Assembly: GCF_009789535.1 (NCBI RefSeq)
Contig: NZ_WSUT01000001.1
Coordinates: 1 to 64,000 of the forward strand
From: Sphingomonas carotinifaciens
Lineage (GTDB): Bacteria; Pseudomonadota; Alphaproteobacteria; Sphingomonadales; Sphingomonadaceae
DNA: 64,000 nucleotides
Direction: 5' to 3'
Each line of letters begins with the position of its first letter. Within the stretch, counting starts at the first letter, position 1. This document shows, piece by piece, positions 1-64,000 of this stretch. The notes beneath the pieces were generated by a model. It made no database searches and was not told the DNA's origin. It was given only the letters and a program-made list of their open reading frames with translations. The position numbers and the translations under genes are program-made.

Positions 1-1
1 G

Positions 2-73
2 GCGATCGGCGGCTGGACGATCGGCTGGGGCAAGCTGGAGCGCAGCGGGCGCGCCGATATGGCGGGCGCCTGA
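2..73 (+). CDS. C-terminal end of an unidentified protein (partial)
   Basis: An open frame enters from the left edge and stops with TGA at 71-73, giving a 23-residue tail ending RADMAGA. The visible part begins with a Gly/Ile/Trp-rich stretch and then turns polar, which could be the end of a membrane segment followed by a short cytoplasmic tail. There is too little sequence to name the family. No other gene follows on this strand until 4781. Confidence 0.45.
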   Translation, partial: AIGGWTIGWGKLERSGRADMAGA

Positions 74-171
74 TAGGCCGGTGGCTCCGGCCGGCAGGGG
101 AAGGGCGATCGCGGTGGATCACGCCGTCATCGCCCGGAACCCGGCAGCGCGCCGGCCGGGCGCACAACGAA

Positions 172-197
172 AAAGGGGCCGGTTACCCGGCCCCTTT
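172..197 (-). terminator. Intrinsic terminator of the arsR-metallothionein operon
   Basis: A perfect 11-bp stem (AAAGGGGCCGG at 172-182, CCGGCCCCTTT at 187-197) encloses a 4-nt loop. Read on the minus strand it is followed by a run of five T (175-171 region into CGTTG), the classical rho-independent form. It lies 23 bp past the metallothionein stop codon. On the plus strand only three T follow, so it is weaker for the partial gene ending at 73. Confidence 0.85.
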
Positions 198-219
198 GCA
201 CATTCTACCCGGTCGTCGA

Positions 220-390
220 TCAGCCGTGGCAGGGGCAACCGGCGTGCTCGCAGCCGACCGACTGCTGGTGATGATTGGCGCAGTTCTCGCCGCAGAACAT
301 GCGGCCATCGGCTTCCACCGCATTGCCGGTGCTGACGATGCAGACGCAATCGTTGCAGGCGCACTTCACCATTTCGACGTTGACGCTCAT
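220..390 (-). CDS. SmtA-like bacterial metallothionein
   Basis: A 56-residue cysteine-rich protein that should bind Zn(II), and possibly Cd(II) or Cu(I), in the cytoplasm. Nine cysteines (residues 10, 12, 15, 17, 33, 37, 47, 52, 54) follow the order and nearly the spacing of cyanobacterial SmtA, including the KCACNDCVC opening and the GCPCHG ending; His 40, 41, 49 and 55 are extra ligand candidates. The start at 390 was chosen because a GAGGA ribosome binding site sits 7 nt upstream; an in-frame ATG further upstream lies inside the preceding gene. It starts 4 nt after the arsR stop, so the two are one transcription unit, as in metal-inducible smt-type systems. Confidence 0.93.
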   Translation of the reverse strand: MSVNVEMVKCACNDCVCIVSTGNAVEADGRMFCGENCANHHQQSVGCEHAGCPCHG

Positions 391-394
391 GATC

Positions 395-700
395 TTATTC
401 CTCGTGATTATGATCTTCTGGTTCCAACACATGGTCCATCATGTTGGTGAGCATGGTGCGGATGTGGCAGTCGGGCAGTTCGTAGAAGACGTTGCGTCCG
501 CTTCGCGTCTGCTTCAGCAATCGCCCCGCCCGCAGTAACCGGAGATGCTGCGAGACGAGGCTCTGGCTGACGCCGACTTGCTCCGTCAGATCCCCGACCG
601 ATCGCGGACCCTCGAGGCAGGCCACCACCAGTCGCAACCGGTTCGGCTCCCCCAACAGGCGGAACAGTTCTGCAAGCTGCGTTCCTTCGTCTTGTGTCAT
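395..700 (-). CDS. ArsR/SmtB-family metal-sensing repressor (zinc-type)
   Basis: A 101-residue winged-helix repressor of the ArsR/SmtB family. The DNA-reading helix lies around residues 44-58 (SQSLVSQHLRLLR). The C-terminal helix carries D77-x-H79-x10-H90-x2-E93, which matches the alpha5 zinc site of SmtB/CzrA (D104, H106, H117, E120 in SmtB). The cysteine of the alpha3 CVC/ELCVGDL motif used by Cd/Pb sensors is absent (PRSVGDL instead). The expected ligand is therefore Zn(II) or Co(II), bound across the dimer to release DNA. H97 and H99 near the C-terminus are further possible ligands. First gene of the operon with the metallothionein; the operator lies just upstream. Confidence 0.93.
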   Translation of the reverse strand: MTQDEGTQLAELFRLLGEPNRLRLVVACLEGPRSVGDLTEQVGVSQSLVSQHLRLLRAGRLLKQTRSGRNVFYELPDCHIRTMLTNMMDHVLEPEDHNHEE

Positions 701-714
701 GCACCCATAAACAT

Positions 715-755
715 ATGAACACGTCCTAATATGTTCATGCTATGATGCGTGTCAA
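715..755 (-). promoter_or_regulatory. Promoter and ArsR operator for the metallothionein operon
   Basis: On the minus strand TTGACA (755-750) is followed after 17 nt by ATATTA (732-727), a good -35 and a fair -10. An inverted repeat, ATGAACA (715-721) and TGTTCAT (732-738) with a 10-nt centre, covers the -10 box and the expected start site. This TGAACA...TGTTCA form resembles SmtB/CzrA-type operators. Binding there would block RNA polymerase, so autoregulation released by zinc is the natural reading. The arsR ATG is at 700. Confidence 0.75.
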
Positions 756-814
756 CTAGATTTCAACAGCGACGACGCTTTCGCGGGTGTCCCTCCCTCG
801 CACCCGCATCGGCT

Positions 815-1102
815 TTAGTCATGCCGCAGCGCCCATGCCGGCGCGGCGCGACTGGCGCACAGCGACTGGCCGAGCACGGTCAGCACCGCGACCCCGATCG
901 CCAGCAGGCTCACCCCAACGAAATACAACGGCGACAGCGTGATCCGGTCGTCGAACCCGGCCAGCCACGTCCGCATCGCGAACAGCCACTTGGCCTGTTC
1001 GTCCGCCTGGTAGAAGCTTACCAGTCGCTGATCGACCGTCGCTGCGGAGAATGGCACGTCGGGCGCAATCCGGCGCCATGCCGCCCGTACGGCCTCCAGC
1101 AT
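815..1102 (-). pseudogene. Remnant of a MacB/FtsX-family ABC permease
   Basis: The 95 residues read as the C-terminal end of a large FtsX-type ABC permease: a periplasmic stretch (WRRIAPDVPFSAATVDQRL), then WLAGFDDRITLSPLYF, one hydrophobic segment and the family-typical ending PAWALRHD. In intact relatives some 60 residues holding two transmembrane segments lie between the LFA and the MRTWLAGF portions; here they are joined directly in frame. The rest of the roughly 800-residue protein is missing. The frame is open upstream only to the stop codon of the neighbouring gene at 1133. It looks like a decayed leftover with an internal deletion. Confidence 0.75.
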
Positions 1103-1132
1103 GGCCTTGCAGTCGCACCGGCGCCGCCATCG

Positions 1133-1567
1133 TCAGGCGGCGTGGCGGGCCGCCCCGTCGCTGGCCGGAACGTACGCCGGCGCCGCTGCCCGCGCCTTTG
1201 TCAGCAGATCGGCATCGCTCAGGTCGCGGTGGTCGATCCACCAGCGGGCATCGCCGACCGCGGCACAGGCCGGGTCCGGATCGCCGCCGCCTGCCGCCTG
1301 CACCATGCGCGCCAGTCGCTTCGCCCGGATGCTCGCGGCCCAGCCGACCTGCCGCTCGCTGCCGACCAGCGGGGCAAGGCGCAGATGGGCAACCGCCGCA
1401 TCGTCCAGGGCGCCGGCCGCCGCGTCCTCCGCCTTCCGGTCGGCAACGAAGCAGGCGCGGCACTTGGTGGTGGTCAGCCAGCGTGCCTTGCGCGCCTTCT
1501 CGCTGGTGGAGCCGGGGATGTAATGCGCCTGCTCATGGCCGCAGGCATGGGTGATGCAGTGGGTCAT
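1133..1567 (-). CDS. Small conserved protein with a zinc-ribbon-like start
   Basis: A 144-residue protein. Its N-terminus has Cys/His pairs that could hold one zinc: C4, C9-G-H11 and, about 25 residues later, KCRAC. The middle is helical and Ala/Arg rich with no signal peptide or membrane segment. I do not recognise a named family. It starts 57 nt downstream of the sugar-type ABC ATPase on the same strand and may be co-transcribed with it. Its stop codon is in the same frame as the permease remnant that follows. Confidence 0.6.
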   Translation of the reverse strand: MTHCITHACGHEQAHYIPGSTSEKARKARWLTTTKCRACFVADRKAEDAAAGALDDAAVAHLRLAPLVGSERQVGWAASIRAKRLARMVQAAGGGDPDPACAAVGDARWWIDHRDLSDADLLTKARAAAPAYVPASDGAARHAA

Positions 1568-1623
1568 GGCCCGAATCGTGACGCGCGCGATTCACCGCGC
1601 CAAACGGCTTGAGTCGGACCGAA

Positions 1624-2736
1624 TCAAATTTGCGCCGAATGGTTTGCACGGGGCGGCGCGCCGATGCGCGGCAGGGCCCGACCCTCGCCGTCGAACGCAT
1701 GGACCAGCTCGGGCCGGATGCCGAACCGCAAGGTAGCGCCCAGCATCACCCGCCGGTCGCCCGGCAATTGCGCAACCAGCGTGTGGTGCGCGCCCGGCGT
1801 GCCGAGATGCGCGAAGGACAGGGGGCCCAGCCTCTCGAACAATTCCACCGCGCCGCCGAACGGTCCCTGCTCGTCCAGCACCAGATGTTCGGGCCGCACC
1901 CCCATCGTTACCGCCGCCCCGACCGGCGCCCGCACCGCGGCCCGGACCTCGGCCCCATCCCCCAGCCGCAACGCAACCCCCGCCGCATCGGCCGCGACCA
2001 CGGTTGCCGCCGCGAAGTTCATCCCCGGTGACCCGATCGCACGCGCCACCGCCAGCGTCGCGGGGGCGTCATACAGCGCGATCGGTCCGCCCACCTGTTC
2101 CACCCGTCCCTCGCTCATCACCACGATGCGATTGGCCAGCGTCATCGCCTCCAGCTGGTCATGGGTGACGTAGATCATCGTCGCGCCCAGCTCGCCGTGC
2201 AGCCGGGCGAACTCGTGCCGCATCCGCACGCGCAGTTCGGCGTCCAGATTCGACAAGGGCTCGTCGAGGAGCAGCACGCGCGGCCGGCGGACGATGGCGC
2301 GGGCGATCGACACGCGCTGCCGCTGCCCGCCGGACAGGGCACGCGGCCGCCGGTCGAGCAGCGGCAACAGGTCCAGCGACCGCGCCACCGCCGCCACCCG
2401 CTCCGCGATCTCCGCCTTGGGCCGGCGCGCGACACGCAACGGAAACGCGATATTCTCCGCCACCGACAGATGCGGATAGAGCGCATAGGACTGGAACACC
2501 ATCGCCAGCCCGCGGTCGGCGGGGGCGGCATCGGTCACGTCGCGCCCGCCGATCGCGATCCGCCCCGCGCTCGGCTCCTCCAGCCCCGCGATCAGGCGCA
2601 GCAGCGTCGATTTGCCGCACCCCGACGGGCCGACGATGACGACGAACTCGCCATCCTCGATCAACAGGTCGGTCGGTGCCAGCACGTCCACCGCGCCAAA
2701 GCGCTTGCTCAGTCCCTCGATCCGGACGCTCGACAC
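1624..2736 (-). CDS. Sugar-type (UgpC/MalK-like) ABC transporter ATPase
   Basis: A 370-residue ATPase of the CUT1 import class. The nucleotide-binding domain has Walker A GPSGCGKST (about residue 36), the Q-loop VFQSYALYPHLSV, signature LSGGQRQRVSIARA, Walker B VLLLDEPLSNLD and the switch His in YVTHDQLEA. A C-terminal TOBE-like region with GVRPEHL and GIRPELVH follows. The GTG start at 2736 was preferred because GGGGAAGAT lies directly before it; an in-frame ATG at 2760 would add 8 residues. No permease or solute-binding protein of this class is nearby, so it may be an orphan energiser shared by distant permeases. Confidence 0.88.
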   Translation of the reverse strand: MSSVRIEGLSKRFGAVDVLAPTDLLIEDGEFVVIVGPSGCGKSTLLRLIAGLEEPSAGRIAIGGRDVTDAAPADRGLAMVFQSYALYPHLSVAENIAFPLRVARRPKAEIAERVAAVARSLDLLPLLDRRPRALSGGQRQRVSIARAIVRRPRVLLLDEPLSNLDAELRVRMRHEFARLHGELGATMIYVTHDQLEAMTLANRIVVMSEGRVEQVGGPIALYDAPATLAVARAIGSPGMNFAAATVVAADAAGVALRLGDGAEVRAAVRAPVGAAVTMGVRPEHLVLDEQGPFGGAVELFERLGPLSFAHLGTPGAHHTLVAQLPGDRRVMLGATLRFGIRPELVHAFDGEGRALPRIGAPPRANHSAQI

Positions 2737-2768
2737 ATCTTCCCCTTTTCCCCGCAGCATACAGCGGA

Positions 2769-3509
2769 TCAGGCCGCGCTCCAGTTGAAACATCCCGCCG
2801 GCAGTCCCGCGCCACCGACCAGCAGCGCACCGCGCCGGTAGAATGCGGCGCGGCGCCCGGGCGCGACGTCCACCACCATCACCCCCATCGCCCGGTCGCT
2901 CCACACCAGCCTCGCCTCCTCGGCCAGCACCGCGCCCATTGCCGCCGCCGGCGTCACGCCCGGCGCAAAGACCAGCGTGGTGAACCGCGCCCCCTCCGCC
3001 GGCCGCGCCGACCAGAAAGCCGCGCCCAACGTCACCACCGCCACCATTGCCGCCGCCGCACCGCCCGCCGGCACCACCCGCCCCCGGCGCAGCATCACCC
3101 AGCCGAGCAGCAGCGGCACCACCCCGAACGCCGCGAACCAGATCAGGTCCCACAACAGGGGCTGCGCACTGTCCACCCGGATCCGGTGAATACCCAGCAC
3201 CCAGTGCGACAACACGCTGTCGAGGACATGCCATGCCCCGAAGCCCACCGGCACCGCGCCCAGCCAGTGCGTCGACCCTGCCGCCGCGCGATGCCGCCAC
3301 AATCCCACCAGGCCCGCCAGCGCGACCAGATACATCAGCGCATGGAAATAACCGTCCCAAAGCACCTGCATCCGCAAGCTGTCGACACCGGGCACCAGGC
3401 TCAACAGGTGATGCCATTGCAGGATTTGATGAAGCACGATCCCGTCAAAGAACCCGCCCAGCGCAAAGCCGAGCACGCCGCCCCACCGCACCACCGGGTT
3501 CCTGCCCAT
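2769..3509 (-). CDS. DUF2243 family inner-membrane protein
   Basis: A 246-residue protein with about five hydrophobic segments and the typical DUF2243 opening GFALGGFFDGIVLHQILQWHH, which places conserved His residues at a membrane face. Further conserved-looking histidines occur in WDGYFHALMY and WHVLDSVLSHWVLGIHRIR. The last 100 residues after RRGRVVPAGG form a hydrophobic segment plus a soluble domain. The function of the family is not established; the His pattern is compatible with haem or metal binding. The start at 3509 has GGGAG upstream. It ends 32 nt before the ABC ATPase start, so the two are probably one operon. Confidence 0.8.
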   Translation of the reverse strand: MGRNPVVRWGGVLGFALGGFFDGIVLHQILQWHHLLSLVPGVDSLRMQVLWDGYFHALMYLVALAGLVGLWRHRAAAGSTHWLGAVPVGFGAWHVLDSVLSHWVLGIHRIRVDSAQPLLWDLIWFAAFGVVPLLLGWVMLRRGRVVPAGGAAAAMVAVVTLGAAFWSARPAEGARFTTLVFAPGVTPAAAMGAVLAEEARLVWSDRAMGVMVVDVAPGRRAAFYRRGALLVGGAGLPAGCFNWSAA

Positions 3510-3593
3510 CACGCAACTCCCACCAACCGGGAACGCCAACGCGCGGCACGGCCAAGTGGCGCCACCCAAAGGACAATCGTCACCCCGAGGTGG

Positions 3594-4619
3594 CTACCAG
3601 TCCAGTCGATAGGTCACCCGGAACCCGTCATGATCGGACAATTGCGGGCCGGAGGCGGCGCCGTCGAACATCGCCTCGACCCGGATCGGCGTCACCCGCA
3701 CCCGCGCCCCGTCGGCGAAGAGCTGAAGATCCTCGGTATCCATCCACGGCGCGTCGCCGTCCCACGACACGCGCACCGCACAGGGCGAGGCGGGGGCCGC
3801 GCAGAAACGATGCACCATGGTCAGCCGGTCCAGCGCGGCATCGAACCGCGCCAGCCGCTCGGGCGCGCCGCGCATGTTGAAGTCGCCGCCAAGGATGGTC
3901 GGCACCTTCGGCTCGGCTGCCGCCGCGACGAAGCCGGCCAGATCGTCCACCTGGATCGCATGCGCCGCACCGCTGCGCGCGGCCGGCACGCGCGACGCAC
4001 CTTGCGAGTTCAGATGGGTGTTGAAGATGTCCACCGGCTGCGGCACGCCGGGTATCCGGATGCGCACCTGCTGCATCCCCTTGTTGCTCAAACAGTCGAA
4101 CCCGGCGCAGCGATGCTTGCCGAACGGTTCGGATGCATCGGCAACGATCGGATAGCGGCTGAGGATCGCTAGGCCGGAGCCGACGAGGTGAAGCCCGGTT
4201 TCACCCTTTTTCCACCGAAACGGCCCTGCCATCGCATCTGGCGCGGGGCGGCGCCGCTTCTGCGTGCGCGACGGCCCCCACGCCTGATAGGGATAGCCCG
4301 CCTTCGTCATCGCCGACACCGCGGCCGGGCTGAACATCTCCTGCACCAGCACCACGTCCGGCGCCTCGCCCTTTGCATTCAGCTCGGCCAGCCGCGCCCC
4401 GATGCGGCGCAGGAAGGGCGCCCGGTTGCGCCGCGCCGGCCATCCCAGTCCCTCGATATTGAAGGTCAGCACGTCCAGCGTCGCGCTGCCCTCCGCCACC
4501 GCTGCCGCCCCCGCATGGGTTTCCAGATCGACCGGCGCCCGCGTCACGGGGGGAAGCGTCGTACAACCGGACAGCGCCGTCGCGATTCCGCCCGCCAGCC
4601 ATGGCAGCGGCGCCCACAT
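3594..4619 (-). CDS. Lipoprotein endonuclease/exonuclease/phosphatase-fold hydrolase
   Basis: A 341-residue metal-dependent phosphodiesterase-fold enzyme of the DNase I/sphingomyelinase superfamily. The N-terminus has a short hydrophobic segment ending in a lipobox LSGC (Cys19), so the protein should be membrane-anchored and face the periplasm. Catalytic landmarks are present in order: FNIEG (Asn54), VLVQEM (Glu), NTHLNS, GGDFN and SDHDG (Asp-His). The insert between the Glu and HLNS motifs recalls neutral sphingomyelinases; in a sphingolipid-making bacterium a phospholipid or sphingolipid headgroup is a reasonable but unproven substrate. The start at 4619 gives a complete lipoprotein signal. 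Confidence 0.85.
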   Translation of the reverse strand: MWAPLPWLAGGIATALSGCTTLPPVTRAPVDLETHAGAAAVAEGSATLDVLTFNIEGLGWPARRNRAPFLRRIGARLAELNAKGEAPDVVLVQEMFSPAAVSAMTKAGYPYQAWGPSRTQKRRRPAPDAMAGPFRWKKGETGLHLVGSGLAILSRYPIVADASEPFGKHRCAGFDCLSNKGMQQVRIRIPGVPQPVDIFNTHLNSQGASRVPAARSGAAHAIQVDDLAGFVAAAAEPKVPTILGGDFNMRGAPERLARFDAALDRLTMVHRFCAAPASPCAVRVSWDGDAPWMDTEDLQLFADGARVRVTPIRVEAMFDGAASGPQLSDHDGFRVTYRLDW

Positions 4620-4640
4620 CCCCCGGCTAACGGTCAAGCT

Positions 4641-4733
4641 GTTGCAACGCCACGAAATCACCGGACGACCCGATACCGGACCGGAACCGTTCCGCCAACC
4701 CGGCATCGGGCGAAGCCGACAATCGGTTGCAAC
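4641..4733 (+). promoter_or_regulatory. Divergent control region with paired GTTGCAAC palindromes
   Basis: The 161-bp gap between the divergent phosphoesterase (start 4619) and STN-domain gene (start 4781) holds two copies of the perfect 8-bp palindrome GTTGCAAC, at 4641-4648 and 4726-4733 (the second extended to GGTTGCAACC). Their centres are 85 bp apart. A GGAACCGTTCC palindrome also occurs at 4683-4693. Paired identical palindromes between divergent genes suggest a looping or shared repressor, but no regulator gene is adjacent. Confidence 0.35.
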
Positions 4734-4780
4734 CAGGACATGCTTTCCTCGTTGAGCCTGCATCGCCGACAGGAGTTCAT

Positions 4781-5356
4781 GTGACCAGATTCTACCTTGC
4801 CGCGCTCGCCCTCGGCAGCGCCACCGCCTTTGCCGCCCCGGCCGCCGCGGAATGCAACCGCGCCCCCGCCGCTTACGCCATGCCCGCCCAGCGGCTGGAT
4901 CAGGCGGTGCAGCAACTGGCCCATATCAGCGGATGTTTCGTCAAGATGGACCCCGCCATGGTCGCCGACCGCCGCGCCCCGGCGTTGAAGGGTCGCTACC
5001 GACCGGAAGAGGCACTGGCGCGACTGGTACGCGGCACCGGATACACCGCACACAGCACCTCCGAAGGCCTGGCCTTTGACGGCGATCTGCTGGCGGTCAC
5101 CATGTCGCAGGCGCGCGCGCTGCGCACCGCTGTGCAGACGCATGCCCGCGCCGGCCATCTCTCCCCGGCTCAGGCCACCCGCCTGCGCGCCACGCTGACC
5201 CAGGTGGAGCGCACCGTTCCCCGTCAGGTCAACGCACAGGGCATGCTGACGCCGGCGCAGAAGCGCGACGCGATCACCAAGCTCGATGCTGTGCGCAGCG
5301 CCGTCGGCCCGGTCGAGGATGCGCGCGGCTGGGCAGCGTTCAAGCGCGCGGCCTGA
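4781..5356 (+). CDS. Secreted STN-domain protein
   Basis: A 191-residue exported protein. Residues 1-23 form a signal peptide (MTRFYLAALALGS... ending AAPAAA). It is followed by an STN (secretin and TonB N-terminal short) domain at about 33-98: MPAQRLDQAVQQLAHISG, then the MVADRRAPALKGRY and PEEALARLVRGTGY pattern seen in the N-terminus of FecA-type receptors. The C-terminal 90 residues are soluble, helical and unassigned; there is no barrel or plug. The GTG start at 4781 is set by AGGAG 5 nt upstream. A free STN domain might bind a FecR-like sigma regulator, but none is visible here. Confidence 0.8.
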   Translation: MTRFYLAALALGSATAFAAPAAAECNRAPAAYAMPAQRLDQAVQQLAHISGCFVKMDPAMVADRRAPALKGRYRPEEALARLVRGTGYTAHSTSEGLAFDGDLLAVTMSQARALRTAVQTHARAGHLSPAQATRLRATLTQVERTVPRQVNAQGMLTPAQKRDAITKLDAVRSAVGPVEDARGWAAFKRAA

Positions 5357-5375
5357 TCCTCATCGACCCCCTTTC

Positions 5376-5406
5376 ATGCGCGGTGACGGTTGCCGTCACC
5401 GCGCAT
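5376..5406. terminator. Hairpin between convergent STN gene and ABC permease
   Basis: A perfect 14-bp stem, ATGCGCGGTGACGG (5376-5389) with CCGTCACCGCGCAT (5393-5406), around a 3-nt loop. It covers the stop codon and last codons of the minus-strand permease. No T tract follows on either strand, so it may act as a shared RNA 3'-end stabiliser or a terminator needing help. Confidence 0.55.
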
Positions 5407-6649
5407 CGAACCGCGGCGCCTTGCCGAAATCCGCCAGCCCGAACGGCCGGTCGTGAAACAGGTAGGTGTAGTAGAATTCGCGCAGGGCCCGGTGATAGGC
5501 GCGCACCCGGTCGCGATAGGCCAGTTGCGCCCTGGCATCGGTATCCGCCAGCCGGGTCAGCGCGGCCTGCACGCCGACCGGCGGCAGCAGCCAGCCCAGT
5601 GCATCGCCCACCGCCGCACGCCGCTCCAGCCCGGCGCGATAGGCCGCGACCTGCGGCGCCACGCTGCGGTCGCCATTCTGGTGAAAGGCGAAATACCATT
5701 TCCAGTGAAACGCCGTCGGCAGCGGTGCCGAATCCGCCCATTGCGGATGTTCGGCATAGAAACGCCGCATCGTCGCCTCGCGCGGGATATCCCATGCCCC
5801 GTTGACGGCCTCGCGCTGCGCCAGCGCGATCGCGCTGCCCGGCGGCACCGGTACCAGCCGGTTGACCGCCACATGCGCCGCGGCGGGCACCACCAGCACC
5901 AGCAACAGCCAGATCGCCGCCAGCGTCGCGGCATTGGTCACCGAACTCCACCGAAGGCGCGACACCAACGCCGCCACACCCACCCAGAAGCCGGTATAGG
6001 CGACCGTCAGCGCCAGCACCGCCAGCACCGTCACCGGGCCGACGCCCGACACCGCCGCGCCCACCAGGAACGGCACCCCCACCGCCAGCACGATCAGGGC
6101 AAGGCGCAGCAGCGTGCGGCGTCGCATGACGCGGCTCGCCCCACCGGGCAGCACCGCCAGCATCCGTGCACGCCCCGCCTCGCGCTCGCCCGACGCCAGA
6201 TCATGGAACAGCGCGATGGTGAACAATGGCACCAGGAAGACCAGCACGAACGCCCATTCGAACCGGCCGGGCAACGCCAGTTCGGGGTTGAAATTGTCGC
6301 CGTCATAGATTTGCGCTTCCAGCCCCAGCGCGCGGATGCGCAGGATATAGGGGGAAACATCCCGCATACCGAGCGCGGCGAAGGCCAGCGGCGATGGCGG
6401 GTCCCAAGTGGCGTGGAAGGTGTAATAGGCTGCATCGCCCGGATCGCCCTTGGGTGCGGCCCAATGCGCGACCGCGGCGACATCCTCGGCCTGGGCGGGC
6501 GCGATCCGCGCGATCGCGGCGCGCTGCCGGGCGACCTCCGCCAATCCCGTCGCGACCGATGCCGCGCCGAGCAGCGCCAGCAGGATCAGCCCGGCCAGCG
6601 CCAGTCGGTTGCGCAGCAGCAGGATCAGTTCGTAACGCCAGATACGCAT
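5396..6649 (-). CDS. ABC-2 exporter permease, DUF3526 type (second subunit)
   Basis: A 417-residue integral membrane protein. One transmembrane helix near the N-terminus (about 15-35) is followed by a large periplasmic loop (about 40-150) and then five or so helices, the layout of DUF3526/NosY-like ABC-2 permeases. The cytoplasmic stretch FHDLASGEREAGRARMLAVLPG is the typical coupling region. The start codon overlaps the stop of the previous permease by one base (TGATG), so translation is coupled. The last gene of a three-gene exporter unit; substrate unknown. Its last codons lie in the hairpin at 5376-5406. Confidence 0.87.
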   Translation of the reverse strand: MRIWRYELILLLRNRLALAGLILLALLGAASVATGLAEVARQRAAIARIAPAQAEDVAAVAHWAAPKGDPGDAAYYTFHATWDPPSPLAFAALGMRDVSPYILRIRALGLEAQIYDGDNFNPELALPGRFEWAFVLVFLVPLFTIALFHDLASGEREAGRARMLAVLPGGASRVMRRRTLLRLALIVLAVGVPFLVGAAVSGVGPVTVLAVLALTVAYTGFWVGVAALVSRLRWSSVTNAATLAAIWLLLVLVVPAAAHVAVNRLVPVPPGSAIALAQREAVNGAWDIPREATMRRFYAEHPQWADSAPLPTAFHWKWYFAFHQNGDRSVAPQVAAYRAGLERRAAVGDALGWLLPPVGVQAALTRLADTDARAQLAYRDRVRAYHRALREFYYTYLFHDRPFGLADFGKAPRFDAR

Positions 6650-8085
6650 CAGCGCGCTCCCAACCGGCGGGTGACGAGCGCAAGCCCGCCCAGCGCCGCC
6701 ATCAGCCATGCCGCCACCATCGCCAGTCCCGGCAGCGCCGCCGCGGCCAGGGTGGCGCCGGTGGGTGCATCGAAGGTGAAGGGCGGTATCGCCTGCCAAT
6801 GCCCGGCATCGATCCGCTTGCGGCGGTCGGCGCCTGCGTCTTTCGCGGTGTCGTCGGCGTAGCGGACGCTGTCCGCCTGCAACCGGTTCAACCGCTGTAC
6901 CAGCATGTAGCGATAGCGTTCCGCCTGCTCCAGAAAGCGCCGGTGTCCGGCATTGTCGGTGCCCGCCGCCGCCATCGATAGGTCGCGCAGCGCCACCGCC
7001 GGGCTGAGCAGCCCCGCCGCGGCGACCAGCGCGCCCTGACGCTCCTGCGCGGCAAAGCCGGCCGCGGCATAGCGGTCGAACAGGCCGGAGGTGATCCGCT
7101 CGCCCTCCACCGCCAGCAGGCCCTTGTAATTGACCGGCAGGTCCTCGACCCGCTCGACGCCGTAGCGGGCCAGGGTGCGGCGCTTGAACGCGGCAAAGGT
7201 CGGGTCGTCGGGATTGTGGCTGTCGCCGGCGCGGCGCAGGTCGCGCGCGATGGCGATGTCGGTGTCGATGCGGTTGGCCAACGGCACCGCGGCCCCCGCC
7301 AGATCGGGCGCGACCCGCGGCACCAGCACCACCGTCACCGACCATAGCGCCAGCAGCACCAGCAGCGCGTCGCGCGACCGCTTCACCGCGGCGGATACCA
7401 GCACCACCAGCACCGTCCACAAGGCGAGGTACGTGAAATAGCCGCCCGCGATCACCAGCATGGGCAGCGCATGCGCACCCGGCTGCCCCGCGATCAGCAT
7501 CAGGGCGATCACCGCCGGCACGCCGGCGACCCCCGCCACCGCGCCCAGCGCCGCCAGCTTGCCGCCCACGATGCTCGCCCGCGACGCGCCGCCGACCAGT
7601 AACGGGCGCAGGGTTCCCCGCTCCCGCTCGCGCGCGACCACACCGAAACCCAGAAAGATCAGCAGCAGCGGCGCGACCGCCTGCAGGACGAAGGCCGGCG
7701 TCAGCTGGCCGAAGCGGACCAGCATCGAACTTTGCTGCACGTCGCCGAAATTGGCGGTGTTCTGGCGATGCCCTTCCAGGAACATGCTGTTGCCGGTGAA
7801 CGCATCGACCCCCGGATCGAACGCCGCCAGCGGTCCCAGCGGGCGATAGATGAACTGGCCATAATGGACCATGCGGTGCGGGTGCCGGTCCGGCTGCGCG
7901 TTGAACGCGGCCGCCGCCTCCGATTGCTGGCGCGCGCGCGTGTCGGCGATGGCACGCTGATGCCCCCATGCGGTCAGCGACGCGACAAGCGTCAGCACCA
8001 CCAGCAGGATCAGCGCGACCGCCGCGACGCGGTTGCGCGTCATCAGCCGCAACTCGTCGCGCGCGATCAGTCCGGCCGCGCTCAT
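6649..8085 (-). CDS. ABC-2 exporter permease (first subunit)
   Basis: A 478-residue membrane protein paralogous in layout to the next gene: an N-terminal helix (about 20-38), a periplasmic loop with conserved HYGQFIYRPLGPLAAFDPG, then a helix cluster containing VVARERERGTLRPLLVGG (coupling region), a second large soluble loop, and a final helix. Its start overlaps the stop of the ATPase gene by 3 nt (ATGA). This two-permease-plus-ATPase form resembles NosFY/DUF3526 exporters, often found next to TonB receptors in Alphaproteobacteria; here the nearest outer-membrane-related neighbour is the convergent STN-domain gene. Confidence 0.87.
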   Translation of the reverse strand: MSAAGLIARDELRLMTRNRVAAVALILLVVLTLVASLTAWGHQRAIADTRARQQSEAAAAFNAQPDRHPHRMVHYGQFIYRPLGPLAAFDPGVDAFTGNSMFLEGHRQNTANFGDVQQSSMLVRFGQLTPAFVLQAVAPLLLIFLGFGVVARERERGTLRPLLVGGASRASIVGGKLAALGAVAGVAGVPAVIALMLIAGQPGAHALPMLVIAGGYFTYLALWTVLVVLVSAAVKRSRDALLVLLALWSVTVVLVPRVAPDLAGAAVPLANRIDTDIAIARDLRRAGDSHNPDDPTFAAFKRRTLARYGVERVEDLPVNYKGLLAVEGERITSGLFDRYAAAGFAAQERQGALVAAAGLLSPAVALRDLSMAAAGTDNAGHRRFLEQAERYRYMLVQRLNRLQADSVRYADDTAKDAGADRRKRIDAGHWQAIPPFTFDAPTGATLAAAALPGLAMVAAWLMAALGGLALVTRRLGAR

Positions 8086-8816
8086 GCCGCGATCCGCTGC
8101 TGGAACCGGTCGTGCAGCGCGCGCACGTCGAACCGGTCGGGGCCGGCCGCGGCGATCTCGTCGGCGATGCGCCCGCCGTCCAGATACCCGATCCGGTCCG
8201 CCAGGTCGGCCGCACTCAACAGGTCGTGCGTCACCATCAGCACCGCCGTGCCGCGGTCGCGCACCGCATGCAGCAACCGGTTGAAATCCGCGGTCGCCCG
8301 CGGGTCGAGCCCGGATGTCGGCTCGTCCAGCAACAGCACCGGCACCGCGCGCAGCAACGCCACCGCGATCGCCACCTTCTGCCGCATCCCCTTCGAATAG
8401 CCGCTCAGGCGCCGATCCCACGCATCCTCGCCCAGCCCGGCCGCGACGAAGGCCTCCCCGATCGCCCCGCGCGGCTTCGGTTCGCCCGCCAGGGCCAGCA
8501 GGTAATCGGCATTCTCCATCCCGCTCAGGTGATCGTAGAGCGCGACGTTTTCGGGCAAATAGGCGATCCGCCCCCGCGCCCCGTCCGCGTCGCGGCCCGG
8601 ATCGATCCCGGCGACCGACACGCTCCCCCGCTCTACCGTCGTAAAGCCGAGAAGCACGGAAAGCGTCGTCGACTTGCCCGCTCCGTTTCCGCCGAGCAGC
8701 GCATAGATCTCGCCCGCCGCGACATGCAGCGACAGGTCGTTCAGCACGCGGTGGTCGCCGTAACGGACGGCAATATCGCCGAGCGCGATCGCGGCGGCAG
8801 TTTCAATGGTCGACAT
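8082..8816 (-). CDS. ABC exporter ATPase (NosF-like)
   Basis: A 244-residue ATP-binding subunit. Walker A is GGNGAGKST (about residue 38), followed by the Q-loop region YLPENVALYDHL, signature LSGYSKGMRQKVAIAVAL, Walker B VLLLDEPTSGLD and switch VTHDLLSAAD. The YLPE and short signature are typical of NosF/CcmA-like exporters rather than importers. The start at 8816 is preceded by GGGGAAACACCC. It heads the three-gene exporter operon, with 3-nt and 1-nt overlaps to the two permeases. Confidence 0.9.
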   Translation of the reverse strand: MSTIETAAAIALGDIAVRYGDHRVLNDLSLHVAAGEIYALLGGNGAGKSTTLSVLLGFTTVERGSVSVAGIDPGRDADGARGRIAYLPENVALYDHLSGMENADYLLALAGEPKPRGAIGEAFVAAGLGEDAWDRRLSGYSKGMRQKVAIAVALLRAVPVLLLDEPTSGLDPRATADFNRLLHAVRDRGTAVLMVTHDLLSAADLADRIGYLDGGRIADEIAAAGPDRFDVRALHDRFQQRIAA

Positions 8817-8821
8817 GGGTG

Positions 8822-8902
8822 TTTCCCCGGGAAAACAGCGAACTCGTTGGCAGGGCTCATGACGTGCCCCCCCAAAGCCTGTCAACGGCGATGTTGTAAC
8901 AT
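8822..8902 (-). promoter_or_regulatory. Candidate control region of the ABC exporter operon
   Basis: Two dyads precede the exporter. TTTCCC-C-GGGAAA (8822-8834) overlaps the ribosome binding site and could either bind a regulator or hide the site in RNA. ATGTT-GT-AACAT (8891-8902) lies directly upstream of a minus-strand TTGACA (8885-8880); no convincing -10 is found at the proper distance, so the promoter itself is uncertain. Confidence 0.35.
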
Positions 8903-8980
8903 TTCATATTTGGACGCGGATGCAGCCATCGTTCCGGCCGGTGCGTTGGGGCTGCGCAACGCAGGGAGACGACATCCGTC

Positions 8981-9169
8981 ATGGCCACCGACATCAACAC
9001 CGCGACCGCCGAACAATTGGACGCGGTGCCCGCGCTCAAGGGCCATGGGTTCGAGATCGTCCGCTACCGCGAAGAGCGCGGCCGCTTCACCGATCTGCGC
9101 CAGTTGGACGAGGTACCCGGCCTCGCCGGCAAGGTCGACCCCGACGAGCCCGCACTACGGGTCGGTTGA
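8981..9169 (+). CDS. Short helix-hairpin-helix (ComEA-like) protein
   Basis: A 62-residue protein that is almost entirely one helix-hairpin-helix unit: INTATAEQLDAVPALKG, then IVRYREERGRFTDLRQLDEVPGL. This is the ComEA/photosystem PsbU type, which contacts DNA backbone or other proteins. Unlike ComEA it has no signal peptide or membrane anchor. AGGGAGAC lies upstream of the ATG. Its 3' end overlaps the convergent gene by 15 bp. Confidence 0.7.
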   Translation: MATDINTATAEQLDAVPALKGHGFEIVRYREERGRFTDLRQLDEVPGLAGKVDPDEPALRVG

Positions 9170-9445
9170 GGGCAGCGCGGCGAACCAGTCGGCATACACG
9201 GTGGTGCGCGCCATGTGGCGGTTCAGGTCGGGTGCGCCGTCGGTCCACCACACCGGACCACGCTCGCCAAGCGCCCGTTTGGCCGCATCGACCGCCGCAT
9301 GCGCCGCCGCCTCGGCCGCCCCATCGCCCGCGCGTCGCGCCACCCCCACCGCCCGCCGCGCCGCCATCAGCTCATCCGCCAACCGCTGCCGCCGCTCGGC
9401 CGACAGCCCCGGATCCGCCGTGCGCCACAACCGTTCGCGCACCAC
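9155..9445 (-). CDS. Conserved hypothetical protein, alphaproteobacterial type
   Basis: A 96-residue charged, helical protein with a tryptophan-rich end (GERGPVWWTDGAPDLNRHM). Similar small proteins occur widely in Alphaproteobacteria without a known role. The given start is a GTG at 9445, but the frame stays open upstream and reads LTLTTPDGRYIV, which looks like the true beginning of the family; no ATG is available there, so a CTG start near 9478 is possible. It lies 29 nt after the LOV kinase stop on the same strand. Confidence 0.6.
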   Translation of the reverse strand: MVRERLWRTADPGLSAERRQRLADELMAARRAVGVARRAGDGAAEAAAHAAVDAAKRALGERGPVWWTDGAPDLNRHMARTTVYADWFAALPSTDP

Positions 9446-9474
9446 GATATAGCGGCCATCGGGCGTGGTGAGAG

Positions 9475-10965
9475 TCAGACCGGCGCCTCGATATCGAAGC
9501 GGACGCCCTCCGGCCGATAGGCGATGGCAGGCACCCCGCGGACATGGGGGCCCAGCACCCGTGCGATCATCCGGCTGCCGAAACCGGTCCGCGCCGGCGG
9601 CACGACCGCCGGGCCGTCATGCTCGATCCAGGAGAAGGTGAAATACCGGTCCGCCCCGGCGCCGCACAGCGCCCAGCGGATCACCACCTGCCCCTGCGGC
9701 ACCGACAACGCACCATATTTGATCGCATTGGTCGCCAGTTCGTACAGCGCCATCGACAGCGCCAGCGTGATATCCGGCGCCAGCCGGATCGCCGGCCCTT
9801 CCGCGGAGAAGCGATGCCCGTCGCGGTCGATGAACGGCGCCAGCACGCGCGCGACGATGTCGCCGATCGTCGCCCCCTCGATCTCGTCCTGGATCAGCAG
9901 CTCGTGGGCGGCGCCCAGGCTGGCGATCCGCCCGGCCACCGAACGCCGCGCCTCCGCCAGCGAGGGGGCATCGCGCAGCGTCTGGCTGACCACCGCGCCC
10001 ACCGTCGCCAGCGTGTTCTTCACCCGGTGGGTCAGCTCGCGCGCCAGCACCGCACGGTGCTCCTCGGCGAACTTCCGGTCGGAAATGTCGGTCGAAAAGC
10101 CCGCCACCATGCGCGGCGCGCCGTCCGGTCCGCGCTGCATCTCGGCACGCGTCCCCACCCAGCGCTGCTCGCCCGCCGGCGTCAGGATGCGGAATTCGGT
10201 CGCGCAGGGGTGGCCGTGCCGAATGGTGGCGACCAGCACGCGGCGCATCTGCCCGGCATCCTCGGGATGGATGCAGGCCAGCAGGTCGGCATAGGTGAAG
10301 GGCCGCTCGGCCATGCGCCCGAACAGGGCCTTGCAACTGTCCGACGCGACCAGCTCGCGCGTGTTCAGGTCGAACGACCAGGTGCCCAGCCCCCCCGCCT
10401 TCAACGCCAGCGCCAGCCGCACCTCGCGCTCGGCCAGTGCCGCCTCCCGCCGCGCCACCATCGCGGTCAGCCTCTCGCGATCCTCCTGCAACCGCGCCAG
10501 CCGGTGCCGCTCCACCGTGACGTCCAGTTGCGACGCGACGAACCAGCGCGGCGCCCCTTCGGCGTCGCGCACCGGCGTCACCTTCAGCCGGTTCCAGAAC
10601 GGCGTGCCGTCACGGCGATGGTTCAGCAGGTCGATCTCGATCGGCTCGCCCACCGCCACCGCGGCGCGCAGCCGTGCCACATCCGCCGCATCGGTCAGCG
10701 GCCCCTGCATGAACCGGCAGTTGCGGCCCAGGATTTCGGCGGCGGGATACCCGGTCAGCGCCTCGAACGCCGCGTTGACATAGACGATCGGCGTATCGGG
10801 CAGGCACGCATCGCACACCACCATCGGCGCCTGCGACACCGCGAACGCCGCCAGGATGGGGTCGTCCGGGTCGAGCCGCCGCACAAAGGCGTCCAGCGCC
10901 GCGCGGATCGCGGGTGGCGCGTCAAACGGCCGGGTCGGCGTCGGGGCGAGGGGCGGTCGGTCCAA
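9475..10965 (-). CDS. LOV-PAS HWE-family sensor histidine kinase
   Basis: A 496-residue cytosolic photoreceptor kinase. A LOV domain (about 35-145) has the flavin-binding motif GRNCRFMQG with the photo-adduct cysteine Cys83 and the closing FVASQLDVT strand. A helical linker, a second PAS domain (about 185-300) and a kinase core follow. The phosphoacceptor region is ELTHRVKNTLA and the ATPase domain has YELATNAIKYGALS and the W-x-E triad (FSWIEHDGP) that defines HWE kinases. Members of this class often feed the PhyR/EcfG general stress response. Start is a weak TTG at 10965; no better one exists upstream. It follows the next LOV kinase by 66 nt, likely one operon. Confidence 0.9.
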   Translation of the reverse strand: MDRPPLAPTPTRPFDAPPAIRAALDAFVRRLDPDDPILAAFAVSQAPMVVCDACLPDTPIVYVNAAFEALTGYPAAEILGRNCRFMQGPLTDAADVARLRAAVAVGEPIEIDLLNHRRDGTPFWNRLKVTPVRDAEGAPRWFVASQLDVTVERHRLARLQEDRERLTAMVARREAALAEREVRLALALKAGGLGTWSFDLNTRELVASDSCKALFGRMAERPFTYADLLACIHPEDAGQMRRVLVATIRHGHPCATEFRILTPAGEQRWVGTRAEMQRGPDGAPRMVAGFSTDISDRKFAEEHRAVLARELTHRVKNTLATVGAVVSQTLRDAPSLAEARRSVAGRIASLGAAHELLIQDEIEGATIGDIVARVLAPFIDRDGHRFSAEGPAIRLAPDITLALSMALYELATNAIKYGALSVPQGQVVIRWALCGAGADRYFTFSWIEHDGPAVVPPARTGFGSRMIARVLGPHVRGVPAIAYRPEGVRFDIEAPV

Positions 10966-11031
10966 AGTTTCGCTAACATAAAGTAGCTTGCCGCCCCGAT
11001 CAATCGAGCCGCAACCGTACCAAACAGCCGG

Positions 11032-12651
11032 TCACCCGATCCCGGTCGGGCCGTCGATCACCTGTCGCACCTTCACCGCCAGGTCGCTGCGCTTGTACGG
11101 TTTCTGAATCAGCTCGAACTCGGCGCCACGGGCATCGACCCGCTCGATCGAGGACTCGGCATAGCCCGTGGTCAACAGCACGCGCATCCTCGGGCGACGT
11201 CGCTTCACCTCGCGTGCCAGCATCACGCCGTTCATCCCGCCCGGCATGATCAGGTCGCTGAACAGCAGGTCGATCGCGTCGCTGCCATCCAGCACGCGCA
11301 GCGCCGCATCGGCATTCTCGGCGCGCAGCACGGTGTAGCCGAACTCGGTCAGCACCGCCTCGGCATAGTCACCGACATCCACCTGATCCTCGACCAGCAA
11401 CACCGTCTCGGTGCCACGCTTGTCGACCAGCGACCGGGGCATCGGCGAGCGTTGCGGATCGGTGCCCGCATCCTCACACGGGAACAGCATGCGCACCGTG
11501 GTGCCGTGATCTTCCTCGGAATAAAGCCGCAATGCGCCGCCCGACTGCTTCATGAAGCCATAGACCATCGACAGGCCCAGGCCGGTGCCCTTGCCCTGAT
11601 CCTTGGTGGTGAAAAAGGGTTCGGTGACCCGCGCCAGAATTTCCGGCGACATGCCCGTGCCCTCGTCGGTGATCGCCAGCATGACGTAATGGCCCGGTGG
11701 CAGTTCGCCAAAGCCCTTGTCGCCTGCCTCGATCGTGCGGTTGGCGACGTCGATGGTGATCGTGCCGCCGTTCGGCATGGCATCGCGCGCGTTGATCAGG
11801 ATGTTGATGATCGCCAGTTCGGCCTGGGTCGGATCGATCCGCGCGTTGCAGGTCGGCCCTTCGTGGCGAATGCGGATGGTGATCGCACCCCCCGCCGTCC
11901 GCTCGATCAACGGCTGAAGCTGGTCGACCAGATCGACGAGGTTGACGATCCGCCCCTGCAGCTTCTGCTTGCGCGAAAAGGCGAGCAGTTGCTGGGTCAG
12001 CGTCGCGCCGCGTTCCGCCGCCTGCAACACCGCGCGCATCGATCGTGCCGCCTTCTTCCGGTCGAAATCGCCGTCGCGCTCCAGATTGTTCAGCACGATG
12101 TCGCCGAACCCCTGGATCACAGTCAGCAGGTTGTTGAAATCATGCGCCACCCCGCCGGTCAGCTGGCCGACGGCCTCCATCTTCTGCGCCTGTCGCAGCC
12201 CTTCCTCAGCATCCCGCCGCCGCGTCACGTCGAGCTGCGATGCAAAGAAGTAGATCAACGCACCGTCGACGTCATAGACCGGCGAGATGAACAGCGCATT
12301 CCAGAACGCCGCGCCATTCTTCTTGTAGTTCAGCACCTCGACCGAGGTTTCGCGCCGCTGTTCGACCGCACGCCGCACCTCCGCGATCGTGTCGCGGTCG
12401 GTGTCGGGGCCTTGCAGCAGCCGGCAATTCTGCCCGATCAGTTCGTCCCAGCCATAACCGGTCATGTTTATGAAGGCCGGATTGGCGAAGACGATGGGGT
12501 TGTCGTGCTGGTTGGGATCGGTCACGATCATCGGCATCCGCGTCGTCTTCACCGCGGCAAAGAAGATCGTGTTATGATCGCTTCCCATGTCATGGTCGGC
12601 ATGACCGGAAAGATGAGGTGGCGGTCCGCCTTTCGATTTTTCCGGTGTCAT
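11032..12651 (-). CDS. LOV-domain hybrid histidine kinase
   Basis: A 539-residue cytosolic protein. The LOV domain (about 30-145) contains GQNCRLLQG with the adduct-forming Cys75. Next come a classical HisKA domain with the His box GGVAHDFNNLLTVIQG, a HATPase domain (NILINARDAMPNGG, DEGTGM, GKGTGLGL) and a C-terminal receiver domain (about 420-535) with phospho-acceptor Asp in LLFSDLIMPGG and Lys in QKPYK. Blue light should drive flavin-cysteine adduct formation and change autokinase activity, with phosphate passed to the fused receiver. It lies upstream of the HWE LOV kinase, so two different photosensory kinases are made together. An EcfG-like promoter precedes it. Confidence 0.92.
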   Translation of the reverse strand: MTPEKSKGGPPPHLSGHADHDMGSDHNTIFFAAVKTTRMPMIVTDPNQHDNPIVFANPAFINMTGYGWDELIGQNCRLLQGPDTDRDTIAEVRRAVEQRRETSVEVLNYKKNGAAFWNALFISPVYDVDGALIYFFASQLDVTRRRDAEEGLRQAQKMEAVGQLTGGVAHDFNNLLTVIQGFGDIVLNNLERDGDFDRKKAARSMRAVLQAAERGATLTQQLLAFSRKQKLQGRIVNLVDLVDQLQPLIERTAGGAITIRIRHEGPTCNARIDPTQAELAIINILINARDAMPNGGTITIDVANRTIEAGDKGFGELPPGHYVMLAITDEGTGMSPEILARVTEPFFTTKDQGKGTGLGLSMVYGFMKQSGGALRLYSEEDHGTTVRMLFPCEDAGTDPQRSPMPRSLVDKRGTETVLLVEDQVDVGDYAEAVLTEFGYTVLRAENADAALRVLDGSDAIDLLFSDLIMPGGMNGVMLAREVKRRRPRMRVLLTTGYAESSIERVDARGAEFELIQKPYKRSDLAVKVRQVIDGPTGIG

Positions 12652-12716
12652 TACTGCCCGCCTGATTGATCGCGCTGGAATATGGCATGCCCCGAAGCGC
12701 CGGCCGGTCGCCCATA

Positions 12717-12741
12717 AACTGATCGAGGTTGGGATCGTTCC
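12717..12741 (-). promoter_or_regulatory. EcfG-like (general stress sigma) promoter for the LOV kinases
   Basis: On the minus strand GGAAC (12741-12737) is followed after 17 nt by GTT (12719-12717). The alphaproteobacterial EcfG consensus is GGAAC-N16-CGTT; only the C differs (A here). The expected start lies about 60 nt before the kinase ATG at 12651. It would put light sensing under the stress regulon. Confidence 0.5.
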
Positions 12742-12788
12742 GACATCTGCCTATAGGGCGCCGCTTGCGGATACGCTACGTGCATTGG

Positions 12789-14045
12789 CTATGCCTTGAC
12801 GGTCGGCCATGATCGTTCATGGCCGCGCCGGAACGCCTCGACATCCGCGGGATCCTCCATCGCTGCGGCGACCCGCACCGCCTGTCGCTTCGCCATCGCC
12901 GCGATCGATCCTCGCGCGACCGGCAGACCGGCATGCAGCGCGGCCAGCGTGCTGCTCAGGCGCAGCGACACCTCCACCTCCTTGCTGCCTTCGCGCAGGA
13001 TCGGGCGGAATGCATCGTCCAGCATGTCCTCGATGCTCGGACGCTCCAGATAGACGGGATATCGCCCGCATTGCGCCTCCCCGTTCGGCACGGCATCCCG
13101 CCCCAGCGTCAGCAGCACGCGCAACAGCGCGTTCAACACCTCGATGGCGGTGCCCGGATCATTGGTCGCCGGTGCCAGGGCGCGGCTGGCGATTTCGGAC
13201 AGCGCGATCAGGCCCAGCCGCGGGTCCTGCTCGAAACGTCGATGCCGCTCGATGGTGAACGCCCCCGCCAGCGCCCGGCGCACCGCGTCGTCCGGCTGCC
13301 CCTCCACCCGCATCATCGCGCGTGCAGGGTGAACCATCGTACCGGGCAGCACCACGACATGGACGATCAGCCCATGCTTCTCGGCCATGCGGCCAAGGGC
13401 CGGTACGTCGATATGGGTGACATAGCCGGTGGCCGGGCTGATGATGGCGGTCGCATCGTCCGGCACCGCGATCGCCGCGCGGCCGCACAGCACCGGATGC
13501 GCCGCGAAATCCGCCATCGCCGTGGTCGCGGCCGCCTCCACCCGGTCGATCACGTCGGCCATCCGGCCGAAACCGGTGATATGGCCGATCCAGCGCAACA
13601 ACGTGACGACCACCAGCAGTATGATGACCACGGTCGCGGCGAACAGGATGATCCGCCCGTCCGAGCCATAGGCGCTCGTCTTCAACCCGACGATCCCCAC
13701 CATCGAAAAGACGAAGGCGCCCAGAAAGGTCGACAACGCGTTCTGGGAGGTGGAGTCGCCCAGCATCAGTTGCGTCGCGCGCGGCGTGCCCAGTTGCGTC
13801 GCCGATGCATAGGCGCTGACCATCGCGGTCAGCGAGAAGGTGGTCACCGCCAGCATGCTGGACGCCATGATCTGCAGGATGGTGCCGACCGAATCCTGCC
13901 CGATCTGCACGTCGAAGTCATAGGGCAGGTACGGCGTGACGATACCGGCCAGGATCGCCAGCGCGACGCTGCACAGGCTGATCAACGCGGCCCGGAACCA
14001 CACCTGCCGGACGATCCGCGTCACGATCCACGACCAGCGGCCCAT
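12789..14045 (-). CDS. DUF2254 family inner-membrane protein
   Basis: A 418-residue membrane protein with four transmembrane helices in the first 160 residues (around 17-36, 58-80, 107-125, 130-150) and a large soluble C-terminal domain. The SMLAVTTFSLTAMVSAYASATQLGTPRA stretch between helices 2 and 3 is the DUF2254 hallmark. The family has no established function. Its start lies 9 nt after the methyltransferase stop, so it is probably the last gene of the operon that begins at 17683, which gives the operon a membrane component. Confidence 0.82.
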   Translation of the reverse strand: MGRWSWIVTRIVRQVWFRAALISLCSVALAILAGIVTPYLPYDFDVQIGQDSVGTILQIMASSMLAVTTFSLTAMVSAYASATQLGTPRATQLMLGDSTSQNALSTFLGAFVFSMVGIVGLKTSAYGSDGRIILFAATVVIILLVVVTLLRWIGHITGFGRMADVIDRVEAAATTAMADFAAHPVLCGRAAIAVPDDATAIISPATGYVTHIDVPALGRMAEKHGLIVHVVVLPGTMVHPARAMMRVEGQPDDAVRRALAGAFTIERHRRFEQDPRLGLIALSEIASRALAPATNDPGTAIEVLNALLRVLLTLGRDAVPNGEAQCGRYPVYLERPSIEDMLDDAFRPILREGSKEVEVSLRLSSTLAALHAGLPVARGSIAAMAKRQAVRVAAAMEDPADVEAFRRGHERSWPTVKA

Positions 14046-14054
14046 GGCCCTCTC

Positions 14055-14642
14055 CTATACGCCGCGTCGCATGGTACAGCCAAGCACCACCCAGCGTCCA
14101 TTGCGCCTGACGACGCGCACGCGCCAGCGCCGCCCCGTCGCCGCCAGGAACGCGCGGTGCAGCGGGGCGGCATGTTGGGCGAAGTCGTGGAAATCGATGC
14201 GGTGATGCGCCAGCACCAGCATGCCGCCCGGCGCCAGCACGCGCGCCACGTCGCGCGCGGTTTGGACCATCTCGCGCGGGGACAGGTAATATAGCAGTTC
14301 GGCGATCACCACCGCCTCGTAATGCGCCCTCGGCAGGCGCGCCGGCACCGCCAGGCGCAGCGCACGCGCCCGGCCCGCCCGGGGCCTGATCGCGCGCGCC
14401 ACCAGTGCGGTGCCGCCGGCGGTCGCCTCGGTCGCATCCAGCCGCAGCGCGCGGGGGCCGATGGCGGCGCTGTTCGATCCGTTGCCCGCCGCCAGTTCCA
14501 GCACCCGCCCCCATGGCCCCGTGCCTAGCGCGTGCAGGATCGCGGCCCGCTTCACCCCCTCGTCCCGGTTGGTGAAGGTACACCACGGGTCGTCGCTTCG
14601 GGCAAAGGTGTTTTCGAACCCGGCGAGCGTGATCGGCTTCAC
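14055..14642 (-). CDS. SAM-dependent methyltransferase
   Basis: A 195-residue class I methyltransferase. Motif I for SAM binding is VLELAAGNGSNS (about 47-58), motif II an acidic residue in LRLDATEA, and motif IV IAELLYYLSPREM (about 115). The core ends with LVLAHHRIDFHDF and a basic tail. The region before motif I (RSDDPWCTFTNRDEGVKRAAIL) recalls NodS-like and sugar-modifying methyltransferases. The GTG start overlaps the PIG-L stop as GTGA. With its neighbours it probably methylates a sugar or amino group exposed by the deacetylase; the acceptor is unknown. Confidence 0.82.
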   Translation of the reverse strand: MKPITLAGFENTFARSDDPWCTFTNRDEGVKRAAILHALGTGPWGRVLELAAGNGSNSAAIGPRALRLDATEATAGGTALVARAIRPRAGRARALRLAVPARLPRAHYEAVVIAELLYYLSPREMVQTARDVARVLAPGGMLVLAHHRIDFHDFAQHAAPLHRAFLAATGRRWRVRVVRRNGRWVVLGCTMRRGV

Positions 14643-15283
14643 CGCCGCACCGCCACGAAACATTCCTGCGGCCGGCTGAACGCCGCGATCTGGGCGCGCG
14701 TCATGGTGAAGCCCGCGGGATCGTCGGTGATCCGCCCGGTCTGCGTCGCATAGCGGCGGATGGCATGGCGCTTGGCCAGCCGTTCCTGCGCGGTCAGCGG
14801 CATCGGTTTCGCGCCCGGCAACCGGTTGCCCGCCGGCCACACCGGATAGGCGAACCAGCGCAGGCCCGGCACCGCGACCTGCGCCGCGCACGCCGCGACC
14901 ACGCGGTGGTCGGCATGGTCGTCGTCGATCGCGGGGACCAGTGCCGCCGCCGGCCGCCGCACCCGGGCCGCTGCGCGCCCGATACCATGCCGCACCTTGC
15001 CGGCATGCGCCGCCAGGTCTCCGTCGGGCAGGTTCAGAAACGTTACCGCGCCCGCCGCGACCCCGATGCGACGCATCGCGGCTCGCGTCTCGCGCCGCCG
15101 CTCCGCCACCAGCCGTGCGCGCGGCCATGCCGCGCTGCCGGGGTGCGAGGCGCGCCCGTCGGTCACCACCAGCACCTGCACCGCCACGCCTCGCCGGCGC
15201 AGCCGCGCGACCAGCGCGTGCGCCGCGATCGCCTCGTCATCGGGATGCGGCGCGACCACCAGCAGCGATTTCGGCGTCTTCAC
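14639..15283 (-). CDS. PIG-L/LmbE family zinc deacetylase
   Basis: A 214-residue hydrolase of the PIG-L/LmbE/MshB family, which removes N-acyl groups from amino sugars. The zinc and catalytic motif VVAPHPDDEAI is at about residues 9-19, and the second zinc site is DDDHADHRVVA (about 117-127). The loop between them has VTDGRASHPGS, as in the family. It has no signal peptide, so it should act in the cytoplasm on a sugar-linked precursor. GTG start at 15283 overlaps the stop of the dehydrogenase-like gene (GTGA), and its own stop overlaps the methyltransferase start the same way. Confidence 0.9.
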   Translation of the reverse strand: MKTPKSLLVVAPHPDDEAIAAHALVARLRRRGVAVQVLVVTDGRASHPGSAAWPRARLVAERRRETRAAMRRIGVAAGAVTFLNLPDGDLAAHAGKVRHGIGRAAARVRRPAAALVPAIDDDHADHRVVAACAAQVAVPGLRWFAYPVWPAGNRLPGAKPMPLTAQERLAKRHAIRRYATQTGRITDDPAGFTMTRAQIAAFSRPQECFVAVRR

Positions 15284-16254
15284 AACGCCACCCGCAGGAT
15301 GCCCGCCGCCACCGCCGCGCCCACCTGCATGCGCTGGGCATCGGGCGCGGGCTGGCGCAGATAGGTGGACAGGTCCGCGATCCGCGCCGCGATCGGGTGG
15401 GTGGTGAACTGCGCCTGCACCCCCACCGCTTCCTGCGCCAGCGCGATCACCTGCGTGCCTGCGCCGTACACTGCCGCCCGCGCTGCCGCCACCAGCGGCA
15501 GGCGCGCGTCCGGATCGTCGAACCACCCCTCGCCCGCGGCGCGCATCGCTGCATTCGCCCCCTGCGCCAGACCGTACATCGCCGCCAGCCGCCCCGCCTG
15601 ATGCGGATCGCTCGCGCGCTCCGCCGTCACCAGGTGATCGCGCGCATGCTCTACGACCGCCGCGATCCCGCCCGCCTGCACCGCCGCGAACCGCAACGCT
15701 CCCCCGACGAACCACGGCTCGCGCACATAATCCCCGGGCACGCCGATCAGGTCGTCCGCCGTCACCGCGGCCCCCTCCCACCGCACCACATGGCTTTCCG
15801 ACCGCTGCATCCCCGCCACCTGCCACGCCCCGCGATCGATCGCCGGCACGGTCCTCGCCATGTCCACCAGCACCAGCTGCCGACCGCCCTGCGCGTCCAC
15901 CGTCACCAGTGCATGGCTGATCAGCCCCGCCCCCGACGCGAAGCTCTTGCCCCCGGACAGCCGCATGTCCGTCAGGCTCAGCGCCTCGCCGGGCAGGTCG
16001 GCGTTCCACACGCCCAGGGTCCCGCCCCGCGCCACCAGCGCCGCCACCCGCGCGCGCTGTTCGTCGCGGGCATAGCGCATCACGATCTGCGCCGCATCGA
16101 CATGCCCTTCGAACAACCGCCCCAGCGGCAGGTCCTCACGCCCGACCGCGAACAGCAACCGCAACAGCTGCAGCATCCCCGCCCCGCTTGCCGGATCCCC
16201 CAGGCTGTCGAGCTGCTGCGTCAATTCGGCAATACGCGCCGTTATCCCGCTCAC
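15280..16254 (-). CDS. Short acyl-CoA-dehydrogenase-like protein
   Basis: A 324-residue protein with the acyl-CoA dehydrogenase fold in order: N-terminal helices, a middle beta domain (LGVWNADLPGE...LSGGKSFASGAGLISHALV) and a C-terminal four-helix region (VGGALRFAAVQAGGIAAVVEHAR; QLFTTHP-like VGVQAQFTTHPIAARIADL). It is shorter than the usual 380 residues and lacks the common GGxGFxxE end, so it may be a specialised oxidase or dehydrogenase acting on a small or carrier-bound substrate. It is locked into the operon by GTGA overlaps on both sides. The exact reaction cannot be predicted. Confidence 0.7.
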   Translation of the reverse strand: MSGITARIAELTQQLDSLGDPASGAGMLQLLRLLFAVGREDLPLGRLFEGHVDAAQIVMRYARDEQRARVAALVARGGTLGVWNADLPGEALSLTDMRLSGGKSFASGAGLISHALVTVDAQGGRQLVLVDMARTVPAIDRGAWQVAGMQRSESHVVRWEGAAVTADDLIGVPGDYVREPWFVGGALRFAAVQAGGIAAVVEHARDHLVTAERASDPHQAGRLAAMYGLAQGANAAMRAAGEGWFDDPDARLPLVAAARAAVYGAGTQVIALAQEAVGVQAQFTTHPIAARIADLSTYLRQPAPDAQRMQVGAAVAAGILRVAL

Positions 16255-17258
16255 GCCGCCACCGCCTGCGCATCGCTCAGCTTGGCCAGTTCCACTTCCG
16301 CCAGCGCCAGCGTCACCGGTCGCATGCCGCCCGGCGGGACCGGCACGACCCGCATCGCAAAGGCTTCCGCATTGGGGCAGTCGCGGGCGACCCCGATCAG
16401 GTGATCGGTGGTCAGCCCGATCGGCACCGTGCGCGCATCGATCGTCCCGTCCCTGAACGCCCCCCTCGCCGCTGCCTGCATCCGGTACTGCCACGCTGCA
16501 TCCGCTGGGTGCGCGACCTCCACCCCGCTCCCCCTGTCCAGCGCGCGCAACATATGCGCCAGCCCGCCCTCCGCACGCCCGTCCCGCCGCGCCGAGGTCC
16601 GCACCACCGCCCCCGCATCCCGCCGCACCCGCCACCCACCCCGCCCCGCATCATCCACAAACCGCGCATCTTCCCCGCTCGCCAGCGGCGCGAAGCCGCC
16701 CAGCGTGCGATAGACGCACCCGCGCACCCCCAGATTGGCGCCGCTGGCATGATGATGCGTCACCGGCGCTTCCCAGCCCACCGGATCCAGCACCCGGCGC
16801 AGGGCGAACAGGGCGTCGTAATAGCGCTCGACCCGGTCCTGCAGCAGCGAGGCGACACCACCCTCGCGCACCACACGCCCCGCCACGATATCGGCGCGTG
16901 CGAGCCCGGCCAGCATCGCCTCCACCCAGTCGGGCGCCGGCCGGCTGTCCGCGTCGGTGGTCAGGATGATATCGGCGCCCCCCGCCATCGCCATGGCGCG
17001 CCGCCGCGCCAGACCGGCATTGGGCATCCCGCGATCAACCTCGGCGAGATGCACGCGGGGGCGCGCCACGGATCGATAGCGCTCGGCCACGCGCGCGCTG
17101 TCGTCGCGGCAGCCATCGAGCAACAGGCACAGGGTCAGCGTACCCCCCGCAGGCAGGACCAACGCCTCCACCGCCTCGAACAGATGCGGCAACGCTGCGG
17201 CCTCGTCCCGCACCGGCACGCAGATCGCGATCGACGACCGCGCAAGCCCGCTCGTCAA
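16251..17258 (-). CDS. Family 2 glycosyltransferase
   Basis: A 335-residue GT-A fold enzyme. The nucleotide-sugar domain begins IAICVPVRDEAAALPHLFEAVEAL, has LLLDGCRDDS, then GLARRRAMAMAGGADIILTTDADSRPAPDW with a DAD-type metal-binding motif, and later GANLGVRGCVYRTLGGF and the acceptor-side GEDARFVDD (ED motif). No transmembrane helix, so it works on a soluble or membrane-surface acceptor. The TTG start at 17258 overlaps the upstream stop as TTGA, the same coupling style as the rest of the operon. Sits just before the dehydrogenase-like and deacetylase genes. Confidence 0.85.
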   Translation of the reverse strand: MTSGLARSSIAICVPVRDEAAALPHLFEAVEALVLPAGGTLTLCLLLDGCRDDSARVAERYRSVARPRVHLAEVDRGMPNAGLARRRAMAMAGGADIILTTDADSRPAPDWVEAMLAGLARADIVAGRVVREGGVASLLQDRVERYYDALFALRRVLDPVGWEAPVTHHHASGANLGVRGCVYRTLGGFAPLASGEDARFVDDAGRGGWRVRRDAGAVVRTSARRDGRAEGGLAHMLRALDRGSGVEVAHPADAAWQYRMQAAARGAFRDGTIDARTVPIGLTTDHLIGVARDCPNAEAFAMRVVPVPPGGMRPVTLALAEVELAKLSDAQAVAA

Positions 17259-17683
17259 AGAGCGATCTCGCCTTCGTCCTTCCCGTCCCAGTAGCGGATG
17301 CGTTTGGCATGCACCGCGATCATGACGATGCCGGGCGTATCGATGCCCTCGGGGAAATAGCGGTCGAGATCCTTGGTCCAGTGATCGGCGAACTGCGCCT
17401 TGTCCTCGATCAGCGTCGCGCGTCCCTCGACCGCGACGAACAGCGGCGGACCGCCCAGCATTCCGACCGCGCCGGTATAGCTGAGCAGGACGCGGGGATC
17501 GGCCTGGATATCGGCGACCTTGCGCGTGTCGCGATAGGAGAAGAAGTAGCTGTCGCCGCGATAGTCGACATCGCCATTGTTGCTCATCGGCCGGGCGCTG
17601 GTGCCGTCATTTCCGGTGACCAGCATCGCGAAGTCCAGCTTCGCCATCTTGGCGGACAGGTCCTTCAGCGTCAGTTCCGACAT
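17255..17683 (-). CDS. Pyridoxamine-phosphate-oxidase-fold stress protein
   Basis: A 142-residue FMN-binding split-barrel protein of the general stress protein 26 group. Typical segments are MLVTGNDGTSARPMSNNGDVDYRGDSYFF (first strands and FMN contacts), KVADIQADPRVLLSY and VAVEGRATLIEDKAQFADHW, with the C-terminal IRYWDG. Such proteins bind FMN or FAD without being biosynthetic PNPOx. GGAAGGATGGACG precedes the ATG at 17683. It is the first gene of the coupled operon and has an EcfG-like promoter 48 nt upstream, in line with a stress role. Confidence 0.85.
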   Translation of the reverse strand: MSELTLKDLSAKMAKLDFAMLVTGNDGTSARPMSNNGDVDYRGDSYFFSYRDTRKVADIQADPRVLLSYTGAVGMLGGPPLFVAVEGRATLIEDKAQFADHWTKDLDRYFPEGIDTPGIVMIAVHAKRIRYWDGKDEGEIAL

Positions 17684-17730
17684 CGTCCATCCTTCCCGTC
17701 CAGCCACACCCACATAGGTTATGCTAGCTG

Positions 17731-17755
17731 AACGAGCCGGCGGGTCACAAGTTCA
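17731..17755 (-). promoter_or_regulatory. EcfG-like promoter for the stress-protein/glycosyltransferase operon
   Basis: On the minus strand TGAAC (17755-17751), 16 nt, then CGTT (17734-17731). This is the EcfG consensus GGAAC-N16-CGTT with one change in the first base. The expected start lies about 40 nt before the ATG at 17683. The gene it would drive belongs to a family often in stress regulons. Confidence 0.5.
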
Positions 17756-17787
17756 TGACCCCGGACGGATATTTGCCGGATTGTGGA

Positions 17788-18543
17788 TCAGCGGCGCGGC
17801 ATTCCCGTCGCCGCCCACCACACGCCCCCCATCAGATGCGCAAGATACTGGGGGTCACGGTACATTTCGCCGTTATGGCCAAGCGTCGTCACAAACACGC
17901 GGCCCTTTTCATGATCGTGGTGCCAGGCGATCGGATGGTCGCGCCCCATCGGCAGGGACACCTGCCCCGGCCAGATTTTGCGCGGGTCGTAACTGTTCTC
18001 GTCCACCGACAAGACCGTGCTGATATTCACCTTATATGGATTGGTGGTGGTGTAGAACTCATCGCTCCATATCCAGCGATCGGGCACGCCAAAGGTTGCG
18101 GGATGGCCGCTATCGGTGATGGTGATGATGCCGGTCTGTAACATCGGATGCACGCCGACCCGCCGGCCCACCAGCCGCTCATACCAGGGCCAGGCCCCCG
18201 CCGGCGTGATCGCGGCGCGGTGGACGACGATGGCGTTGCCGCCGCCGCGCATATACGCCTCGAACTTCGCGCGCTGCGCGGGGTTCAGTTCCTCGCCGGG
18301 CGTGTTGAGGAACATCACCGCAGCATATTGCGACAGATCGCCGTCGAACGTCTCGGTCTTGTTCGTCCACACCATCTCGAACGCGTGCAGCTTGGCCAGA
18401 TGCTCCAGGCTGTCGCGTGCGATCGGGATGTATTCGTAATGATATTTGTTCGGAATGGCGAGGACGAGCAGCTTGTATTGCGCCTGTGCCCAGGCGGTGC
18501 CGGGGGCGAGAAGCGCAAGGAAAGCGATGGCAAGGCGGATCAT
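17788..18543 (-). CDS. Secreted ThuA-domain protein
   Basis: A 251-residue exported protein: signal peptide at 1-19 (MIRLAIAFLALLAPGTAWA) and then a ThuA/trehalose-utilisation fold, a glutamine-amidotransferase-like domain. Family marks are KYHYEYIPIARDSLEHLAK, the Phe/Leu-Asn-Thr turn AVMFLNTPGEELNPAQRAKFEAYMRGGGNAIVVH and the end RVFVTTLGHNGEMYRDP. ThuA-type domains are linked to carbohydrate catabolism but their reaction is unsettled. Its ATG overlaps the stop of the upstream GH55-like gene (ATGA), so the two proteins are made together and probably act on the same polysaccharide in the periplasm. Confidence 0.88.
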   Translation of the reverse strand: MIRLAIAFLALLAPGTAWAQAQYKLLVLAIPNKYHYEYIPIARDSLEHLAKLHAFEMVWTNKTETFDGDLSQYAAVMFLNTPGEELNPAQRAKFEAYMRGGGNAIVVHRAAITPAGAWPWYERLVGRRVGVHPMLQTGIITITDSGHPATFGVPDRWIWSDEFYTTTNPYKVNISTVLSVDENSYDPRKIWPGQVSLPMGRDHPIAWHHDHEKGRVFVTTLGHNGEMYRDPQYLAHLMGGVWWAATGMPRR

Positions 18544-21500
18544 GGGCGCACCCGGTACAGCGAATGGTGGGTCAGGATGAACAGCGTGGCCTTGTCCGCC
18601 CCGCCGAACACCAGTTGCAGCGGTCGTTCGGGCACGTCGATGCGCCCCAGCGGCTTACCGTCGGCGCCGTGGACGAAGACCTGCCCGTTGGCGATGAACA
18701 CACGACCCTGTCCATCCGTGGCGACGCTCTCCCCGCCCCGATCGGTAAAAGGTTTCAGGTCGGTCAGCGCACCGTTCGCGCCGACCACCGCGCTATAGGT
18801 ACGCGCTTCCGACGCATTGGCGACATGGATGCGCGTCCCCACCCGCCCCTGGACGAAGCCATAGCTGTCGAGGGCATCGGAAAAGCGCCGCCCGCGAAAA
18901 TCCGCCGGCCCCTGCTGGAAGGTGCGGAATGCGGGCAGCACCACGCTGCCATCGGGCGAGACATAACCCTGCGCCAGCGGCCGGGCGACATCGCGGGCGA
19001 ACATCTCGGCCAGCGTGGTGAAGCGCATCGTCCGGGGATCCAGCTGGTCGCGGAACTCGCCATTGTTCCACCAGTTGCCCGGCAGCGCGACCGCAGCCCC
19101 GCCCGCCGCCAGCGGCGTCGGCGCGATCACCGCGAGTTCCGTTTCCGGCGTGCCGGGGCGGAAGGCGTAGACGGTCCCGTTCCGCCCGGCCGAGGACAGC
19201 ACCATCAGATTGCCCGAGGCGTCCGCGGTCAGGTTGACGGGATCGAGCGTATTGTCGCGCTCGATCCCCAACCCGGCGCCCTCCGACCAGCGATAGATGC
19301 GCTGCTGCGTCCGGTCGACGAAGTAGAGCGTACCGTCCGGTGTCGCCGCGCCCCCGCCTGCGGCATCGAACCCGCCCGCGACCTTCTCGACCATTACACA
19401 GCGCGCGGACGATCCCTCCGTCTCCTGCCGTTCCGATCGCGCGAAGTCGAAGCACGAGGCCGTCGCCTGCCCATCTCCGCCGACCGGTGGGGATGAACCC
19501 ACGTCGAATGTCGCGAACTCCCGCTCGCGCACCTCGCCGCCGGCTCCCATGTCGCGGATCGCGTTCTCGTACGGGAACTTGTTCGCGCGCAAAAAGGTCG
19601 CGCAGCCATTCTCGTCGCACGTCCCCAGCCCGCTTTCGGCATTCACATGGACGTTGCGGAACCGGATGTTCTTCGCATTGTACAGCGTCACCGCCGCCGG
19701 CTGCGCCTTGAAGGTGCGCGTCACCCGGTATGCGTGCAGGTTGCCGATCAGGATGTCGCGGGAATCGCGGATCTCCAGCGCCACCGCATCCTTGCTCTCG
19801 CCACCCTCCTCCTCGGTCTGCGGCGCGAGCAATTCCCAGTTGGCGACGCGGTTCAGCGCGATCTCGACCCGGCCGTGATGCTCGGCCGACATCTGGTAGA
19901 CATGGCCCGGCGTCTCGGTGTCCGACACGTACAGCCCGGCCTGCGCATAGGTGTTGGGCGTCCAGATATTGTTGAACGTGCCCCCGCCGCCCTTTGTCAC
20001 CCACAGGCTGGGATATTGCGCGTCCCAACGCTTGGCCGGATCGGCATCGCCGGTCGCATTGGCGTTGTACGGGATGAAGCGCTTGCCGCCGCCCAGGTCA
20101 GTGCCGTGCCCGCCCTGGAACTTAACGTCATCCACCAGCGAGTTCGCGCCGGCCGTCCACAGCAGCGCGGTCGCGCGCGGATTGATCCCGCCGGTGAACA
20201 GGCCCAGGCCGGAGACGATCGCATCGCCCCCTTGCGCCGTCTCGACCAGTGCCTTGGGCGCGCCGACGCCCTGATAGGCCGGGGTGCCGTCGGGCAGGAT
20301 GATCTGCGTCAGATTGGGGTGCAGCGCGACCAGCACGCTGTCCGGCTTCAGGCGCAGGGTATCGGTGACGATGTAGCGCCCGGCTGGGAAGTAGACGACG
20401 CGGTGCGTATCGATCGCGCGCTGGATCGCGGTGGTATCGTCGGTGCGGTCATCGCCCTTCGCCCCGCCGTCGCGGACGTTGAACCAGTCCGCCGTCGCCG
20501 GCAACGCGCGCAGCGCGGGCGCGCGGCGTTCGGGCAGGGCCGGCACGGCCGCCGCCTCCATCACCGTCCGGTATTCGCCCATCCGGCCATAGCCGGGGAC
20601 CGCCAGCCCATAGTTGAACGACGCGACCCGGTATGCGGCGCCCGTGCCTGCGACACGGCGCCCGCTGTCGCGGAAGCGTGCAAAAAAGGGCGTGCGCGCG
20701 GCAAGCGTATTTTCGAACGCGATCTGGGTATAGGCATTGCCTTCGTTCGACACGATCACGCCTGCGCGCGACACATTCTCGAACCGCACATCCTTGCCGA
20801 ACAGCCAGTCGCCATAGCCCTTGTCGATCTCGATCCCGACGGGCGTGTCCCGGATCGCGACGTTGACCATGGTCAGCCCCGCCTCATGCTCGCGGATCGC
20901 CGCCTCGCGCTGCCCCTCGAACGTCGCGTCGATCAGCGCGAACGGCCACGCCGGCGATGGCTTTTCGGTCAATATGCCGTAGCGTCCGCCCCGGAAATGC
21001 AGGTCCTGTCCGATATTGCCGACCTGGTAGAGCGCCGCCAGCCCCGATCCGATGTCGAAATTCATGTGGCTGACGAACGCATGCTGCGCGGCGTGGAAAC
21101 GGATCGCGGTCGCCGCGGCGTTGTTCGCGCCGATGCTCACATCGATGTTGCTGATCCCCGAATAGAAGGTGCCGGGATTGGCGTCGGCGATCTGCGGGTC
21201 GAACGGCACGCTGCCCTGCACCGGGAAGGGCACGCGCGTCCGCCCGGCCACGCTGCGCCCGTCGTCGCTGCGCACCCCCTCGCCGTTGCGCCGCGCACCG
21301 GCAAAGACGATCATCGTCGCCAGCCCGCGCTGGAAGCCGGGCGTGCGCGCGCCCAGCACGATGCGCGGCCGCGTCTCCCCCGTTCCGTACAGCCGCACAC
21401 CCGGCCACAGGAAGACGGTGCGCGTGATCCGATAGGTGCCGGCGGGAAGGAAGACGATACCCCCGCCGCCCTGGTCCGCCGCGGCATCGATCGCCTGCTG

Positions 21501-21659
21501 GATCGTGGCCGTATCGTCCGCCCGCCCGTCGCCGACGCCGCGTACCGTCGTCGCCCGCGCATCGAGCGGCGCGGTCTGCAACACCGACACCCCTTGCGCC
21601 TGCGCCGCCCCTGCGCTTGCGAGCAGTATCGCCAGTGTACCAAGTGCCATCCGCTTCAC
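18540..21659 (-). CDS. GH55-like beta-helix protein with C-terminal propeller-like region (copy 1)
   Basis: A 1039-residue exported protein. After a signal peptide (ending AGAAQA) come two pectate-lyase-superfamily entry motifs: GDGRADDTATIQQAID (about 43-58) and GDDRTDDTTAIQRAID (about 400-415). This tandem parallel beta-helix layout is that of GH55 exo-beta-1,3-glucanases. A conserved CDENGC motif lies near residue 680. The last 280 residues repeat short units such as TLYFVDRTQQRIYRW, NLTADASGNLMVLS and VATDGQGRVFIANGQV, as in NHL/SMP-30 propellers. The GTG start at 21659 is supported by GAGGAG 8 nt before it. Catalytic residues could not be assigned by eye. Confidence 0.82.
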   Translation of the reverse strand: MKRMALGTLAILLASAGAAQAQGVSVLQTAPLDARATTVRGVGDGRADDTATIQQAIDAAADQGGGGIVFLPAGTYRITRTVFLWPGVRLYGTGETRPRIVLGARTPGFQRGLATMIVFAGARRNGEGVRSDDGRSVAGRTRVPFPVQGSVPFDPQIADANPGTFYSGISNIDVSIGANNAAATAIRFHAAQHAFVSHMNFDIGSGLAALYQVGNIGQDLHFRGGRYGILTEKPSPAWPFALIDATFEGQREAAIREHEAGLTMVNVAIRDTPVGIEIDKGYGDWLFGKDVRFENVSRAGVIVSNEGNAYTQIAFENTLAARTPFFARFRDSGRRVAGTGAAYRVASFNYGLAVPGYGRMGEYRTVMEAAAVPALPERRAPALRALPATADWFNVRDGGAKGDDRTDDTTAIQRAIDTHRVVYFPAGRYIVTDTLRLKPDSVLVALHPNLTQIILPDGTPAYQGVGAPKALVETAQGGDAIVSGLGLFTGGINPRATALLWTAGANSLVDDVKFQGGHGTDLGGGKRFIPYNANATGDADPAKRWDAQYPSLWVTKGGGGTFNNIWTPNTYAQAGLYVSDTETPGHVYQMSAEHHGRVEIALNRVANWELLAPQTEEEGGESKDAVALEIRDSRDILIGNLHAYRVTRTFKAQPAAVTLYNAKNIRFRNVHVNAESGLGTCDENGCATFLRANKFPYENAIRDMGAGGEVREREFATFDVGSSPPVGGDGQATASCFDFARSERQETEGSSARCVMVEKVAGGFDAAGGGAATPDGTLYFVDRTQQRIYRWSEGAGLGIERDNTLDPVNLTADASGNLMVLSSAGRNGTVYAFRPGTPETELAVIAPTPLAAGGAAVALPGNWWNNGEFRDQLDPRTMRFTTLAEMFARDVARPLAQGYVSPDGSVVLPAFRTFQQGPADFRGRRFSDALDSYGFVQGRVGTRIHVANASEARTYSAVVGANGALTDLKPFTDRGGESVATDGQGRVFIANGQVFVHGADGKPLGRIDVPERPLQLVFGGADKATLFILTHHSLYRVRP

Positions 21660-21743
21660 CGCCGCCGTCTCCTCAAGGCCGAAAAAAGAGGTCCCGGCCG
21701 AAGCCGGGACAGGTTGGGGAACCATCAAACCATTGGAATAGCG

Positions 21744-24700
21744 TTAGAAGTTGAAACGCACACCCACCCGGTACACGCGCCCGATAATGTCATACAGCGC
21801 CGGGTTGATATCCACGCCGGTATTGGTCTGCGGCGAGGGGGTGGGATCGCGATTGAACAGGTTGTCGACCTTGAAATAGGCGTTCAGCGCCTTGGTCAGC
21901 GTGTAGCTGCCACCGACGTCGAAGTAGAAGGCGCCTTTCATCCGGTTGAAATCGATCGTCGGTGCGTTGGCGGTGGAGACCGGGCAACTCGACTGGCAGA
22001 CGACATACTGGTTGCCGAACACCCCGTCGCTGAACCAGCGCTGCTGGAAGAAGATCGAGAATTCGTCCTGGGTATAGGTCTCCGTCGTCAGCCACTTCCA
22101 TGACGGCGTGTTGCCCGAATTGGCGCCCGCGCTGTCCACCGGTACCGCACCGGGCAGGCCGAGGTCGGTGACGAAGTTGATGACGTGCGTCGCCAGCCCG
22201 CGCACCGTGAAGCGTCCGGGCAGGCCCAGCGGCTGGCGGATCTGGTAGCTCGCCTCGATATCAAAGCCCTCGGTGCGGATCGAGGCGAGGTTGAACGGCT
22301 GGACGTCGACGAAATTGCCCTGGTTGTTCGCCCCTTGCAGGAAGAAGCCACCGCACAATTCGGTCACGCCCTGTTGGCAGAAATTCACCTTCTGCTGCGC
22401 CGACACTGCCTGGATCAGCCCGCGGACCTTGATCTTGTAATAGTCGAACGACAGGCTGAGCCCCGGCAACCAGCTCGGCTGCGCATAGACGACGCCCAGT
22501 TCGGTGTTGCGTGCGGTTTCCGGCCGCAAATTGGGGTTGCCGATCGTGTTCTGCGTGATCGTGACCGAGGTGTTGTTGAACGGGTCGGTGAAGTTGGGCA
22601 CCGTCACTGCGATCGGTGCGGCGAACAGCTCGGACAGGTTGGGCGCACGCACGTCGCGCGAGGTGACGGCGCGCAGCCGCAATCCGTCGATCGGCGTGTC
22701 ATAGGTGCCGCCCACCTTCCACGCATAGACGGTACCCGACGTGCTGTAATTGGTCGCACGCCCCGCCACGTTCAGGTTCGCCCGCCCCAAGGTCGGGGTG
22801 TTGAGCAGCGGCACGTTCAGTTCGAGATAGCTTTCCAGCACGTTGTAGCTGCCGCGGCCGCTATGGTAATTGCCCGCATACCAGTTGTTGCCTTCCGGGT
22901 TCAGCACCGGATCGAAGGGGTAGAGGTCGTTGTACGGCGTGCCCGGTAGCGGCCCATTGCCATAGGGGTCCGACGTCACGTGATAGAATTCGTGACGATA
23001 TTCCAGGCCCGTCGCGATCGATACCGGTCCCGCCCAGGTCGACAGCGGATCGCCCGACAGATTGGCGCTGAACACGTCCTGGGTCTGGCGAGTATGCTGG
23101 AACGGCCCGTTGGCAGGTTGCAGATAGGACAGCGCCGCGGATGACGGTGTCGCCCCGCCGAAGATGTTGAGCGGCTGGCAGCCATTGGCGCGCGCGGTCG
23201 GGTCGCGGCACACGATCACGCCGTTCACGTTCACCGCATCGATCGCCTGCAGATAGCGCCGGGGGACGAGCATGTTGTTCACCGTGATATCGGTGATGTT
23301 CTCGCCATGCTCGTAATAGGCGTCGTAGCGCCAGTCCGTCCCGAACCCCGACACCTTGCCCGTCGCCCCGCCGACGAAGCGATATTGCTTGCGCGAGGGG
23401 AACACCTCGATGTTCGGCAGGATCGCGTTGGTCACGCCGTAGCGGAAGCTGGTGATGTTGTTCGCCGCGCACAGCCCGGTGATCGCGCTCGGCAGGAAGG
23501 CGTTGGCGCAGTTGATGGTCAGGCTGGTCTGCGCCGCCCCCGGATTGGGCTGGTTGCTGGTATCCACCTGCGAGATGTTGACGGTGGCGTAGATCTCGTT
23601 GTCGGCATCCAGGTCGAAGCCCAGCCGGCCATAACCGTTATACCGCTCCAGCCTGGATTTCAGCGTGGTGCCGATGCCGACATTGCCCGACAGGTCGCCC
23701 CCGATGCAGAATCCGACATAGCATCCCGCGACGTCGCCATTGGTGTTGCGCCGCGGCACCCCGTTCGAGCCATAGTTGAAGTTGAACGGCTGGCCGTTGG
23801 CGTCGAAGGCGATGCCCTGGAGCGGCCCGGCATTGATCAGGCCATAGCGCGTATATTGATAGGCCTGGGCATGTTCGCGGTAGTTGAACTGCGGCGCGCC
23901 GTCATTGGTGATGCCGCGGTTGACCAGGGTCGCGGTGGTGTACCAGTCGCGCCCCGCCGGCCCTTCCTCGCCATAGCCGCCCGGGCCCACCCCTTCCTCG
24001 CGCGCATATTCGCCGCTGACGATCAGGTGCAGCCGGTCGCCCAGGAACGACGTGCCGAAGGCGAGCTGCGCCAGCACGCTTTCGTCGTCGCCATAGTCGC
24101 TGATGCCACCCTGGACGTTGCCCTTCACCCCCTTGAAGCGCTTGTTGGTGACGAAGTTGACCACGCCGCCCACCGCGTCGGAGCCGTAGGAGGCGGACGC
24201 GCCGCCCGTCACCACGTCGACCCGCTCGATCAGCAGTTGCGGGAACTGGCTGATGTCGGGCACACCCGTCACGTTCGCGCCGACGACCCGCTGCCCGTCG
24301 AGCAGGGTCAGCGTGCGGATCGTCCCCAGCCCGCGCAGCGAGAAGGAACTGAGCCCCTGCGACCCGCTGGACGTGCTGTTGGTGCCGGTGGTGACGCCGG
24401 TCGATCCTTGCAGCGAGGGCAGCTGTGCTATCGTGTTGAAGATGTTGGGCTGCGCGTTCAGCGCCAGTTGCTCGGCCCCGATCACCGTGGTCGGCGTCGG
24501 CGCCGCAAAGCCGCTGGAGACGATGCGCGATCCCGTCACCACGATGTCGGGCGCGGGACCGGCATCTTCGCTCTGCGGCGGCGCTTCCGGCGCGATCGTC
24601 GCGGGGCCGTTCTCCGGCGCGCCGGGCAGCGCCTGTACCGGCTCTGCCGGTGCGGGATTGGCGGGGGCGGGCTGCACCTGCGCGGCGGCGGGCACCGCAA

Positions 24701-24782
24701 GGGCTGCGACCATCAGCGAGGCGAGCGAGGCGGTGGCAAACATTCGCCGGCGCGACGGCGGCAAGGGATCGATCTCGGTCAC
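21744..24782 (-). CDS. TonB-dependent receptor of the polysaccharide locus
   Basis: A 1012-residue outer-membrane receptor. N-terminal export signal (MFATASLASLMVAALAVPAAAQ), a Pro/Ala-rich linker, then the TonB box region DIVVTGSRIV, a plug domain (LALNAQPNIFNTIAQLPSLQGSTG; SFSLRGLGTIRTLTLLDGQRV; YGSDAVGGVVNFVTNKRFKG) and a large barrel ending in VYRVGVRFNF with terminal Phe. The GTG start at 24782 has AGGAGAGG upstream. It lies between two paralogous GH55-like genes on the same strand, so it should import the oligosaccharides they release. No SusD homologue is present, as is normal for Proteobacteria. Confidence 0.92.
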   Translation of the reverse strand: MTEIDPLPPSRRRMFATASLASLMVAALAVPAAAQVQPAPANPAPAEPVQALPGAPENGPATIAPEAPPQSEDAGPAPDIVVTGSRIVSSGFAAPTPTTVIGAEQLALNAQPNIFNTIAQLPSLQGSTGVTTGTNSTSSGSQGLSSFSLRGLGTIRTLTLLDGQRVVGANVTGVPDISQFPQLLIERVDVVTGGASASYGSDAVGGVVNFVTNKRFKGVKGNVQGGISDYGDDESVLAQLAFGTSFLGDRLHLIVSGEYAREEGVGPGGYGEEGPAGRDWYTTATLVNRGITNDGAPQFNYREHAQAYQYTRYGLINAGPLQGIAFDANGQPFNFNYGSNGVPRRNTNGDVAGCYVGFCIGGDLSGNVGIGTTLKSRLERYNGYGRLGFDLDADNEIYATVNISQVDTSNQPNPGAAQTSLTINCANAFLPSAITGLCAANNITSFRYGVTNAILPNIEVFPSRKQYRFVGGATGKVSGFGTDWRYDAYYEHGENITDITVNNMLVPRRYLQAIDAVNVNGVIVCRDPTARANGCQPLNIFGGATPSSAALSYLQPANGPFQHTRQTQDVFSANLSGDPLSTWAGPVSIATGLEYRHEFYHVTSDPYGNGPLPGTPYNDLYPFDPVLNPEGNNWYAGNYHSGRGSYNVLESYLELNVPLLNTPTLGRANLNVAGRATNYSTSGTVYAWKVGGTYDTPIDGLRLRAVTSRDVRAPNLSELFAAPIAVTVPNFTDPFNNTSVTITQNTIGNPNLRPETARNTELGVVYAQPSWLPGLSLSFDYYKIKVRGLIQAVSAQQKVNFCQQGVTELCGGFFLQGANNQGNFVDVQPFNLASIRTEGFDIEASYQIRQPLGLPGRFTVRGLATHVINFVTDLGLPGAVPVDSAGANSGNTPSWKWLTTETYTQDEFSIFFQQRWFSDGVFGNQYVVCQSSCPVSTANAPTIDFNRMKGAFYFDVGGSYTLTKALNAYFKVDNLFNRDPTPSPQTNTGVDINPALYDIIGRVYRVGVRFNF

Positions 24783-24820
24783 GGGGCTTCCTCTCCTGGC
24801 TTTTATGATTGGGCGCACGC

Positions 24821-27800
24821 TCACAGCGCCGCGGCGTAGAGCGCGTGGTGGGTCAGGATGAACAGCGTGCGCCCGCCCTCCCCGCCGACCAGCAGTTGCA
24901 GCGGGCGCTCCGGCACGTCGATCCGCCCCAGCGGCGACCCGTCGGGGGCGTAGGCGAAGACCTGCCCGTTCGCGACGAACACGCGCCCCTGTGCGTCGCG
25001 CACCACGCTTTCGCCGCCCCGGTCGGCAAAGGGCCTGAGGTCGGTGAGGGCACCCCCCGCCGCCACCGTGCCGCTATAGGTCCGGTTCTCCGACGCGTTG
25101 GTGACGAACACCCGCTCGCCCACCCTGGCCGAGACGAAGCCATGCGCCTGCAACGTATCCGACCAGCGCCATCCCACCCGGTCCGGCGTCCCCTGCTGGA
25201 AGGTGCGGAACGCGGGCAGCACCAGGCTGCCGTCCGCCGAGGCATAGCCTTGCGCCTTGGGCGTGCCGGCGTCGCGCACGAACATTTCGCCCAGCGTCGT
25301 GAAATGATCGGTCGCCGGGTCATACTGGTCACGGAATTCGCCGTTGTTCCACCAGTTGACCGGCAACAGCATCCGCGCATCGGCGCGCGCGGCGATCGGC
25401 CCCGGCGTCAACGGCGTGACGACGGTCGGCGGCCCCTTGGGATCGATCTGGTAGACGCTGGCGGCCGGGCCGTAGGAGGAGAGCACCAGCAGCTTGCCCG
25501 ATGCATCGATCCCCAGATTGACCGGGTCGAGCGACTGGTCCGCCACCACCTCCAGCTTCTTAGCCTCGGTCCAGCGCAGGATCCGCTGGAAGCGCCGCTC
25601 GATGAAATACAGCGCGCCCGCCGCATCCACCGCCCCGCCGGACAGCGACCAGAACCCGTCCGCCAGCTTGCGGACCGGCCCGCCCAGCGTCGCCACCGCC
25701 GGCGTCGCGGGCACCGCCGGCACGTCCAGCGCCGCGAACTCGCGCTCGCGCACGTCCAGTCCATGCGTCTCGTCCCGGATCGCATTCTCGAACGGGAATT
25801 TGCTCGCCCGCAGGAATGTGCCGCAGCCGTTTTCATCGCAGGTCGCAAAGCCGCTTTCCGCATTCACATGCACGTTGCGGAAACGGATGTCGGACGAATT
25901 GAACAGCTTCACCGCCGCCACCGCCGGGTGGAAATTCCGCGTCACCCGGTAGGCATGGTAGTTGGCGAACAACAGGTTGCGCGAGTTGCGGATCTCCAGC
26001 GAGACCGCGTCCATCCCCTCGCCCACTTCCTGCTCGGTCTGCGGCGCGAGCAGCTCCCAGTTCTCGACATTGTCGAACACGAATTCGTTGCGCACATGAT
26101 GTTCGACCGACATCTCGTACACGCGCCCCGGCACGCGCGTGTTGCTGACGTAGAAGCCCGCGCTGGCAAAGGTGTTGGGGCTCCAGATGTCGAAAAAGGT
26201 GCCGCCGCCCCCTTCCACCCAGATGCTGGGATATTGCGCGTCCCAGCGATTGTCGGACACCGGATCGCCGCTGGATGCACGGCGCGACCCTTGCAGCTTG
26301 CCATCCGCGGTCGGGGTGCCGCCCCCGCCCATGATCTTCACGTCGTTGAGCAGGCTGGTCTCGCCCGATCGCCACAGCACCGCTGCCGCGCGCGGGTTGA
26401 TCCGCCCGGTGAACAGGCCCAATCCGGACACGATGTTGCGCCCGCCCTCGGGCGTCTCCACGATCGGCACGACGCCGCCGATCCCGGCGTGGCGCGCATT
26501 CTCGTCCGGGATCACCAGTTGCGTCTTGGCCGGGTGCAGGCCCAGCAGCACCGTATCGGGCCGCAGGCGCAGCGTGTCGGTCACCATGTAGAAGCCGCTC
26601 GGGAAATACAGCACCCGGTGCGTGTCGATCGCGCGCTGGATCGCCGCGGTATCGTCGGTCCGGCCGTCGCCCGCCACGCCCAGCGTCTTCACATTGGTCC
26701 AGCTTGCCGTGCCCGGCAGCGCGCGGATCGTCGGGGCGGGTGCGGCCGGCATGCGGCGCAGCGGCTCGATCTTCACCTCGGTCGCCGTGGTGCCGACGCT
26801 TTCCAGCCCGTTGACCTTCACCCCGTGGCTGAACGATGCCACGCGGTACGCGCCACGGCGCCCCGCGATCGTCCGCCCGCCCTCGGCAAAGCGCACCAGC
26901 GTCGGCGTGTTGACTGCGACCGCGCCGTCGAGCCCGACCTGCGTGAACACGCTCTTCTCGTCGCCGATCGACAGCGCCGCGCGCGACACATTCTGCAGCC
27001 TCAGCCCCTTGGCCCAGAAGCTGTCGCCATACCCCTTGTTGATCTCGATCCCGACGGGCGTGTCGCGGATCGAGACGTTGACCATCGTCAACGCCGCCTC
27101 ATGCTCGCGAATCGCGGCATCGCGCTGCCCGTCGAAGCTGGAATCGAGAAGGGTGAACTGCCAGGCGGGCGAGGTCTTCTCGGTGACGATGCCATAGCGG
27201 CCGCCGTGGAAGTGCACGTCCTCCATGACGTTGCCCGCCTGGTAGACGCCGGCGAACGCCGACCCCAGGCGGAATTCCATATGGCTCAGGAAACCGTGCT
27301 GCGCCACGCGGAAGCGCACGCCCGCCGCGCCCTCATTGCCCCGGCCGATCTCGATATCGACGTTGCTCATCGAGGAATAGAAGGTCGCCGAATTGGCATC
27401 GCGGACCTTCTTGTCGCGCGGCACCACGGTCGGGACCGGCACCGGTACGTCGCCGACCGAATATTGGTCACCACCTGAAAACACGATCATCGTCGATACG
27501 CCCTGCTGGAAGCCCGGCGTATCGTCCGCCAGCAGGATCACCGGGCGGGTGCGCCCGGTGCCGAAGACGCGCACCCCGATCGGCACCACCAGCGTGCGGG
27601 TGATCCGGTAGCGGCCCGACGGCAGGAAGACGATGCCATGCCCGTTCTTGTCGCTGGCGCTGTCCAGCGCGCGCTGGATCGCATCACTGTCGTCGGTGCG
27701 GCCGTCGCCTGCGCCCTGTACCACCACTGCGCTGGGGTCGTCGGGCCGCGCGATCATGACCGAACCGGGCTGGATCGCGGCACTCGCCGGCAGGAACGCG

Positions 27801-27853
27801 ACCAGGGGCGCCGCCACCAGCATCGTCGTCACCATGAACATGCCTGCGCGCAT
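24821..27853 (-). CDS. GH55-like beta-helix protein with C-terminal propeller-like region (copy 2)
   Basis: A 1010-residue exported paralogue of the protein at 18540-21659, with the same order: signal peptide (MRAGMFMVTTMLVAAPLV... ending ASA), GDGRTDDSDAIQRALD, a second GDGRTDDTAAIQRAID, the near-identical block NVHVNAESG...CDENGC near residue 675, and the propeller-like last 260 residues ending PERPLQLLVGGEGG and FILTHHALYA. The ATG at 27853 has GGGGAAACGCGG upstream; an in-frame ATG at 27874 is an alternative. First gene of the likely operon GH55-like, TBDR, GH55-like, ThuA. The two copies diverge enough to suggest different linkages or subsites. Confidence 0.82.
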   Translation of the reverse strand: MRAGMFMVTTMLVAAPLVAFLPASAAIQPGSVMIARPDDPSAVVVQGAGDGRTDDSDAIQRALDSASDKNGHGIVFLPSGRYRITRTLVVPIGVRVFGTGRTRPVILLADDTPGFQQGVSTMIVFSGGDQYSVGDVPVPVPTVVPRDKKVRDANSATFYSSMSNVDIEIGRGNEGAAGVRFRVAQHGFLSHMEFRLGSAFAGVYQAGNVMEDVHFHGGRYGIVTEKTSPAWQFTLLDSSFDGQRDAAIREHEAALTMVNVSIRDTPVGIEINKGYGDSFWAKGLRLQNVSRAALSIGDEKSVFTQVGLDGAVAVNTPTLVRFAEGGRTIAGRRGAYRVASFSHGVKVNGLESVGTTATEVKIEPLRRMPAAPAPTIRALPGTASWTNVKTLGVAGDGRTDDTAAIQRAIDTHRVLYFPSGFYMVTDTLRLRPDTVLLGLHPAKTQLVIPDENARHAGIGGVVPIVETPEGGRNIVSGLGLFTGRINPRAAAVLWRSGETSLLNDVKIMGGGGTPTADGKLQGSRRASSGDPVSDNRWDAQYPSIWVEGGGGTFFDIWSPNTFASAGFYVSNTRVPGRVYEMSVEHHVRNEFVFDNVENWELLAPQTEQEVGEGMDAVSLEIRNSRNLLFANYHAYRVTRNFHPAVAAVKLFNSSDIRFRNVHVNAESGFATCDENGCGTFLRASKFPFENAIRDETHGLDVREREFAALDVPAVPATPAVATLGGPVRKLADGFWSLSGGAVDAAGALYFIERRFQRILRWTEAKKLEVVADQSLDPVNLGIDASGKLLVLSSYGPAASVYQIDPKGPPTVVTPLTPGPIAARADARMLLPVNWWNNGEFRDQYDPATDHFTTLGEMFVRDAGTPKAQGYASADGSLVLPAFRTFQQGTPDRVGWRWSDTLQAHGFVSARVGERVFVTNASENRTYSGTVAAGGALTDLRPFADRGGESVVRDAQGRVFVANGQVFAYAPDGSPLGRIDVPERPLQLLVGGEGGRTLFILTHHALYAAAL

Positions 27854-27933
27854 CCGCGTTTCCCCTTGGATCATGGGGGAGTGCTTCCCCTCTGTTCGCG
27901 ACGATAGACGGGCCGATTGGCCCCGGCATCCGG

Positions 27934-27943
27934 GACCATGGTC
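27934..27943. promoter_or_regulatory. GACCATGGTC palindrome between GH55-like gene and gluconokinase
   Basis: A perfect 10-bp palindrome in the 132-bp gap between the divergent polysaccharide operon and gluconokinase gene. It could be an operator shared by both. The AT-rich TTAATTT follows it. No matching copy was seen upstream of the gluconate permease. Confidence 0.3.
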
Positions 27944-27985
27944 TTAATTTCGGGCCGCGGATCAACAGGATAGACAAAGGAGATT

Positions 27986-28570
27986 ATGGTGGAAGGATGT
28001 GCCGTGGATCGACGGAGCGGGGTGCGTCCCCAGGCTGGCCCCATGGCGGTCGTGGTGATGGGCGTCAGCGGCAGCGGCAAGTCAACGCTGGGCGCGGCGC
28101 TTGCCGCCGCCTCGCACTGCCCGTTTCTGGAAGGGGATGATTTCCACGACGCCGATGCCGTTGCCAAGATGCGCGGCGGCCACCCGCTGGACGACGCCGA
28201 TCGCTGGCCGTGGCTGGACCGGCTCGGCCGCGCGCTGGGCGATGCCGCACGCGATCACGGCCGCGCCGTCGCCGCCTGCTCGGCGCTGAAGACCGTATAT
28301 CGCGAACGCCTTGCCGCAGCGGCCGGGGGCCGGACCCGCTTCGTCCTGCTGGACAACGACCGCGACGTGCTGCTCCACCGCCTGTCGAACCGGCCCGGCC
28401 ATTACATGCCGGCCAGTCTGCTCGACAGCCAGCTGGAGACGCTGGAGCGTCCCCGGCCGGACGAACCGGTGCTGACGCTCGATTCAAGCCTCGCGCCCGG
28501 CGACTTGTGCGAACGCGCGATGGCATGGCTGGAACTCCCCGCCCCCGGCACGGGTTTGTCGTTCCGTTAG
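27986..28570 (+). CDS. gntK: Gluconokinase
   Basis: A 194-residue kinase of the thermoresistant gluconokinase family; it phosphorylates gluconate to 6-phosphogluconate for the Entner-Doudoroff pathway. The P-loop is GVSGSGKST (26-34), then FLEGDDFHDADAVAKMRGGHPLDDADRWPWL, the substrate/lid signature of GntK, ACSALKTVYRERL, and RLSNRPGHYMPASLLDSQLETLE near the end. AGGAG lies 4 nt before the ATG at 27986; this adds about 19 residues before the usual family start (a second ATG at 28043 has no ribosome binding site). The nearby gntP-like permease and GntR regulator complete a gluconate module. Confidence 0.92.
   Translation: MVEGCAVDRRSGVRPQAGPMAVVVMGVSGSGKSTLGAALAAASHCPFLEGDDFHDADAVAKMRGGHPLDDADRWPWLDRLGRALGDAARDHGRAVAACSALKTVYRERLAAAAGGRTRFVLLDNDRDVLLHRLSNRPGHYMPASLLDSQLETLERPRPDEPVLTLDSSLAPGDLCERAMAWLELPAPGTGLSFR
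28531..28556 (+). promoter_or_regulatory. EcfG-like promoter inside the gluconokinase 3' end
   Basis: GGAAC (28531-28535) and GTT (28554-28556) are separated by 18 nt, one more than the EcfG consensus (GGAAC-N16-CGTT, i.e. 17 nt to GTT). The expected start falls about 50 nt before the stress-protein gene at 28614. The extra base lowers confidence. Confidence 0.35.
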
Positions 28571-28613
28571 AAGGCTTTGCGGTCAGCAACAGCCGAACGG
28601 AAGGACGCAGGAT

Positions 28614-29132
28614 ATGACCCAGGCATCAGCCCTTTTCGACACCCATGCCGAAGCCGAACGCGCCGTATCCGACCTGCGCGCGCTCGGCGTGCGCGACGCG
28701 GACCTGTCGGTGATCGCGCATCACGACGGCACCACCACCGCGCGCTCGGGCGACGGTGAGATCACCGACGAGCATCATCGCAACGTCATTCGCGGCATCC
28801 TGGGCGGCGGTGCACTCGGCGCCGGCCTCGGCGTCGCCGCGCTCGCCATCCCCGGCGTCGGCCCGCTGGCGGCAGCAGGCGCCATCGCCGCCTCCGCGGT
28901 TCCCGAAGCCGTCGGCATCGGCGCCATCGCCGGCGCGCTGGGCGGCACCCTCAACGAAACGCTGACCAAGCACGGCGTCAGCAAGGAAGACGCCGGCTAT
29001 TATGGCGACCGGCTGAAGACGGGCGGCGTGCTGGTCACGGTGTCCAACACCGGCCTTGCCGAAACCGAGCTGCAGGAAGTCCTCTACCGCAACGGCGGCC
29101 ACAACGCCGCACAGGCCCGCACCGCATTGTAA
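28614..29132 (+). CDS. General-stress-protein-like (YflT-type) glycine-zipper protein
   Basis: A 172-residue protein. The first 45 residues (ALFDTHAEAERAVSDLRALGVRDADLSVIAH) match the heat-induced/YflT-type N-terminal domain found in general stress proteins. Residues 60-112 are a Gly/Ala-rich hydrophobic stretch (ILGGGALGAGLGVAALAIPG...) that could insert in a membrane as a glycine zipper. The end (YYGDRLKTGGVLVTV...EVLYRNGGHNA) forms a small alpha/beta domain. GGAAGGACGCAGGAT precedes the ATG. It starts 43 nt after gluconokinase but probably has its own stress promoter. Confidence 0.75.
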   Translation: MTQASALFDTHAEAERAVSDLRALGVRDADLSVIAHHDGTTTARSGDGEITDEHHRNVIRGILGGGALGAGLGVAALAIPGVGPLAAAGAIAASAVPEAVGIGAIAGALGGTLNETLTKHGVSKEDAGYYGDRLKTGGVLVTVSNTGLAETELQEVLYRNGGHNAAQARTAL

Positions 29133-29145
29133 CTTGATTCCCTTT

Positions 29146-29170
29146 CCCCTCTCCCCTGTGGGGAGGGGGG
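29146..29170 (+). terminator. Hairpin after the stress-protein gene
   Basis: CCCCTCTCCCC (29146-29156) pairs with GGGGAGGGGGG (29160-29170) around a TGT loop, with one G-T pair. It lies 14 nt past the stop at 29132. No T tract follows, so its strength as a terminator is uncertain. Confidence 0.4.
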
Positions 29171-29204
29171 ACCCCCGCCCGGACCGCGATCACTTTACCT
29201 TGAT

Positions 29205-29292
29205 CCGTTCGTGCCGAGTAGAGATCGAGTAGCTCCGAAGGAGCGTATCGAGGTACCGCCCCGCGCGCCACCCTGTCTCTCGATACGAACGG
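29205..29292. repeat. Sphingomonad-type palindromic intergenic repeat
   Basis: Outer arms CCGTTCGT (29205-29212) and ACGAACGG (29285-29292) enclose an inner hairpin GCTCC-GAA-GGAGC (29232-29244) and the recurring words TCGAG and GTATCGAG. The same kind of vocabulary (CGTTCGTG, CTCGAT, TCCGAAGGA) is familiar from repeated extragenic elements in sphingomonad genomes. Only one copy is in this window, so the repeat nature rests on recall and form. Confidence 0.45.
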
Positions 29293-29384
29293 GTAGATGG
29301 TTCGACCTCCAGGTCACTGGCTCCAAAGGCAGTGGGAGGGTGAGGGGCCGCCAGGCAGCGCAACACCGCATGGCACCCCAAACC

Positions 29385-30062
29385 TCAAGGCATCAACCGC
29401 TTGCGCCCCTCCGACAGATGCCACCGCATCGCCAGCGCCGCGGCATCGCCGTCCTGTGCGCGAATGGCATCGACGATCATCTCATGCTCGCGCATCATCG
29501 CCCCGATCACCTCGGGCGGCCTGGACCGCGAAATATCGACCCCGGCGCGCATCACTCGCTCCACATCCGGGAACAGCGCATCGAACGTCGCCAGAAATGC
29601 CGGGTTCGCGGTCGCCAGCACGATCGCGCGGTGTAGCGCCATGTCCTCGTCATGGGCCGGCGCGCTCGACAGCAGCGTGGCCCGCAGCGCCGCCAGTGCC
29701 GCATCGATCGCCGCCATGTCGTGCCCCGATCGCCGCGTCGCCGCCAGCCGTGCCGCCTCCGCCTCCAGCACGAAGCGCACCTCATAGGTACCCAGCGTCG
29801 CCGACAGCCCTTGTGTCGGCATATAGGCGAGCATCCGGTCCGATGGCCGGCTCTTCACGAACGACCCCGCGCCGCGCCGTGCCTCGGTGATCCCGTCCGA
29901 CGCCAGCCGTGCCAGCGCCTCGCGCACGATGGTGCGCGACATGCCGAACCGCTCGGCCAGGCTCGCCTCGGACGGCAGGCGGTCGCCCACCGCTAGGTCG
30001 TCGGCATCGATCAGCTCGACGATCCCGGTATAGGCGCGGTCCGCCAGCCTGTCCTGCGTCAT
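29385..30062 (-). CDS. FadR-type GntR transcriptional regulator (gluconate module)
   Basis: A 225-residue regulator. The N-terminal winged helix (about 5-72) has RLPSEASLAERFGMSRTIVREALARLASDGITEARRGAGSFV, the GntR signature. The C-terminal all-helical FCD domain (about 95-220) has MALHRAIVLATANPAF and the metal/ligand His residues in REHEMIVDAI and AMRWHLSEGR. FCD proteins bind sugar acids or their derivatives. It lies 22 nt downstream of the gluconate permease on the same strand and is probably co-transcribed, with gluconate or a phosphorylated product as inducer by inference. Confidence 0.88.
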   Translation of the reverse strand: MTQDRLADRAYTGIVELIDADDLAVGDRLPSEASLAERFGMSRTIVREALARLASDGITEARRGAGSFVKSRPSDRMLAYMPTQGLSATLGTYEVRFVLEAEAARLAATRRSGHDMAAIDAALAALRATLLSSAPAHDEDMALHRAIVLATANPAFLATFDALFPDVERVMRAGVDISRSRPPEVIGAMMREHEMIVDAIRAQDGDAAALAMRWHLSEGRKRLMP

Positions 30063-30084
30063 GCCTCTCGCCCCTCCGCCGGCG

Positions 30085-31428
30085 TCAGAATAGCCGGCTT
30101 CCGGCCAGCACCAACAGCAATCCCAGCACCGAGATCGCGGTTTCCAGCATCGACCACGTGCGGAACGTCCCCGCCGTGGTCGTGCCCAGATAGCCCTTGA
30201 CCAGCCAGAAGCCCGGATCGTTGACATGGCTGAAGAACACCGAGCCCGCGCCGATCGCCAGCACCGTCCATTCCGGCGACGCGCCGGTCGCCGCCACCAC
30301 GGCCGGCATCATTCCGGCGGTGGTGATCGTGGCGACGGTCGCCGACCCGGTCGCCAGCCGGATGCACACCGCGATCCCCCAGGCCAGCACCAGCGGCGAG
30401 ATCATGCTCCCGTCCGACGCGCGCACCAGCAGGTCCGCCAGTCCCATCGTCACCAGCACCTGCTTCAGCGCGCCGCCCGCCCCGATCGACAGCAGGATCG
30501 CACCGGCCGGCGCCATCGCCTCCGTCCAGATCGCCCCCTGCACCGGCGCGCGCAGCGCCCCCCGCCCGAACAGCAGGGGCAACGCCGCCAGACTCGCGAT
30601 CAGCAGCGCCAGGATCGGATTGCTGGCTACGGACAACCAGGCGAAATTCGGTGCGATAGCGGGCGGCAGCAATCCCTCGACCTGCCCACCCGCGATCAGC
30701 ACGACGGGCAGCAGCACGACCGCGATCGTCCGCCACACGGGCGGTGGCACGACGGCGGAGGGCGCCGCCGCCAGTGCGGGCTCCCCCGGCGGCAGTCCGC
30801 GCGCGGTGATCCGCGCCAGCAACGGCCCGGCGACGATACCCGTCGGCACCGCCACCGCCAGACCGTACAGCATCGTCCGCCCCAGATCGGCGCCCAGCAC
30901 CTCCACCGCCAGCAACGGTCCCGGATGCGGCGGCACCAGCGCGTGCACCACCGACAGACCGGTCACCGCCGCCAGCAGCACCTGCAACCGCGCCGCATGG
31001 CTCGTCCCCACCGGCAACGCCGCGGCCGCCGACGCCACGATCGGCAGCAGCAGCACCAGCCCCGTCTCAAAGAACAGCGGCAACCCGATCACCATGGCGA
31101 CGCCCAGGCTCGCCCACGGTGCCGCCCCCGGCGGACACAGCTTCAGCGTCGCCCGCGCCAGGGCCCCCGCCCCGTTCGACACCTGCAGCATCGCCCCAAG
31201 CGCCAGCCCGAGCGCCACCACCAGCCCCGTCCCCCCGAGGATATCCCCCGCCCCCTTCTGGATCGCCCCGACGATCTGCCCCATGGGCAGCCCCCCCAGC
31301 GCCCCCACCGCAAACGCCCCGCACAACAACCCCAGAAACGGATGCAGCCGCGCCTTGACGATCAGCAACACTGACAGCCCCACCCCCGCCAACGCCGCCA
31401 GGATCAGGTGAAGATCAGCGCTGTTCAC
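30085..31428 (-). CDS. gntP: Gluconate:H+ symporter, GntP family
   Basis: A 447-residue inner-membrane permease with about 12-14 hydrophobic segments. GntP-family marks include HPFLGLLCGAFAVGALGGL, the GLPLFFETGLVLLLPIV segment, HALVPPHPGPLLAVEVLGADLG, and near the end AVCIRLATGSATVATITTAGMM and VFFSHVNDPGFWLVKGY. It should import gluconate or a related sugar acid with protons. The GTG at 31428 is taken as start; a TTG at 31452 would add eight residues and neither has a strong ribosome binding site. It heads the permease-regulator pair and feeds the gluconokinase on the opposite side of the stress gene. Confidence 0.9.
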   Translation of the reverse strand: MNSADLHLILAALAGVGLSVLLIVKARLHPFLGLLCGAFAVGALGGLPMGQIVGAIQKGAGDILGGTGLVVALGLALGAMLQVSNGAGALARATLKLCPPGAAPWASLGVAMVIGLPLFFETGLVLLLPIVASAAAALPVGTSHAARLQVLLAAVTGLSVVHALVPPHPGPLLAVEVLGADLGRTMLYGLAVAVPTGIVAGPLLARITARGLPPGEPALAAAPSAVVPPPVWRTIAVVLLPVVLIAGGQVEGLLPPAIAPNFAWLSVASNPILALLIASLAALPLLFGRGALRAPVQGAIWTEAMAPAGAILLSIGAGGALKQVLVTMGLADLLVRASDGSMISPLVLAWGIAVCIRLATGSATVATITTAGMMPAVVAATGASPEWTVLAIGAGSVFFSHVNDPGFWLVKGYLGTTTAGTFRTWSMLETAISVLGLLLVLAGSRLF

Positions 31429-31557
31429 GAGGAGTGGTCCGCATATGTGCAACCCGTCACCTGACCCGCCATCGCCGCTCTCCCGATCGTCGGCCTCTAG
31501 GATGCCGATCTATCGTGATCTGTAGGACAGCATGCGCAACAATCCAACGGAAAACGT

Positions 31558-31574
31558 GGCATATGTAGTATGCC
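31558..31574. promoter_or_regulatory. Inverted repeat GGCATA-N5-TATGCC, candidate operator
   Basis: A perfect 6+6 dyad with a 5-nt centre in the 271-bp gap between the divergent gluconate permease (31428) and the HTH-only LuxR gene (31700). Its size suits a GntR-type dimer. It lies about 130 nt from either start codon, so either gene or both could be controlled. Confidence 0.4.
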
Positions 31575-31699
31575 GAACGTATTTGGCTTGAATCTGTCCA
31601 ACCAATCCAGCAACTTCATCGTCAGTCGACTCAGGGGGGGATCGGGCAACACGCTCCGGTCGCCACGGAAGAGCGCAAAGTGACTAGGGAGGATGAGCG

Positions 31700-31987
31700 A
31701 TGACCGCAGGCGGGCATCAAAAAATTACTCGGACGCTGGCCGGCGGGCCGGATGCGGGCGCGACCATGATGGCTGCCCAGGCGCAGCTGACCCCAACGCA
31801 AGTCAAGGTCATGGAAGGCGTGCATTCGGGTTTGCTGAACAAGCAGATCGCGTTTGACCTTGGCATCGCGGAAAAGACGGTGAAGGCGCATATGACCGCC
31901 CTGATGCGCAAGCTGAATGTCAGCAACCGGACCCAGGTTGCGATTCTCGCGCAAACGATGGGCTATAGTCGGCGCATGGCGGGCTGA
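31700..31987 (+). CDS. HTH-only LuxR/FixJ-type regulator
   Basis: A 95-residue protein that is essentially a LuxR DNA-binding domain: LTPTQVKVMEGVHSGLLNKQIAFDLGIAEKTVKAHMTALMRKLNVSNRTQVAILA (about 30-84). Receiver or ligand-binding domains are missing; the first 29 residues are a Gly/Ala-rich tail without a fold. AGGGAGGATG lies 7-13 nt before the ATG, so it is translated as it stands and is not merely a 3' fragment. No receiver-like sequence was found in the 270 bp upstream. It may bind DNA constitutively or be controlled by a partner. Confidence 0.78.
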   Translation: MTAGGHQKITRTLAGGPDAGATMMAAQAQLTPTQVKVMEGVHSGLLNKQIAFDLGIAEKTVKAHMTALMRKLNVSNRTQVAILAQTMGYSRRMAG

Positions 31988-32283
31988 GGATCGCAGGCGT
32001 GAAAGGACGAGGCGCGGGAAACCGCCCGGACGATATGTTCCGCGCCTTGCTGGAGGGAAGTCACGCGGCAATCGTCAATCGCCGCACATCCGGATCATCA
32101 GCATAGCTAACAGCGCGGCATCCGGCTCCGCAATCGTTCTAGCCTTTGCCTCGACGCCGAATAGAGGAAAACTCTATCGCAAGGATGCTGGCACGCTTCC
32201 CTGCCGCGCATAGATACAGACGATGGACGCCAACGATGCCGCTGGCGAGCCCGGAACCGGTCGCGCCGCGAAGGGGATTGTCG

Positions 32284-32628
32284 ATGAAGGATTGGGACGC
32301 CGTCGTTAAGGCCTGTGCCGCGTTGCCCGGGGTCGAGCAAGGCACCTCCTACGGCAAGCCTGCGCTCAAGTTCCGCGGCAAAACGCTTGCCGCCACCACG
32401 GCGCCGGAACCGGATAGTTTCGTCCTGCACGTCACGACCGAAGACAAGGAAGTGCTGATCGCAACCGAGCCGGCAACCTTCTGGCAAACCGACCATTACC
32501 GAGGCTGGCCGGCTATCCTCATTCGGTACGGCCGCGACGCGAGCGATCGGATTACCCTTCTGCTGGCGCGCGCGTGGTGGGACCGGGCTACCAAGGCACA
32601 GCGCCTGCTGTTTGGCCCCCGGCCTTGA
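32284..32628 (+). CDS. YjbR/MmcQ-family small protein
   Basis: A 114-residue protein of the YjbR/MmcQ fold. It begins MKDWDAVVKACAALPGVEQGTSYGKPALKF, has the typical GKTLAATT strand, and ends with HYRGWPAILIRYGRDASDRITLLLARAWWDRATKAQR. The family is described as DNA-binding-like (double-stranded binding by MmcQ-type folds) but without a defined role. The start at 32284 is chosen because it fits the family length and has AAGGGGATT upstream; longer in-frame starts from 32146 add a basic tail without family similarity. Confidence 0.8.
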   Translation: MKDWDAVVKACAALPGVEQGTSYGKPALKFRGKTLAATTAPEPDSFVLHVTTEDKEVLIATEPATFWQTDHYRGWPAILIRYGRDASDRITLLLARAWWDRATKAQRLLFGPRP

Positions 32629-32800
32629 TCGTCGCAACGCCGGGATCGAAACTGCTGCCGGCGGCAAACTCATCCCGCGAAACCCCAGCCATCACCGCCG
32701 CGTGTTTCCGGGGAGCGTTCCTCGGGCGCCTGCCAGTCCGGCCCTCCCATTCCTCGTAATGCTTCTGCTTGCGGCCTGACGGCAAAGTGCCCGGACGGCC

Positions 32801-34900
32801 CTAGAAACTGACGGCGATCGTTCCCCGGATGCTGCGCGGTGCCCCAGGGACGGTCCACACATTCGCGTAGGAACTGGCGACATAATATTCGTCGAACAGG
32901 TTATCGATATCGACCCGGACGCCGAGGCGGGGCGTGATATCGTAAAGTACGTTCAGCCGCGCGATCGTATAGGCGGGCAACCGGTAACCCGTGCCGAACG
33001 GGTCGCCGGCGCGGCGCCCGACATGGGTCACGCCACCACCCACCCCGAACGGTCCGAACCACTTCAGGGCATAGGCGCTGGCGGCATGGGCGGGGACGTT
33101 GGACAGTCGCGTTCCGATCAGCGCGGTATTCACGTCGTTACGCACCGTTGCGTCGATATAGGTGTAGACGGCCGTGGCGTAGAGATCGCGCGGCAGGTCC
33201 AGTGTCAGCTCCGCTTCCGCACCGCGCGAACGCTGTCGACCGACCTGGGTTTTGACAAAGGGATCGGTGGCGTTGGGATTCAGGACGTTGCGCTTTTCCA
33301 TATCGAACAGCGCCCCCTGTCCGGTCAGTCGGCCATTCAGCAGCGCCAGCTTCATGCCCAGCTCGGTCGAACGGCTACGTTCGGCGTTGAAGGTGACGTT
33401 GCCGTCCGACGGGTTCTGGCGCAGCGATTCACCCCAACTGCCATAGAGCGAAACGCCGTCAGTCAGTTGGTAGGACAAAGCGGCGCGGGGCGTCACACCA
33501 TGGTCGCGGGTGCGCAGCTCGTCGTTGCCGGTGACGTGATTGACCACATCCTCACGGAAACTGTTCCACCGTGCACCAAGCAACAGCGTGAACCGGCCCG
33601 CCCGTATCACGTCCTGTGCATAGATGCTCTCGCTGCGAAACGCGGCCGAGCGCTCCAGCGTGCGTGGCGGCACCGGCAGGGGCTGGCCGTAAACGGGCCG
33701 GACCAGATCGATGACCAGGATCGGCTGCGTCGGCGTGCCACGGGCGCGGTTCAAGGTGAAGTCGAGGGCGTGACGCACCCGGTCGACACCGATGCGCAGG
33801 TCATGTGACAGGCCCAGCCAGTCGATCCGCCGGGTCAACTCGGCCCGCAGCGACAGGTCGTTCCAATCAAAGTCGTGGAAACGGCGATCGCGCCCCGCGG
33901 TCCGCTCATCGGGCTGAAGCCCGCGTGGACCAAAATCGACCATGGTTCCGAACCCCTTGAGCGATCCGTCGCGGTGGCTGCCACCCAGTTCCAGGCCAAC
34001 GCCGCTCCCCAGGTCGGCAAACAGGCTGGCCTGCTGCCACAGGATCTTTTGCCGGATGTCGCCGTCCGCCGGTTCGCCCAGAAAGATGGAGCGGTCCATT
34101 GCCCGCGCATCCCCTGCGATACCGACGACGCCGCGATCGAGCACCGTGTCGTTGCGCATATATTCGGCCTGATAGAGCAGCCGCAGATCCTGCGCCGGTC
34201 GCCAGGACACCGAGGGGGCGACCAGCAGCCGCGATCCGTCGACATGCTCCCGGAAACTGTCGCGCCGCTCCCCGACCCCGATCAGGCGCACTGAGAGACG
34301 GTCATCGATCGGTCCGCCAAGATCCGCCACCAATCGCGCGCTGTTCCAACTGCCATAGCTCGCCACAGCGGCGGCATGGGCATGGTCGAGCGGCGCCTTG
34401 GTGACGATATTGATCGATCCGCCCGGCTCACCGCGCCCCGACAAGGCGGCGCTGGCGCCCTTCAACACCTCGACACGCTCGATCGTGGCGCTGTCCACCG
34501 GCGCATTGAAGCCGAGATTGCTGCCGAAGCGGTTGACCAGGATGTCCGGCCCGGCATTCTCGTCGCCCGCAAACCCGCGGATCGCATATTTGTCCCACAG
34601 GCCGCCGAAATTGTTCTGTGCGGTGACGCCGCCGGCAAGATCGAGCACGTCCGCCAGCCGCGTGGCATTCACCGCGACCAGCTGCTCCTGCGCGAACACG
34701 CGGACCGATTGGGGATAGCGAGCGACAGGCGTGTCGCTGCCGATGATGCTGGCATTCGCCTGACGTGCGGTGACGACGATGTCGGTGGGTTCCGGCGCGT
34801 CCGCGCGAACCTGCTGCGCTGCAGCCGGCACAGCCATCGCCGCTGCCACTGCCGAAAAAAATGTCAAACGCGCCCCCGCGCGAACTCTATTGCGCACCAT
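32801..34900 (-). CDS. Siderophore-type TonB-dependent receptor
   Basis: A 699-residue outer-membrane receptor. Signal peptide (ending AVPAAAQ), TonB-box region TDIVVTARQ, then VARYPQSVRVFAQEQLVAVNATRLADVLDLAGGVTAQN, the beginning typical of ferric-siderophore receptors (FhuE/FpvA class), a plug with YAIRGF and IERVEVLKGASAALSGRGEPGGSINIVTKAPL, and a 22-strand-type barrel ending RGTIAVSF. There is no STN domain at the front. The ATG at 34900 is preceded by GGGGGAT. A Fur box 64 nt upstream supports iron control. No siderophore ABC transporter or reductase is next to it. Confidence 0.93.
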   Translation of the reverse strand: MVRNRVRAGARLTFFSAVAAAMAVPAAAQQVRADAPEPTDIVVTARQANASIIGSDTPVARYPQSVRVFAQEQLVAVNATRLADVLDLAGGVTAQNNFGGLWDKYAIRGFAGDENAGPDILVNRFGSNLGFNAPVDSATIERVEVLKGASAALSGRGEPGGSINIVTKAPLDHAHAAAVASYGSWNSARLVADLGGPIDDRLSVRLIGVGERRDSFREHVDGSRLLVAPSVSWRPAQDLRLLYQAEYMRNDTVLDRGVVGIAGDARAMDRSIFLGEPADGDIRQKILWQQASLFADLGSGVGLELGGSHRDGSLKGFGTMVDFGPRGLQPDERTAGRDRRFHDFDWNDLSLRAELTRRIDWLGLSHDLRIGVDRVRHALDFTLNRARGTPTQPILVIDLVRPVYGQPLPVPPRTLERSAAFRSESIYAQDVIRAGRFTLLLGARWNSFREDVVNHVTGNDELRTRDHGVTPRAALSYQLTDGVSLYGSWGESLRQNPSDGNVTFNAERSRSTELGMKLALLNGRLTGQGALFDMEKRNVLNPNATDPFVKTQVGRQRSRGAEAELTLDLPRDLYATAVYTYIDATVRNDVNTALIGTRLSNVPAHAASAYALKWFGPFGVGGGVTHVGRRAGDPFGTGYRLPAYTIARLNVLYDITPRLGVRVDIDNLFDEYYVASSYANVWTVPGAPRSIRGTIAVSF

Positions 34901-35277
34901 ATCCCCCGAGCCGATCGTACCGCGCGATATTGCGCATGTCGAAATCAGAACCGGTCCACTACAGCTAATGCTAACGATTATCAACGATGCGTTCGTGCGG
35001 TTATTAACCCTTTGACCTCAGCAACATTCTGTTACAATGAACGACAAAGCTACTTCCGGTGAGTATGGGACAGATATGCGCTGACCTTATTCTTGGCGTC
35101 GACAGCACTGAATGCCTCATGCCAAGTTCATCGTCGCAGATCTAAGTAGTGCATGTTATCACATACTCGATTGTTGTGCCCCTGCATGCGGCGGCTGCGG
35201 CAATTGCATGTTGCCGAATGCAAGCTGTATCCCGACCGACAATCGAACAATAACTCGAATAGTAGGGGGACCGAAAC
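34901..35277. other. Lower-GC divergent control region between two TonB receptors
   Basis: This 377-bp gap separates two divergent receptor genes. The left part has the Fur box (34964-34982). The middle and right are clearly less GC-rich than the surroundings, with stop codons on both strands. An 87-codon reading frame begins at 35112 with seven cysteines in about 25 residues, but has no ribosome binding site and runs into the receptor start. No terminator or riboswitch-like structure was recognised. Confidence 0.6.
34964..34982 (-). promoter_or_regulatory. Fur box upstream of the siderophore receptor
   Basis: GCTAATGCTAACGATTATC matches the 19-bp consensus GATAATGATAATCATTATC at 15 positions. 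It lies 64-82 nt upstream of the receptor ATG at 34900, a usual place for Fe-Fur repression. The inner dyad TGCTAA-CGA-TTATCA is visible as well. Confidence 0.75.
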
Positions 35278-37545
35278 ATGCACCCGAATCGCATCCACCT
35301 GATGGCAACGGTGAGCATGTTTCTTTCGCCGATAAGCGTGTCGCCGGTTGCGGGGCAGACTACCGAGCCTTCTAGTCAGGCGGAGGCTGGTGGATCATCT
35401 GTTGAAAACGAAGGCGAAATCGTCGTCACCGCCTTGCGGCGCGAGACAAGCCTCCAGCAAACACCCCTGGCGATCACCGCAACGACCGGCGACCGCCTGG
35501 CGGCCATGGGCATCGGGGATACCACCGCGCTCGGACGAATTTCGCCCGGACTGGTATTGCGCGAAAGCGGCCTTTCCGGAACGCGGATCACGATCCGCAA
35601 CATCCGTGCGGCTGGTGAACCGACGGTCGGCCTATATTATGACGACGTTCCGATCATGGGGTCCGCCGGCGTGAATGCCGATGCAGGCGGGACCCTGCCG
35701 GCGATCCGGCTGTTCGATGTCGAGCGTGTCGAGGTACTCCGCGGGCCTCAGGGCACGTTGTACGGCTCCTCGTCCATGGCCGGCGCGGTGCGCCTCATCT
35801 TCGCCAAGCCCGATCTCGATGCCGTCGCGGGCAGCTTTGCCGGGCAGGTGAGCCACGTCGCCAATGGCGGCCCGGGATTCGAAACGCAGGCCATGATCAA
35901 CCTGCCGGTCGTGCGCGATCTGGCGGCGGTGCGGTTCGTCGGTTTCGTTCGCGACCAGCCCGGCTTCGTGGACAATATCCGTCTCGGGCGGAACGACGTC
36001 AACAAGCAGCAAAGCTGGGGTGGACGCGCCATGCTGCGCATCGTGCCGACCGCGGATGTGACGATCGACCTGATGGCCAGCAAGCAATCGCTCGACGGCT
36101 CGCTCAACGACTATTTCCTGGCGGCCGGATCCTATAACGCCACCTACGAAGCACTGCAGCCGCTGCGCGATGACAACGAACTCTACAGCGCCACCGTCGA
36201 TTGGCGCGGTGAGCGCGTGGGCTTCACCGTTGTCGGGTCGCACGGATATCGCGACTTCAACTACAGCTATGACTTTTCCGCGTTCTTCCGGGCAACCGCC
36301 GGGCTGTTTCCGGCTGGCTCCGCCAATTTCGCCCTGTTCAACGACCAGGCGCCCTCCGTCGCCAATTCGTCGCAGATCACCAAAACCGACACGCTGGAGG
36401 CGCGACTTCATTCGGTGGGTGAGGGCGCATTGGACTGGACGCTGGGTGCCTTCTACGCCGATCGGCGCGGCGACATCCAGAGCAACATCATCCGGGCGAG
36501 CCCGGCCAGCGGCGAGGTACTGCCGGTCACGGCATCGTCGCTGCTCGGCCAGCGGCTGCTAACCGACCGGTTGAAACAGACGGCCGCGTTCGGCGAGGTC
36601 ACGTGGCGCCCCGTCGCGGCGCTGTCGCTGACCGGCGGGCTGCGCTATTTCGACTATAGCCGCGCGGTGACCGGGGTGGTCAGCGTGGTGAACAGCTCGG
36701 TCGGCTTCACCCCGGCGCCCCAGACACGCTTCCGCGCCAGTGAGGACGGCCTGCTCTACAAGGCGAATGCCAGCTACGAGCTGACGCCGCGCATGATGGT
36801 CTACGCCACCGTCTCCAGCGGGCAACGCCCGGGCGGCGTCAACCAGCTCGTGAATCTGGCTGCCGACCTCGTCAGCTACCGCGCCGACAAGCTCTGGAAC
36901 TACGAGGTGGGCGCAAAGACGCAGTGGTTCGATCGTCGCCTGACGCTGAACGGCGCATTGTTCCAGATGAACTGGGACGACATGCAGACCGCGGGTGCGC
37001 TGCCCGCGACGAACTTCGCCTTCATCGCGAACGCGGGTGCGGCACGAGTCCGCGGCGTGGAACTGGAAGTGACCGTGCTGCCGCTGGACGGTCTGGAGTT
37101 GCAGGCATCCGGTTCGTACATCGATGCGAAACTCACCGAAAACCAATCGAACCAGACGCTGATCGCGCCGGGGCTGAAGGGCGATCCCATCCCGTTCGTG
37201 CCCAAGGTCACGGCCCAGGGCGGCGCACAATATGCCTGGGATGCAGGCGGCGGCCTGCGCGCGACGCTGCGCAGCGACGTGTCCTATGGTGGCCCGTCGT
37301 GGACCGAATTCCGGCACACCAGCGCGTTCCAGCGTCGGCTGCCCGCCTTCACCACCGTCGGCGCGCGGCTGTCGCTGGAGGGGCGCGAGGATGGCTGGAC
37401 CATTGCCATGTTCGTCAACAACCTGTTCGATGCGGATACGGTGGTGACGAAGCTGAGCGCGAACGTCTACGGCGGGCTGAACAACGTGCGCGCGATCTCG
37501 CTGATGCCACGAACGATCGGGCTCGATTTCAGCAAGCGGTTCTGA
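35278..37545 (+). CDS. TonB-dependent receptor paired with an amidohydrolase
   Basis: A 755-residue outer-membrane receptor. N-terminal signal (LMATVSMFLSPISVSPVAGQ), TonB-box region GEIVVTALRRE, plug (SLQQTPLAITATTGDRLAAMG; TRITIRNIRAAGEPTVGLYYDDVPI; DVERVEVLRGPQGTLYGSSSMAGAVRLIF) and a barrel ending IGLDFSKRF. This TBDR class (IacA-like, with a YYDDVP motif) usually takes up small organic molecules rather than siderophores. GGGGGAC precedes the ATG at 35278. Eleven nucleotides separate its stop from the amidohydrolase gene, so they form an operon; uptake and hydrolysis of the same substrate is likely. Confidence 0.92.
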   Translation: MHPNRIHLMATVSMFLSPISVSPVAGQTTEPSSQAEAGGSSVENEGEIVVTALRRETSLQQTPLAITATTGDRLAAMGIGDTTALGRISPGLVLRESGLSGTRITIRNIRAAGEPTVGLYYDDVPIMGSAGVNADAGGTLPAIRLFDVERVEVLRGPQGTLYGSSSMAGAVRLIFAKPDLDAVAGSFAGQVSHVANGGPGFETQAMINLPVVRDLAAVRFVGFVRDQPGFVDNIRLGRNDVNKQQSWGGRAMLRIVPTADVTIDLMASKQSLDGSLNDYFLAAGSYNATYEALQPLRDDNELYSATVDWRGERVGFTVVGSHGYRDFNYSYDFSAFFRATAGLFPAGSANFALFNDQAPSVANSSQITKTDTLEARLHSVGEGALDWTLGAFYADRRGDIQSNIIRASPASGEVLPVTASSLLGQRLLTDRLKQTAAFGEVTWRPVAALSLTGGLRYFDYSRAVTGVVSVVNSSVGFTPAPQTRFRASEDGLLYKANASYELTPRMMVYATVSSGQRPGGVNQLVNLAADLVSYRADKLWNYEVGAKTQWFDRRLTLNGALFQMNWDDMQTAGALPATNFAFIANAGAARVRGVELEVTVLPLDGLELQASGSYIDAKLTENQSNQTLIAPGLKGDPIPFVPKVTAQGGAQYAWDAGGGLRATLRSDVSYGGPSWTEFRHTSAFQRRLPAFTTVGARLSLEGREDGWTIAMFVNNLFDADTVVTKLSANVYGGLNNVRAISLMPRTIGLDFSKRF

Positions 37546-37556
37546 GGGAGAAGGGC

Positions 37557-38876
37557 ATGAAGGCGCAACATCGTACGATGCTGGCGGTGGCGGCCGCCGC
37601 GGTCGCCATCGCGGCTCCCGGTGCGGCATGGGCGCGCGACGTGGTGATCCACGCCGGCACGCTGATCGACGGCGTATCGGACCGGCCGCGCCGCCAGGTG
37701 TCGATCGTGATCCATGACGAACGCATTGTCGCCGTCACCCCCGGCTTCGTGACGCCGGCGGGGGCCGAAGTGATCGACCTCTCGCGCAAGACGGTGCTGC
37801 CGGGCCTGATCGACACGCACGTCCATCTGACGCTGCAGATCGGCAAGATGCAGCAGCAACTGGCCGCCGTGACCCGCACCGCCTATGACCGGACGCTGGA
37901 CGGCGTCGCCTATGCGCGGATCACCTTGATGGCGGGGTTCACGTCGGTGCGCGATCTCGGCGGCTACACGCCTGCGATCGTCGCGTTGAAGAAGGCGCAG
38001 CAGGCCGGCACGATCGTCGGCCCGCGCATGTGGGTATCGGGCAGTCCGCTCGGCCCGACCGGGGGCCATGCCGATCTGGCGAACGGCTTCGACCCGGCGC
38101 TGACCAAGGCGGAATGGAGCGACGGGGTTGTCGATGGTCCGGAACAGGCCGCGCGCAAGGTGCGTGCGCTGCACCGGGACGGGGCCGACTTGGTGAAGAT
38201 CATGCCGTCGGGCGGGGTGGCCAGCGTGGGGGACGACCCGCAGGCGCAACTGATGACCGATGCCGAGATCAAGGCGGTGGTCGATACCGCGCACACGCTG
38301 CACATGAAGGTGGCCGCCCATGCGCACGGCACAAAGGCGATCGATGCCGCCGCGACCTTGCGGGTCGACTCGATCGAACATGGCACCTACGCCGATGAGG
38401 GATCGTACCGGATCATGAAGGCGAACGGCGTCTACATGGTGCCGACGCTGATCGCGGGCGCGACGGTGGTGGACTATGCGCGTCGCCATCCGGAACTGCT
38501 CAGCCCGTCGGTCGCGGCAAAGGCGCTTCAGGTCGGGCCGCTGATGAGCCGTAATGCCTATGAGTCGTGGAAGGCCGGCGTGCGCGTGGCATTCGGCACC
38601 GACGCGGGCGTCTATCCGCACGGCCGGAATGCGGATGAATTCGCGCTGATGAACCAGGCCGGTATTCCGATGATGGCGACCATCCAGTCGGCCACGTCGG
38701 TGGCCGCGGACCTGATCGGCGACCCGGCGGATATCGGATCGATCCAGCCCGGGCGATATGCCGATGTCGTGGCGACGGACAGCGATCCGCTACAGGACAA
38801 TACCGCCCTCCAGCGCATCGACTTCGTCATGCAGGGGGGGCAGGTCATGAAGCGGGACAATCGCCCCGTCCTGTGA
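37557..38876 (+). CDS. Secreted amidohydrolase (prolidase-like)
   Basis: A 439-residue metal-dependent hydrolase. A signal peptide (ending PGAAWA) sends it to the periplasm. Family motifs: VLPGLIDTHVHL (metal His-x-His, about 80-90), the bridging Lys in DLVKIMPSGG, KVAAHAHGTKAIDAA (His-x-His) and RVAFGTDAGVYPHG (Asp). This set is shared by Xaa-Pro dipeptidase/imidazolonepropionase-like amidohydrolases with binuclear zinc. GAGGGAGAAGGGC precedes the ATG. Co-transcribed with the receptor; substrate probably a peptide or an amide/ester taken up through it. Confidence 0.9.
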   Translation: MKAQHRTMLAVAAAAVAIAAPGAAWARDVVIHAGTLIDGVSDRPRRQVSIVIHDERIVAVTPGFVTPAGAEVIDLSRKTVLPGLIDTHVHLTLQIGKMQQQLAAVTRTAYDRTLDGVAYARITLMAGFTSVRDLGGYTPAIVALKKAQQAGTIVGPRMWVSGSPLGPTGGHADLANGFDPALTKAEWSDGVVDGPEQAARKVRALHRDGADLVKIMPSGGVASVGDDPQAQLMTDAEIKAVVDTAHTLHMKVAAHAHGTKAIDAAATLRVDSIEHGTYADEGSYRIMKANGVYMVPTLIAGATVVDYARRHPELLSPSVAAKALQVGPLMSRNAYESWKAGVRVAFGTDAGVYPHGRNADEFALMNQAGIPMMATIQSATSVAADLIGDPADIGSIQPGRYADVVATDSDPLQDNTALQRIDFVMQGGQVMKRDNRPVL

Positions 38877-38909
38877 CGCAGGCGGGATCGGCGTCCCCTT
38901 CGCCCGGGA

Positions 38910-39701
38910 TCAACGACCGGTATAGCGCGGCGCCCGCTTGTCGATGAAGGCGGACACGCCCTCGCGATAATCGGCGCTGCGCCCCAGCGCGCGCATCGCG
39001 TCGCGCTCAAGGACCAACGCCTCCGGCAAAGACCACGACCAGGTATCGCGGATCAGCCGCTTCGTGGCGGCATGGCCGAGCGTGGGGCCGGTGGCGAGCC
39101 GCGCGGCGAGTGCGCCGGCCACGCCCGGCAGGTCCGCATCGTCCACCGTCTGCCAGATCAGGCCCCAGCGTTGTGCATCCTCGGCCGTGACCGGATCGCC
39201 GGTCAGCGCCAGCGCGAGTGCCCGCGCCTGCCCCACCAGGCGCGGCAGGATCCACGTGCCCCCGGAATCGGGTACCAGCCCCAGCCTGGCGAACGACAGC
39301 ACGAACCGCGCCGACCGCGCTGCGACCACGATGTCGCAGGCCAGCGCGATGCTGACCCCCGCCCCCGCCGCCACGCCGTTCACCGCGCAGACCACGGGCT
39401 TGGGCATGGTCGTCAGCCGGGCGATCAACGGGGCATAATGGCGGTCGATCGACGCGCCCAGGTCGACCGCCTCCCCGTCCGGGGCGGCGCGCCGCTCCGA
39501 CAGGTCCTGCCCCGCGCAGAAGCCGCGTCCCGCCCCGGTCAGCAGCACCGCGCGCACATCGTCATCGGCTTCGGCACGCTCCAATGCGGCGGCCAGCTCG
39601 GCATGCATGTCCGCCGTGAAGCTGTTCAGCCGCTCCGGCCGGTCGAGCGTGATCCGGCACAGATGGTCCTGCGTTTCCACGGCGATCGTGCGCTGCGTCA
39701 T
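38910..39701 (-). CDS. Enoyl-CoA hydratase/isomerase (PaaG-like)
   Basis: A 263-residue crotonase-fold enzyme. The oxyanion hole is formed by GRGFCAGQDLSER (about 60) and VNGVAAGAGVSIALACDIVVAA (about 110). SFARLGLVPDSGGTWILPRLVGQARAL follows, with Asp rather than two Glu as the likely acid, as in PaaG-type isomerases. The end, GRSADYREGVSAFIDKRAPRYTGR, is a common PaaG-like tail. It should hydrate or isomerise an unsaturated acyl-CoA in the cytoplasm. It lies at the border of the catabolic island, convergent with the amidohydrolase and divergent from the monooxygenase gene. Confidence 0.88.
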   Translation of the reverse strand: MTQRTIAVETQDHLCRITLDRPERLNSFTADMHAELAAALERAEADDDVRAVLLTGAGRGFCAGQDLSERRAAPDGEAVDLGASIDRHYAPLIARLTTMPKPVVCAVNGVAAGAGVSIALACDIVVAARSARFVLSFARLGLVPDSGGTWILPRLVGQARALALALTGDPVTAEDAQRWGLIWQTVDDADLPGVAGALAARLATGPTLGHAATKRLIRDTWSWSLPEALVLERDAMRALGRSADYREGVSAFIDKRAPRYTGR

Positions 39702-39869
39702 CGGCGGTGTCCCTTCCCCCTGTATCCCGCAAGGCTACGCTGCGCGGCCACGCGGCGAAAGCATGCCGGCCGCTTCGCGCGTATGTGATTTTGCCGCGCG
39801 CCATGACGTTATCCACCCGGTTTCGCGCGCCACGCCGCATGATGGCTGTGCAGGTGTGGAGAGGTCTGA

Positions 39870-41522
39870 ATGGATACGCGAATGAACGAGCGCGACGATG
39901 CGGGAACGACGCACCGCCTCGATGCGGTGGTGGTGGGTGCCGGCTTTGGCGGGATGTACGCAGCCTATCGCCTGCGTGAGATGGGGCTGTCGTTCGTGGG
40001 GATCGAGGCGGGCGGCGACGTGGGCGGCGTATGGTATTGGAACCGCTATCCGGGCGCGCGCTGCGACCTGATGTGCGTCGATTACAGCTATTCCTTCTCC
40101 CCGGAAATCGAGCAGGAATGGACCTGGTCGGAGCAGTTCGCCGGACAGCCCGAAATCCTGGCCTATGCGAACTATGTCGCCGACCGGCTTCACCTGCGCC
40201 CGCATTTCCGCTTCGGCACCCGCGTGACCGCAGCGACATGGGATGACCATCGACGCATCTGGGTGGTGGAAACCGACGCCGGCGATACCTTGGAGGCGCG
40301 CTACTGCGTAATGGCGACCGGCCCTTTGTCGATCCCCAAGGACCCGGAGATCACCGGGCTGGACCGGTTCGCAGGCGACCTTTACCGCGCGGCGAAATGG
40401 CCGCACCACGAGGTCGACTTCGCGGGCAAGCGGGTCGGCGTGATCGGCACCGGTTCCACCGGCATCCAGATTGTGCAGGAAGTTGCCAAGGAAGCCGGCG
40501 AACTCTACGTCTTCCAGCGCACGCCCAGCTTCACCATGCCGATGCGCAACGACCCGCTCGATCCCGAATATGCCGCGGAGATCAAGCGCAACTATCCCGG
40601 CCTGCGTGCCGCCGCCTGGGCCAGCAACCTGGGCGGGGTGCGACCGTCGACCACGCGCCCCTTCTTCAGCCTGCCCCGCGCCCAGCGCGAGCAGCTGATG
40701 GAGGATGCGTGGAAGATGGGAGGCCATGCCTTTCTCGGCACCTTTTCGGACCTGCTGTTCAATCCCGAGGCGAACGAGCAGGTGGCCGAGTTCGTGCGCG
40801 GCAAGATCGGCGAGATCGTCGAGGATCCGGAAACCGCCGAGGCGCTCAAGCCGCGCGGCTACCCGATCTTCGCGCGGCGCCCATGCCTGGACACCAGCTA
40901 TTACCAGTCGTTCAATCAGCCCAACGTCCATCTCGTCGACTGTCTCAAATACCCGATCCGCCGGATCACCGAAGCGGGGATCGAGACAGAACAGGGGGAG
41001 GTGGCGCTCGACGCCCTGATCCTCGCCACCGGCTATGACGGGCTGACCGGCGCGCTCACCGCCTTCCCGGTCAAGGGCCGCCACGGCCGCGAACTGCGCG
41101 ACAAGTGGAAGGGCGGCGCCCATTCGTGGCTGGGGCTGATGGTGGAGGGGTTCCCGAACCTGTTCATGATCTGCGGCGCGAACGGCCCTGCGGCGCTGGC
41201 GAACATCATCTCGATCAACGAGCTGAACGTCGACTGGCTATGCGACCTACTACGCTACATGGAACGCAACGACCTCGCCACGTTCGAGCCGGACCCGGAT
41301 GCGGAGGAGCGCTGGATGGAGGAAGTGCGCGCGTTGTCCGAACGGACGCTGATGTCGAAGGCGCAGACATGGTATGTCGGCGCCAACGTGGCGGGCAAGG
41401 CACAGGGCCTGACGCTGTTCACCGGCGGCTTCGCCAAATATGCCGAGCATTGCCGGGTGGCGGCGCAGAACGGCTATCCCGACCTGATGTTCGAGCGGGA
41501 GGACGCCCCCGTTCCGGCGTAA
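39870..41522 (+). CDS. Baeyer-Villiger-type flavin monooxygenase with altered fingerprint
   Basis: A 550-residue FAD/NADPH monooxygenase. Two Rossmann motifs are present: GAGFGG (23-28, FAD) and GTGSTG (193-198, NADPH). The type I Baeyer-Villiger fingerprint GGVWYWNRYPGARCD (52-66) is intact. The second fingerprint, FxGxxxHxxxWP, reads FAGDLYRAAKWP (167-178), with Arg173 in place of His. The C-terminal LMVEGFPNLFMICGANGP is also typical. Family chemistry is ketone to ester/lactone; the Arg change may shift activity or cofactor handling. RBS is weak (GGAGAGGTCTGA). The lactonase gene at 46442 in the same island would fit a lactone product. Confidence 0.88.
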   Translation: MDTRMNERDDAGTTHRLDAVVVGAGFGGMYAAYRLREMGLSFVGIEAGGDVGGVWYWNRYPGARCDLMCVDYSYSFSPEIEQEWTWSEQFAGQPEILAYANYVADRLHLRPHFRFGTRVTAATWDDHRRIWVVETDAGDTLEARYCVMATGPLSIPKDPEITGLDRFAGDLYRAAKWPHHEVDFAGKRVGVIGTGSTGIQIVQEVAKEAGELYVFQRTPSFTMPMRNDPLDPEYAAEIKRNYPGLRAAAWASNLGGVRPSTTRPFFSLPRAQREQLMEDAWKMGGHAFLGTFSDLLFNPEANEQVAEFVRGKIGEIVEDPETAEALKPRGYPIFARRPCLDTSYYQSFNQPNVHLVDCLKYPIRRITEAGIETEQGEVALDALILATGYDGLTGALTAFPVKGRHGRELRDKWKGGAHSWLGLMVEGFPNLFMICGANGPAALANIISINELNVDWLCDLLRYMERNDLATFEPDPDAEERWMEEVRALSERTLMSKAQTWYVGANVAGKAQGLTLFTGGFAKYAEHCRVAAQNGYPDLMFEREDAPVPA

Positions 41523-41562
41523 AGCCGGGCGGGGGCGGCGGCGAGCGGCGCGATACCGCCGC

Positions 41563-43683
41563 TCAGCCGCCACCCTCCCTCGTCAGGACCAGCGCGTCGA
41601 GCGGTTGTGCACCCTGCCCTTGCGGCATCACCTTCAGGGGGTTGATATCGACCCCGGCCAGCCGGTCGGCATTGGCGGCGGCGAAGCGCGACAGCGCCGC
41701 CAGCGTGTCCGCCAGCGCCGCCACGTCCGCCGGCTCCGCACCGCGCACCCCGCGCAGCAGGGCGGCGGCGTTCGTCTCGGCGATCATGCGATGCGCCTCG
41801 CCTACGTCGAAGGGCACCGCGCGGAAGGTGACGTCCTTCAGCACCTCGACGAAGATGCCGCCCAGCCCGAACATTACCACCGGCCCCAGCGTGGCATCGA
41901 TGTGGATACCCGCGATCGTCTCCACCCCGCCCGCGATCATCGGGGCGACCAGCACGCCCTCGATCCGGGCGCCCGGCGCGGCCATCGCGGCGCGCGCGAG
42001 CAGCGTTTCGGTCGCCGCCGTCACCGCCGCCGCATCGGCGACGCCGACCATCACCCCGCCGACCTCGGTCTTGTGGGCGATGTCGGGCGAGCAGATCTTG
42101 ACCACCACCGGAAAACCGATCGTGCGTGCCGCTGCCGCCGCCTCCTCGGGATTGCGTGCGAGCCGCTCGTTGGGGAAGGCGATGCCCGCCGCGCCGAGCA
42201 CGGCCTTGGCGCCATGCTCGCTGAGCGGCCCGGTCGCGCGGAACGGCGCCGGCAGCGGCACCGCCGCCATCTTCGGCCGCGCGAAACTCTCGCGGAATCG
42301 TACCAGCGCGCCCAGCGCCCCGGTCAGCGCGACGCTGTCGTCGAAGACGAGGAAGCCGCGTTCTTCATAGGCGCGCACCGCCGCCGCGGGTGCGTTCATC
42401 GTCACCGCACGCAGCACGCCGCTGTTCGCCGCCGCCGCGTCCAGCGCCTCGGCCAGCCGCTCGGCATAGCTGGGCAGCGCCGGCGCGGTGCCCAGGATCG
42501 CGGCGAACATGTCATAGCCGCCGCGCTCGATCATCGTCCCGATATAGCGGCTCATCAATGGCAGATCGGTCATGGCCTGCGCGGTGGCGTCGACCGGATT
42601 GACCGGCGAGGCATAGGGGAGCAGCGCCTTCAGTTCCGCCTGCGCCTTATCGGGCATCGGCGCCACGTCCAGTGCGGCGGCATCCGCATCGTCCGCCATC
42701 TGGATGCCCAGCCCGCCGGACATGGTGAAGATGCCCAGCGTGTTGCCCGAAGGATAATGGCCCCGCGCGCAGGCATAGGCGACATCGATCTGCTCGGCGG
42801 TGCTGCGCGCGCGGTGCACGCCATATTGCCGGCATACCGCGTCGAACACCGCATCCGATCCGGCGAGTGCCGCGGTATGGCTGCCCACCGCGCGCGCGCC
42901 CACGTCGGAACGGCCGACCTTCATCATGACGATCGCGACGCCGCGTTCGCGTGCCCGCTCCAGCGCGGCGAAGAAGGTCTCCCGCCGCCGGATGCCCTCG
43001 GCATAGGCGATGACCACGCGCACGTCGTCGCGCTCCACCGTCCAGAGCAGCGCCTCCGCCAAATCGACGTCGCCCTCGTTGCCCGTGGTGATCCAGTGCC
43101 GGATGCCCAAACCGCGCGTGCGCGCGAGTTGCGCGACATGCGAGCCATAGGCGCCGCTCTGCGAGACGATCGCGACCGGGCCGGGGGTGAGGAACGCCTC
43201 GTCCAGCATGATCGAGAAGGTGCCGTAATAACCGGTCGCCGCATCCGCCGCGCCCAGGCAATTGGGGCCGAGCAGCCGCATGCCGCCGGCACGCGCGGCA
43301 TCGGCGATGCGCCGCTGCTCCGCGACGCCCGCCTCCCCCATCTCCGCAAAGCCCGCCGCAAAGACGATCGCCCCCTTCACTCCCGCGGCCGCACACGCCT
43401 CCACCGCCTCCAGCGTCGCCGCCGCAGGTACCGCCAGCAGCGCAAGATCGGGCGCTGCGGGCAGCGCCGCCACCGACGCGAAGGCCGGTACGCCCTGCAC
43501 CGTCACCCGCTTGGGATTGACCGGATAGATCGCCCCATCGAAGCCGCTGCGCCGCAGATAGGCCAGCGGTCGCCCGCCGATCCGCGCAGGGTCGTCCGAG
43601 GCCCCCACCAACGCGATCGAGCGCGGCGAGAAAATCGCGTCCAGGCCGCCATTCGCGCGCCCGCCATTCGCCGGTGCGTCCAT
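41563..43683 (-). CDS. ADP-forming acyl-CoA synthetase (acetate-CoA ligase family)
   Basis: A 706-residue NDP-forming acyl-CoA ligase with both halves fused. The N-terminal CoA-binding domain (IALVGASDDPARIGGRPLAYLRR), the succinyl-CoA-ligase-like domains with the phosphohistidine-region motifs VAIVSQSGAYGSH and WITTGNEGDVD, and a C-terminal ATP-grasp domain (LSEHGAKAVLGAAGI; PVVVKICSPDIAHKTEVGGV; GGIFVEVLKDV; VDINPLKV) are all visible. It activates or releases a short or unusual acid as CoA thioester. The ATG at 43683 has CGGAGGGGAAG upstream. Divergent from iclR, by which it is probably controlled. Confidence 0.9.
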   Translation of the reverse strand: MDAPANGGRANGGLDAIFSPRSIALVGASDDPARIGGRPLAYLRRSGFDGAIYPVNPKRVTVQGVPAFASVAALPAAPDLALLAVPAAATLEAVEACAAAGVKGAIVFAAGFAEMGEAGVAEQRRIADAARAGGMRLLGPNCLGAADAATGYYGTFSIMLDEAFLTPGPVAIVSQSGAYGSHVAQLARTRGLGIRHWITTGNEGDVDLAEALLWTVERDDVRVVIAYAEGIRRRETFFAALERARERGVAIVMMKVGRSDVGARAVGSHTAALAGSDAVFDAVCRQYGVHRARSTAEQIDVAYACARGHYPSGNTLGIFTMSGGLGIQMADDADAAALDVAPMPDKAQAELKALLPYASPVNPVDATAQAMTDLPLMSRYIGTMIERGGYDMFAAILGTAPALPSYAERLAEALDAAAANSGVLRAVTMNAPAAAVRAYEERGFLVFDDSVALTGALGALVRFRESFARPKMAAVPLPAPFRATGPLSEHGAKAVLGAAGIAFPNERLARNPEEAAAAARTIGFPVVVKICSPDIAHKTEVGGVMVGVADAAAVTAATETLLARAAMAAPGARIEGVLVAPMIAGGVETIAGIHIDATLGPVVMFGLGGIFVEVLKDVTFRAVPFDVGEAHRMIAETNAAALLRGVRGAEPADVAALADTLAALSRFAAANADRLAGVDINPLKVMPQGQGAQPLDALVLTREGGG

Positions 43684-43779
43684 CGTCTTCCCCTCCGTCA
43701 TGTCTCCCGTGACGCTCTCACAGGATGCGCGCCACGGCGCGATCGTGCCGACCCGGCCCGCACCTTTCATATCCGTGAT

Positions 43780-43822
43780 TTGGCATTCGCCACCGTGCGG
43801 CGGTATGATGCTGTCATAACAG
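43780..43822 (+). promoter_or_regulatory. Candidate iclR promoter with dyad at the start site
   Basis: TTGGCA (43780-43785), an 18-nt spacer and TATGAT (43804-43809) form a plausible sigma70 promoter. The dyad CTGT-CATA-ACAG (43811-43822) lies over the expected start site, where an autoregulating IclR protein could bind. The divergent acyl-CoA synthetase starts at 43683. Confidence 0.5.
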
Positions 43823-43844
43823 TGGGAAAGAGGAGCGGGGCGCA

Positions 43845-44642
43845 GTGCAGCGGCGAGTGGTGAAATCGGCGGCGCGCACGCTGGAGGTGCTGGAACTGTT
43901 CGCCGAGCGGCGCGAACCGATGCACCTCAACGAAATCTACATCGCGCTTGGCTACCCGCAGTCCAGCACCACTAACCTGTTGAAAAGCATGGTGATTGGT
44001 GGCTATCTCAACTATAATCGCAAAAGCCGCACCTATCTGCCCACCGACAAGGTCAGCCAGCTTGGCAACTGGATCGCGGGCTATGTCCGCTCGCACAACA
44101 ATTACCGCGACATGCTGCTCGAACTGCAGCGCCGCACCGACGAAACGGTCGGGCTACAGACGCAGAACGATCTCTACATCCAGTATCTCTACCTCCACGA
44201 GCCCGACCATGCGCACAAGAACGTGCCGGTGGCGGGCACCATGCGGCTGATGGTGAATTCGGCCGGCGGACGCGCGATGCTCAGCCGGATGCCGGATCGC
44301 ACGATCGACAAGATCTGCCGGTACACCAACCATTATGAACTGTGCTCGCCGCGGATCAACACCACCGACTTCATGCGCGAGATCGCCTGGATCCGGCAGA
44401 CCGGCTATGCCTATCTGCCCAACATGCCGACCCCGGACGTCTCGGCCATCTGCTTCCCGTTGACCGAGGATGTCAACGGCACTCCGATGGCGGTCGGGGT
44501 CGGCGGGCTGGCGGAGCGTATCTCACGCAACAAGAGCGACATCGTGTCGATCATGCGCGAGGTGATCGCGCGCTACCGCCCCGTGCCCAGCTTCACCTCG
44601 ACTCCGCCGGACGCGGAGGACGGGGCCGACGACGACAGGTGA
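43845..44642 (+). CDS. IclR-family transcriptional regulator
   Basis: A 265-residue regulator. The N-terminal winged helix (about 5-70) reads SAARTLEVLELFAERREPMHLNEIYIALGYPQSSTTNLLKSMVIGGYL. The C-terminal IclR effector domain (about 85-250) includes GTMRLMVNSAGGRAMLSRMPD, IRQTGYAYLPN and the conserved ISRNKSDIVSIMREVI ending. The GTG start at 43845 has AGGAG upstream. IclR proteins commonly govern aromatic or acid degradation, in line with the surrounding island. Its last 70 nt overlap the 3' end of the convergent ligase gene. Confidence 0.9.
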   Translation: MQRRVVKSAARTLEVLELFAERREPMHLNEIYIALGYPQSSTTNLLKSMVIGGYLNYNRKSRTYLPTDKVSQLGNWIAGYVRSHNNYRDMLLELQRRTDETVGLQTQNDLYIQYLYLHEPDHAHKNVPVAGTMRLMVNSAGGRAMLSRMPDRTIDKICRYTNHYELCSPRINTTDFMREIAWIRQTGYAYLPNMPTPDVSAICFPLTEDVNGTPMAVGVGGLAERISRNKSDIVSIMREVIARYRPVPSFTSTPPDAEDGADDDR

Positions 44643-46258
44643 TCGCGGTAGCGTTCGCGCAAGGCCGCCTTCACCACCTTGCCCGATGCGGTATGCGGCA
44701 GGTCGTCCACCACGACGATATCGTCGGGCAACCACCAGCGCGCGACATGTTGCAAGAGGTGCGCGCGCATGTCGCCGGCATCGAATGCGACGTCCGGGTG
44801 CAGCCGCACCAGCAGCAACGGACGCTCCTGCCAGCTGGGATGCGCCACGCCGACCACCGCCGCCTCCGCCACCGCCGGGTGGGCGGCCGCGGCATTCTCC
44901 AGCTCGATCGACGAGATCCATTCGCCGCCCGACTTGATGACGTCCTTTGATCGGTCGGTGATCTGAAGGAAGCCGCGTGCGTCGATACGCCCGACGTCGC
45001 CGGTGTCGAACCAGCCATCCGCGTCCACCGCATCGGCCGCGGCGCCGAAATAGCGGTCGATCACCCAATGGCCGCGCACCTTGAGCGCGCCCGTCGCGGC
45101 ATCGCCGACCGGCAGGCCGCGCCCGTCCTCGTCCTCGACGCGCAGCTCGACACCAAACACGCCGCGCCCCGCCTTGGCCCGCAGGTCCAGCGCCTCCTCG
45201 GGCGGCAGGTCCCGCTGGCATCCGAGCGGACGGCAGACCGCGGCGACCGGGCTGGTCTCGGTCATTCCCCATGCCTGCATCGTCTCCACGCCCAGCAGGT
45301 CGCGGAAGCGCTGAACCAGCGCGCGCGGGGTGGAGGCACCCCCGGTGAACACGCGGTCTAGGCGGAGCGCGGCGCGCGCCTCGGGATCGGCGTTCGCTGC
45401 GATATGGTCGAGCAGCATGAACCACACCGTCGGCACGCCGAGCGAGAAGGTCACCCGCTCGTCCCTGAGCAGCGCGAGCAGCGACGCACCGTCGAGCTGG
45501 TTGCCCGGCAGCACCAGCTTCGCGCCGCACATCGCCGCGCCGAACGGCACGCCCCAGGAATTGACGTGGAACATCGGCGGCAGCAGCAGCACGGTGTCGC
45601 AGGCCGACAGCGCCATCGAATCCGCTGCGCAGATGCCGAAGGCGTGGAGCAGGATCGAGCGATGGCTGTACAGGCACCCCTTGGGGTCGCCGGTCGTGCC
45701 AGAGGTGTAGCACAGGCTGGCCGCGTCGTTCTCGTCGAGCACCGGCCATTCGGCCAGCGGCGGTGCCAGTCCGAGCAGATCGGCATAGGAGAGATAACGC
45801 ACACCGCCGGGCTGGTCTGCGGGTATGTCGCCCAGCACCACCACCGTGTGGACCTCCGGCAGCAGCGGAAGGATCGGTGTGACGATCGGCAAGAGGTCCG
45901 GATCGACACACAGGATGCGTGCGCCGCCGTGCGCGGTGACGTAGCGGACCTGGTCGGCGTGCAGTCGCGGATTGACGGTGTGCAGCACCATCCCCCCCGC
46001 GCTGATCGCATAATAGAGTTCGAGATGTGCCGCCCGGTTCCACGCCAGCGTCGCCACGCGATCCCCGCGCTCCGCCCCCAGCATCGCCAGCCCCGCGGCG
46101 GCCGCGCGCGCATTGGCCGCGATGCCCGCCCAGTGGCTGCGGACCACCCCGCCGTCGGCGGCCCGCGACACGACCTCGGTCGCGCCATGCTGGCGCGCGG
46201 CGTGGTCGATCAGCGCGCCCGTGGTCAGCGGCCATTGCTGCATCCCGCCCTTCAACAT
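44573..46258 (-). CDS. AMP-forming fatty-acyl-CoA ligase
   Basis: A 561-residue ANL-superfamily ligase. Motifs in order: ATP-binding P-loop SLCYTSGTTGDPKGCLYSHRS (about 185), substrate-pocket region LLLPPMFHVNSWGVPFGAAMCG, VFTGGASTPRAL, AWGMTETSP, GWFDTGDVGRID, ITDRSKDVIKSGGEWISSIELE and the catalytic Lys in PHTASGKVVKAAL. This is the medium/long-chain acyl-CoA synthetase pattern (FadD3/AlkK-like). The ATG at 46258 has AGGAG 11 nt upstream and matches the family opening. The carboxy-terminal codons overlap iclR by 70 nt in antisense. Confidence 0.92.
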   Translation of the reverse strand: MLKGGMQQWPLTTGALIDHAARQHGATEVVSRAADGGVVRSHWAGIAANARAAAAGLAMLGAERGDRVATLAWNRAAHLELYYAISAGGMVLHTVNPRLHADQVRYVTAHGGARILCVDPDLLPIVTPILPLLPEVHTVVVLGDIPADQPGGVRYLSYADLLGLAPPLAEWPVLDENDAASLCYTSGTTGDPKGCLYSHRSILLHAFGICAADSMALSACDTVLLLPPMFHVNSWGVPFGAAMCGAKLVLPGNQLDGASLLALLRDERVTFSLGVPTVWFMLLDHIAANADPEARAALRLDRVFTGGASTPRALVQRFRDLLGVETMQAWGMTETSPVAAVCRPLGCQRDLPPEEALDLRAKAGRGVFGVELRVEDEDGRGLPVGDAATGALKVRGHWVIDRYFGAAADAVDADGWFDTGDVGRIDARGFLQITDRSKDVIKSGGEWISSIELENAAAAHPAVAEAAVVGVAHPSWQERPLLLVRLHPDVAFDAGDMRAHLLQHVARWWLPDDIVVVDDLPHTASGKVVKAALRERYRDHLSSSAPSSASGGVEVKLGTGR

Positions 46259-46441
46259 GGCGCATCCGCTCCTTCGTTCGTTTGTTGGCGCGATCGTGCA
46301 CCCACGCCGCCTGTGGCTGAACCACGGTTGCTGCCATGGGGGCGAGAATCGCTCCTGTGATTTGGCGCGCGACCCGCGCGTGAGGCGCCGTTCCCCGCTC
46401 CGTCCGCACCTATCCTCTGCGGACAAGCGGGAGGAACCTGG

Positions 46442-47311
46442 ATGAGCGAGCATATCCGCTTCGTCGGCGAGCAGCGCGCACGGCTCGGTGAAAGCCCGGT
46501 ATGGGACGGCGCCCACGGTCACCTGTGGTTCGTGGATTCGATCGGCGGGCGCGTCGCGGCGTGCGACGAACGCGGCATGACCCGCGCCGACTGGTCGTTC
46601 GAGGGCACGATCGGCAGCATCGGCCTTGCCGGCAACGGGCTGGTCGCCGCGATGGAGGATGGCTTCCACCGCATCGACATGAACGGCCGCGCGCGCCCGC
46701 TCGCTTATGTCGGCGGCGGGCCGACCCTGCGCTTCAACGACGGCAAGATGGACCGTGTCGGACGCTTCCTCGCCGGCCAGCTCGAACGCTCCCCCGGCCC
46801 CACCCCCACCGCCGCCCTATGGCGCCTCGACGCCAACGGCATCACGCGACTGGAGGGGGGGCTCCGGCTGGTCAATGCGATCTGCTTCTCGCCCGCCGGC
46901 GACATGCTGTATTTCGCCGACAGTCTGGAGGGCACGATCCGCATTCACGACTATGGTCTGGATGGCATGCCGGGCGTGCGGCGCGGCACGATCGATTGCC
47001 GGCCCTGGGGATCCGGTCCCGATGGCGCGACGGTGGACCGCGACGGCAATATCTGGGTGGCGCTGGTCTTGGCCCAGTGCATCGTCTGCGTCTCGCCCGA
47101 TGGCCGGCTGCTGCGGCGGGTCGAGCTGCCCATTCCCTACCCCGCCTGCCCGGCGTTCGGAGGCCCGGACCTAGCGACGCTGTTCGTCACCACCATTGCC
47201 GATTCCGGCCACCGCCTGCGCAGCGACCATCCCGACGCCGGCCGCCTGATCGCGATCGAGGGGCTGGGCGTGCGAGGCGTGGCGGAGGCGTGTTGGTCAT
47301 CACATGCGTGA
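46442..47311 (+). CDS. SMP-30/gluconolactonase-family hydrolase
   Basis: A 289-residue six-bladed propeller lactonase. Metal ligands are predicted at ESPVWDGAHGHLWFVD (Glu), the central LRFNDGKMDRVGRFLAGQ (Asn-Asp), AICFSPAGDMLYFADS and GPDGATVDRDGNIWVA (Asp). These are the four Ca/Zn-contact regions of SMP-30, DrpX and related lactonases. No signal peptide, so cytosolic. GGGAGGAACCTGG precedes the ATG. Divergent from the acyl-CoA ligase and first of a plus-strand run leading into the acyl-CoA dehydrogenases. In this context the natural substrate could be the lactone made by the monooxygenase rather than gluconolactone. Confidence 0.88.
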   Translation: MSEHIRFVGEQRARLGESPVWDGAHGHLWFVDSIGGRVAACDERGMTRADWSFEGTIGSIGLAGNGLVAAMEDGFHRIDMNGRARPLAYVGGGPTLRFNDGKMDRVGRFLAGQLERSPGPTPTAALWRLDANGITRLEGGLRLVNAICFSPAGDMLYFADSLEGTIRIHDYGLDGMPGVRRGTIDCRPWGSGPDGATVDRDGNIWVALVLAQCIVCVSPDGRLLRRVELPIPYPACPAFGGPDLATLFVTTIADSGHRLRSDHPDAGRLIAIEGLGVRGVAEACWSSHA

Positions 47312-47385
47312 ATAGCCCGGCCCCGTCGCGGGCAGCTTTGACGGGCACACCGCGCCGCGGCGATGCGGTCGGTCAGGAGAGTGAC

Positions 47386-48564
47386 ATGAACCTCAGCTTC
47401 GATGCCGCCGATCTCGCCTTCCGCGACGAGGTCCGCGAGTTTTTCCGTGATGGCATTCCTGAGAACTGGCGGCTGCGCGTGCAGGCCGGACTGCGGCTCG
47501 ATCCGGCCGAACTGATCGAATATCAACGGCGGCTGCACGCGCGCGGTTGGGCCGCCCCGACATGGCCAAAGGAATATGGCGGCACCGGCTGGACGCCGAC
47601 GCAGCAATATATCTTCTGGAGCGAGGCGAGCGAGGCCGGGGCACCGCCGCAATTCCACCAGGGGCTGGAATTGATCGGCCCGATCATCTTCACCTACGGC
47701 AATGCCGCGCAGAAGGAACGCTACCTGCCCGGCATCCTGACGTGCGACGACTGGTGGTGCCAGGGCTATTCGGAGCCGGGCGCGGGCAGCGACCTGGCCG
47801 CGCTGCGCACCCGCGCGGTGCGCGACGGCGACGATTATGTGGTGAACGGCCAGAAGATGTGGACCAGCTACGCGCACGTCGCCAGCCACGTCTTCCTGCT
47901 GGCACGTACCTCGCTCGAAGAAAAGCGGCAGCAGGGCATATCGCTGATCCTCGCGCCGATGGATACGCCCGGCTTCCGCGTCGCGAAGATCCCGACGATG
48001 GACGAGAAATATCATACCAACGAACTGTTTCTCGATGACGCACGCATCCCAACAGCCAATCTCGTCGGCGAGGAGGGCAAGGGCTGGGGTTACGGCAAGG
48101 TGCTGCTCGACCGCGAGCGGATGGTGACCGCGTCCACCGCGATCTTCCTCAAGCAGACCGTGTGGGCGGTGCGCGAGGCGGCGCGGGCGCGGCGCGTCGG
48201 CACGCGCGCGCTGATCGACACGCCCGATTTCGCGGCACAGCTGGCGCAGTTCGAAATCGAGGTGATCGCGCTCCAGACGATGGTCCTTCGCCTTATCACC
48301 GATGCCGCGGGGGGCGTGGATTCCGGGCCGCGCGGATCGATGGTGAAGCTGCGCTGGTCCAGTCTCTACCAGCGCGGGATGCTGCTGTGGCTGGAGGCGC
48401 TGGGACCGGAGATGGCGCATTTCTGCGCGGAGGATGACGCCACCCTGCCGCCCGACATGCCCGCCGTTATGCAGGGGATGCTCTATTCGCGCGTCACCTC
48501 GATCTATGGGGGGTCGAGCGAGATCCAGCACAATATCGTTGCGCGCCGCGCGCTTGGGCTTTGA
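47386..48564 (+). CDS. Acyl-CoA dehydrogenase, large-subunit type (PimC-like)
   Basis: A 392-residue flavoprotein. ACAD landmarks: RDEVREFFRDGIPENWR (N-terminal helices), WPKEYGGTGWTPTQQYIFWSEASEAG, the flavin-contact DDWWCQGYSEPGAGSDLAALRT, GQKMWTSYAHVASHVFLLAR, VGEEGKGWGYGKVLLDRERM and the end YGGSSEIQHNIVARRALGL. It closely resembles the large subunit of pimeloyl-CoA and steroid-side-chain-type heteromeric dehydrogenases. AGGAGAGTGAC precedes the ATG. The next gene encodes a partner ACAD 13 nt downstream, so an alpha2beta2 enzyme is likely. Confidence 0.92.
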   Translation: MNLSFDAADLAFRDEVREFFRDGIPENWRLRVQAGLRLDPAELIEYQRRLHARGWAAPTWPKEYGGTGWTPTQQYIFWSEASEAGAPPQFHQGLELIGPIIFTYGNAAQKERYLPGILTCDDWWCQGYSEPGAGSDLAALRTRAVRDGDDYVVNGQKMWTSYAHVASHVFLLARTSLEEKRQQGISLILAPMDTPGFRVAKIPTMDEKYHTNELFLDDARIPTANLVGEEGKGWGYGKVLLDRERMVTASTAIFLKQTVWAVREAARARRVGTRALIDTPDFAAQLAQFEIEVIALQTMVLRLITDAAGGVDSGPRGSMVKLRWSSLYQRGMLLWLEALGPEMAHFCAEDDATLPPDMPAVMQGMLYSRVTSIYGGSSEIQHNIVARRALGL

Positions 48565-48577
48565 AAGGGTCGCGTCC

Positions 48578-49690
48578 ATGGACTTCACCTATTCCGACGA
48601 GCAGCAGATGCTGCGCGACAGCGTCGACCGGTTCGGCGCGGAGCGCTGGAACCCGGCGAAGCGCGTGCGCTTGCTGGAGAGCGGAGACGCCGCGCAGCGC
48701 TGGCGCGAGATGGCCGAACTCGGCTGGCTGATGCTGCCGATCGCGGAAGCGGATGGCGGTCTGGGCGGCGGTGCGATCGAGGTGATGGCGGTGGCCGAGG
48801 GCTTTGGTCGTCACCTGATCGTCGATCCCTGGGTCACCTCCTGCGTGCTCGTGCCGGCGCTGCTCGCGGGTGGCGGCGACGCCGCAGGCGCGGTGCTGGC
48901 GGCGATCGCGGCGGGCGAGGCGAAAGCGGCCGCCGGGCTGATCGAGCCGCATATGGGCTATGACATCGCGGAGGTAGCCTTGCGCGCCGAACAGGGGCCG
49001 GACGGGTGGCGGCTCACCGGCGAGAAGCTGCATGTCGAGGATGGTGCGGATGCCGACTGGTTCGTCGTCTCCGCCCGCACCGCGGGCACGCCCGGCGAGC
49101 GCGACGGCATCGGCCTGTTCCTGCTGCCGCGCGATGCCGCGGGCCTGACGGTGGAACGGTTCCGCGCGGTGGATCATCACCGCCACGCCCGGCTGCGCCT
49201 GGACGGCGTGACCGGCGCGACGGCGGTCGGCCCGGTGGACCACGCACTGCCGGTGATCGAGGCGGCCGTGGACCGCGCCATCGCCGCGCATCTGGCCGAG
49301 GCGGTCGGATCGATGGAGGCCGCGACCGCCGCGACGCTCGACCATCTGCGCACCCGGCAACAGTTCGGGGTCGCGATCGGCACTTTCCAGGTGCTTCAGC
49401 ACCGCATGGTCGACATGACGATCGCGTGCGAGGAAGCGCGGGCGATGGCCGCCTATGCCACGCTCCATCTCGACGCCGCGCCGGCCGAGCGCATCCGCGC
49501 GGTCGCTGCCGGCAAGACGCGCGTCGGCGATTGCGGGCTGCATGTCGGGCAGGAGGCGATCCAGCTGCACGGCGGCGTCGGCTTCAGCGACGAACTGATC
49601 GTCAGCCACCACTTCAAGCGCCAGTTGATGCTCGATCAGGCGCATGGACCGCGTCATCATCACCGCAACCGCTTCGCGGCCGCTGCCTGA
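48578..49690 (+). CDS. Acyl-CoA dehydrogenase, small-subunit type (PimD-like)
   Basis: A 370-residue ACAD paralogue. It starts MDFTYSDEQQMLRDSVDRFGAERW and has ELGWLMLPIAEADGGLGGGAIEVMAVAEGFGRHLIVDPW, a reduced middle domain (LTGEKLHVEDGADADWFVVSART) and the helical end RQQFGVAIGTFQVLQHRMVDM, EAIQLHGGVGFSDELIVSHHFKR. The SEPGAGSD-type flavin motif of the partner is missing here, as in the non-FAD-contacting halves of heteromeric dehydrogenases. It begins 13 nt after the large subunit and ends 1 nt before the SnoaL-like gene. Confidence 0.9.
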   Translation: MDFTYSDEQQMLRDSVDRFGAERWNPAKRVRLLESGDAAQRWREMAELGWLMLPIAEADGGLGGGAIEVMAVAEGFGRHLIVDPWVTSCVLVPALLAGGGDAAGAVLAAIAAGEAKAAAGLIEPHMGYDIAEVALRAEQGPDGWRLTGEKLHVEDGADADWFVVSARTAGTPGERDGIGLFLLPRDAAGLTVERFRAVDHHRHARLRLDGVTGATAVGPVDHALPVIEAAVDRAIAAHLAEAVGSMEAATAATLDHLRTRQQFGVAIGTFQVLQHRMVDMTIACEEARAMAAYATLHLDAAPAERIRAVAAGKTRVGDCGLHVGQEAIQLHGGVGFSDELIVSHHFKRQLMLDQAHGPRHHHRNRFAAAA

Positions 49691-49691
49691 G

Positions 49692-50279
49692 ATGGACCTG
49701 ACCGAACTCGCCGCGCGGGAGGCGATCCGCGGCTGCCTGTACCGTTATTGCCGCGGCGTCGACCGCGCCGACGAGGCGGCGCTCCGCTCCGCCTACTGGC
49801 CCGACGCCACCGACCGGCACGGCCCCTATCAGGGCGATGCGGAGGGGTTCGTCGTCTGGGCGATGACCGCGCTACGGCAGGCCGAACGTTCGATCCACCG
49901 CATCACCAATGTGCTGATCGCGTTCGACGATGCCGATACGGCGCGGGTGGAAAGCTGCTTCGACGCCCGTCAGCGCCAGCCCGACCCTGCGGGGCGGATG
50001 CGACAATGGGATCTCGCCGGCCGCTATCTCGATCGCTTCGAACAGCGCGGCGGCGCGTGGCGCATTGCCGACCGGCTGGTGGTGTATGACTGGGTCGAGG
50101 AGATGCCGGTGCCCCATGGCGGGGAGGCGGAACGGTTCGGCGTGCGCCAGCCGATCGGCGCGCCCTTTCCGCACGATCCGCTCTACGCCTTCCTACGGCA
50201 TGAACGCGTGACCGATCCCGCCGTCGACCGCCAGCGACTGGCCGGTGACGAAGCCGGCGCGGTCGGACGCGAGCCATAG
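49692..50279 (+). CDS. SnoaL-like (NTF2-fold) protein
   Basis: A 195-residue NTF2/SnoaL-type alpha+beta-barrel protein. The pattern AAREAIRGCLYRYCRGVDRADEAALRSAYWPDATDRHG, RSIHRITNVLIAFDDADTARVESCF and RQWDLAGRYLDRFEQRGGAWRIADRLVVYDW is the SnoaL_4 family, which includes dehydratases and ketosteroid-isomerase-like enzymes with an Asp/His pair in the cone. It should act on a ring or unsaturated intermediate of the pathway. The ATG directly follows the dehydrogenase stop (TGAGATG), so translation is coupled. The last 87 nt overlap the convergent SDR gene. Confidence 0.82.
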   Translation: MDLTELAAREAIRGCLYRYCRGVDRADEAALRSAYWPDATDRHGPYQGDAEGFVVWAMTALRQAERSIHRITNVLIAFDDADTARVESCFDARQRQPDPAGRMRQWDLAGRYLDRFEQRGGAWRIADRLVVYDWVEEMPVPHGGEAERFGVRQPIGAPFPHDPLYAFLRHERVTDPAVDRQRLAGDEAGAVGREP

Positions 50280-50951
50280 CGCCGCCTGCGCGATGTCGCC
50301 GGTTTCCGCGATGCGGCCGAGCGGATGCTGCGTGACGCGACGCGACAGCGTCTCCGGCGACAGGATCGCCTTCACCCCCTCGGTCGCGACGGTGGTCGGG
50401 GCGACCGTGTTGACGCGGATGCCGCGCGGCCCGAGTTCGACCGAGGCGGCACGGGTCAGCCCGTCCACCCCGGCCTTGATCCCTGCATAGAGCAGCGAAT
50501 TGGGGCTGCCGAGCCGGCCCGCCATCGACCCGATATTGACGATCGCACCGCCCCCCCCGGCCATCGCGTCCGCCGCGGCCTGGATCCCCCACACCACACC
50601 GTCGAACCCGACCCCTGCCATGCGCGCCAACGTGTCCGGCGCTATGTCGGCGATCGGCTCGTAGCGATTCCACATCGCGTTGTTGACCATCACGTCCAGC
50701 GCGCCGAACGCCGCGACCGTCTCCGCCACCGCAGCCTGCACCGCCCCCCGATCCGATACATCGGCCCCCAGTCCGATCGCCCGTCCGCCCGCCGCGACGA
50801 TCCCCCCCGCCACCGCCTGCGCCCAGTGCTGTTTGAGGTCCAGCACCGCGACCGCCGCACCCTCGGCGGAGAACAGCTCGGCGATGGCCCGCCCCAGCCC
50901 GCGCGACGCGCCGGTGACCAGCGCCACCTTGCCCTCGAGTTCGCCCGCCAT
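50193..50951 (-). CDS. Short-chain dehydrogenase/reductase
   Basis: A 252-residue classical SDR. Cofactor motif TGASRGLG (14-21), the Asp in AVLDLKQ pointing to NAD preference, NNAMWN (NNAG variant), catalytic Ser in IVNIGSMAGRLG, YAGIK (Tyr-x3-Lys) and the RVNTVAPTTVATEG segment. It ends SLAVDGGIGHAFMP, as in the family. GAGGAGCGAGCG precedes the ATG at 50951. It is divergent from the double-SDR gene at 51129 across a dyad-containing region, and probably oxidises a hydroxyl group of a pathway intermediate. Confidence 0.9.
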   Translation of the reverse strand: MAGELEGKVALVTGASRGLGRAIAELFSAEGAAVAVLDLKQHWAQAVAGGIVAAGGRAIGLGADVSDRGAVQAAVAETVAAFGALDVMVNNAMWNRYEPIADIAPDTLARMAGVGFDGVVWGIQAAADAMAGGGGAIVNIGSMAGRLGSPNSLLYAGIKAGVDGLTRAASVELGPRGIRVNTVAPTTVATEGVKAILSPETLSRRVTQHPLGRIAETGDIAQAALWLASDRAGFVTGQSLAVDGGIGHAFMP

Positions 50952-51024
50952 CGCTCGCTCCTCTACCTTATGCAATTGCGGGCTAACAGCACGGCGCCAC
51001 GCTGACACGCGACCACGAGGGGGC

Positions 51025-51058
51025 AACCGATCATATCGCCATGATGATATAGCCGGTT
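51025..51058. promoter_or_regulatory. 34-bp two-armed dyad between divergent SDR genes
   Basis: AACCG (51025-51029) with CGGTT (51054-51058) and ATATC (51033-51037) with GATAT (51046-51050) share one centre at 51041.5, where CATG forms the middle. The centre is about 90 nt from each start codon (50951 and 51129). The nested arms suggest a dimer-of-dimers regulator such as a TetR-type protein. No regulator gene is adjacent. Confidence 0.5.
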
Positions 51059-51128
51059 CGCGAAGACGTCCGATTGGGCGCGCGCGCAGGCGGGGCCATC
51101 ATGATGCGATGAGGAACAGGACAGAACC

Positions 51129-52649
51129 GTGACGCAGGGCGGGCGCATCGTGATGGTGACTGGCGCGGCAGCCGGGATCGGGTTGGCGAGCGCCGTTGCC
51201 TTTGCCGGGGTGGGGGATCGGGTGATCCTTGTCGATCGGGACGGGGAAGCGGCGCGGGGCGCGGCGGCGCGGATGGGCGGCGCGGCGGTCGCGTTGCCGG
51301 TCGATGTAAGCGACGAGGAAGGCGTTCGGCGGGCCGTCGCCGCGGTCGCGCGCGATCATGGCCGTATCGATGTCCTGATCAGCAACGCCGGCGTGGTCGA
51401 CCCCGCCGCCCATTCCGTGCTCGACCTGCCGCTGGACGTGCTCGACCGGCTGATCGCGGTGAACGTGGAGGGCGGCTTCCTCGTCTCGCGCGAGGTGGCA
51501 CGGGTCATGGCTGCGCAAGCCGGTGGCGGCGCGATCGTGCATCTGGCGTCCGGCGCGGCGCTACGCGCGCTGCCGAACCGCGCCGCCTATAGCATGACCA
51601 AGGCCGCGATCCTCGGGCTGGTGCGCGCCACCGCGTGCGAATGGGCATCGGGGGGCATTACGGTCAACGCGGTGCTGCCCGGCTATACCGCGACCGAAAT
51701 CCTGCTGGCGCTGGAAGCGCAAGGGAGGTTCGATCGCGCGCGGGCCGCCGCCGCCGTTCCGCTCGGACGCCTTGCCGACCCGGCGGACATCGCCTCGGCG
51801 ATCCTGCATGTCGCGGGCGCACGCTACATGACCGGCGCCTCGCTGGTGGTGGACGGCGGCGTGGATGCGTTTGGCGGGGCGGGCGCAGCGTCCGCCGCAC
51901 CGGCCCCGATCGCCCCGGATGCCGGCCCGGCGATCGTCACCGGCGGTGCGTCCGGTATCGGTGCCGCGATCGCGAAGCGATTGGCAGCCGACGGGCGAAA
52001 AGTCGTGATCCTCGACCGCGAACCGACGCCCGGCGGGATCACACTCGACATCGCCGATCATGCCGCGGTCGGGCAAGCGGTGACCGAGATCGCCGCCCGT
52101 CACGGCCCGCCGGCAATCCTTGTCAACAATGCCGGCGTCGCGGATGCGTTCGCCCCGACCGTGACCCAGGAACGCGCCGACTTCCGCCGCGTGTTCGACG
52201 TCAACGCGACCGCCGCGCTGCTCACCGCCCGCGCCGTCGCGCCGCACATGGTGGCAGCGGGCGGCGGCACGATCGTCAACCTGTCGTCGATCGCGGCGAG
52301 CGGCGGACTGCCGACGCGCAACGCCTATTGCGCGGCCAAGGCCGGGGTCACGATGCTGACCCGCAGCCTGGCGTGCGAATGGGCCGCGCACGGCATTCGC
52401 GTCAATGCGGTCGCACCCGGCTATATCGCCACCCCCGGCGTCGCCGCGCTGGAGCGCGCCGGCAAGCGCGACCTGAGCGCCGTCCGCCGCCGCATCCCCC
52501 TTGGCCGGCTCGGCACCCCGGAGGAGATCGCCGCCACCGTCGCCTGGCTCGCCTCCCCCGCTTCGGCCTATGTCACCGGGAGCGTGTGGCACGTCGATGG
52601 CGGCTGGACCGCCTATGGCGACGCCGGGCCGGCATCCGATATCCGATAA
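51129..52649 (+). CDS. Tandem fusion of two short-chain dehydrogenases
   Basis: A 506-residue protein made of two complete SDR units. Unit 1 (about 1-245): TGAAAGIG, VLISNAGVVD, Ser in VHLASGAAL, YSMTK, TVNAVLPGYTATE and VVDGGVDAFGG. An Ala/Pro linker (about 246-265) leads to unit 2 (266-506): TGGASGIG, ILVNNAGVAD, VNLSSIAASGG, YCAAK, RVNAVAPGYIATPG and HVDGGWTAYG. Both have intact Ser-Tyr-Lys residues and a cofactor acid (LVDRDGE; ILDREPT), so both should be active, probably with NAD(H). GTG start at 51129. Two linked oxidations, or two stereoisomers of one alcohol, are possible roles. Confidence 0.9.
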   Translation: MTQGGRIVMVTGAAAGIGLASAVAFAGVGDRVILVDRDGEAARGAAARMGGAAVALPVDVSDEEGVRRAVAAVARDHGRIDVLISNAGVVDPAAHSVLDLPLDVLDRLIAVNVEGGFLVSREVARVMAAQAGGGAIVHLASGAALRALPNRAAYSMTKAAILGLVRATACEWASGGITVNAVLPGYTATEILLALEAQGRFDRARAAAAVPLGRLADPADIASAILHVAGARYMTGASLVVDGGVDAFGGAGAASAAPAPIAPDAGPAIVTGGASGIGAAIAKRLAADGRKVVILDREPTPGGITLDIADHAAVGQAVTEIAARHGPPAILVNNAGVADAFAPTVTQERADFRRVFDVNATAALLTARAVAPHMVAAGGGTIVNLSSIAASGGLPTRNAYCAAKAGVTMLTRSLACEWAAHGIRVNAVAPGYIATPGVAALERAGKRDLSAVRRRIPLGRLGTPEEIAATVAWLASPASAYVTGSVWHVDGGWTAYGDAGPASDIR

Positions 52650-52662
52650 CAGGAGAGAGACA

Positions 52663-53427
52663 ATGAGCGTGATCGATCTGGAGGTCGCCGACGGCGTTGC
52701 GGTGGTGACCATGAACAACCCGCCGGTGAACGCGCAGTCGATGGAGTTCATCGAGGAGCTGACCGCCACCTTCGACACCTTCAACGATCGCGACGACGTG
52801 CGGTGCGTGGTGCTGACCGGGCGCGGCAAATGCTTTTCGGCGGGCGCGGAACTGAAGAACCGCGTCGACCTGTCCGCGCCCGGCGCCCGCTGGGCACGCA
52901 ACCGCAAGGTGCGCGAGATCGGCTATTCGATCCAGGACAATGCCAAGCCGACGATCGCGGCGGTAAACGGCCCGGCATTGGGTGCGGGCATGGGGCTGGT
53001 GTCGATGTGCGACATCATCGTCGCGTCGGAGAACGCGAGCTTTGGCCTGCCCGAGATCGATGTCGGCTTGATGGGCGGCGGCAAGCACACGATGCGGTTC
53101 ATCCCGCATTCGCTGGCGCGGCGGATGATGCTCACCGGCTACCGCGCCCCCGCCAGCGAACTTTACCGCCGCGGCATCATCGAGGCGTGCCTGCCCGCCG
53201 AGGAACTGATGCCCTATTGCCTCGACATGGCGCGCACGATCGCCAGGAAGAGCCCGCTGGCGGTCCGCCTCGCGAAAGACAGCATGCGCACGATCGAGAA
53301 CATGACGCTGCGCGACGGCTATATCTACGAACAGGGCAATACCGCGAAGCTGGCGCAGTCACGGGACGCCGCCGAGGCGGTCGCGGCGTTCGTCGAAAAG
53401 CGCGAGCCGGTGTTCGAGGGGCGGTAA
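52663..53427 (+). CDS. Enoyl-CoA hydratase/isomerase
   Basis: A 254-residue crotonase-fold protein. Oxyanion-hole segments are GRGKCFSAGAELKNR (about 57-70) and VNGPALGAGMGLVSMCDIIVAS (about 104-125); ASFGLPEIDVGLMGGGKHTMRFI follows with a single Glu. The start at 52663 has AGGAGAGAGACA upstream, 13 nt after the double-SDR stop, so the pair is an operon. It should hydrate an enoyl-CoA that the dehydrogenase domains next oxidise. Confidence 0.9.
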   Translation: MSVIDLEVADGVAVVTMNNPPVNAQSMEFIEELTATFDTFNDRDDVRCVVLTGRGKCFSAGAELKNRVDLSAPGARWARNRKVREIGYSIQDNAKPTIAAVNGPALGAGMGLVSMCDIIVASENASFGLPEIDVGLMGGGKHTMRFIPHSLARRMMLTGYRAPASELYRRGIIEACLPAEELMPYCLDMARTIARKSPLAVRLAKDSMRTIENMTLRDGYIYEQGNTAKLAQSRDAAEAVAAFVEKREPVFEGR

Positions 53428-53439
53428 CCGCCCGTCCGG

Positions 53440-53871
53440 CTAGCGCAACGTTTCCAGCCGCTCCCGCCACGCACCGGGGAGCGGCACCGGACGCCGCGTC
53501 GCGCGATCGACATAGACATGGGTGAACAGCGCCTCGGCCGCCGCCTCGGCGACATCCGACACGAACGCACCCAGCCGGTAGGTGACACTGGACGTGCCCA
53601 GCCGGTCGAGCATCACGCCGATCTCCACCGGCTCGGGGTAGGCGACGGAGCGGGCGTAACGGCACTGCGTCTCCACCACCAGGCCGATCGGATCGCCGTG
53701 CGCCACGTCCAGCAAACCGGCCGCGATCAGCCAGTTGTTCACGGCGGTGTCGAACCAGTGATAATAGATCGCATTGTTGACGTGCCCATAGGCATCGTTG
53801 TCGCTCCACCTCGTGACGATCGGTTGCCACCAGCGATAGGCGGTACGCGGCCGCAATGTCTCCCGTGCCAT
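53440..53871 (-). CDS. Hotdog-fold acyl-CoA thioesterase
   Basis: A 143-residue 4-hydroxybenzoyl-CoA-thioesterase-type protein. The active-site pattern TRWSDNDAYGHVNNAIYYHWFDTAVNNWL has the Asp (SDNDAYGHVNN) used for thioester hydrolysis. VETQCRYARSVAYPEPVEIGV and VDRATRRPVPLP complete the fold. GAGGAGAGACT lies directly before the ATG at 53871. Convergent with the enoyl-CoA hydratase (12-nt gap), divergent from the alcohol dehydrogenase. It may release blocked CoA esters in the pathway. Confidence 0.9.
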   Translation of the reverse strand: MARETLRPRTAYRWWQPIVTRWSDNDAYGHVNNAIYYHWFDTAVNNWLIAAGLLDVAHGDPIGLVVETQCRYARSVAYPEPVEIGVMLDRLGTSSVTYRLGAFVSDVAEAAAEALFTHVYVDRATRRPVPLPGAWRERLETLR

Positions 53872-53927
53872 AGTCTCTCCTCCTGCCACCCTGCCCTAGC
53901 CGGGTGTATCCGGCCGAGGGAACGCGT

Positions 53928-53941
53928 GTCCGATCCCGGAC
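53928..53941. promoter_or_regulatory. GTCCG-ATCC-CGGAC dyad, divergent promoter region
   Basis: A perfect 5+5 dyad in the 175-bp gap between the thioesterase (start 53871) and alcohol dehydrogenase (start 54047). It is GC-rich and could occur by chance, yet its position suits a shared operator. Confidence 0.3.
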
Positions 53942-54046
53942 GCAATATCCGGTGCGCGATTAAGGCAGGCCCTTGACCCGTAACGGGTTGCCGCTTGCCG
54001 CTCGTCGTTCCACCGTGCGGCGTCACGAAAAGGGATACCATCCGGC

Positions 54047-55174
54047 ATGAAGATCGAGGCCGCCGTCCTGCGCCAGCGTGGCGCGCCGCTCCCCTATGCT
54101 GACAGCCGTCCGCTCGCCATCGAGACGCTGGAGCTGGACCCGCCGGGCAAAAGCGAGGTGCTGGTGCGGATCGCGGCGGCGGGCCTGTGCCATTCCGACC
54201 TGTCGGTCATCAACGGCGACCGGCCCCGGCCGGTGCCGATGGCGTTGGGGCATGAGGCGGCGGGGGTGGTCGAGGCGCTGGGCGAGGGCGTGGACGACCT
54301 GGCGGTCGGCGACCATGTCGTGATGGTGTTCATGCCGAGTTGCGGCCACTGCCTGCCCTGTGCCGAGGGGCGGCCGGCGCTGTGCGGCCCCGGCGCGGTG
54401 GCGAACGGGGCGGGCACGCTGCTGTCGGGCGGCACGCGGCTGCACGATGCGGACGGGGCCGTGCATCATCATCTCGGCTGTTCGGCCTTTGCCAGCCATG
54501 CAGTCGTTTCGCGGCGGTCGCTGGTCAGGATCGATGCCGACCTGCCGCTGCACGAGGCGGCGCTGTTCGGTTGCGCGGTGCTGACCGGTGTGGGCGCGGT
54601 GGTGAACACCGCCGCGGTAAAGGCGGGACAGACCGTCGCGGTCATCGGCCTGGGCGGCGTCGGGCTGGCGGCCGTGCTGGGCGCGGTGGCGGCCGGCGCA
54701 GCACAGGTGATCGCCGTCGACCTGTCGGACGACAAGCTTTCGCTCGCCCGCGAATTGGGGGCCACGGCGGTGGTGAAGGCGGGTGCGGAGGCGGTGGAGC
54801 ATGTCCGCACGCTGACCAACGGCGGTTGCGACGTGGTGCTGGAAATGGCGGGTTCGGTGCGCGCCCTGGAAAGCGCGGTGGCGATGACCCGGCGCGGCGG
54901 CACCACCGTCACCGCCGGGCTCCCTCCACCCGATGCCGCCTTGCCGGTCAATGTCGTGGCACTAGTCGGCGAGGAGCGCACGCTGAAGGGCAGTTACATC
55001 GGCACCTGCGTGCCGGCGCGCGACATCCCGCGCTATGTTGCCCTTTACCGCGCCGGGCGGCTGCCGGTCGACCGGCTGGTCAGCGGCTATCTGACGCTTG
55101 CCGACATCAATCGCGGCTTCGACGATCTGCACGCCGGACGCGCGGTACGCCAGATCGTGCGGTTCGAGGCATGA
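54047..55174 (+). CDS. Zinc-dependent alcohol dehydrogenase
   Basis: A 375-residue medium-chain dehydrogenase. Catalytic zinc ligands are in GLCHSD (Cys, about 46) and ALGHEAAG (His-Glu, about 67-68); the structural zinc site CGHCLPCAEGRPALC (about 98-112) has all four cysteines. The cofactor domain has GLGGVGLAAVLGAVAAGA and an acid (VDLSDDK) for NAD. The tail FDDLHAGRAVRQIVRFEA is typical of class III-like/aryl-alcohol enzymes. It probably oxidises an alcohol freed by the sulfatase downstream or by lactone opening. Confidence 0.92.
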   Translation: MKIEAAVLRQRGAPLPYADSRPLAIETLELDPPGKSEVLVRIAAAGLCHSDLSVINGDRPRPVPMALGHEAAGVVEALGEGVDDLAVGDHVVMVFMPSCGHCLPCAEGRPALCGPGAVANGAGTLLSGGTRLHDADGAVHHHLGCSAFASHAVVSRRSLVRIDADLPLHEAALFGCAVLTGVGAVVNTAAVKAGQTVAVIGLGGVGLAAVLGAVAAGAAQVIAVDLSDDKLSLARELGATAVVKAGAEAVEHVRTLTNGGCDVVLEMAGSVRALESAVAMTRRGGTTVTAGLPPPDAALPVNVVALVGEERTLKGSYIGTCVPARDIPRYVALYRAGRLPVDRLVSGYLTLADINRGFDDLHAGRAVRQIVRFEA

Positions 55175-55262
55175 GACGCGGCCGTGCCCCCGCGCCCCTG
55201 CGACCGGCACGCCGGTGGCGGAAAACGCGCTGTTGGTCGCCAACGACATACGGGTTCCCGAT

Positions 55263-57203
55263 ATGATGACGACATTTCTCCTGCGCGCCGCCCTCGTTTC
55301 GATGACGGCCCTCACCACCGCGACCGCCGCCGGGCAGACGCCGCAGGCGGCCACGCCCGCCACCACCGACGCGCTGCGCGACGCGACGGCCGGATTGCGC
55401 TGGTCGGATCGCGAGGATTTCGAACTCGCCGCGCGTGGCTTCATTGCCGGCGTGCCGGGTGACAAGATCCTGACCGACGATGGCCGCACGATCCGCGATC
55501 TGGCGGTCCAGCCGCTCTATGCGGGGGACGCGCCGCCCACCGTCAATCCCAGTCTGTGGCGCAACGCGCAGCTTCATGCGCGCTCGGGCCTCTTCAAGGT
55601 CACCGACCGCATCTATCAGGTGCGCGGCATCGAACTGGCGAACATGACGCTGGTGCTGGGCAAGACCGGTTTCATCATCGTCGACACGCTGACCACGACG
55701 CAAAGCGCCAAGGCAGCGCTGGCCTTGGCCCGCGCGCATCTGGGCGATCGGCCGGTGACCGGCGTGATCTACACGCACAGCCACGTCGATCATTATGGCG
55801 GTGCAGGCGGCGTCATCACCGAGAAGGAGGCGGAGCAACGCCACGTCCCGATCATCGCGCCGCAAGGCTTTCTGAGGGAGGTGATATCCGAAAACGTCAT
55901 TGCCGGGCCGGCGATGAGCCGGCGCGCGGGCTATGCCTTCGGCCATTTGCTGCCACTCGGCCCGCAAGGCGTGGTGAGCGACGGGATCGGCCCGTCGTTC
56001 AGCCGGATCGGCACCGCAACCGGCACCGTCTCGCTGATCAAGCCGACCGTCGACATCGAACGGACCGGACAGCGGCTGACGGTGGATGGTGTCACCATCG
56101 AATTCCAGATGACGCCGGGCACCGAGGCGCCGGCGGAGATGAACATCTTCTTTCCCGAGCTGCGCGCGTTGAACATGGCGGAAAACGCCAACGGCTCGCT
56201 CCACAACATCCTGACGCTGCGCGGGGCGCAGGTGCGCGACGCCAAGGCCTGGGCCGACGGGCTGACCGAGTCGCTGGCCCGCTATGGCGACCGGACCGAT
56301 GTGGTGCTCGCCTCGCATTTCTGGCCGCGATGGGGCCACGACCGGATCGTCGATTATCTGTCCGCCCACCGGGACGCGTATAAATATCTGCACGACCAGA
56401 GCGTTCGGATGATGAATCTGGGCCTGAACGGCACGGAGATCGCCGAGCGGCTGCGCCTGCCGCCGCCCCTGGCCGCACGCTGGTTCAACCGCGGTTACTA
56501 CGGGAGCCTCAATCACGACACCAAAGCGGTCTATCAGCGCTATCTCGGCTGGTATGACGGCAATCCCGCCAACCTGAACCCCCTTCCCCCCGAAGAGGCG
56601 AGCAAGCGCTATGTCGCGGCCATCGGCGGCGGGGCGGCGGTGCTGGAACAGGGAAAGGCGGCGATCGCGGCCGGCGAGTATCGTTGGGCAAGCGAGCTGT
56701 TGTCCCGGCTGGTCTTTGCCGAACCGGCGAACCGCGCCGCGCAACTGGTGCTGGCGGACAGCCTGGAGCAACAGGGATATCAGGCGGAAAGTTCGATGTG
56801 GCGCAGCATCTTTCTTTCGGGGGCGAAGGAGCTGCGCGACGGAGGGGCGAAGAAGGCGGGGTTCGATTCGATCGGGGGCACGCTGCCGACGCTGCCGCTC
56901 GGATCGATCCTGGACCTGCTGGCGGTGCGGCTGGTGCCGGAGCGGGCGCTGGCGGCGCCGCAGGATTTCGACCTGGTGCTGGAGGACGGGGCGGAGGCCG
57001 AGCGGGTGGAGGTGCGCAACGGCGTTCTGGTTCACCGTCCGATCGATGTCGCCGCGGTGCGCAGCGACCATGCCGTTCGCATGTCGCGCGCCACGTTCGT
57101 TCAAGCCGTGACCGGCAAGCAGGCGCCGAGCCAGCTGGCCCGCTTCGCCACGCTGTTCGAGGCACCACCCGGCGGCTTCGGCCTGGTGACGCCCGGGCCC
57201 TGA
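55263..57203 (+). CDS. Exported MBL-fold alkylsulfatase-like hydrolase
   Basis: A 646-residue protein of the SdsA1/alkyl-sulfatase group. A signal peptide (ending TATAAGQ) is followed by a metallo-beta-lactamase domain with THSHVDHYGGAGG (about 170-182), APQGF, the MNIFFPELRALNMAENANGSLHN segment (catalytic Glu region) and ASHFWPRWG. The dimerisation helices (GKAAIAAGEYRWASELLSRLVFAEPANRAAQLVLADSLEQQGYQAES) and the SCP2-like C-terminal domain with the NGVLVHR strand are present. It should hydrolyse alkyl sulfates in the periplasm. It starts 88 nt after the alcohol dehydrogenase. Confidence 0.92.
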   Translation: MMTTFLLRAALVSMTALTTATAAGQTPQAATPATTDALRDATAGLRWSDREDFELAARGFIAGVPGDKILTDDGRTIRDLAVQPLYAGDAPPTVNPSLWRNAQLHARSGLFKVTDRIYQVRGIELANMTLVLGKTGFIIVDTLTTTQSAKAALALARAHLGDRPVTGVIYTHSHVDHYGGAGGVITEKEAEQRHVPIIAPQGFLREVISENVIAGPAMSRRAGYAFGHLLPLGPQGVVSDGIGPSFSRIGTATGTVSLIKPTVDIERTGQRLTVDGVTIEFQMTPGTEAPAEMNIFFPELRALNMAENANGSLHNILTLRGAQVRDAKAWADGLTESLARYGDRTDVVLASHFWPRWGHDRIVDYLSAHRDAYKYLHDQSVRMMNLGLNGTEIAERLRLPPPLAARWFNRGYYGSLNHDTKAVYQRYLGWYDGNPANLNPLPPEEASKRYVAAIGGGAAVLEQGKAAIAAGEYRWASELLSRLVFAEPANRAAQLVLADSLEQQGYQAESSMWRSIFLSGAKELRDGGAKKAGFDSIGGTLPTLPLGSILDLLAVRLVPERALAAPQDFDLVLEDGAEAERVEVRNGVLVHRPIDVAAVRSDHAVRMSRATFVQAVTGKQAPSQLARFATLFEAPPGGFGLVTPGP

Positions 57204-57210
57204 GAGCCGG

Positions 57211-58593
57211 TCAACCGGCCGCGGCGATACCGCGGGTGCGCACGATGCGGATCGCGAACAGCATCAGCACGGTCGCCAGTGGCCCGAACACCGCGGCCAT
57301 GACCGACAGCGAGACGTTCAACCGCTCCGCCCCCAGGACGTTGTCGGTCAATGCGCCGACCAGCACCGACCCAAAGGCGCCGCCGGTCAGGTTGACCAGC
57401 GCCATGTAGAAGCCGGTGAACAGCGCGCGCATCCGCGGCGGTGCCACCGCCACGATCAGGATGAACACGCTGGTCACCGACATGGCGGACACGAACATGT
57501 TGATCGCGGCAAAGGCCACCGCGCTGCCGCGGTCGGGCATCAGCGGTCCGGCAAAGGTGGTCACCGCCAGCGTCGCCATGCAACCCAGTGTCAGGGCGAA
57601 CGGCGACAGCACCATGCCGAAGCGCCGGCCCAGCGCCCGCTGCACCGGCGCGGCGCCCAGACAACCAGCCATGCCGCCCAGGAGGAAGGCCGGGCCATAG
57701 GTCCATGCCACGTCCTGCGCGGTCATGCCGTGCGAGCGCATCAACATCGCCGGGTACCAGTTAAGCAGGCCATAATTGTTCATGCTCCAGGCAACCACCG
57801 ATGTGGCGAGCAGCGTGACGAGCGCGGCGTTGGCCCGCACGAAGCGCCAGGCACCGCCATGCGCCGGCGCGGGCGCATCGGGCGATGCACGCTGCCGATC
57901 GCGCACCGTGGCGAGCAGCAGCACGGCGAGCACGACGCCGGGTATGGCGAGCAGGACGAAGACCATGCGCCATCCCTCCAGCACCCCGACCAGCGGCAGC
58001 TGCTGCGGCGGCCGCGCGGCGAGTTCGGCGAGCAGCTTGCCGCCGCCCATCATCGCCAGCCCGCCGCCGACGTACAGGCCGGTGGTGAACAGGCCGAGAG
58101 GCCGCTGCACGCGCGTGGCGTCGAACCGATCGGAAATGATGCTGACCGCGGCTGGGTTCAGCCCCGCCTCCCCCACGCCGACCAGCATCCGCGCGACGAA
58201 CAGCAGCGCGAAGCCGCCGGCCAGCCCGCTGACCAGCGTCCCCGCGGACCACACGATGATGCATGCGGCAAGCACAGGCATCCGCCGTCGCCCGTCCAGC
58301 ACCCGCGCGAGAAAGATGCCGCCGATCACGTAGAGCACGGCAAAGGCCGTGCCGACCACCAGACCGACCTGTTTGTCGCTCAGCGCCAGATCCGCCTTGA
58401 TCGGCTCCACCAGGAAGCTGAGGATGACGCGGTCGACATAGCCGAGCACCGATACCGCGAACAGGGTCGCGACCACATACCAGTCATAACCGGTGGGCAC
58501 GCCCGGCGACGCGGGTGCCGCAGGGGGCAGCTCGATCGGGATCGCCGCCACGTCAGGCCGCTCCATGGTGCGTACGCCGGTGAACCTCGACAT
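57211..58593 (-). CDS. Major facilitator superfamily transporter
   Basis: A 460-residue 12-helix transporter of the anion/organic-acid MFS type. The first cytoplasmic loop has VLDGRRRMPVLAA (RGRRxxL-like signature), helix 4 GVGEAGLNPAAVSIISD, and helix 5-6 regions as in ACS/glucarate-type families. The N-terminus (MERPDVAAIPIELPPAAP) is a soluble extension. An alternative ATG lies at 58566. Convergent with the alkylsulfatase gene (8-nt gap), divergent from the TonB receptor. It may take up the released acid or alcohol. Confidence 0.88.
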   Translation of the reverse strand: MSRFTGVRTMERPDVAAIPIELPPAAPASPGVPTGYDWYVVATLFAVSVLGYVDRVILSFLVEPIKADLALSDKQVGLVVGTAFAVLYVIGGIFLARVLDGRRRMPVLAACIIVWSAGTLVSGLAGGFALLFVARMLVGVGEAGLNPAAVSIISDRFDATRVQRPLGLFTTGLYVGGGLAMMGGGKLLAELAARPPQQLPLVGVLEGWRMVFVLLAIPGVVLAVLLLATVRDRQRASPDAPAPAHGGAWRFVRANAALVTLLATSVVAWSMNNYGLLNWYPAMLMRSHGMTAQDVAWTYGPAFLLGGMAGCLGAAPVQRALGRRFGMVLSPFALTLGCMATLAVTTFAGPLMPDRGSAVAFAAINMFVSAMSVTSVFILIVAVAPPRMRALFTGFYMALVNLTGGAFGSVLVGALTDNVLGAERLNVSLSVMAAVFGPLATVLMLFAIRIVRTRGIAAAG

Positions 58594-58876
58594 GCGGCAT
58601 CTCAACTCTCCTGTCCCGGGCGCGCGGGTTGACCCCGCTTCATCCAGCTTCGGACGATGCGCGTTTTTTGCCGCCATGGGCCAATGCCGGCAACGCGCGC
58701 TGCGAAAATCGGCATCGTGATTTCCGCGACGGCCACGCTGCTCGCGATTGATAAAGCGTCCGCCTGGGTCGCTTGTTGGGGCCAGGAGACCGCAGGAGAC
58801 CGGCGCGCCGTTGGCAGCACCGGCCGGCGGCACAGGCGGATCGGCGCGCATCGACGCGCAGCGACGGGAGGATGAT

Positions 58877-61105
58877 GTGAAGGGTTCTGCCACATTGAAG
58901 ACGATGCTGCTGCTCGGGGCGGGCATGGCCGGGGTCGTCACGCCGGTTGCCGCGATGGCGCAGGAGGCACCTGCACCGCAGTCCGCACAGGCCGGCTCTC
59001 CCGAGGAAACCGAAGCCGCCGTGGAGGAACAGGGCACGTTCCGCAACCAACCGTCCGACGGTCTGGCCGACATCGTGGTCACCGCCACCAAACGCGGCGA
59101 GGCGCAGAACGTCCAGAACGTGCCCTTCGCGGTCACCGCGTTCGGCGCTGCGCAACTGGACGAACAGAATTTCCAGACGCTGCAAAGCCTGAGCTACAAC
59201 ATCCCCAACGTGTCACTGTCGCAGGTCGGCACGACGCCGGGCTATGCCAACTTCTCCATCCGGGGGCTCGGCATCAACAGTTCGATCCCCTCGATCGACC
59301 CAACCGTCGGCGTGTTCGTGGACGGCATGTATCTGGGCATCAGCGCGGGCGTCGTGTTCGGCAATTTCGACCTTGAGGGGCTGGAGGTGCTGCGCGGGCC
59401 GCAGGGCCTGCTGTTCGGGCGCAACGTGACCGGTGGCGCAGTGGTGCTCCGTACCACCACGCCCAGCAACACCTTCCATGCCGATGTGCGCGCGCAGGTG
59501 TCGTCCGGGCCGCAGGTACGACTGAGCGGCACCGTCACCGGGCCGATCATCAAGGACAAGGTCCAGGCCAAGCTCGCCGTCCTCTATGACAAGGACTATG
59601 GCTATTTCACCAACGAGTTCAACGGCAACAACAACCTCGGCCAGAACCGCACGCTGATCATCCGCCCCGCCCTGCGACTGACGCCGGTCGAGGACTTCGA
59701 GATGATCCTGCGCTACGAACACGGGAAATATGACGGCGACGGCGCAGTCGCGTCCAACCACGGCCTGTTCCCGCGCGACAGCTTCCGCGTACGCATCGAC
59801 AATGAAGGCTTTGCGCACAATTACTGGAACATGGCCTCGGCCGAGACCAATATCGACACGGCGTTCGGCAACGGCAAGATCACCAACCTGATGGCATACC
59901 GGGCCTATAACTCCAATGTCGGCAACGACGTGGACGCCTCGCCCGAGTTGCGCTTCAACGGCAACAACAAGACGCACCAGAAGCAGATGAGCGAGGAACT
60001 GCGCTACGCCGGCACCTTCGGCCGCTTCGACGTGACGACCGGCCTCTACTTCTTCACCCAGAACCTGAACTATATCGAACAGCGTGTCCTGAACCTAGGC
60101 GCCACCACCATCGCGGGCGGGGGCCGGCAACAGCAGGAAACCTACGGCATCTTCGGGTCGGTCGACTGGCATTTCACCGACACCCTGACCCTGAACCTCG
60201 GCACGCGCTACTCGACCGAGACCAAGAAGGTGGCCGTGGCCAATCTCGTGCCCGGCGGATGCGACTATGCCGCGGAACGGTGCAACTTCACCTTTCGCGA
60301 CAAGAATACGTGGGACGGCCTGACCCCGCGGATCGGCCTGCAATGGCAGCCGAGCGACCGTACCCAGCTTTACGGCTTCTGGGTGCGCGGCTTCCGCAGC
60401 GGCGGCTATAATTTCCGCAACGTCAATGCCGCCGTTGCGCCGGGACCGTTCGATGACGAGGTGCAGAGCAGCTACGAGATCGGTCTGAAACAGGATATCG
60501 GGCGTTTCCTGCGGTTCAACGTCGCAGGATTCTGGAACCAGATCGACAATGTGCAGCGCGAGATCCAGACGCCGGTCGCCGGCGTCGGCACCGCCCAGAT
60601 CATCACCAATTCCGCCAATGCGCGGGTGCGCGGCGTGGAGGGCGAGGTGACGCTGCGCCCCGGCTACGGCTTCACCCTGACCGGTCAGTTCGGCTATACC
60701 GAGGGCAAATATACCGACGTCTTCTTCGACCTGAACGGCGACCGCGTCATCGACGCCAAGGACTTCGCACTGCAACTGCCGCGGCTCGCGCCATGGACCT
60801 ATGGCGGGTCGGTCGCCTGGGCGCATGATTTCGACGTGGTGAACGTCGATGCGCGGGTCAGCGCCAATCACCGCGATGCCGATTGGTATAACGATCAGAA
60901 CACCGGCCTGCTTCGCGCGGCCACGATGGTGGATGCCAACCTGACCCTGCGGCACGGGCCGTACAGCCTGTCGCTATATGCCACCAACCTGCTGGACGAA
61001 GCCACGTTCGGGACCGAGGCGCCATTGCCGTTCTTTGCCGGCTCCACCTTCTCCTCGCTCAACAAGGGCCGTGTGTACGGCGCGGAGATCGCGTTCAAGT
61101 TCTGA
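58877..61105 (+). CDS. TonB-dependent receptor of the catabolic island
   Basis: A 742-residue outer-membrane receptor. Signal peptide (MLLLGAGMAGVVTPVAAMAQ), TonB box GLADIVVTATKRGEA, plug (NVQNVPFAVTAFGAAQLDEQ; YANFSIRGLGINSSIPSIDPTVGVFVDGMYLG; LEGLEVLRGPQGLLFGRNVTGGAVVLRT) and a barrel ending VYGAEIAFKF. The VFVDGMYLG motif is that of the sphingomonad IacA/aromatic-uptake receptor class. The GTG start at 58877 has GGGAGGATGAT before it. It is the likely entry port for the substrate of the island. Confidence 0.92.
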   Translation: MKGSATLKTMLLLGAGMAGVVTPVAAMAQEAPAPQSAQAGSPEETEAAVEEQGTFRNQPSDGLADIVVTATKRGEAQNVQNVPFAVTAFGAAQLDEQNFQTLQSLSYNIPNVSLSQVGTTPGYANFSIRGLGINSSIPSIDPTVGVFVDGMYLGISAGVVFGNFDLEGLEVLRGPQGLLFGRNVTGGAVVLRTTTPSNTFHADVRAQVSSGPQVRLSGTVTGPIIKDKVQAKLAVLYDKDYGYFTNEFNGNNNLGQNRTLIIRPALRLTPVEDFEMILRYEHGKYDGDGAVASNHGLFPRDSFRVRIDNEGFAHNYWNMASAETNIDTAFGNGKITNLMAYRAYNSNVGNDVDASPELRFNGNNKTHQKQMSEELRYAGTFGRFDVTTGLYFFTQNLNYIEQRVLNLGATTIAGGGRQQQETYGIFGSVDWHFTDTLTLNLGTRYSTETKKVAVANLVPGGCDYAAERCNFTFRDKNTWDGLTPRIGLQWQPSDRTQLYGFWVRGFRSGGYNFRNVNAAVAPGPFDDEVQSSYEIGLKQDIGRFLRFNVAGFWNQIDNVQREIQTPVAGVGTAQIITNSANARVRGVEGEVTLRPGYGFTLTGQFGYTEGKYTDVFFDLNGDRVIDAKDFALQLPRLAPWTYGGSVAWAHDFDVVNVDARVSANHRDADWYNDQNTGLLRAATMVDANLTLRHGPYSLSLYATNLLDEATFGTEAPLPFFAGSTFSSLNKGRVYGAEIAFKF

Positions 61106-61207
61106 TCATCCGCGACCCCGCGAAGGGGTTCGGTGCAACGTCCCCAACGGTCAGACGCCACCGACCGCGCGTTGATCCGCGTTTCAAAGGCATCAAGGAG
61201 AGCGCGG

Positions 61208-62404
61208 ATGCGCGAAGCCGTCATCGTTTCCACCGCCCGGACCGGCATCGGGCGAGCCTATCGCGGCTGGTTCAACAACACCGACGCATCCTTCCTGTCC
61301 GCGCATGTCATGAACGCCGCGGTGGAACGCGCGGGCATCGACCCGAACAGGATCGACGATGTGTTCTGGGGCGTGGGCAACCAGTGGGGTACGACCGGCG
61401 GCAATGCCGGACGCATGGCCACATTCGCCGCCGGCTTGCCGCTGACGGTGCCCGCCGTCACGGTGGACCGGAAATGCGGTTCCGGGTTGAACGCCGTGGC
61501 GCTCGCCGCCCGGTCGATCATCGCCGGCGATATCGATGTCGCGCTTGCCGGTGGTGCCGAGGCGATCAGCCAGACGGTCACGAAGGACGCCCCGCGCGTC
61601 GTGAACCCCAGCGTCGTGGCCAACGTCCCCGCCGCCTATATCCCGATGATCGAAACGGCCGAGATCGTCGCCGAGCGCTATGGCATCACCCGCGCCGCAC
61701 AGGATGCCTATGCCCTGGAGAGCCAGCAGCGGGCGGCGGCCGGGCTGGCGGCGGGTGCCTTTGCCGACGAGATCGTGCCGGTCACCGTCGAGCGGGCGAT
61801 CATCGACAAGGCGGGCACCGTCACCGGCCACGAAACGGTCACCGTCTCGCACGACGAGGGGATTCGCGCGGGTACGACGCTGGAAGCACTCACCGCCCTG
61901 CCGACCGTCTGGCCAGGCGGGGCATTCAGCGGGCCGGGCCGTTACGTGACCGCCGGCAATGCAAGCCAGTTGTCCGACGGCGCCGCCGCACAGATCGTGA
62001 TGGATCGATCGATGGCGGAGGCGGAGCGCTTGCCGATCCTTGGCGCGTATCGCGGTTTCCAGTCCGTGGGCTGTGCGCCCGACGAGATGGGAATCGGTCC
62101 GGTGCTGGCGATCCCCAAGCTGCTCGATCGCGCGGGATTGTCGGTCGACGACATCGGATTGTGGGAACTGAACGAGGCGTTCGCCTCGCAATGCCTGTAT
62201 TGCCGCGACCGGCTCGGCATCGATCCGGCGAGGTACAACGTCAATGGCGGCGCGATCGCGGTGGGCCACCCCTTCGGCATGACCGGAAGCCGCATGGTCG
62301 GCCACGCGCTGGTCGAGGGACGCAAACGCGGGGTCCGGTGGGTGGTCGTATCGATGTGCACGGCCGGCGGCATGGGTGCCGCGGGCTTGTTCGAGATCGT
62401 TTAG
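61208..62404 (+). CDS. Thiolase (acetyl-CoA acetyltransferase family)
   Basis: A 398-residue thiolase. The nucleophilic Cys is in VDRKCGSGLNAVALAA (about 95), the general bases in NVNGGAIAVGHPFGMTG (His, about 350) and VVVSMCTAGGMGAAG (Cys, about 380). ALWELNEAFASQCL is the usual NEAF motif. It should cleave a 3-ketoacyl-CoA. The start at 61208 has AAGGAGAGCGCGG upstream. It lies 102 nt after the receptor and closes the beta-oxidation set of the island. Confidence 0.92.
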   Translation: MREAVIVSTARTGIGRAYRGWFNNTDASFLSAHVMNAAVERAGIDPNRIDDVFWGVGNQWGTTGGNAGRMATFAAGLPLTVPAVTVDRKCGSGLNAVALAARSIIAGDIDVALAGGAEAISQTVTKDAPRVVNPSVVANVPAAYIPMIETAEIVAERYGITRAAQDAYALESQQRAAAGLAAGAFADEIVPVTVERAIIDKAGTVTGHETVTVSHDEGIRAGTTLEALTALPTVWPGGAFSGPGRYVTAGNASQLSDGAAAQIVMDRSMAEAERLPILGAYRGFQSVGCAPDEMGIGPVLAIPKLLDRAGLSVDDIGLWELNEAFASQCLYCRDRLGIDPARYNVNGGAIAVGHPFGMTGSRMVGHALVEGRKRGVRWVVVSMCTAGGMGAAGLFEIV

Positions 62405-62416
62405 TCCAGGCTGGAA

Positions 62417-62440
62417 GCGCCGGTCGGCCAGAGCCGGCGC
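62417..62440. terminator. Hairpin between thiolase and chemoreceptor
   Basis: GCGCCGG (62417-62423) pairs with CCGGCGC (62434-62440) over a 10-nt loop, 13 nt past the thiolase stop and between convergent genes. There is no T tract; a weak or rho-assisted terminator at best. Confidence 0.35.
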
Positions 62441-62509
62441 CTCCCGGAAGGGCGTCCCGGCAGTTTTCAGCCGGCTCGGTCCGCGATGGTAACTGGCTTC
62501 ACTGCCCGT

Positions 62510-64000
62510 TTAGCTCGCGAGCAGCCGGCGGGTGAAATCCTGGGCGTCGGTTGAAAGCGTCGCCAAGGCGTGATCCAGCGCCGTGCTGGCGGCCCGAAGC
62601 TCGCAGATGGCGGCGAGGTTGCCTTGTACCGAGGCACCGATCCGCTCGCTGGCATCGGACAGCGCGCCAGTCCGTTGACGCACCCGCTTGATCCGGCTGT
62701 TCAGTTCGTCGATCGACTGCGTCTGGCCACGCGACAAGGCCGCGACGCGCTCGGTCACGTCGTCCATGCCGGCGATCAGCGTGGCGAGACTCTGGGTATT
62801 CGATACGACCGCGGTGATCTGTCGTTGCATCGCCTCGATCTTCTCGTGCACATCCTGCGTCGACACACCGGTCCGGCCCGACAAGGACTTGATCTCGGCG
62901 GCCACCACCGCAAACCCATGTCCGGCCGTTCCTGCGCGCGCTGCCTCGATCGTCGCGTTGAGCGCGAGGAGATTGGTCTGCTTGGCGATGCTGTCGATCA
63001 CGTCCACGACCTGCATGATCGCCACCGCCTTGACCTGGGAGCCGGCAACCGCCTCGGCCGCGCTTTGGGCATGCAGCGTGACGGACCGCGCCGCTTGCCG
63101 CGTACCCTCCACCTGACGGTCGATATGGTCGAAGGTCAGCGCAAGCGAACGGGTCGCACCACTTGCCTCCTGCATCTCGTCGGTGAAGAGCCGCGCGATC
63201 GTGTCCAGGTCCGCGGCCAGGCGCCGGTCGCCATCGGTGGCACTGCTCAGATTGGCGGCATGACGGTCCAGATGAACCATTGTTTCCTGCGCCTGATGGA
63301 TCGCCCCGGAAACCTTGTCCTCGAAGGTACGCGCCAGTGCCGCCAAATCGTGCCTGCGCCTCGCTTCCGCCTCTTCGCGCGTCTGTTGAACCGCCTCGGC
63401 GCGCAACGCCTCCTGCCGCCTGGCCTCCTGGTGCAATGCCGTCGCTTCGGCCTCCAAACGCTCCGCCTCGCAGCGATGCTTGTGGAAACCCTGCAAGGCG
63501 TTGACCATGCGACCGATCTCGTCGGCACGGCGCAGGGCGGCGAAATCCGGTTCCTCGCCCCGCATCACCGCATCCGTCGCCTCCGCGATGCTGGTGATCG
63601 ATCGGACGGTGGAACGGCTGACGACATAAGCCATCATGATCCCGAAGACCGCGACGATGATCGATCCGACGATGAGGAGCAGCACGGTGGTGCGGGTGGC
63701 GAAGAACACCTCGGCCGCATCCGCATCAGCGCGGCGCACGCCGGCCGCCGCCATTGCACGAACGCGCTGGTCCACCCGGCGGGCATGTTCGCGAAATGGC
63801 GCCACCATCGCCGCGCTGCTGGCAAAATCGACTTCGAGCATCGATGCGATGACGGTCACCGTCGCGCGGTAGCGATCGAGATCGGCCAGTACCGCGTTCA
63901 CCGCAGCACGGTCCGCGGCATGGTCGTCGCGAAACGCGATCAGATCCCGTCGTACCACGTCCAGATCGTCGATGATGGCCGCGGACCGCTTCGCGACATC
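62510..64000 (-). CDS. Methyl-accepting chemotaxis protein (5' end outside the window)
   Basis: At least 497 codons of a chemoreceptor, open to the right edge. An N-terminal soluble or periplasmic helical region ([24 protein letters not shown]...) is followed by one transmembrane segment ([24 protein letters not shown]), a HAMP domain ([42 protein letters not shown]), a coiled coil rich in Glu/Ala/Arg, and the signalling tip [23 protein letters not shown]...[12 protein letters not shown]. The C-terminal helix after the tip is short and ends TRRLLAS without a CheR pentapeptide. Its ligand domain is only partly visible. No chemotaxis kinase genes are in the window. Confidence 0.92.

Follow-up and report, generated by a model that had tools for sequence, protein, structure and literature searches.

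The biosynthesis of Nod factors, for which the nodC-nodB-nodS genes serve as a comparison, relies on a GT2 glycosyltransferase, a deacetylase of the Polysacc_deac_1 superfamily (NodB) and the methyltransferase NodS, which work alongside an acyltransferase. In the mycothiol and bacillithiol pathways (MshA/B, BshA/B), a glycosyltransferase is associated with a PIG-L deacetylase and the synthase is a GT4 enzyme. The operon described in this work lies in a window of 64,000 nucleotides, the whole stretch of Sphingomonas carotinifaciens DNA that was analysed, and shares with the Nod system a GT2, a de-N-acetylase and a NodS-like methyltransferase (MT; family profile to 3ofj, 9e-32). It differs from it by the lack of a NodA acyltransferase, by an added enzyme of the acyl-CoA dehydrogenase (ACAD) fold, by an MT scoring far below the NodS equivalog cut-off and by a PIG-L protein instead of NodB, save in a Rubrobacter locus where a Polysacc_deac_1 protein takes the place of PIG-L. 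With mycothiol and bacillithiol synthesis it shares the pairing of a glycosyltransferase with a PIG-L protein, whose top-scoring NCBIfam model is BshB1, but the glycosyltransferase is GT2 and not GT4, no cysteine ligase is present in the core and the BshB1 score is 46.8 bits against a cut-off of 182.5. A similar gene set, with a glycosyltransferase, a SAM methyltransferase, LmbE and an ACAD-related protein in one operon, is found in Acinetobacter baumannii (ACICU_02432-02435; PMC5660220), where it appears, unnamed, only in an expression table and was matched by annotation and order, not by sequence. Read from 02435 down, its genes are ordered ACAD-PIGL-MT-GT, as in locus L143 on an Acinetobacter plasmid, the glycosyltransferase being last whereas it is first in the window. 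The DtpC-KatE desiccation operon is also known in A. baumannii (PMC13232832) and is distinct there; the L143 stretch with the cassette also encodes KatE and a heme-oxygenase-like protein (PF14518) that is as large as DtpC. Literature searches for the gene combination found no described function.

The ORF check gave the transcription order FMN, GT2, ACAD-like, PIG-L and MT on the minus strand (Table 1). The four 4-nt overlaps claimed by the first-pass annotation were all found in the sequence. The non-ATG starts that it reported are those of the four genes behind the FMN gene in the window, but they are not a conserved trait, many relatives using ATG. Among the relatives, the 4-nt overlap was observed at 56 of 74 GT>ACAD junctions (42 of the 56 with an ATG start), at 73 of 75 ACAD>PIG-L junctions (20 with ATG) and at 68 of 75 PIG-L>MT junctions (37 with ATG). 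This recurrence over divergent loci is not due to chance.

Table 1. Features of the operon and its surroundings in the window.
Feature	Positions	Strand	Evidence
DUF2254 membrane protein, adjacent downstream, neighbour outside the core	12789..14045	-	PF10011, 306.7 bits
MT, putative class I SAM methyltransferase, NodS-like, core	14055..14642	-	Pfam and family profile
GTGA overlap, PIG-L stop/MT start	14639..14642	-	sequence and ORFs
Predicted PIG-L/LmbE-type de-N-acetylase, core	14639..15283	-	PF02585
GTGA overlap, ACAD stop/PIG-L start	15280..15283	-	sequence and ORFs
ACAD-fold flavoprotein, probably monooxygenase-like, core	15280..16254	-	family profile and AlphaFold model
GTGA overlap, GT2 stop/ACAD start	16251..16254	-	sequence and ORFs
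Predicted GT2 glycosyltransferase; type and position differ by lineage	16251..17258	-	PF00535
TTGA overlap, FMN stop/GT2 start	17255..17258	-	sequence and ORFs
FMN-type Pyrid_ox_like gene at operon head, lineage-specific	17255..17683	-	PF16242, 88.4 bits
Predicted EcfG-like promoter TGAAC-N16-CGTT	17731..17755	-	only match in window; recurs in FMN-headed loci

A gene-neighbourhood search was carried out on the relatives that were the best 80 of 502 contig-scan matches, a set that leans to Sphingomonas and whose loci are not phylogenetically independent. The four-gene order was intact in 71 of these 80, Salinisphaera and a verrucomicrobial MAG among them; the nine others are L044, L045, L046, L047, L059, L060, L086, L089 and L096, L045 and L047 being truncated at contig ends. 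The order thus extends past close strains, so the objection that it is not conserved beyond them does not refute a pathway unit, and the earlier proposal of one pathway is supported: the four genes form one conserved unit. The ACAD-PIG-L-MT core was also found in Deinococcus, Bradyrhizobium, Komagataeibacter, Sulfitobacter, Roseomonas, Paracoccus and Acinetobacter and, by tblastn, in Nostoc. In a survey of 398 sampled Pseudomonadota genomes, with at most 5 candidates scored per genome, the ACAD family was present at E<=6.6e-51 in 34 genomes and none was listed between 6.6e-51 and 1e-25. Control loci were supplied by 30 of the 34 matches (wider regions by 15 of the 34 genomes): PIG-L was within 1.5 kb of 27/30 ACAD-family members and MT of 29/30, against 0/25 and 0/25 for generic ACADs, one of which (L117) is itself oxygenase-like and devoid of EG[TS]. 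The three core proteins show correlated divergence: over 55 thinned loci, r between their distance matrices is 0.68-0.79. Among 112 loci, six have ACAD and MT with no adjacent PIG-L (L086, L089, L139, L179, L186 and L192), a substitute being visible only in L139, and four further ones have neither PIG-L nor MT beside ACAD (L047 at a contig end, L059, L060 and L140). PIG-L and MT are kept apart in D. radiodurans by a helicase gene of opposite orientation. The type, position and strand of the glycosyltransferase gene vary between loci, and none is near in L140 and L141.

The PIG-L protein matched PF02585 at 88.9 bits (cut-off 28.2), and its H13, D15, D16, H123, D125 and H126 are invariant in family alignment A2. 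These belong to the HPDDE and HxDH motifs, which we take to be metal residues, and the protein is predicted on these grounds to be a PIG-L/LmbE de-N-acetylase; PIG-L enzymes are also active on other amides. The MT was barely above the cut-offs of Pfam Methyltransf_25 and _11 and below that of PF05401 (NodS). Its family profile A4 matched PDB 4isc at 6e-51 in addition to the NodS structure; among named relatives, NodS and phosphoethanolamine N-methyltransferases are at the top, and D18, P19, W20 and E28 are invariant in the alignment. The enzyme could act on oxygen rather than on an amine. The GT2 matched PF00535 at 46.9 bits (cut-off 23.3) and its T101, D102 and D104 and E196 and D197 (DxD/ED motifs) are invariant in alignment A6; no PDB relative was found at E<=0.01. 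NodS, BshB1, MshB and MftF identities were rejected since all scores are far below the curated cut-offs: 27.5 bits against 300 for the NodS equivalog NF041650 (one relative scored 88.2), 23.8 against 224.35 for MshB and 46.6 against 280 for mycofactocin MftF, besides the BshB1 values given above.

No Pfam or NCBIfam family matched the ACAD-like protein of the window above cut-offs, while certain of its relatives do match Pfam Acyl-CoA_dh models. The best matches of the family profile were DszC (1.4e-23), TdsC (1e-21) and MsuC (5e-19), followed by a true ACAD, 4u83 (2e-18); DnmZ and a nitrososynthase came lower. Structure comparison of the AlphaFold model (pLDDT 93.8) confirmed the ACAD superfamily fold, with dehydrogenases and monooxygenases tied at Z near 30-31, so the fold gives no separation. 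The highest-ranking structure is that of a carrier-tethered cysteine dehydrogenase; DnmZ, the nitrososynthase and 3m9v/4kcf are absent from the best 50 rows and may stand lower. In true acyl-CoA dehydrogenases the catalytic Glu belongs to an EGT-type motif. Of the 127 sequences of the family (an unthinned set that includes near-identical ones), only 1 has EG[TS], against 24 of 25 generic ACAD controls, and the C-terminal RDLxxYLRQ of the family aligns with the DszC C-terminus. The protein is thus most likely a flavin monooxygenase-like member of the ACAD fold and not an acyl-CoA dehydrogenase, and the earlier dehydrogenase-like label was corrected because the catalytic-Glu motif is missing and DszC and MsuC are nearest by sequence. 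It resembles the Group D flavin monooxygenases (DszC, MsuC, amino-sugar nitrososynthases) by nearest sequences and fold, but its identity to DszC is only ~20%. A beta-oxidation role was rejected since EG[TS] is missing and the core holds no ETF, thiolase or ligase; L082 is the sole locus with beta-oxidation-looking genes upstream, as judged by eye. A search for flavin reductases, which was not systematic, identified no dedicated one; a Pyr_redox_2 protein adjoins the Rubrobacter core and the FMN protein is limited to one Sphingomonas subgroup among the best 80 of 502 matches. In Deinococcus, ~400 aa without a Pfam match precede the ACAD domain.

The stress context proposed earlier is supported by published co-regulation in A. 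baumannii and by the KatE, Ku/LigD and trehalose genes that lie close to some of the loci. Of 50 loci, 15 have KatE no farther than 8 kb away, the expected number being 0.33, a figure in which split catalases (G698, G708) are counted once and whose Poisson basis presumes an independence that close Sphingomonas copies violate. It occurs in at least six placements by side, strand and adjacency (by eye), the plasmid loci accounting for five matches, one of them weak (L134, 27%); in 56/80 loci of the best 80 of 502 matches, it was not seen within the stretch examined. Ku/LigD genes and trehalose/glycogen genes are near part of the loci, and Dps is also near. Two colistin-dependent A. baumannii mutants, one of them with an insertion-broken lpxC, showed ACICU_02432-02435 reduced 31- to 62-fold, with catalase and OtsAB falling as well (PMC5660220); the operon genes are also listed in PMC6240043.

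We consider it about evenly poised that the four genes constitute a single biosynthetic unit for an amino-sugar glycoside linked to stress and desiccation defence, the substrates being assigned from the enzyme families. Listed by enzyme and in no set order of steps, the GT2 would transfer an N-acetylamino sugar (GlcNAc-like) to a small acceptor, PIG-L would remove the acetyl group and expose the amine, the NodS-like MT would N-methylate the freed amine and the ACAD-fold flavoprotein would oxidise the same molecule, most likely by N- or C-oxygenation with reduced flavin and O2, as a monooxygenase rather than an acyl-CoA dehydrogenase. The product should be a soluble modified amino-sugar glycoside, made at stress entry with trehalose, KatE and DNA-end-joining proteins; an amino-sugar metabolite, as put forward by the first-pass annotation, is our best guess. 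Chemistry on an amine is favoured by the Polysacc_deac_1 protein that replaces PIG-L in Rubrobacter and by the NodS and phosphoethanolamine N-methyltransferases heading the named MT relatives. The same core in Deinococcus, Nostoc and proteobacteria, despite very different envelopes, speaks against the possible but rather doubtful reading that the operon decorates a lipid-linked or envelope saccharide (glycolipid, capsule or LPS) and affects stress via the surface, the GT2 putting HexNAc on a carrier, PIG-L deacetylating it and the MT and flavoprotein tailoring it. That reading finds arguments in the additional glycosyltransferases of clusters L133 and L136, in a UDP-galactopyranose mutase near two Deinococcus loci and in the decrease of the A. 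baumannii operon in the colistin-dependent mutants, one with the lpxC insertion (PMC5660220), but flippase, polymerase and ligase genes are all lacking in the conserved core, and what recurs nearby is catalase, Ku, LigD and trehalose genes, not envelope genes.

A glycoside oxygenated by the flavoprotein has also to be compared with an unsaturated N-acyl amino sugar, which would result if the ACAD-like protein were a true dehydrogenase or desaturase acting on a sugar-attached acyl group (CoA or carrier). The clear ACAD fold, the cysteine dehydrogenase at the top of the structure comparison and the analogy with Nod factors would fit this alternative, which we judge improbable: EG[TS] is missing in 126/127 sequences, the nearest sequences are oxygenases and the core has no acyltransferase, ETF or CoA-ligase gene. 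That the four genes have only a loose relationship and move together as a mobile stress island, their coupling reflecting usual operon packing and no shared pathway, is very unlikely. The operon does occur on plasmids and is patchy (16/41 genomes, the source genome counted in), but the control (27-29/30 against 0/25), the correlated divergence of the core proteins and a core that is constant while its neighbours vary over phyla all argue for a joint pathway. Genes annotated separately as acyl-CoA dehydrogenase, PIG-L deacetylase and SAM-dependent methyltransferase are thus one unit with overlaps kept across phyla, often among desiccation and oxidation defence genes, and the ACAD-like family would have to be re-annotated if the monooxygenase reading holds. 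An N-methylated, N-oxidised amino-sugar glycoside, produced by a single coupled cassette and acting across phyla as a desiccation or peroxide protectant beside trehalose and KatE, in Sphingomonas and further Pseudomonadota as well as in Deinococcus radiodurans and Acinetobacter, is a tentative and rather unlikely extension; if such a protectant is made, it would be an overlooked small molecule of extremotolerant and hospital bacteria.

The FMN stress gene and the EcfG-like promoter, a type with a known consensus, had been placed at the head of the operon, and both are present in the window. They are not members of the unit: among the best 80 of 502 matches, the FMN gene was found in only 4/80 relatives, which with the window form a small Sphingomonas subgroup, and it was rejected as an integral operon member. 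TGAAC-N16-CGTT occurs once in the window, where 0.28 occurrences would be expected, and, since 25 of 100 shuffles also contain one, this match taken alone is weak; with a diverged spacer it precedes the four other FMN-headed relatives (4/4: L021, L033, L036 and L043). The TGAAC box is one base off the GGAAC box, and of 71 upstream regions only 3 contain GGAAC-N16/17-CGTT, so the idea that all members share an EcfG promoter was rejected; as 0.14 matches were expected, a few may be real. As judged from these comparisons, the FMN gene and the predicted promoter are a Sphingomonas add-on outside the conserved unit. A NepR match is present in the source genome. PMC6599016 gives examples of EcfG-type promoters and places a general-stress-protein-26 gene among the EcfG-dependent genes of S. 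melonis Fr1. On the downstream side, the DUF2254 gene is near the core in 1/80 relatives among the best 80 of 502 matches (the close L018) and in the distant locus L186.

The minus-strand operon proposed by the first-pass annotation at 14055-17683, with four 4-nt overlaps, agrees in its coordinates with the ORF listing and the sequence; one overlap is TTGA and three are GTGA. The FMN gene heads the operon and is followed by the cassette, which encodes a glycosyltransferase (GT2), an acyl-CoA dehydrogenase-fold protein (ACAD-like) that matched no Pfam or NCBIfam model, a PIG-L/LmbE-type de-N-acetylase and a SAM methyltransferase (MT). Upstream, on the same strand at 17788-21728, a ThuA-type protein is encoded together with a large pectate-lyase-like/SMP-30 protein, apparently in a separate polysaccharide-use locus.

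Features of the operon and its promoter region (window coordinates)
Feature	Position	Strand	Basis
EcfG-like site TGAAC-N16-CGTT	17731-17755	minus	sole match in window, 0.28 expected
FMN gene (Pyrid_ox_like)	17255-17683	minus	ORF listing and sequence, Pfam
GT2	16251-17258	minus	ORF listing and sequence, Pfam
ACAD-like	15280-16254	minus	ORF listing and sequence
PIG-L	14639-15283	minus	ORF listing and sequence, Pfam
MT	14055-14642	minus	ORF listing and sequence, Pfam methyltransferase

The ACAD-like gene is present in 16 of 41 searched genomes, counting its own, all from the same genus as the window. Named genomes were scanned with the family alignment, 502 stretches were confirmed and the best 80 of the 502 loci were used. 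By tblastn, 71 of these best 80 keep the order GT2-ACAD-PIGL-MT on one strand, among them loci from Sulfitobacter, Hyphomonadaceae, Aurantimonas and relatives, Salinisphaera (Gammaproteobacteria) and a Puniceicoccaceae MAG (Verrucomicrobiota). Plasmid records supplied further loci from Deinococcus (D. radiodurans among them), Nostoc, Bradyrhizobium, Komagataeibacter, Roseomonas, Paracoccus, Rubrobacter and Acinetobacter, where ACAD-PIGL-MT is the common core and the GT varies in type, side and strand. In a survey of 398 Pseudomonadota genomes (at most 5 candidates scored per genome), the ACAD family was found at E<=1e-25 in 34, the weakest match being 6.6e-51, which leaves a clean gap. Loci of about 4 kb were obtained for 30 of the 34 and contained MT in 29, PIG-L in 27 and both in 26, against 0/25 for either gene around generic ACAD controls from the class-wide search, with flanks similar to those of the family loci.

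Among 112 loci, the ACAD-like gene lacks PIG-L and MT in L047 (a contig end), L059, L060 and L140, and is accompanied by MT without an adjacent PIG-L in L086, L089, L139, L179, L186 and L192. In L139, from Rubrobacter, a Polysacc_deac_1 protein occupies the PIG-L position, and in D. radiodurans an opposite-strand helicase gene separates PIG-L from MT. The records of L020, L047 and L060, titled Bacillus sp. 2B10 or Arthrobacter sp. TPD3018, are probably mislabelled or mixed, since these loci closely resemble Sphingomonas ones.

The 4-nt overlap is retained at 73/75 ACAD>PIGL, 68/75 PIGL>MT and 56/74 GT>ACAD junctions. The non-ATG starts described earlier are no conserved feature, because start codons differ among the relatives. 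A single ACAD-PIG-L fusion (P0078, large protein database) could alternatively be a sequencing error, given the 4-nt overlap. Pairwise distances of ACAD, PIG-L and MT correlate with r of 0.68-0.79 over 55 similarity-thinned loci and 0.88-0.93 over all 102 three-gene loci, a correlation owed in part to shared ancestry alone. The cassette is real, widespread and tightly coupled.

It is also stress-associated by its neighbourhood, by the putative promoter before its FMN-headed form and by published expression data. Within up to 8 kb on either side, a KatE-type catalase was found in 24 of the best 80 of 502 genome loci and in 5/17 plasmid loci (one match weak), on varying side and strand. For 50 of the 80 loci with genome counts, 72 catalases, counted by hand, give an expectation of 0.33 against 15 non-independent loci with KatE nearby. 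Ku and LigD lie near 4 and 5 of the same best 80 loci, respectively, and both adjoin a Bradyrhizobium locus. Deinococcus sp. AJ005 also has Dps near the cassette, Komagataeibacter a general stress protein, L180 trehalose phosphate synthase and phosphatase, and L191 Mn-catalase with DUF892; L178 has alpha-amylase- and isoamylase-type proteins, and there a second PIG-L gene (11033-11938) follows the GT. In Acinetobacter ursingii (L143), one flank of the cassette holds KatE, DUF421 and a PF14518 protein, and the opposite flank trehalose-6-phosphate synthase; heme-oxygenase-like DtpC and KatE protect A. baumannii from drying (PMC13232832). In L186 (14276-16056; G448, a distant Pseudomonadota genome outside the window's class), DUF2254 adjoins DUF421 and a KatE match (34%), and a DUF2254 gene also comes after MT in the window.

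The standard GGAAC form of the EcfG-like site does not occur in the window. The TGAAC and CGTT boxes, separated by a spacer of diverged sequence, lie 92-95 nt before the FMN match start in L021, L033, L036 and L043, and an EcfG-like site is mostly absent upstream of GT2 in loci without the FMN gene. The genome contains a NepR match, in a frame with one reported stop. A general-stress-protein-26 gene, a possible ortholog of the window's FMN gene, is listed as EcfG-dependent in S. melonis Fr1 (PMC6599016).

Two PAS sensor kinases, one of HWE type, are encoded downstream of the operon (9475-10965 and 11032-12651, minus strand). They bear the LOV-like signatures GRNCRFMQ and GQNCRLLQ. LOV signatures occur in 4/112 loci, and L130 and L185 each have a gene for a BLUF photoreceptor close to the cassette.

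In A. baumannii, genes for glycosyltransferase, methyltransferase, LmbE-like and acyl-CoA dehydrogenase proteins likewise adjoin the photoreceptor gene blsA (PMC6240043). In two colistin-dependent mutants, 33 genes were more than 10-fold down, among them ACICU_02432-02435 (glycosyltransferase, SAM methyltransferase, LmbE, ACAD-related; marked as one operon; 31- to 62-fold), catalase ACICU_01426 (22- and 31-fold) and OtsA/OtsB (12- to 50-fold) (PMC5660220). These genes were assigned to the cassette family by annotation and order, and the A. baumannii ACAD P0177 is 68% identical to that of L143. The expression fall is co-regulation in envelope-damaged mutants and not an operon phenotype. The passages of both papers state no function for these genes and leave the evidence unremarked.

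The HPDDE and HxDH residues of PIG-L are conserved, and D18, P19, W20 and E28 are invariant in the MT family. Against structures, the MT profile matched 4isc (6e-51; titled 'Methyltransferase'), NodS (9e-32) and then phosphoethanolamine N-methyltransferases; none of the proteins tested reached the curated cut-offs of NodS, BshB1, MshB or MftF. N-methyltransferases thus head the named MT relatives and a polysaccharide deacetylase once replaces PIG-L, so that the simplest reading is amine exposure followed by N-methylation. The most likely mechanism acts on an amino sugar: the GT would glycosylate, PIG-L would deacetylate and expose the amine, the MT would then N-methylate it, and flavin-dependent oxidation would be a further step. 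The component enzyme types are already known; no description of the four-gene combination as a system was found in the openly licensed literature searched.

Deinococcus ACAD-like proteins (L128, L135, L137, L138) carry an additional N-terminal stretch of about 400 aa, which in the one examined (L128) has no Pfam match. In L192 (5357-7823), a luciferase-like monooxygenase gene and a second ACAD-superfamily gene directly precede the family ACAD and MT, and upstream of the Tianweitania cassette (L082, 348-5212) acyl-CoA dehydrogenase-, enoyl-CoA hydratase- and thiolase-like genes were recognized by eye.
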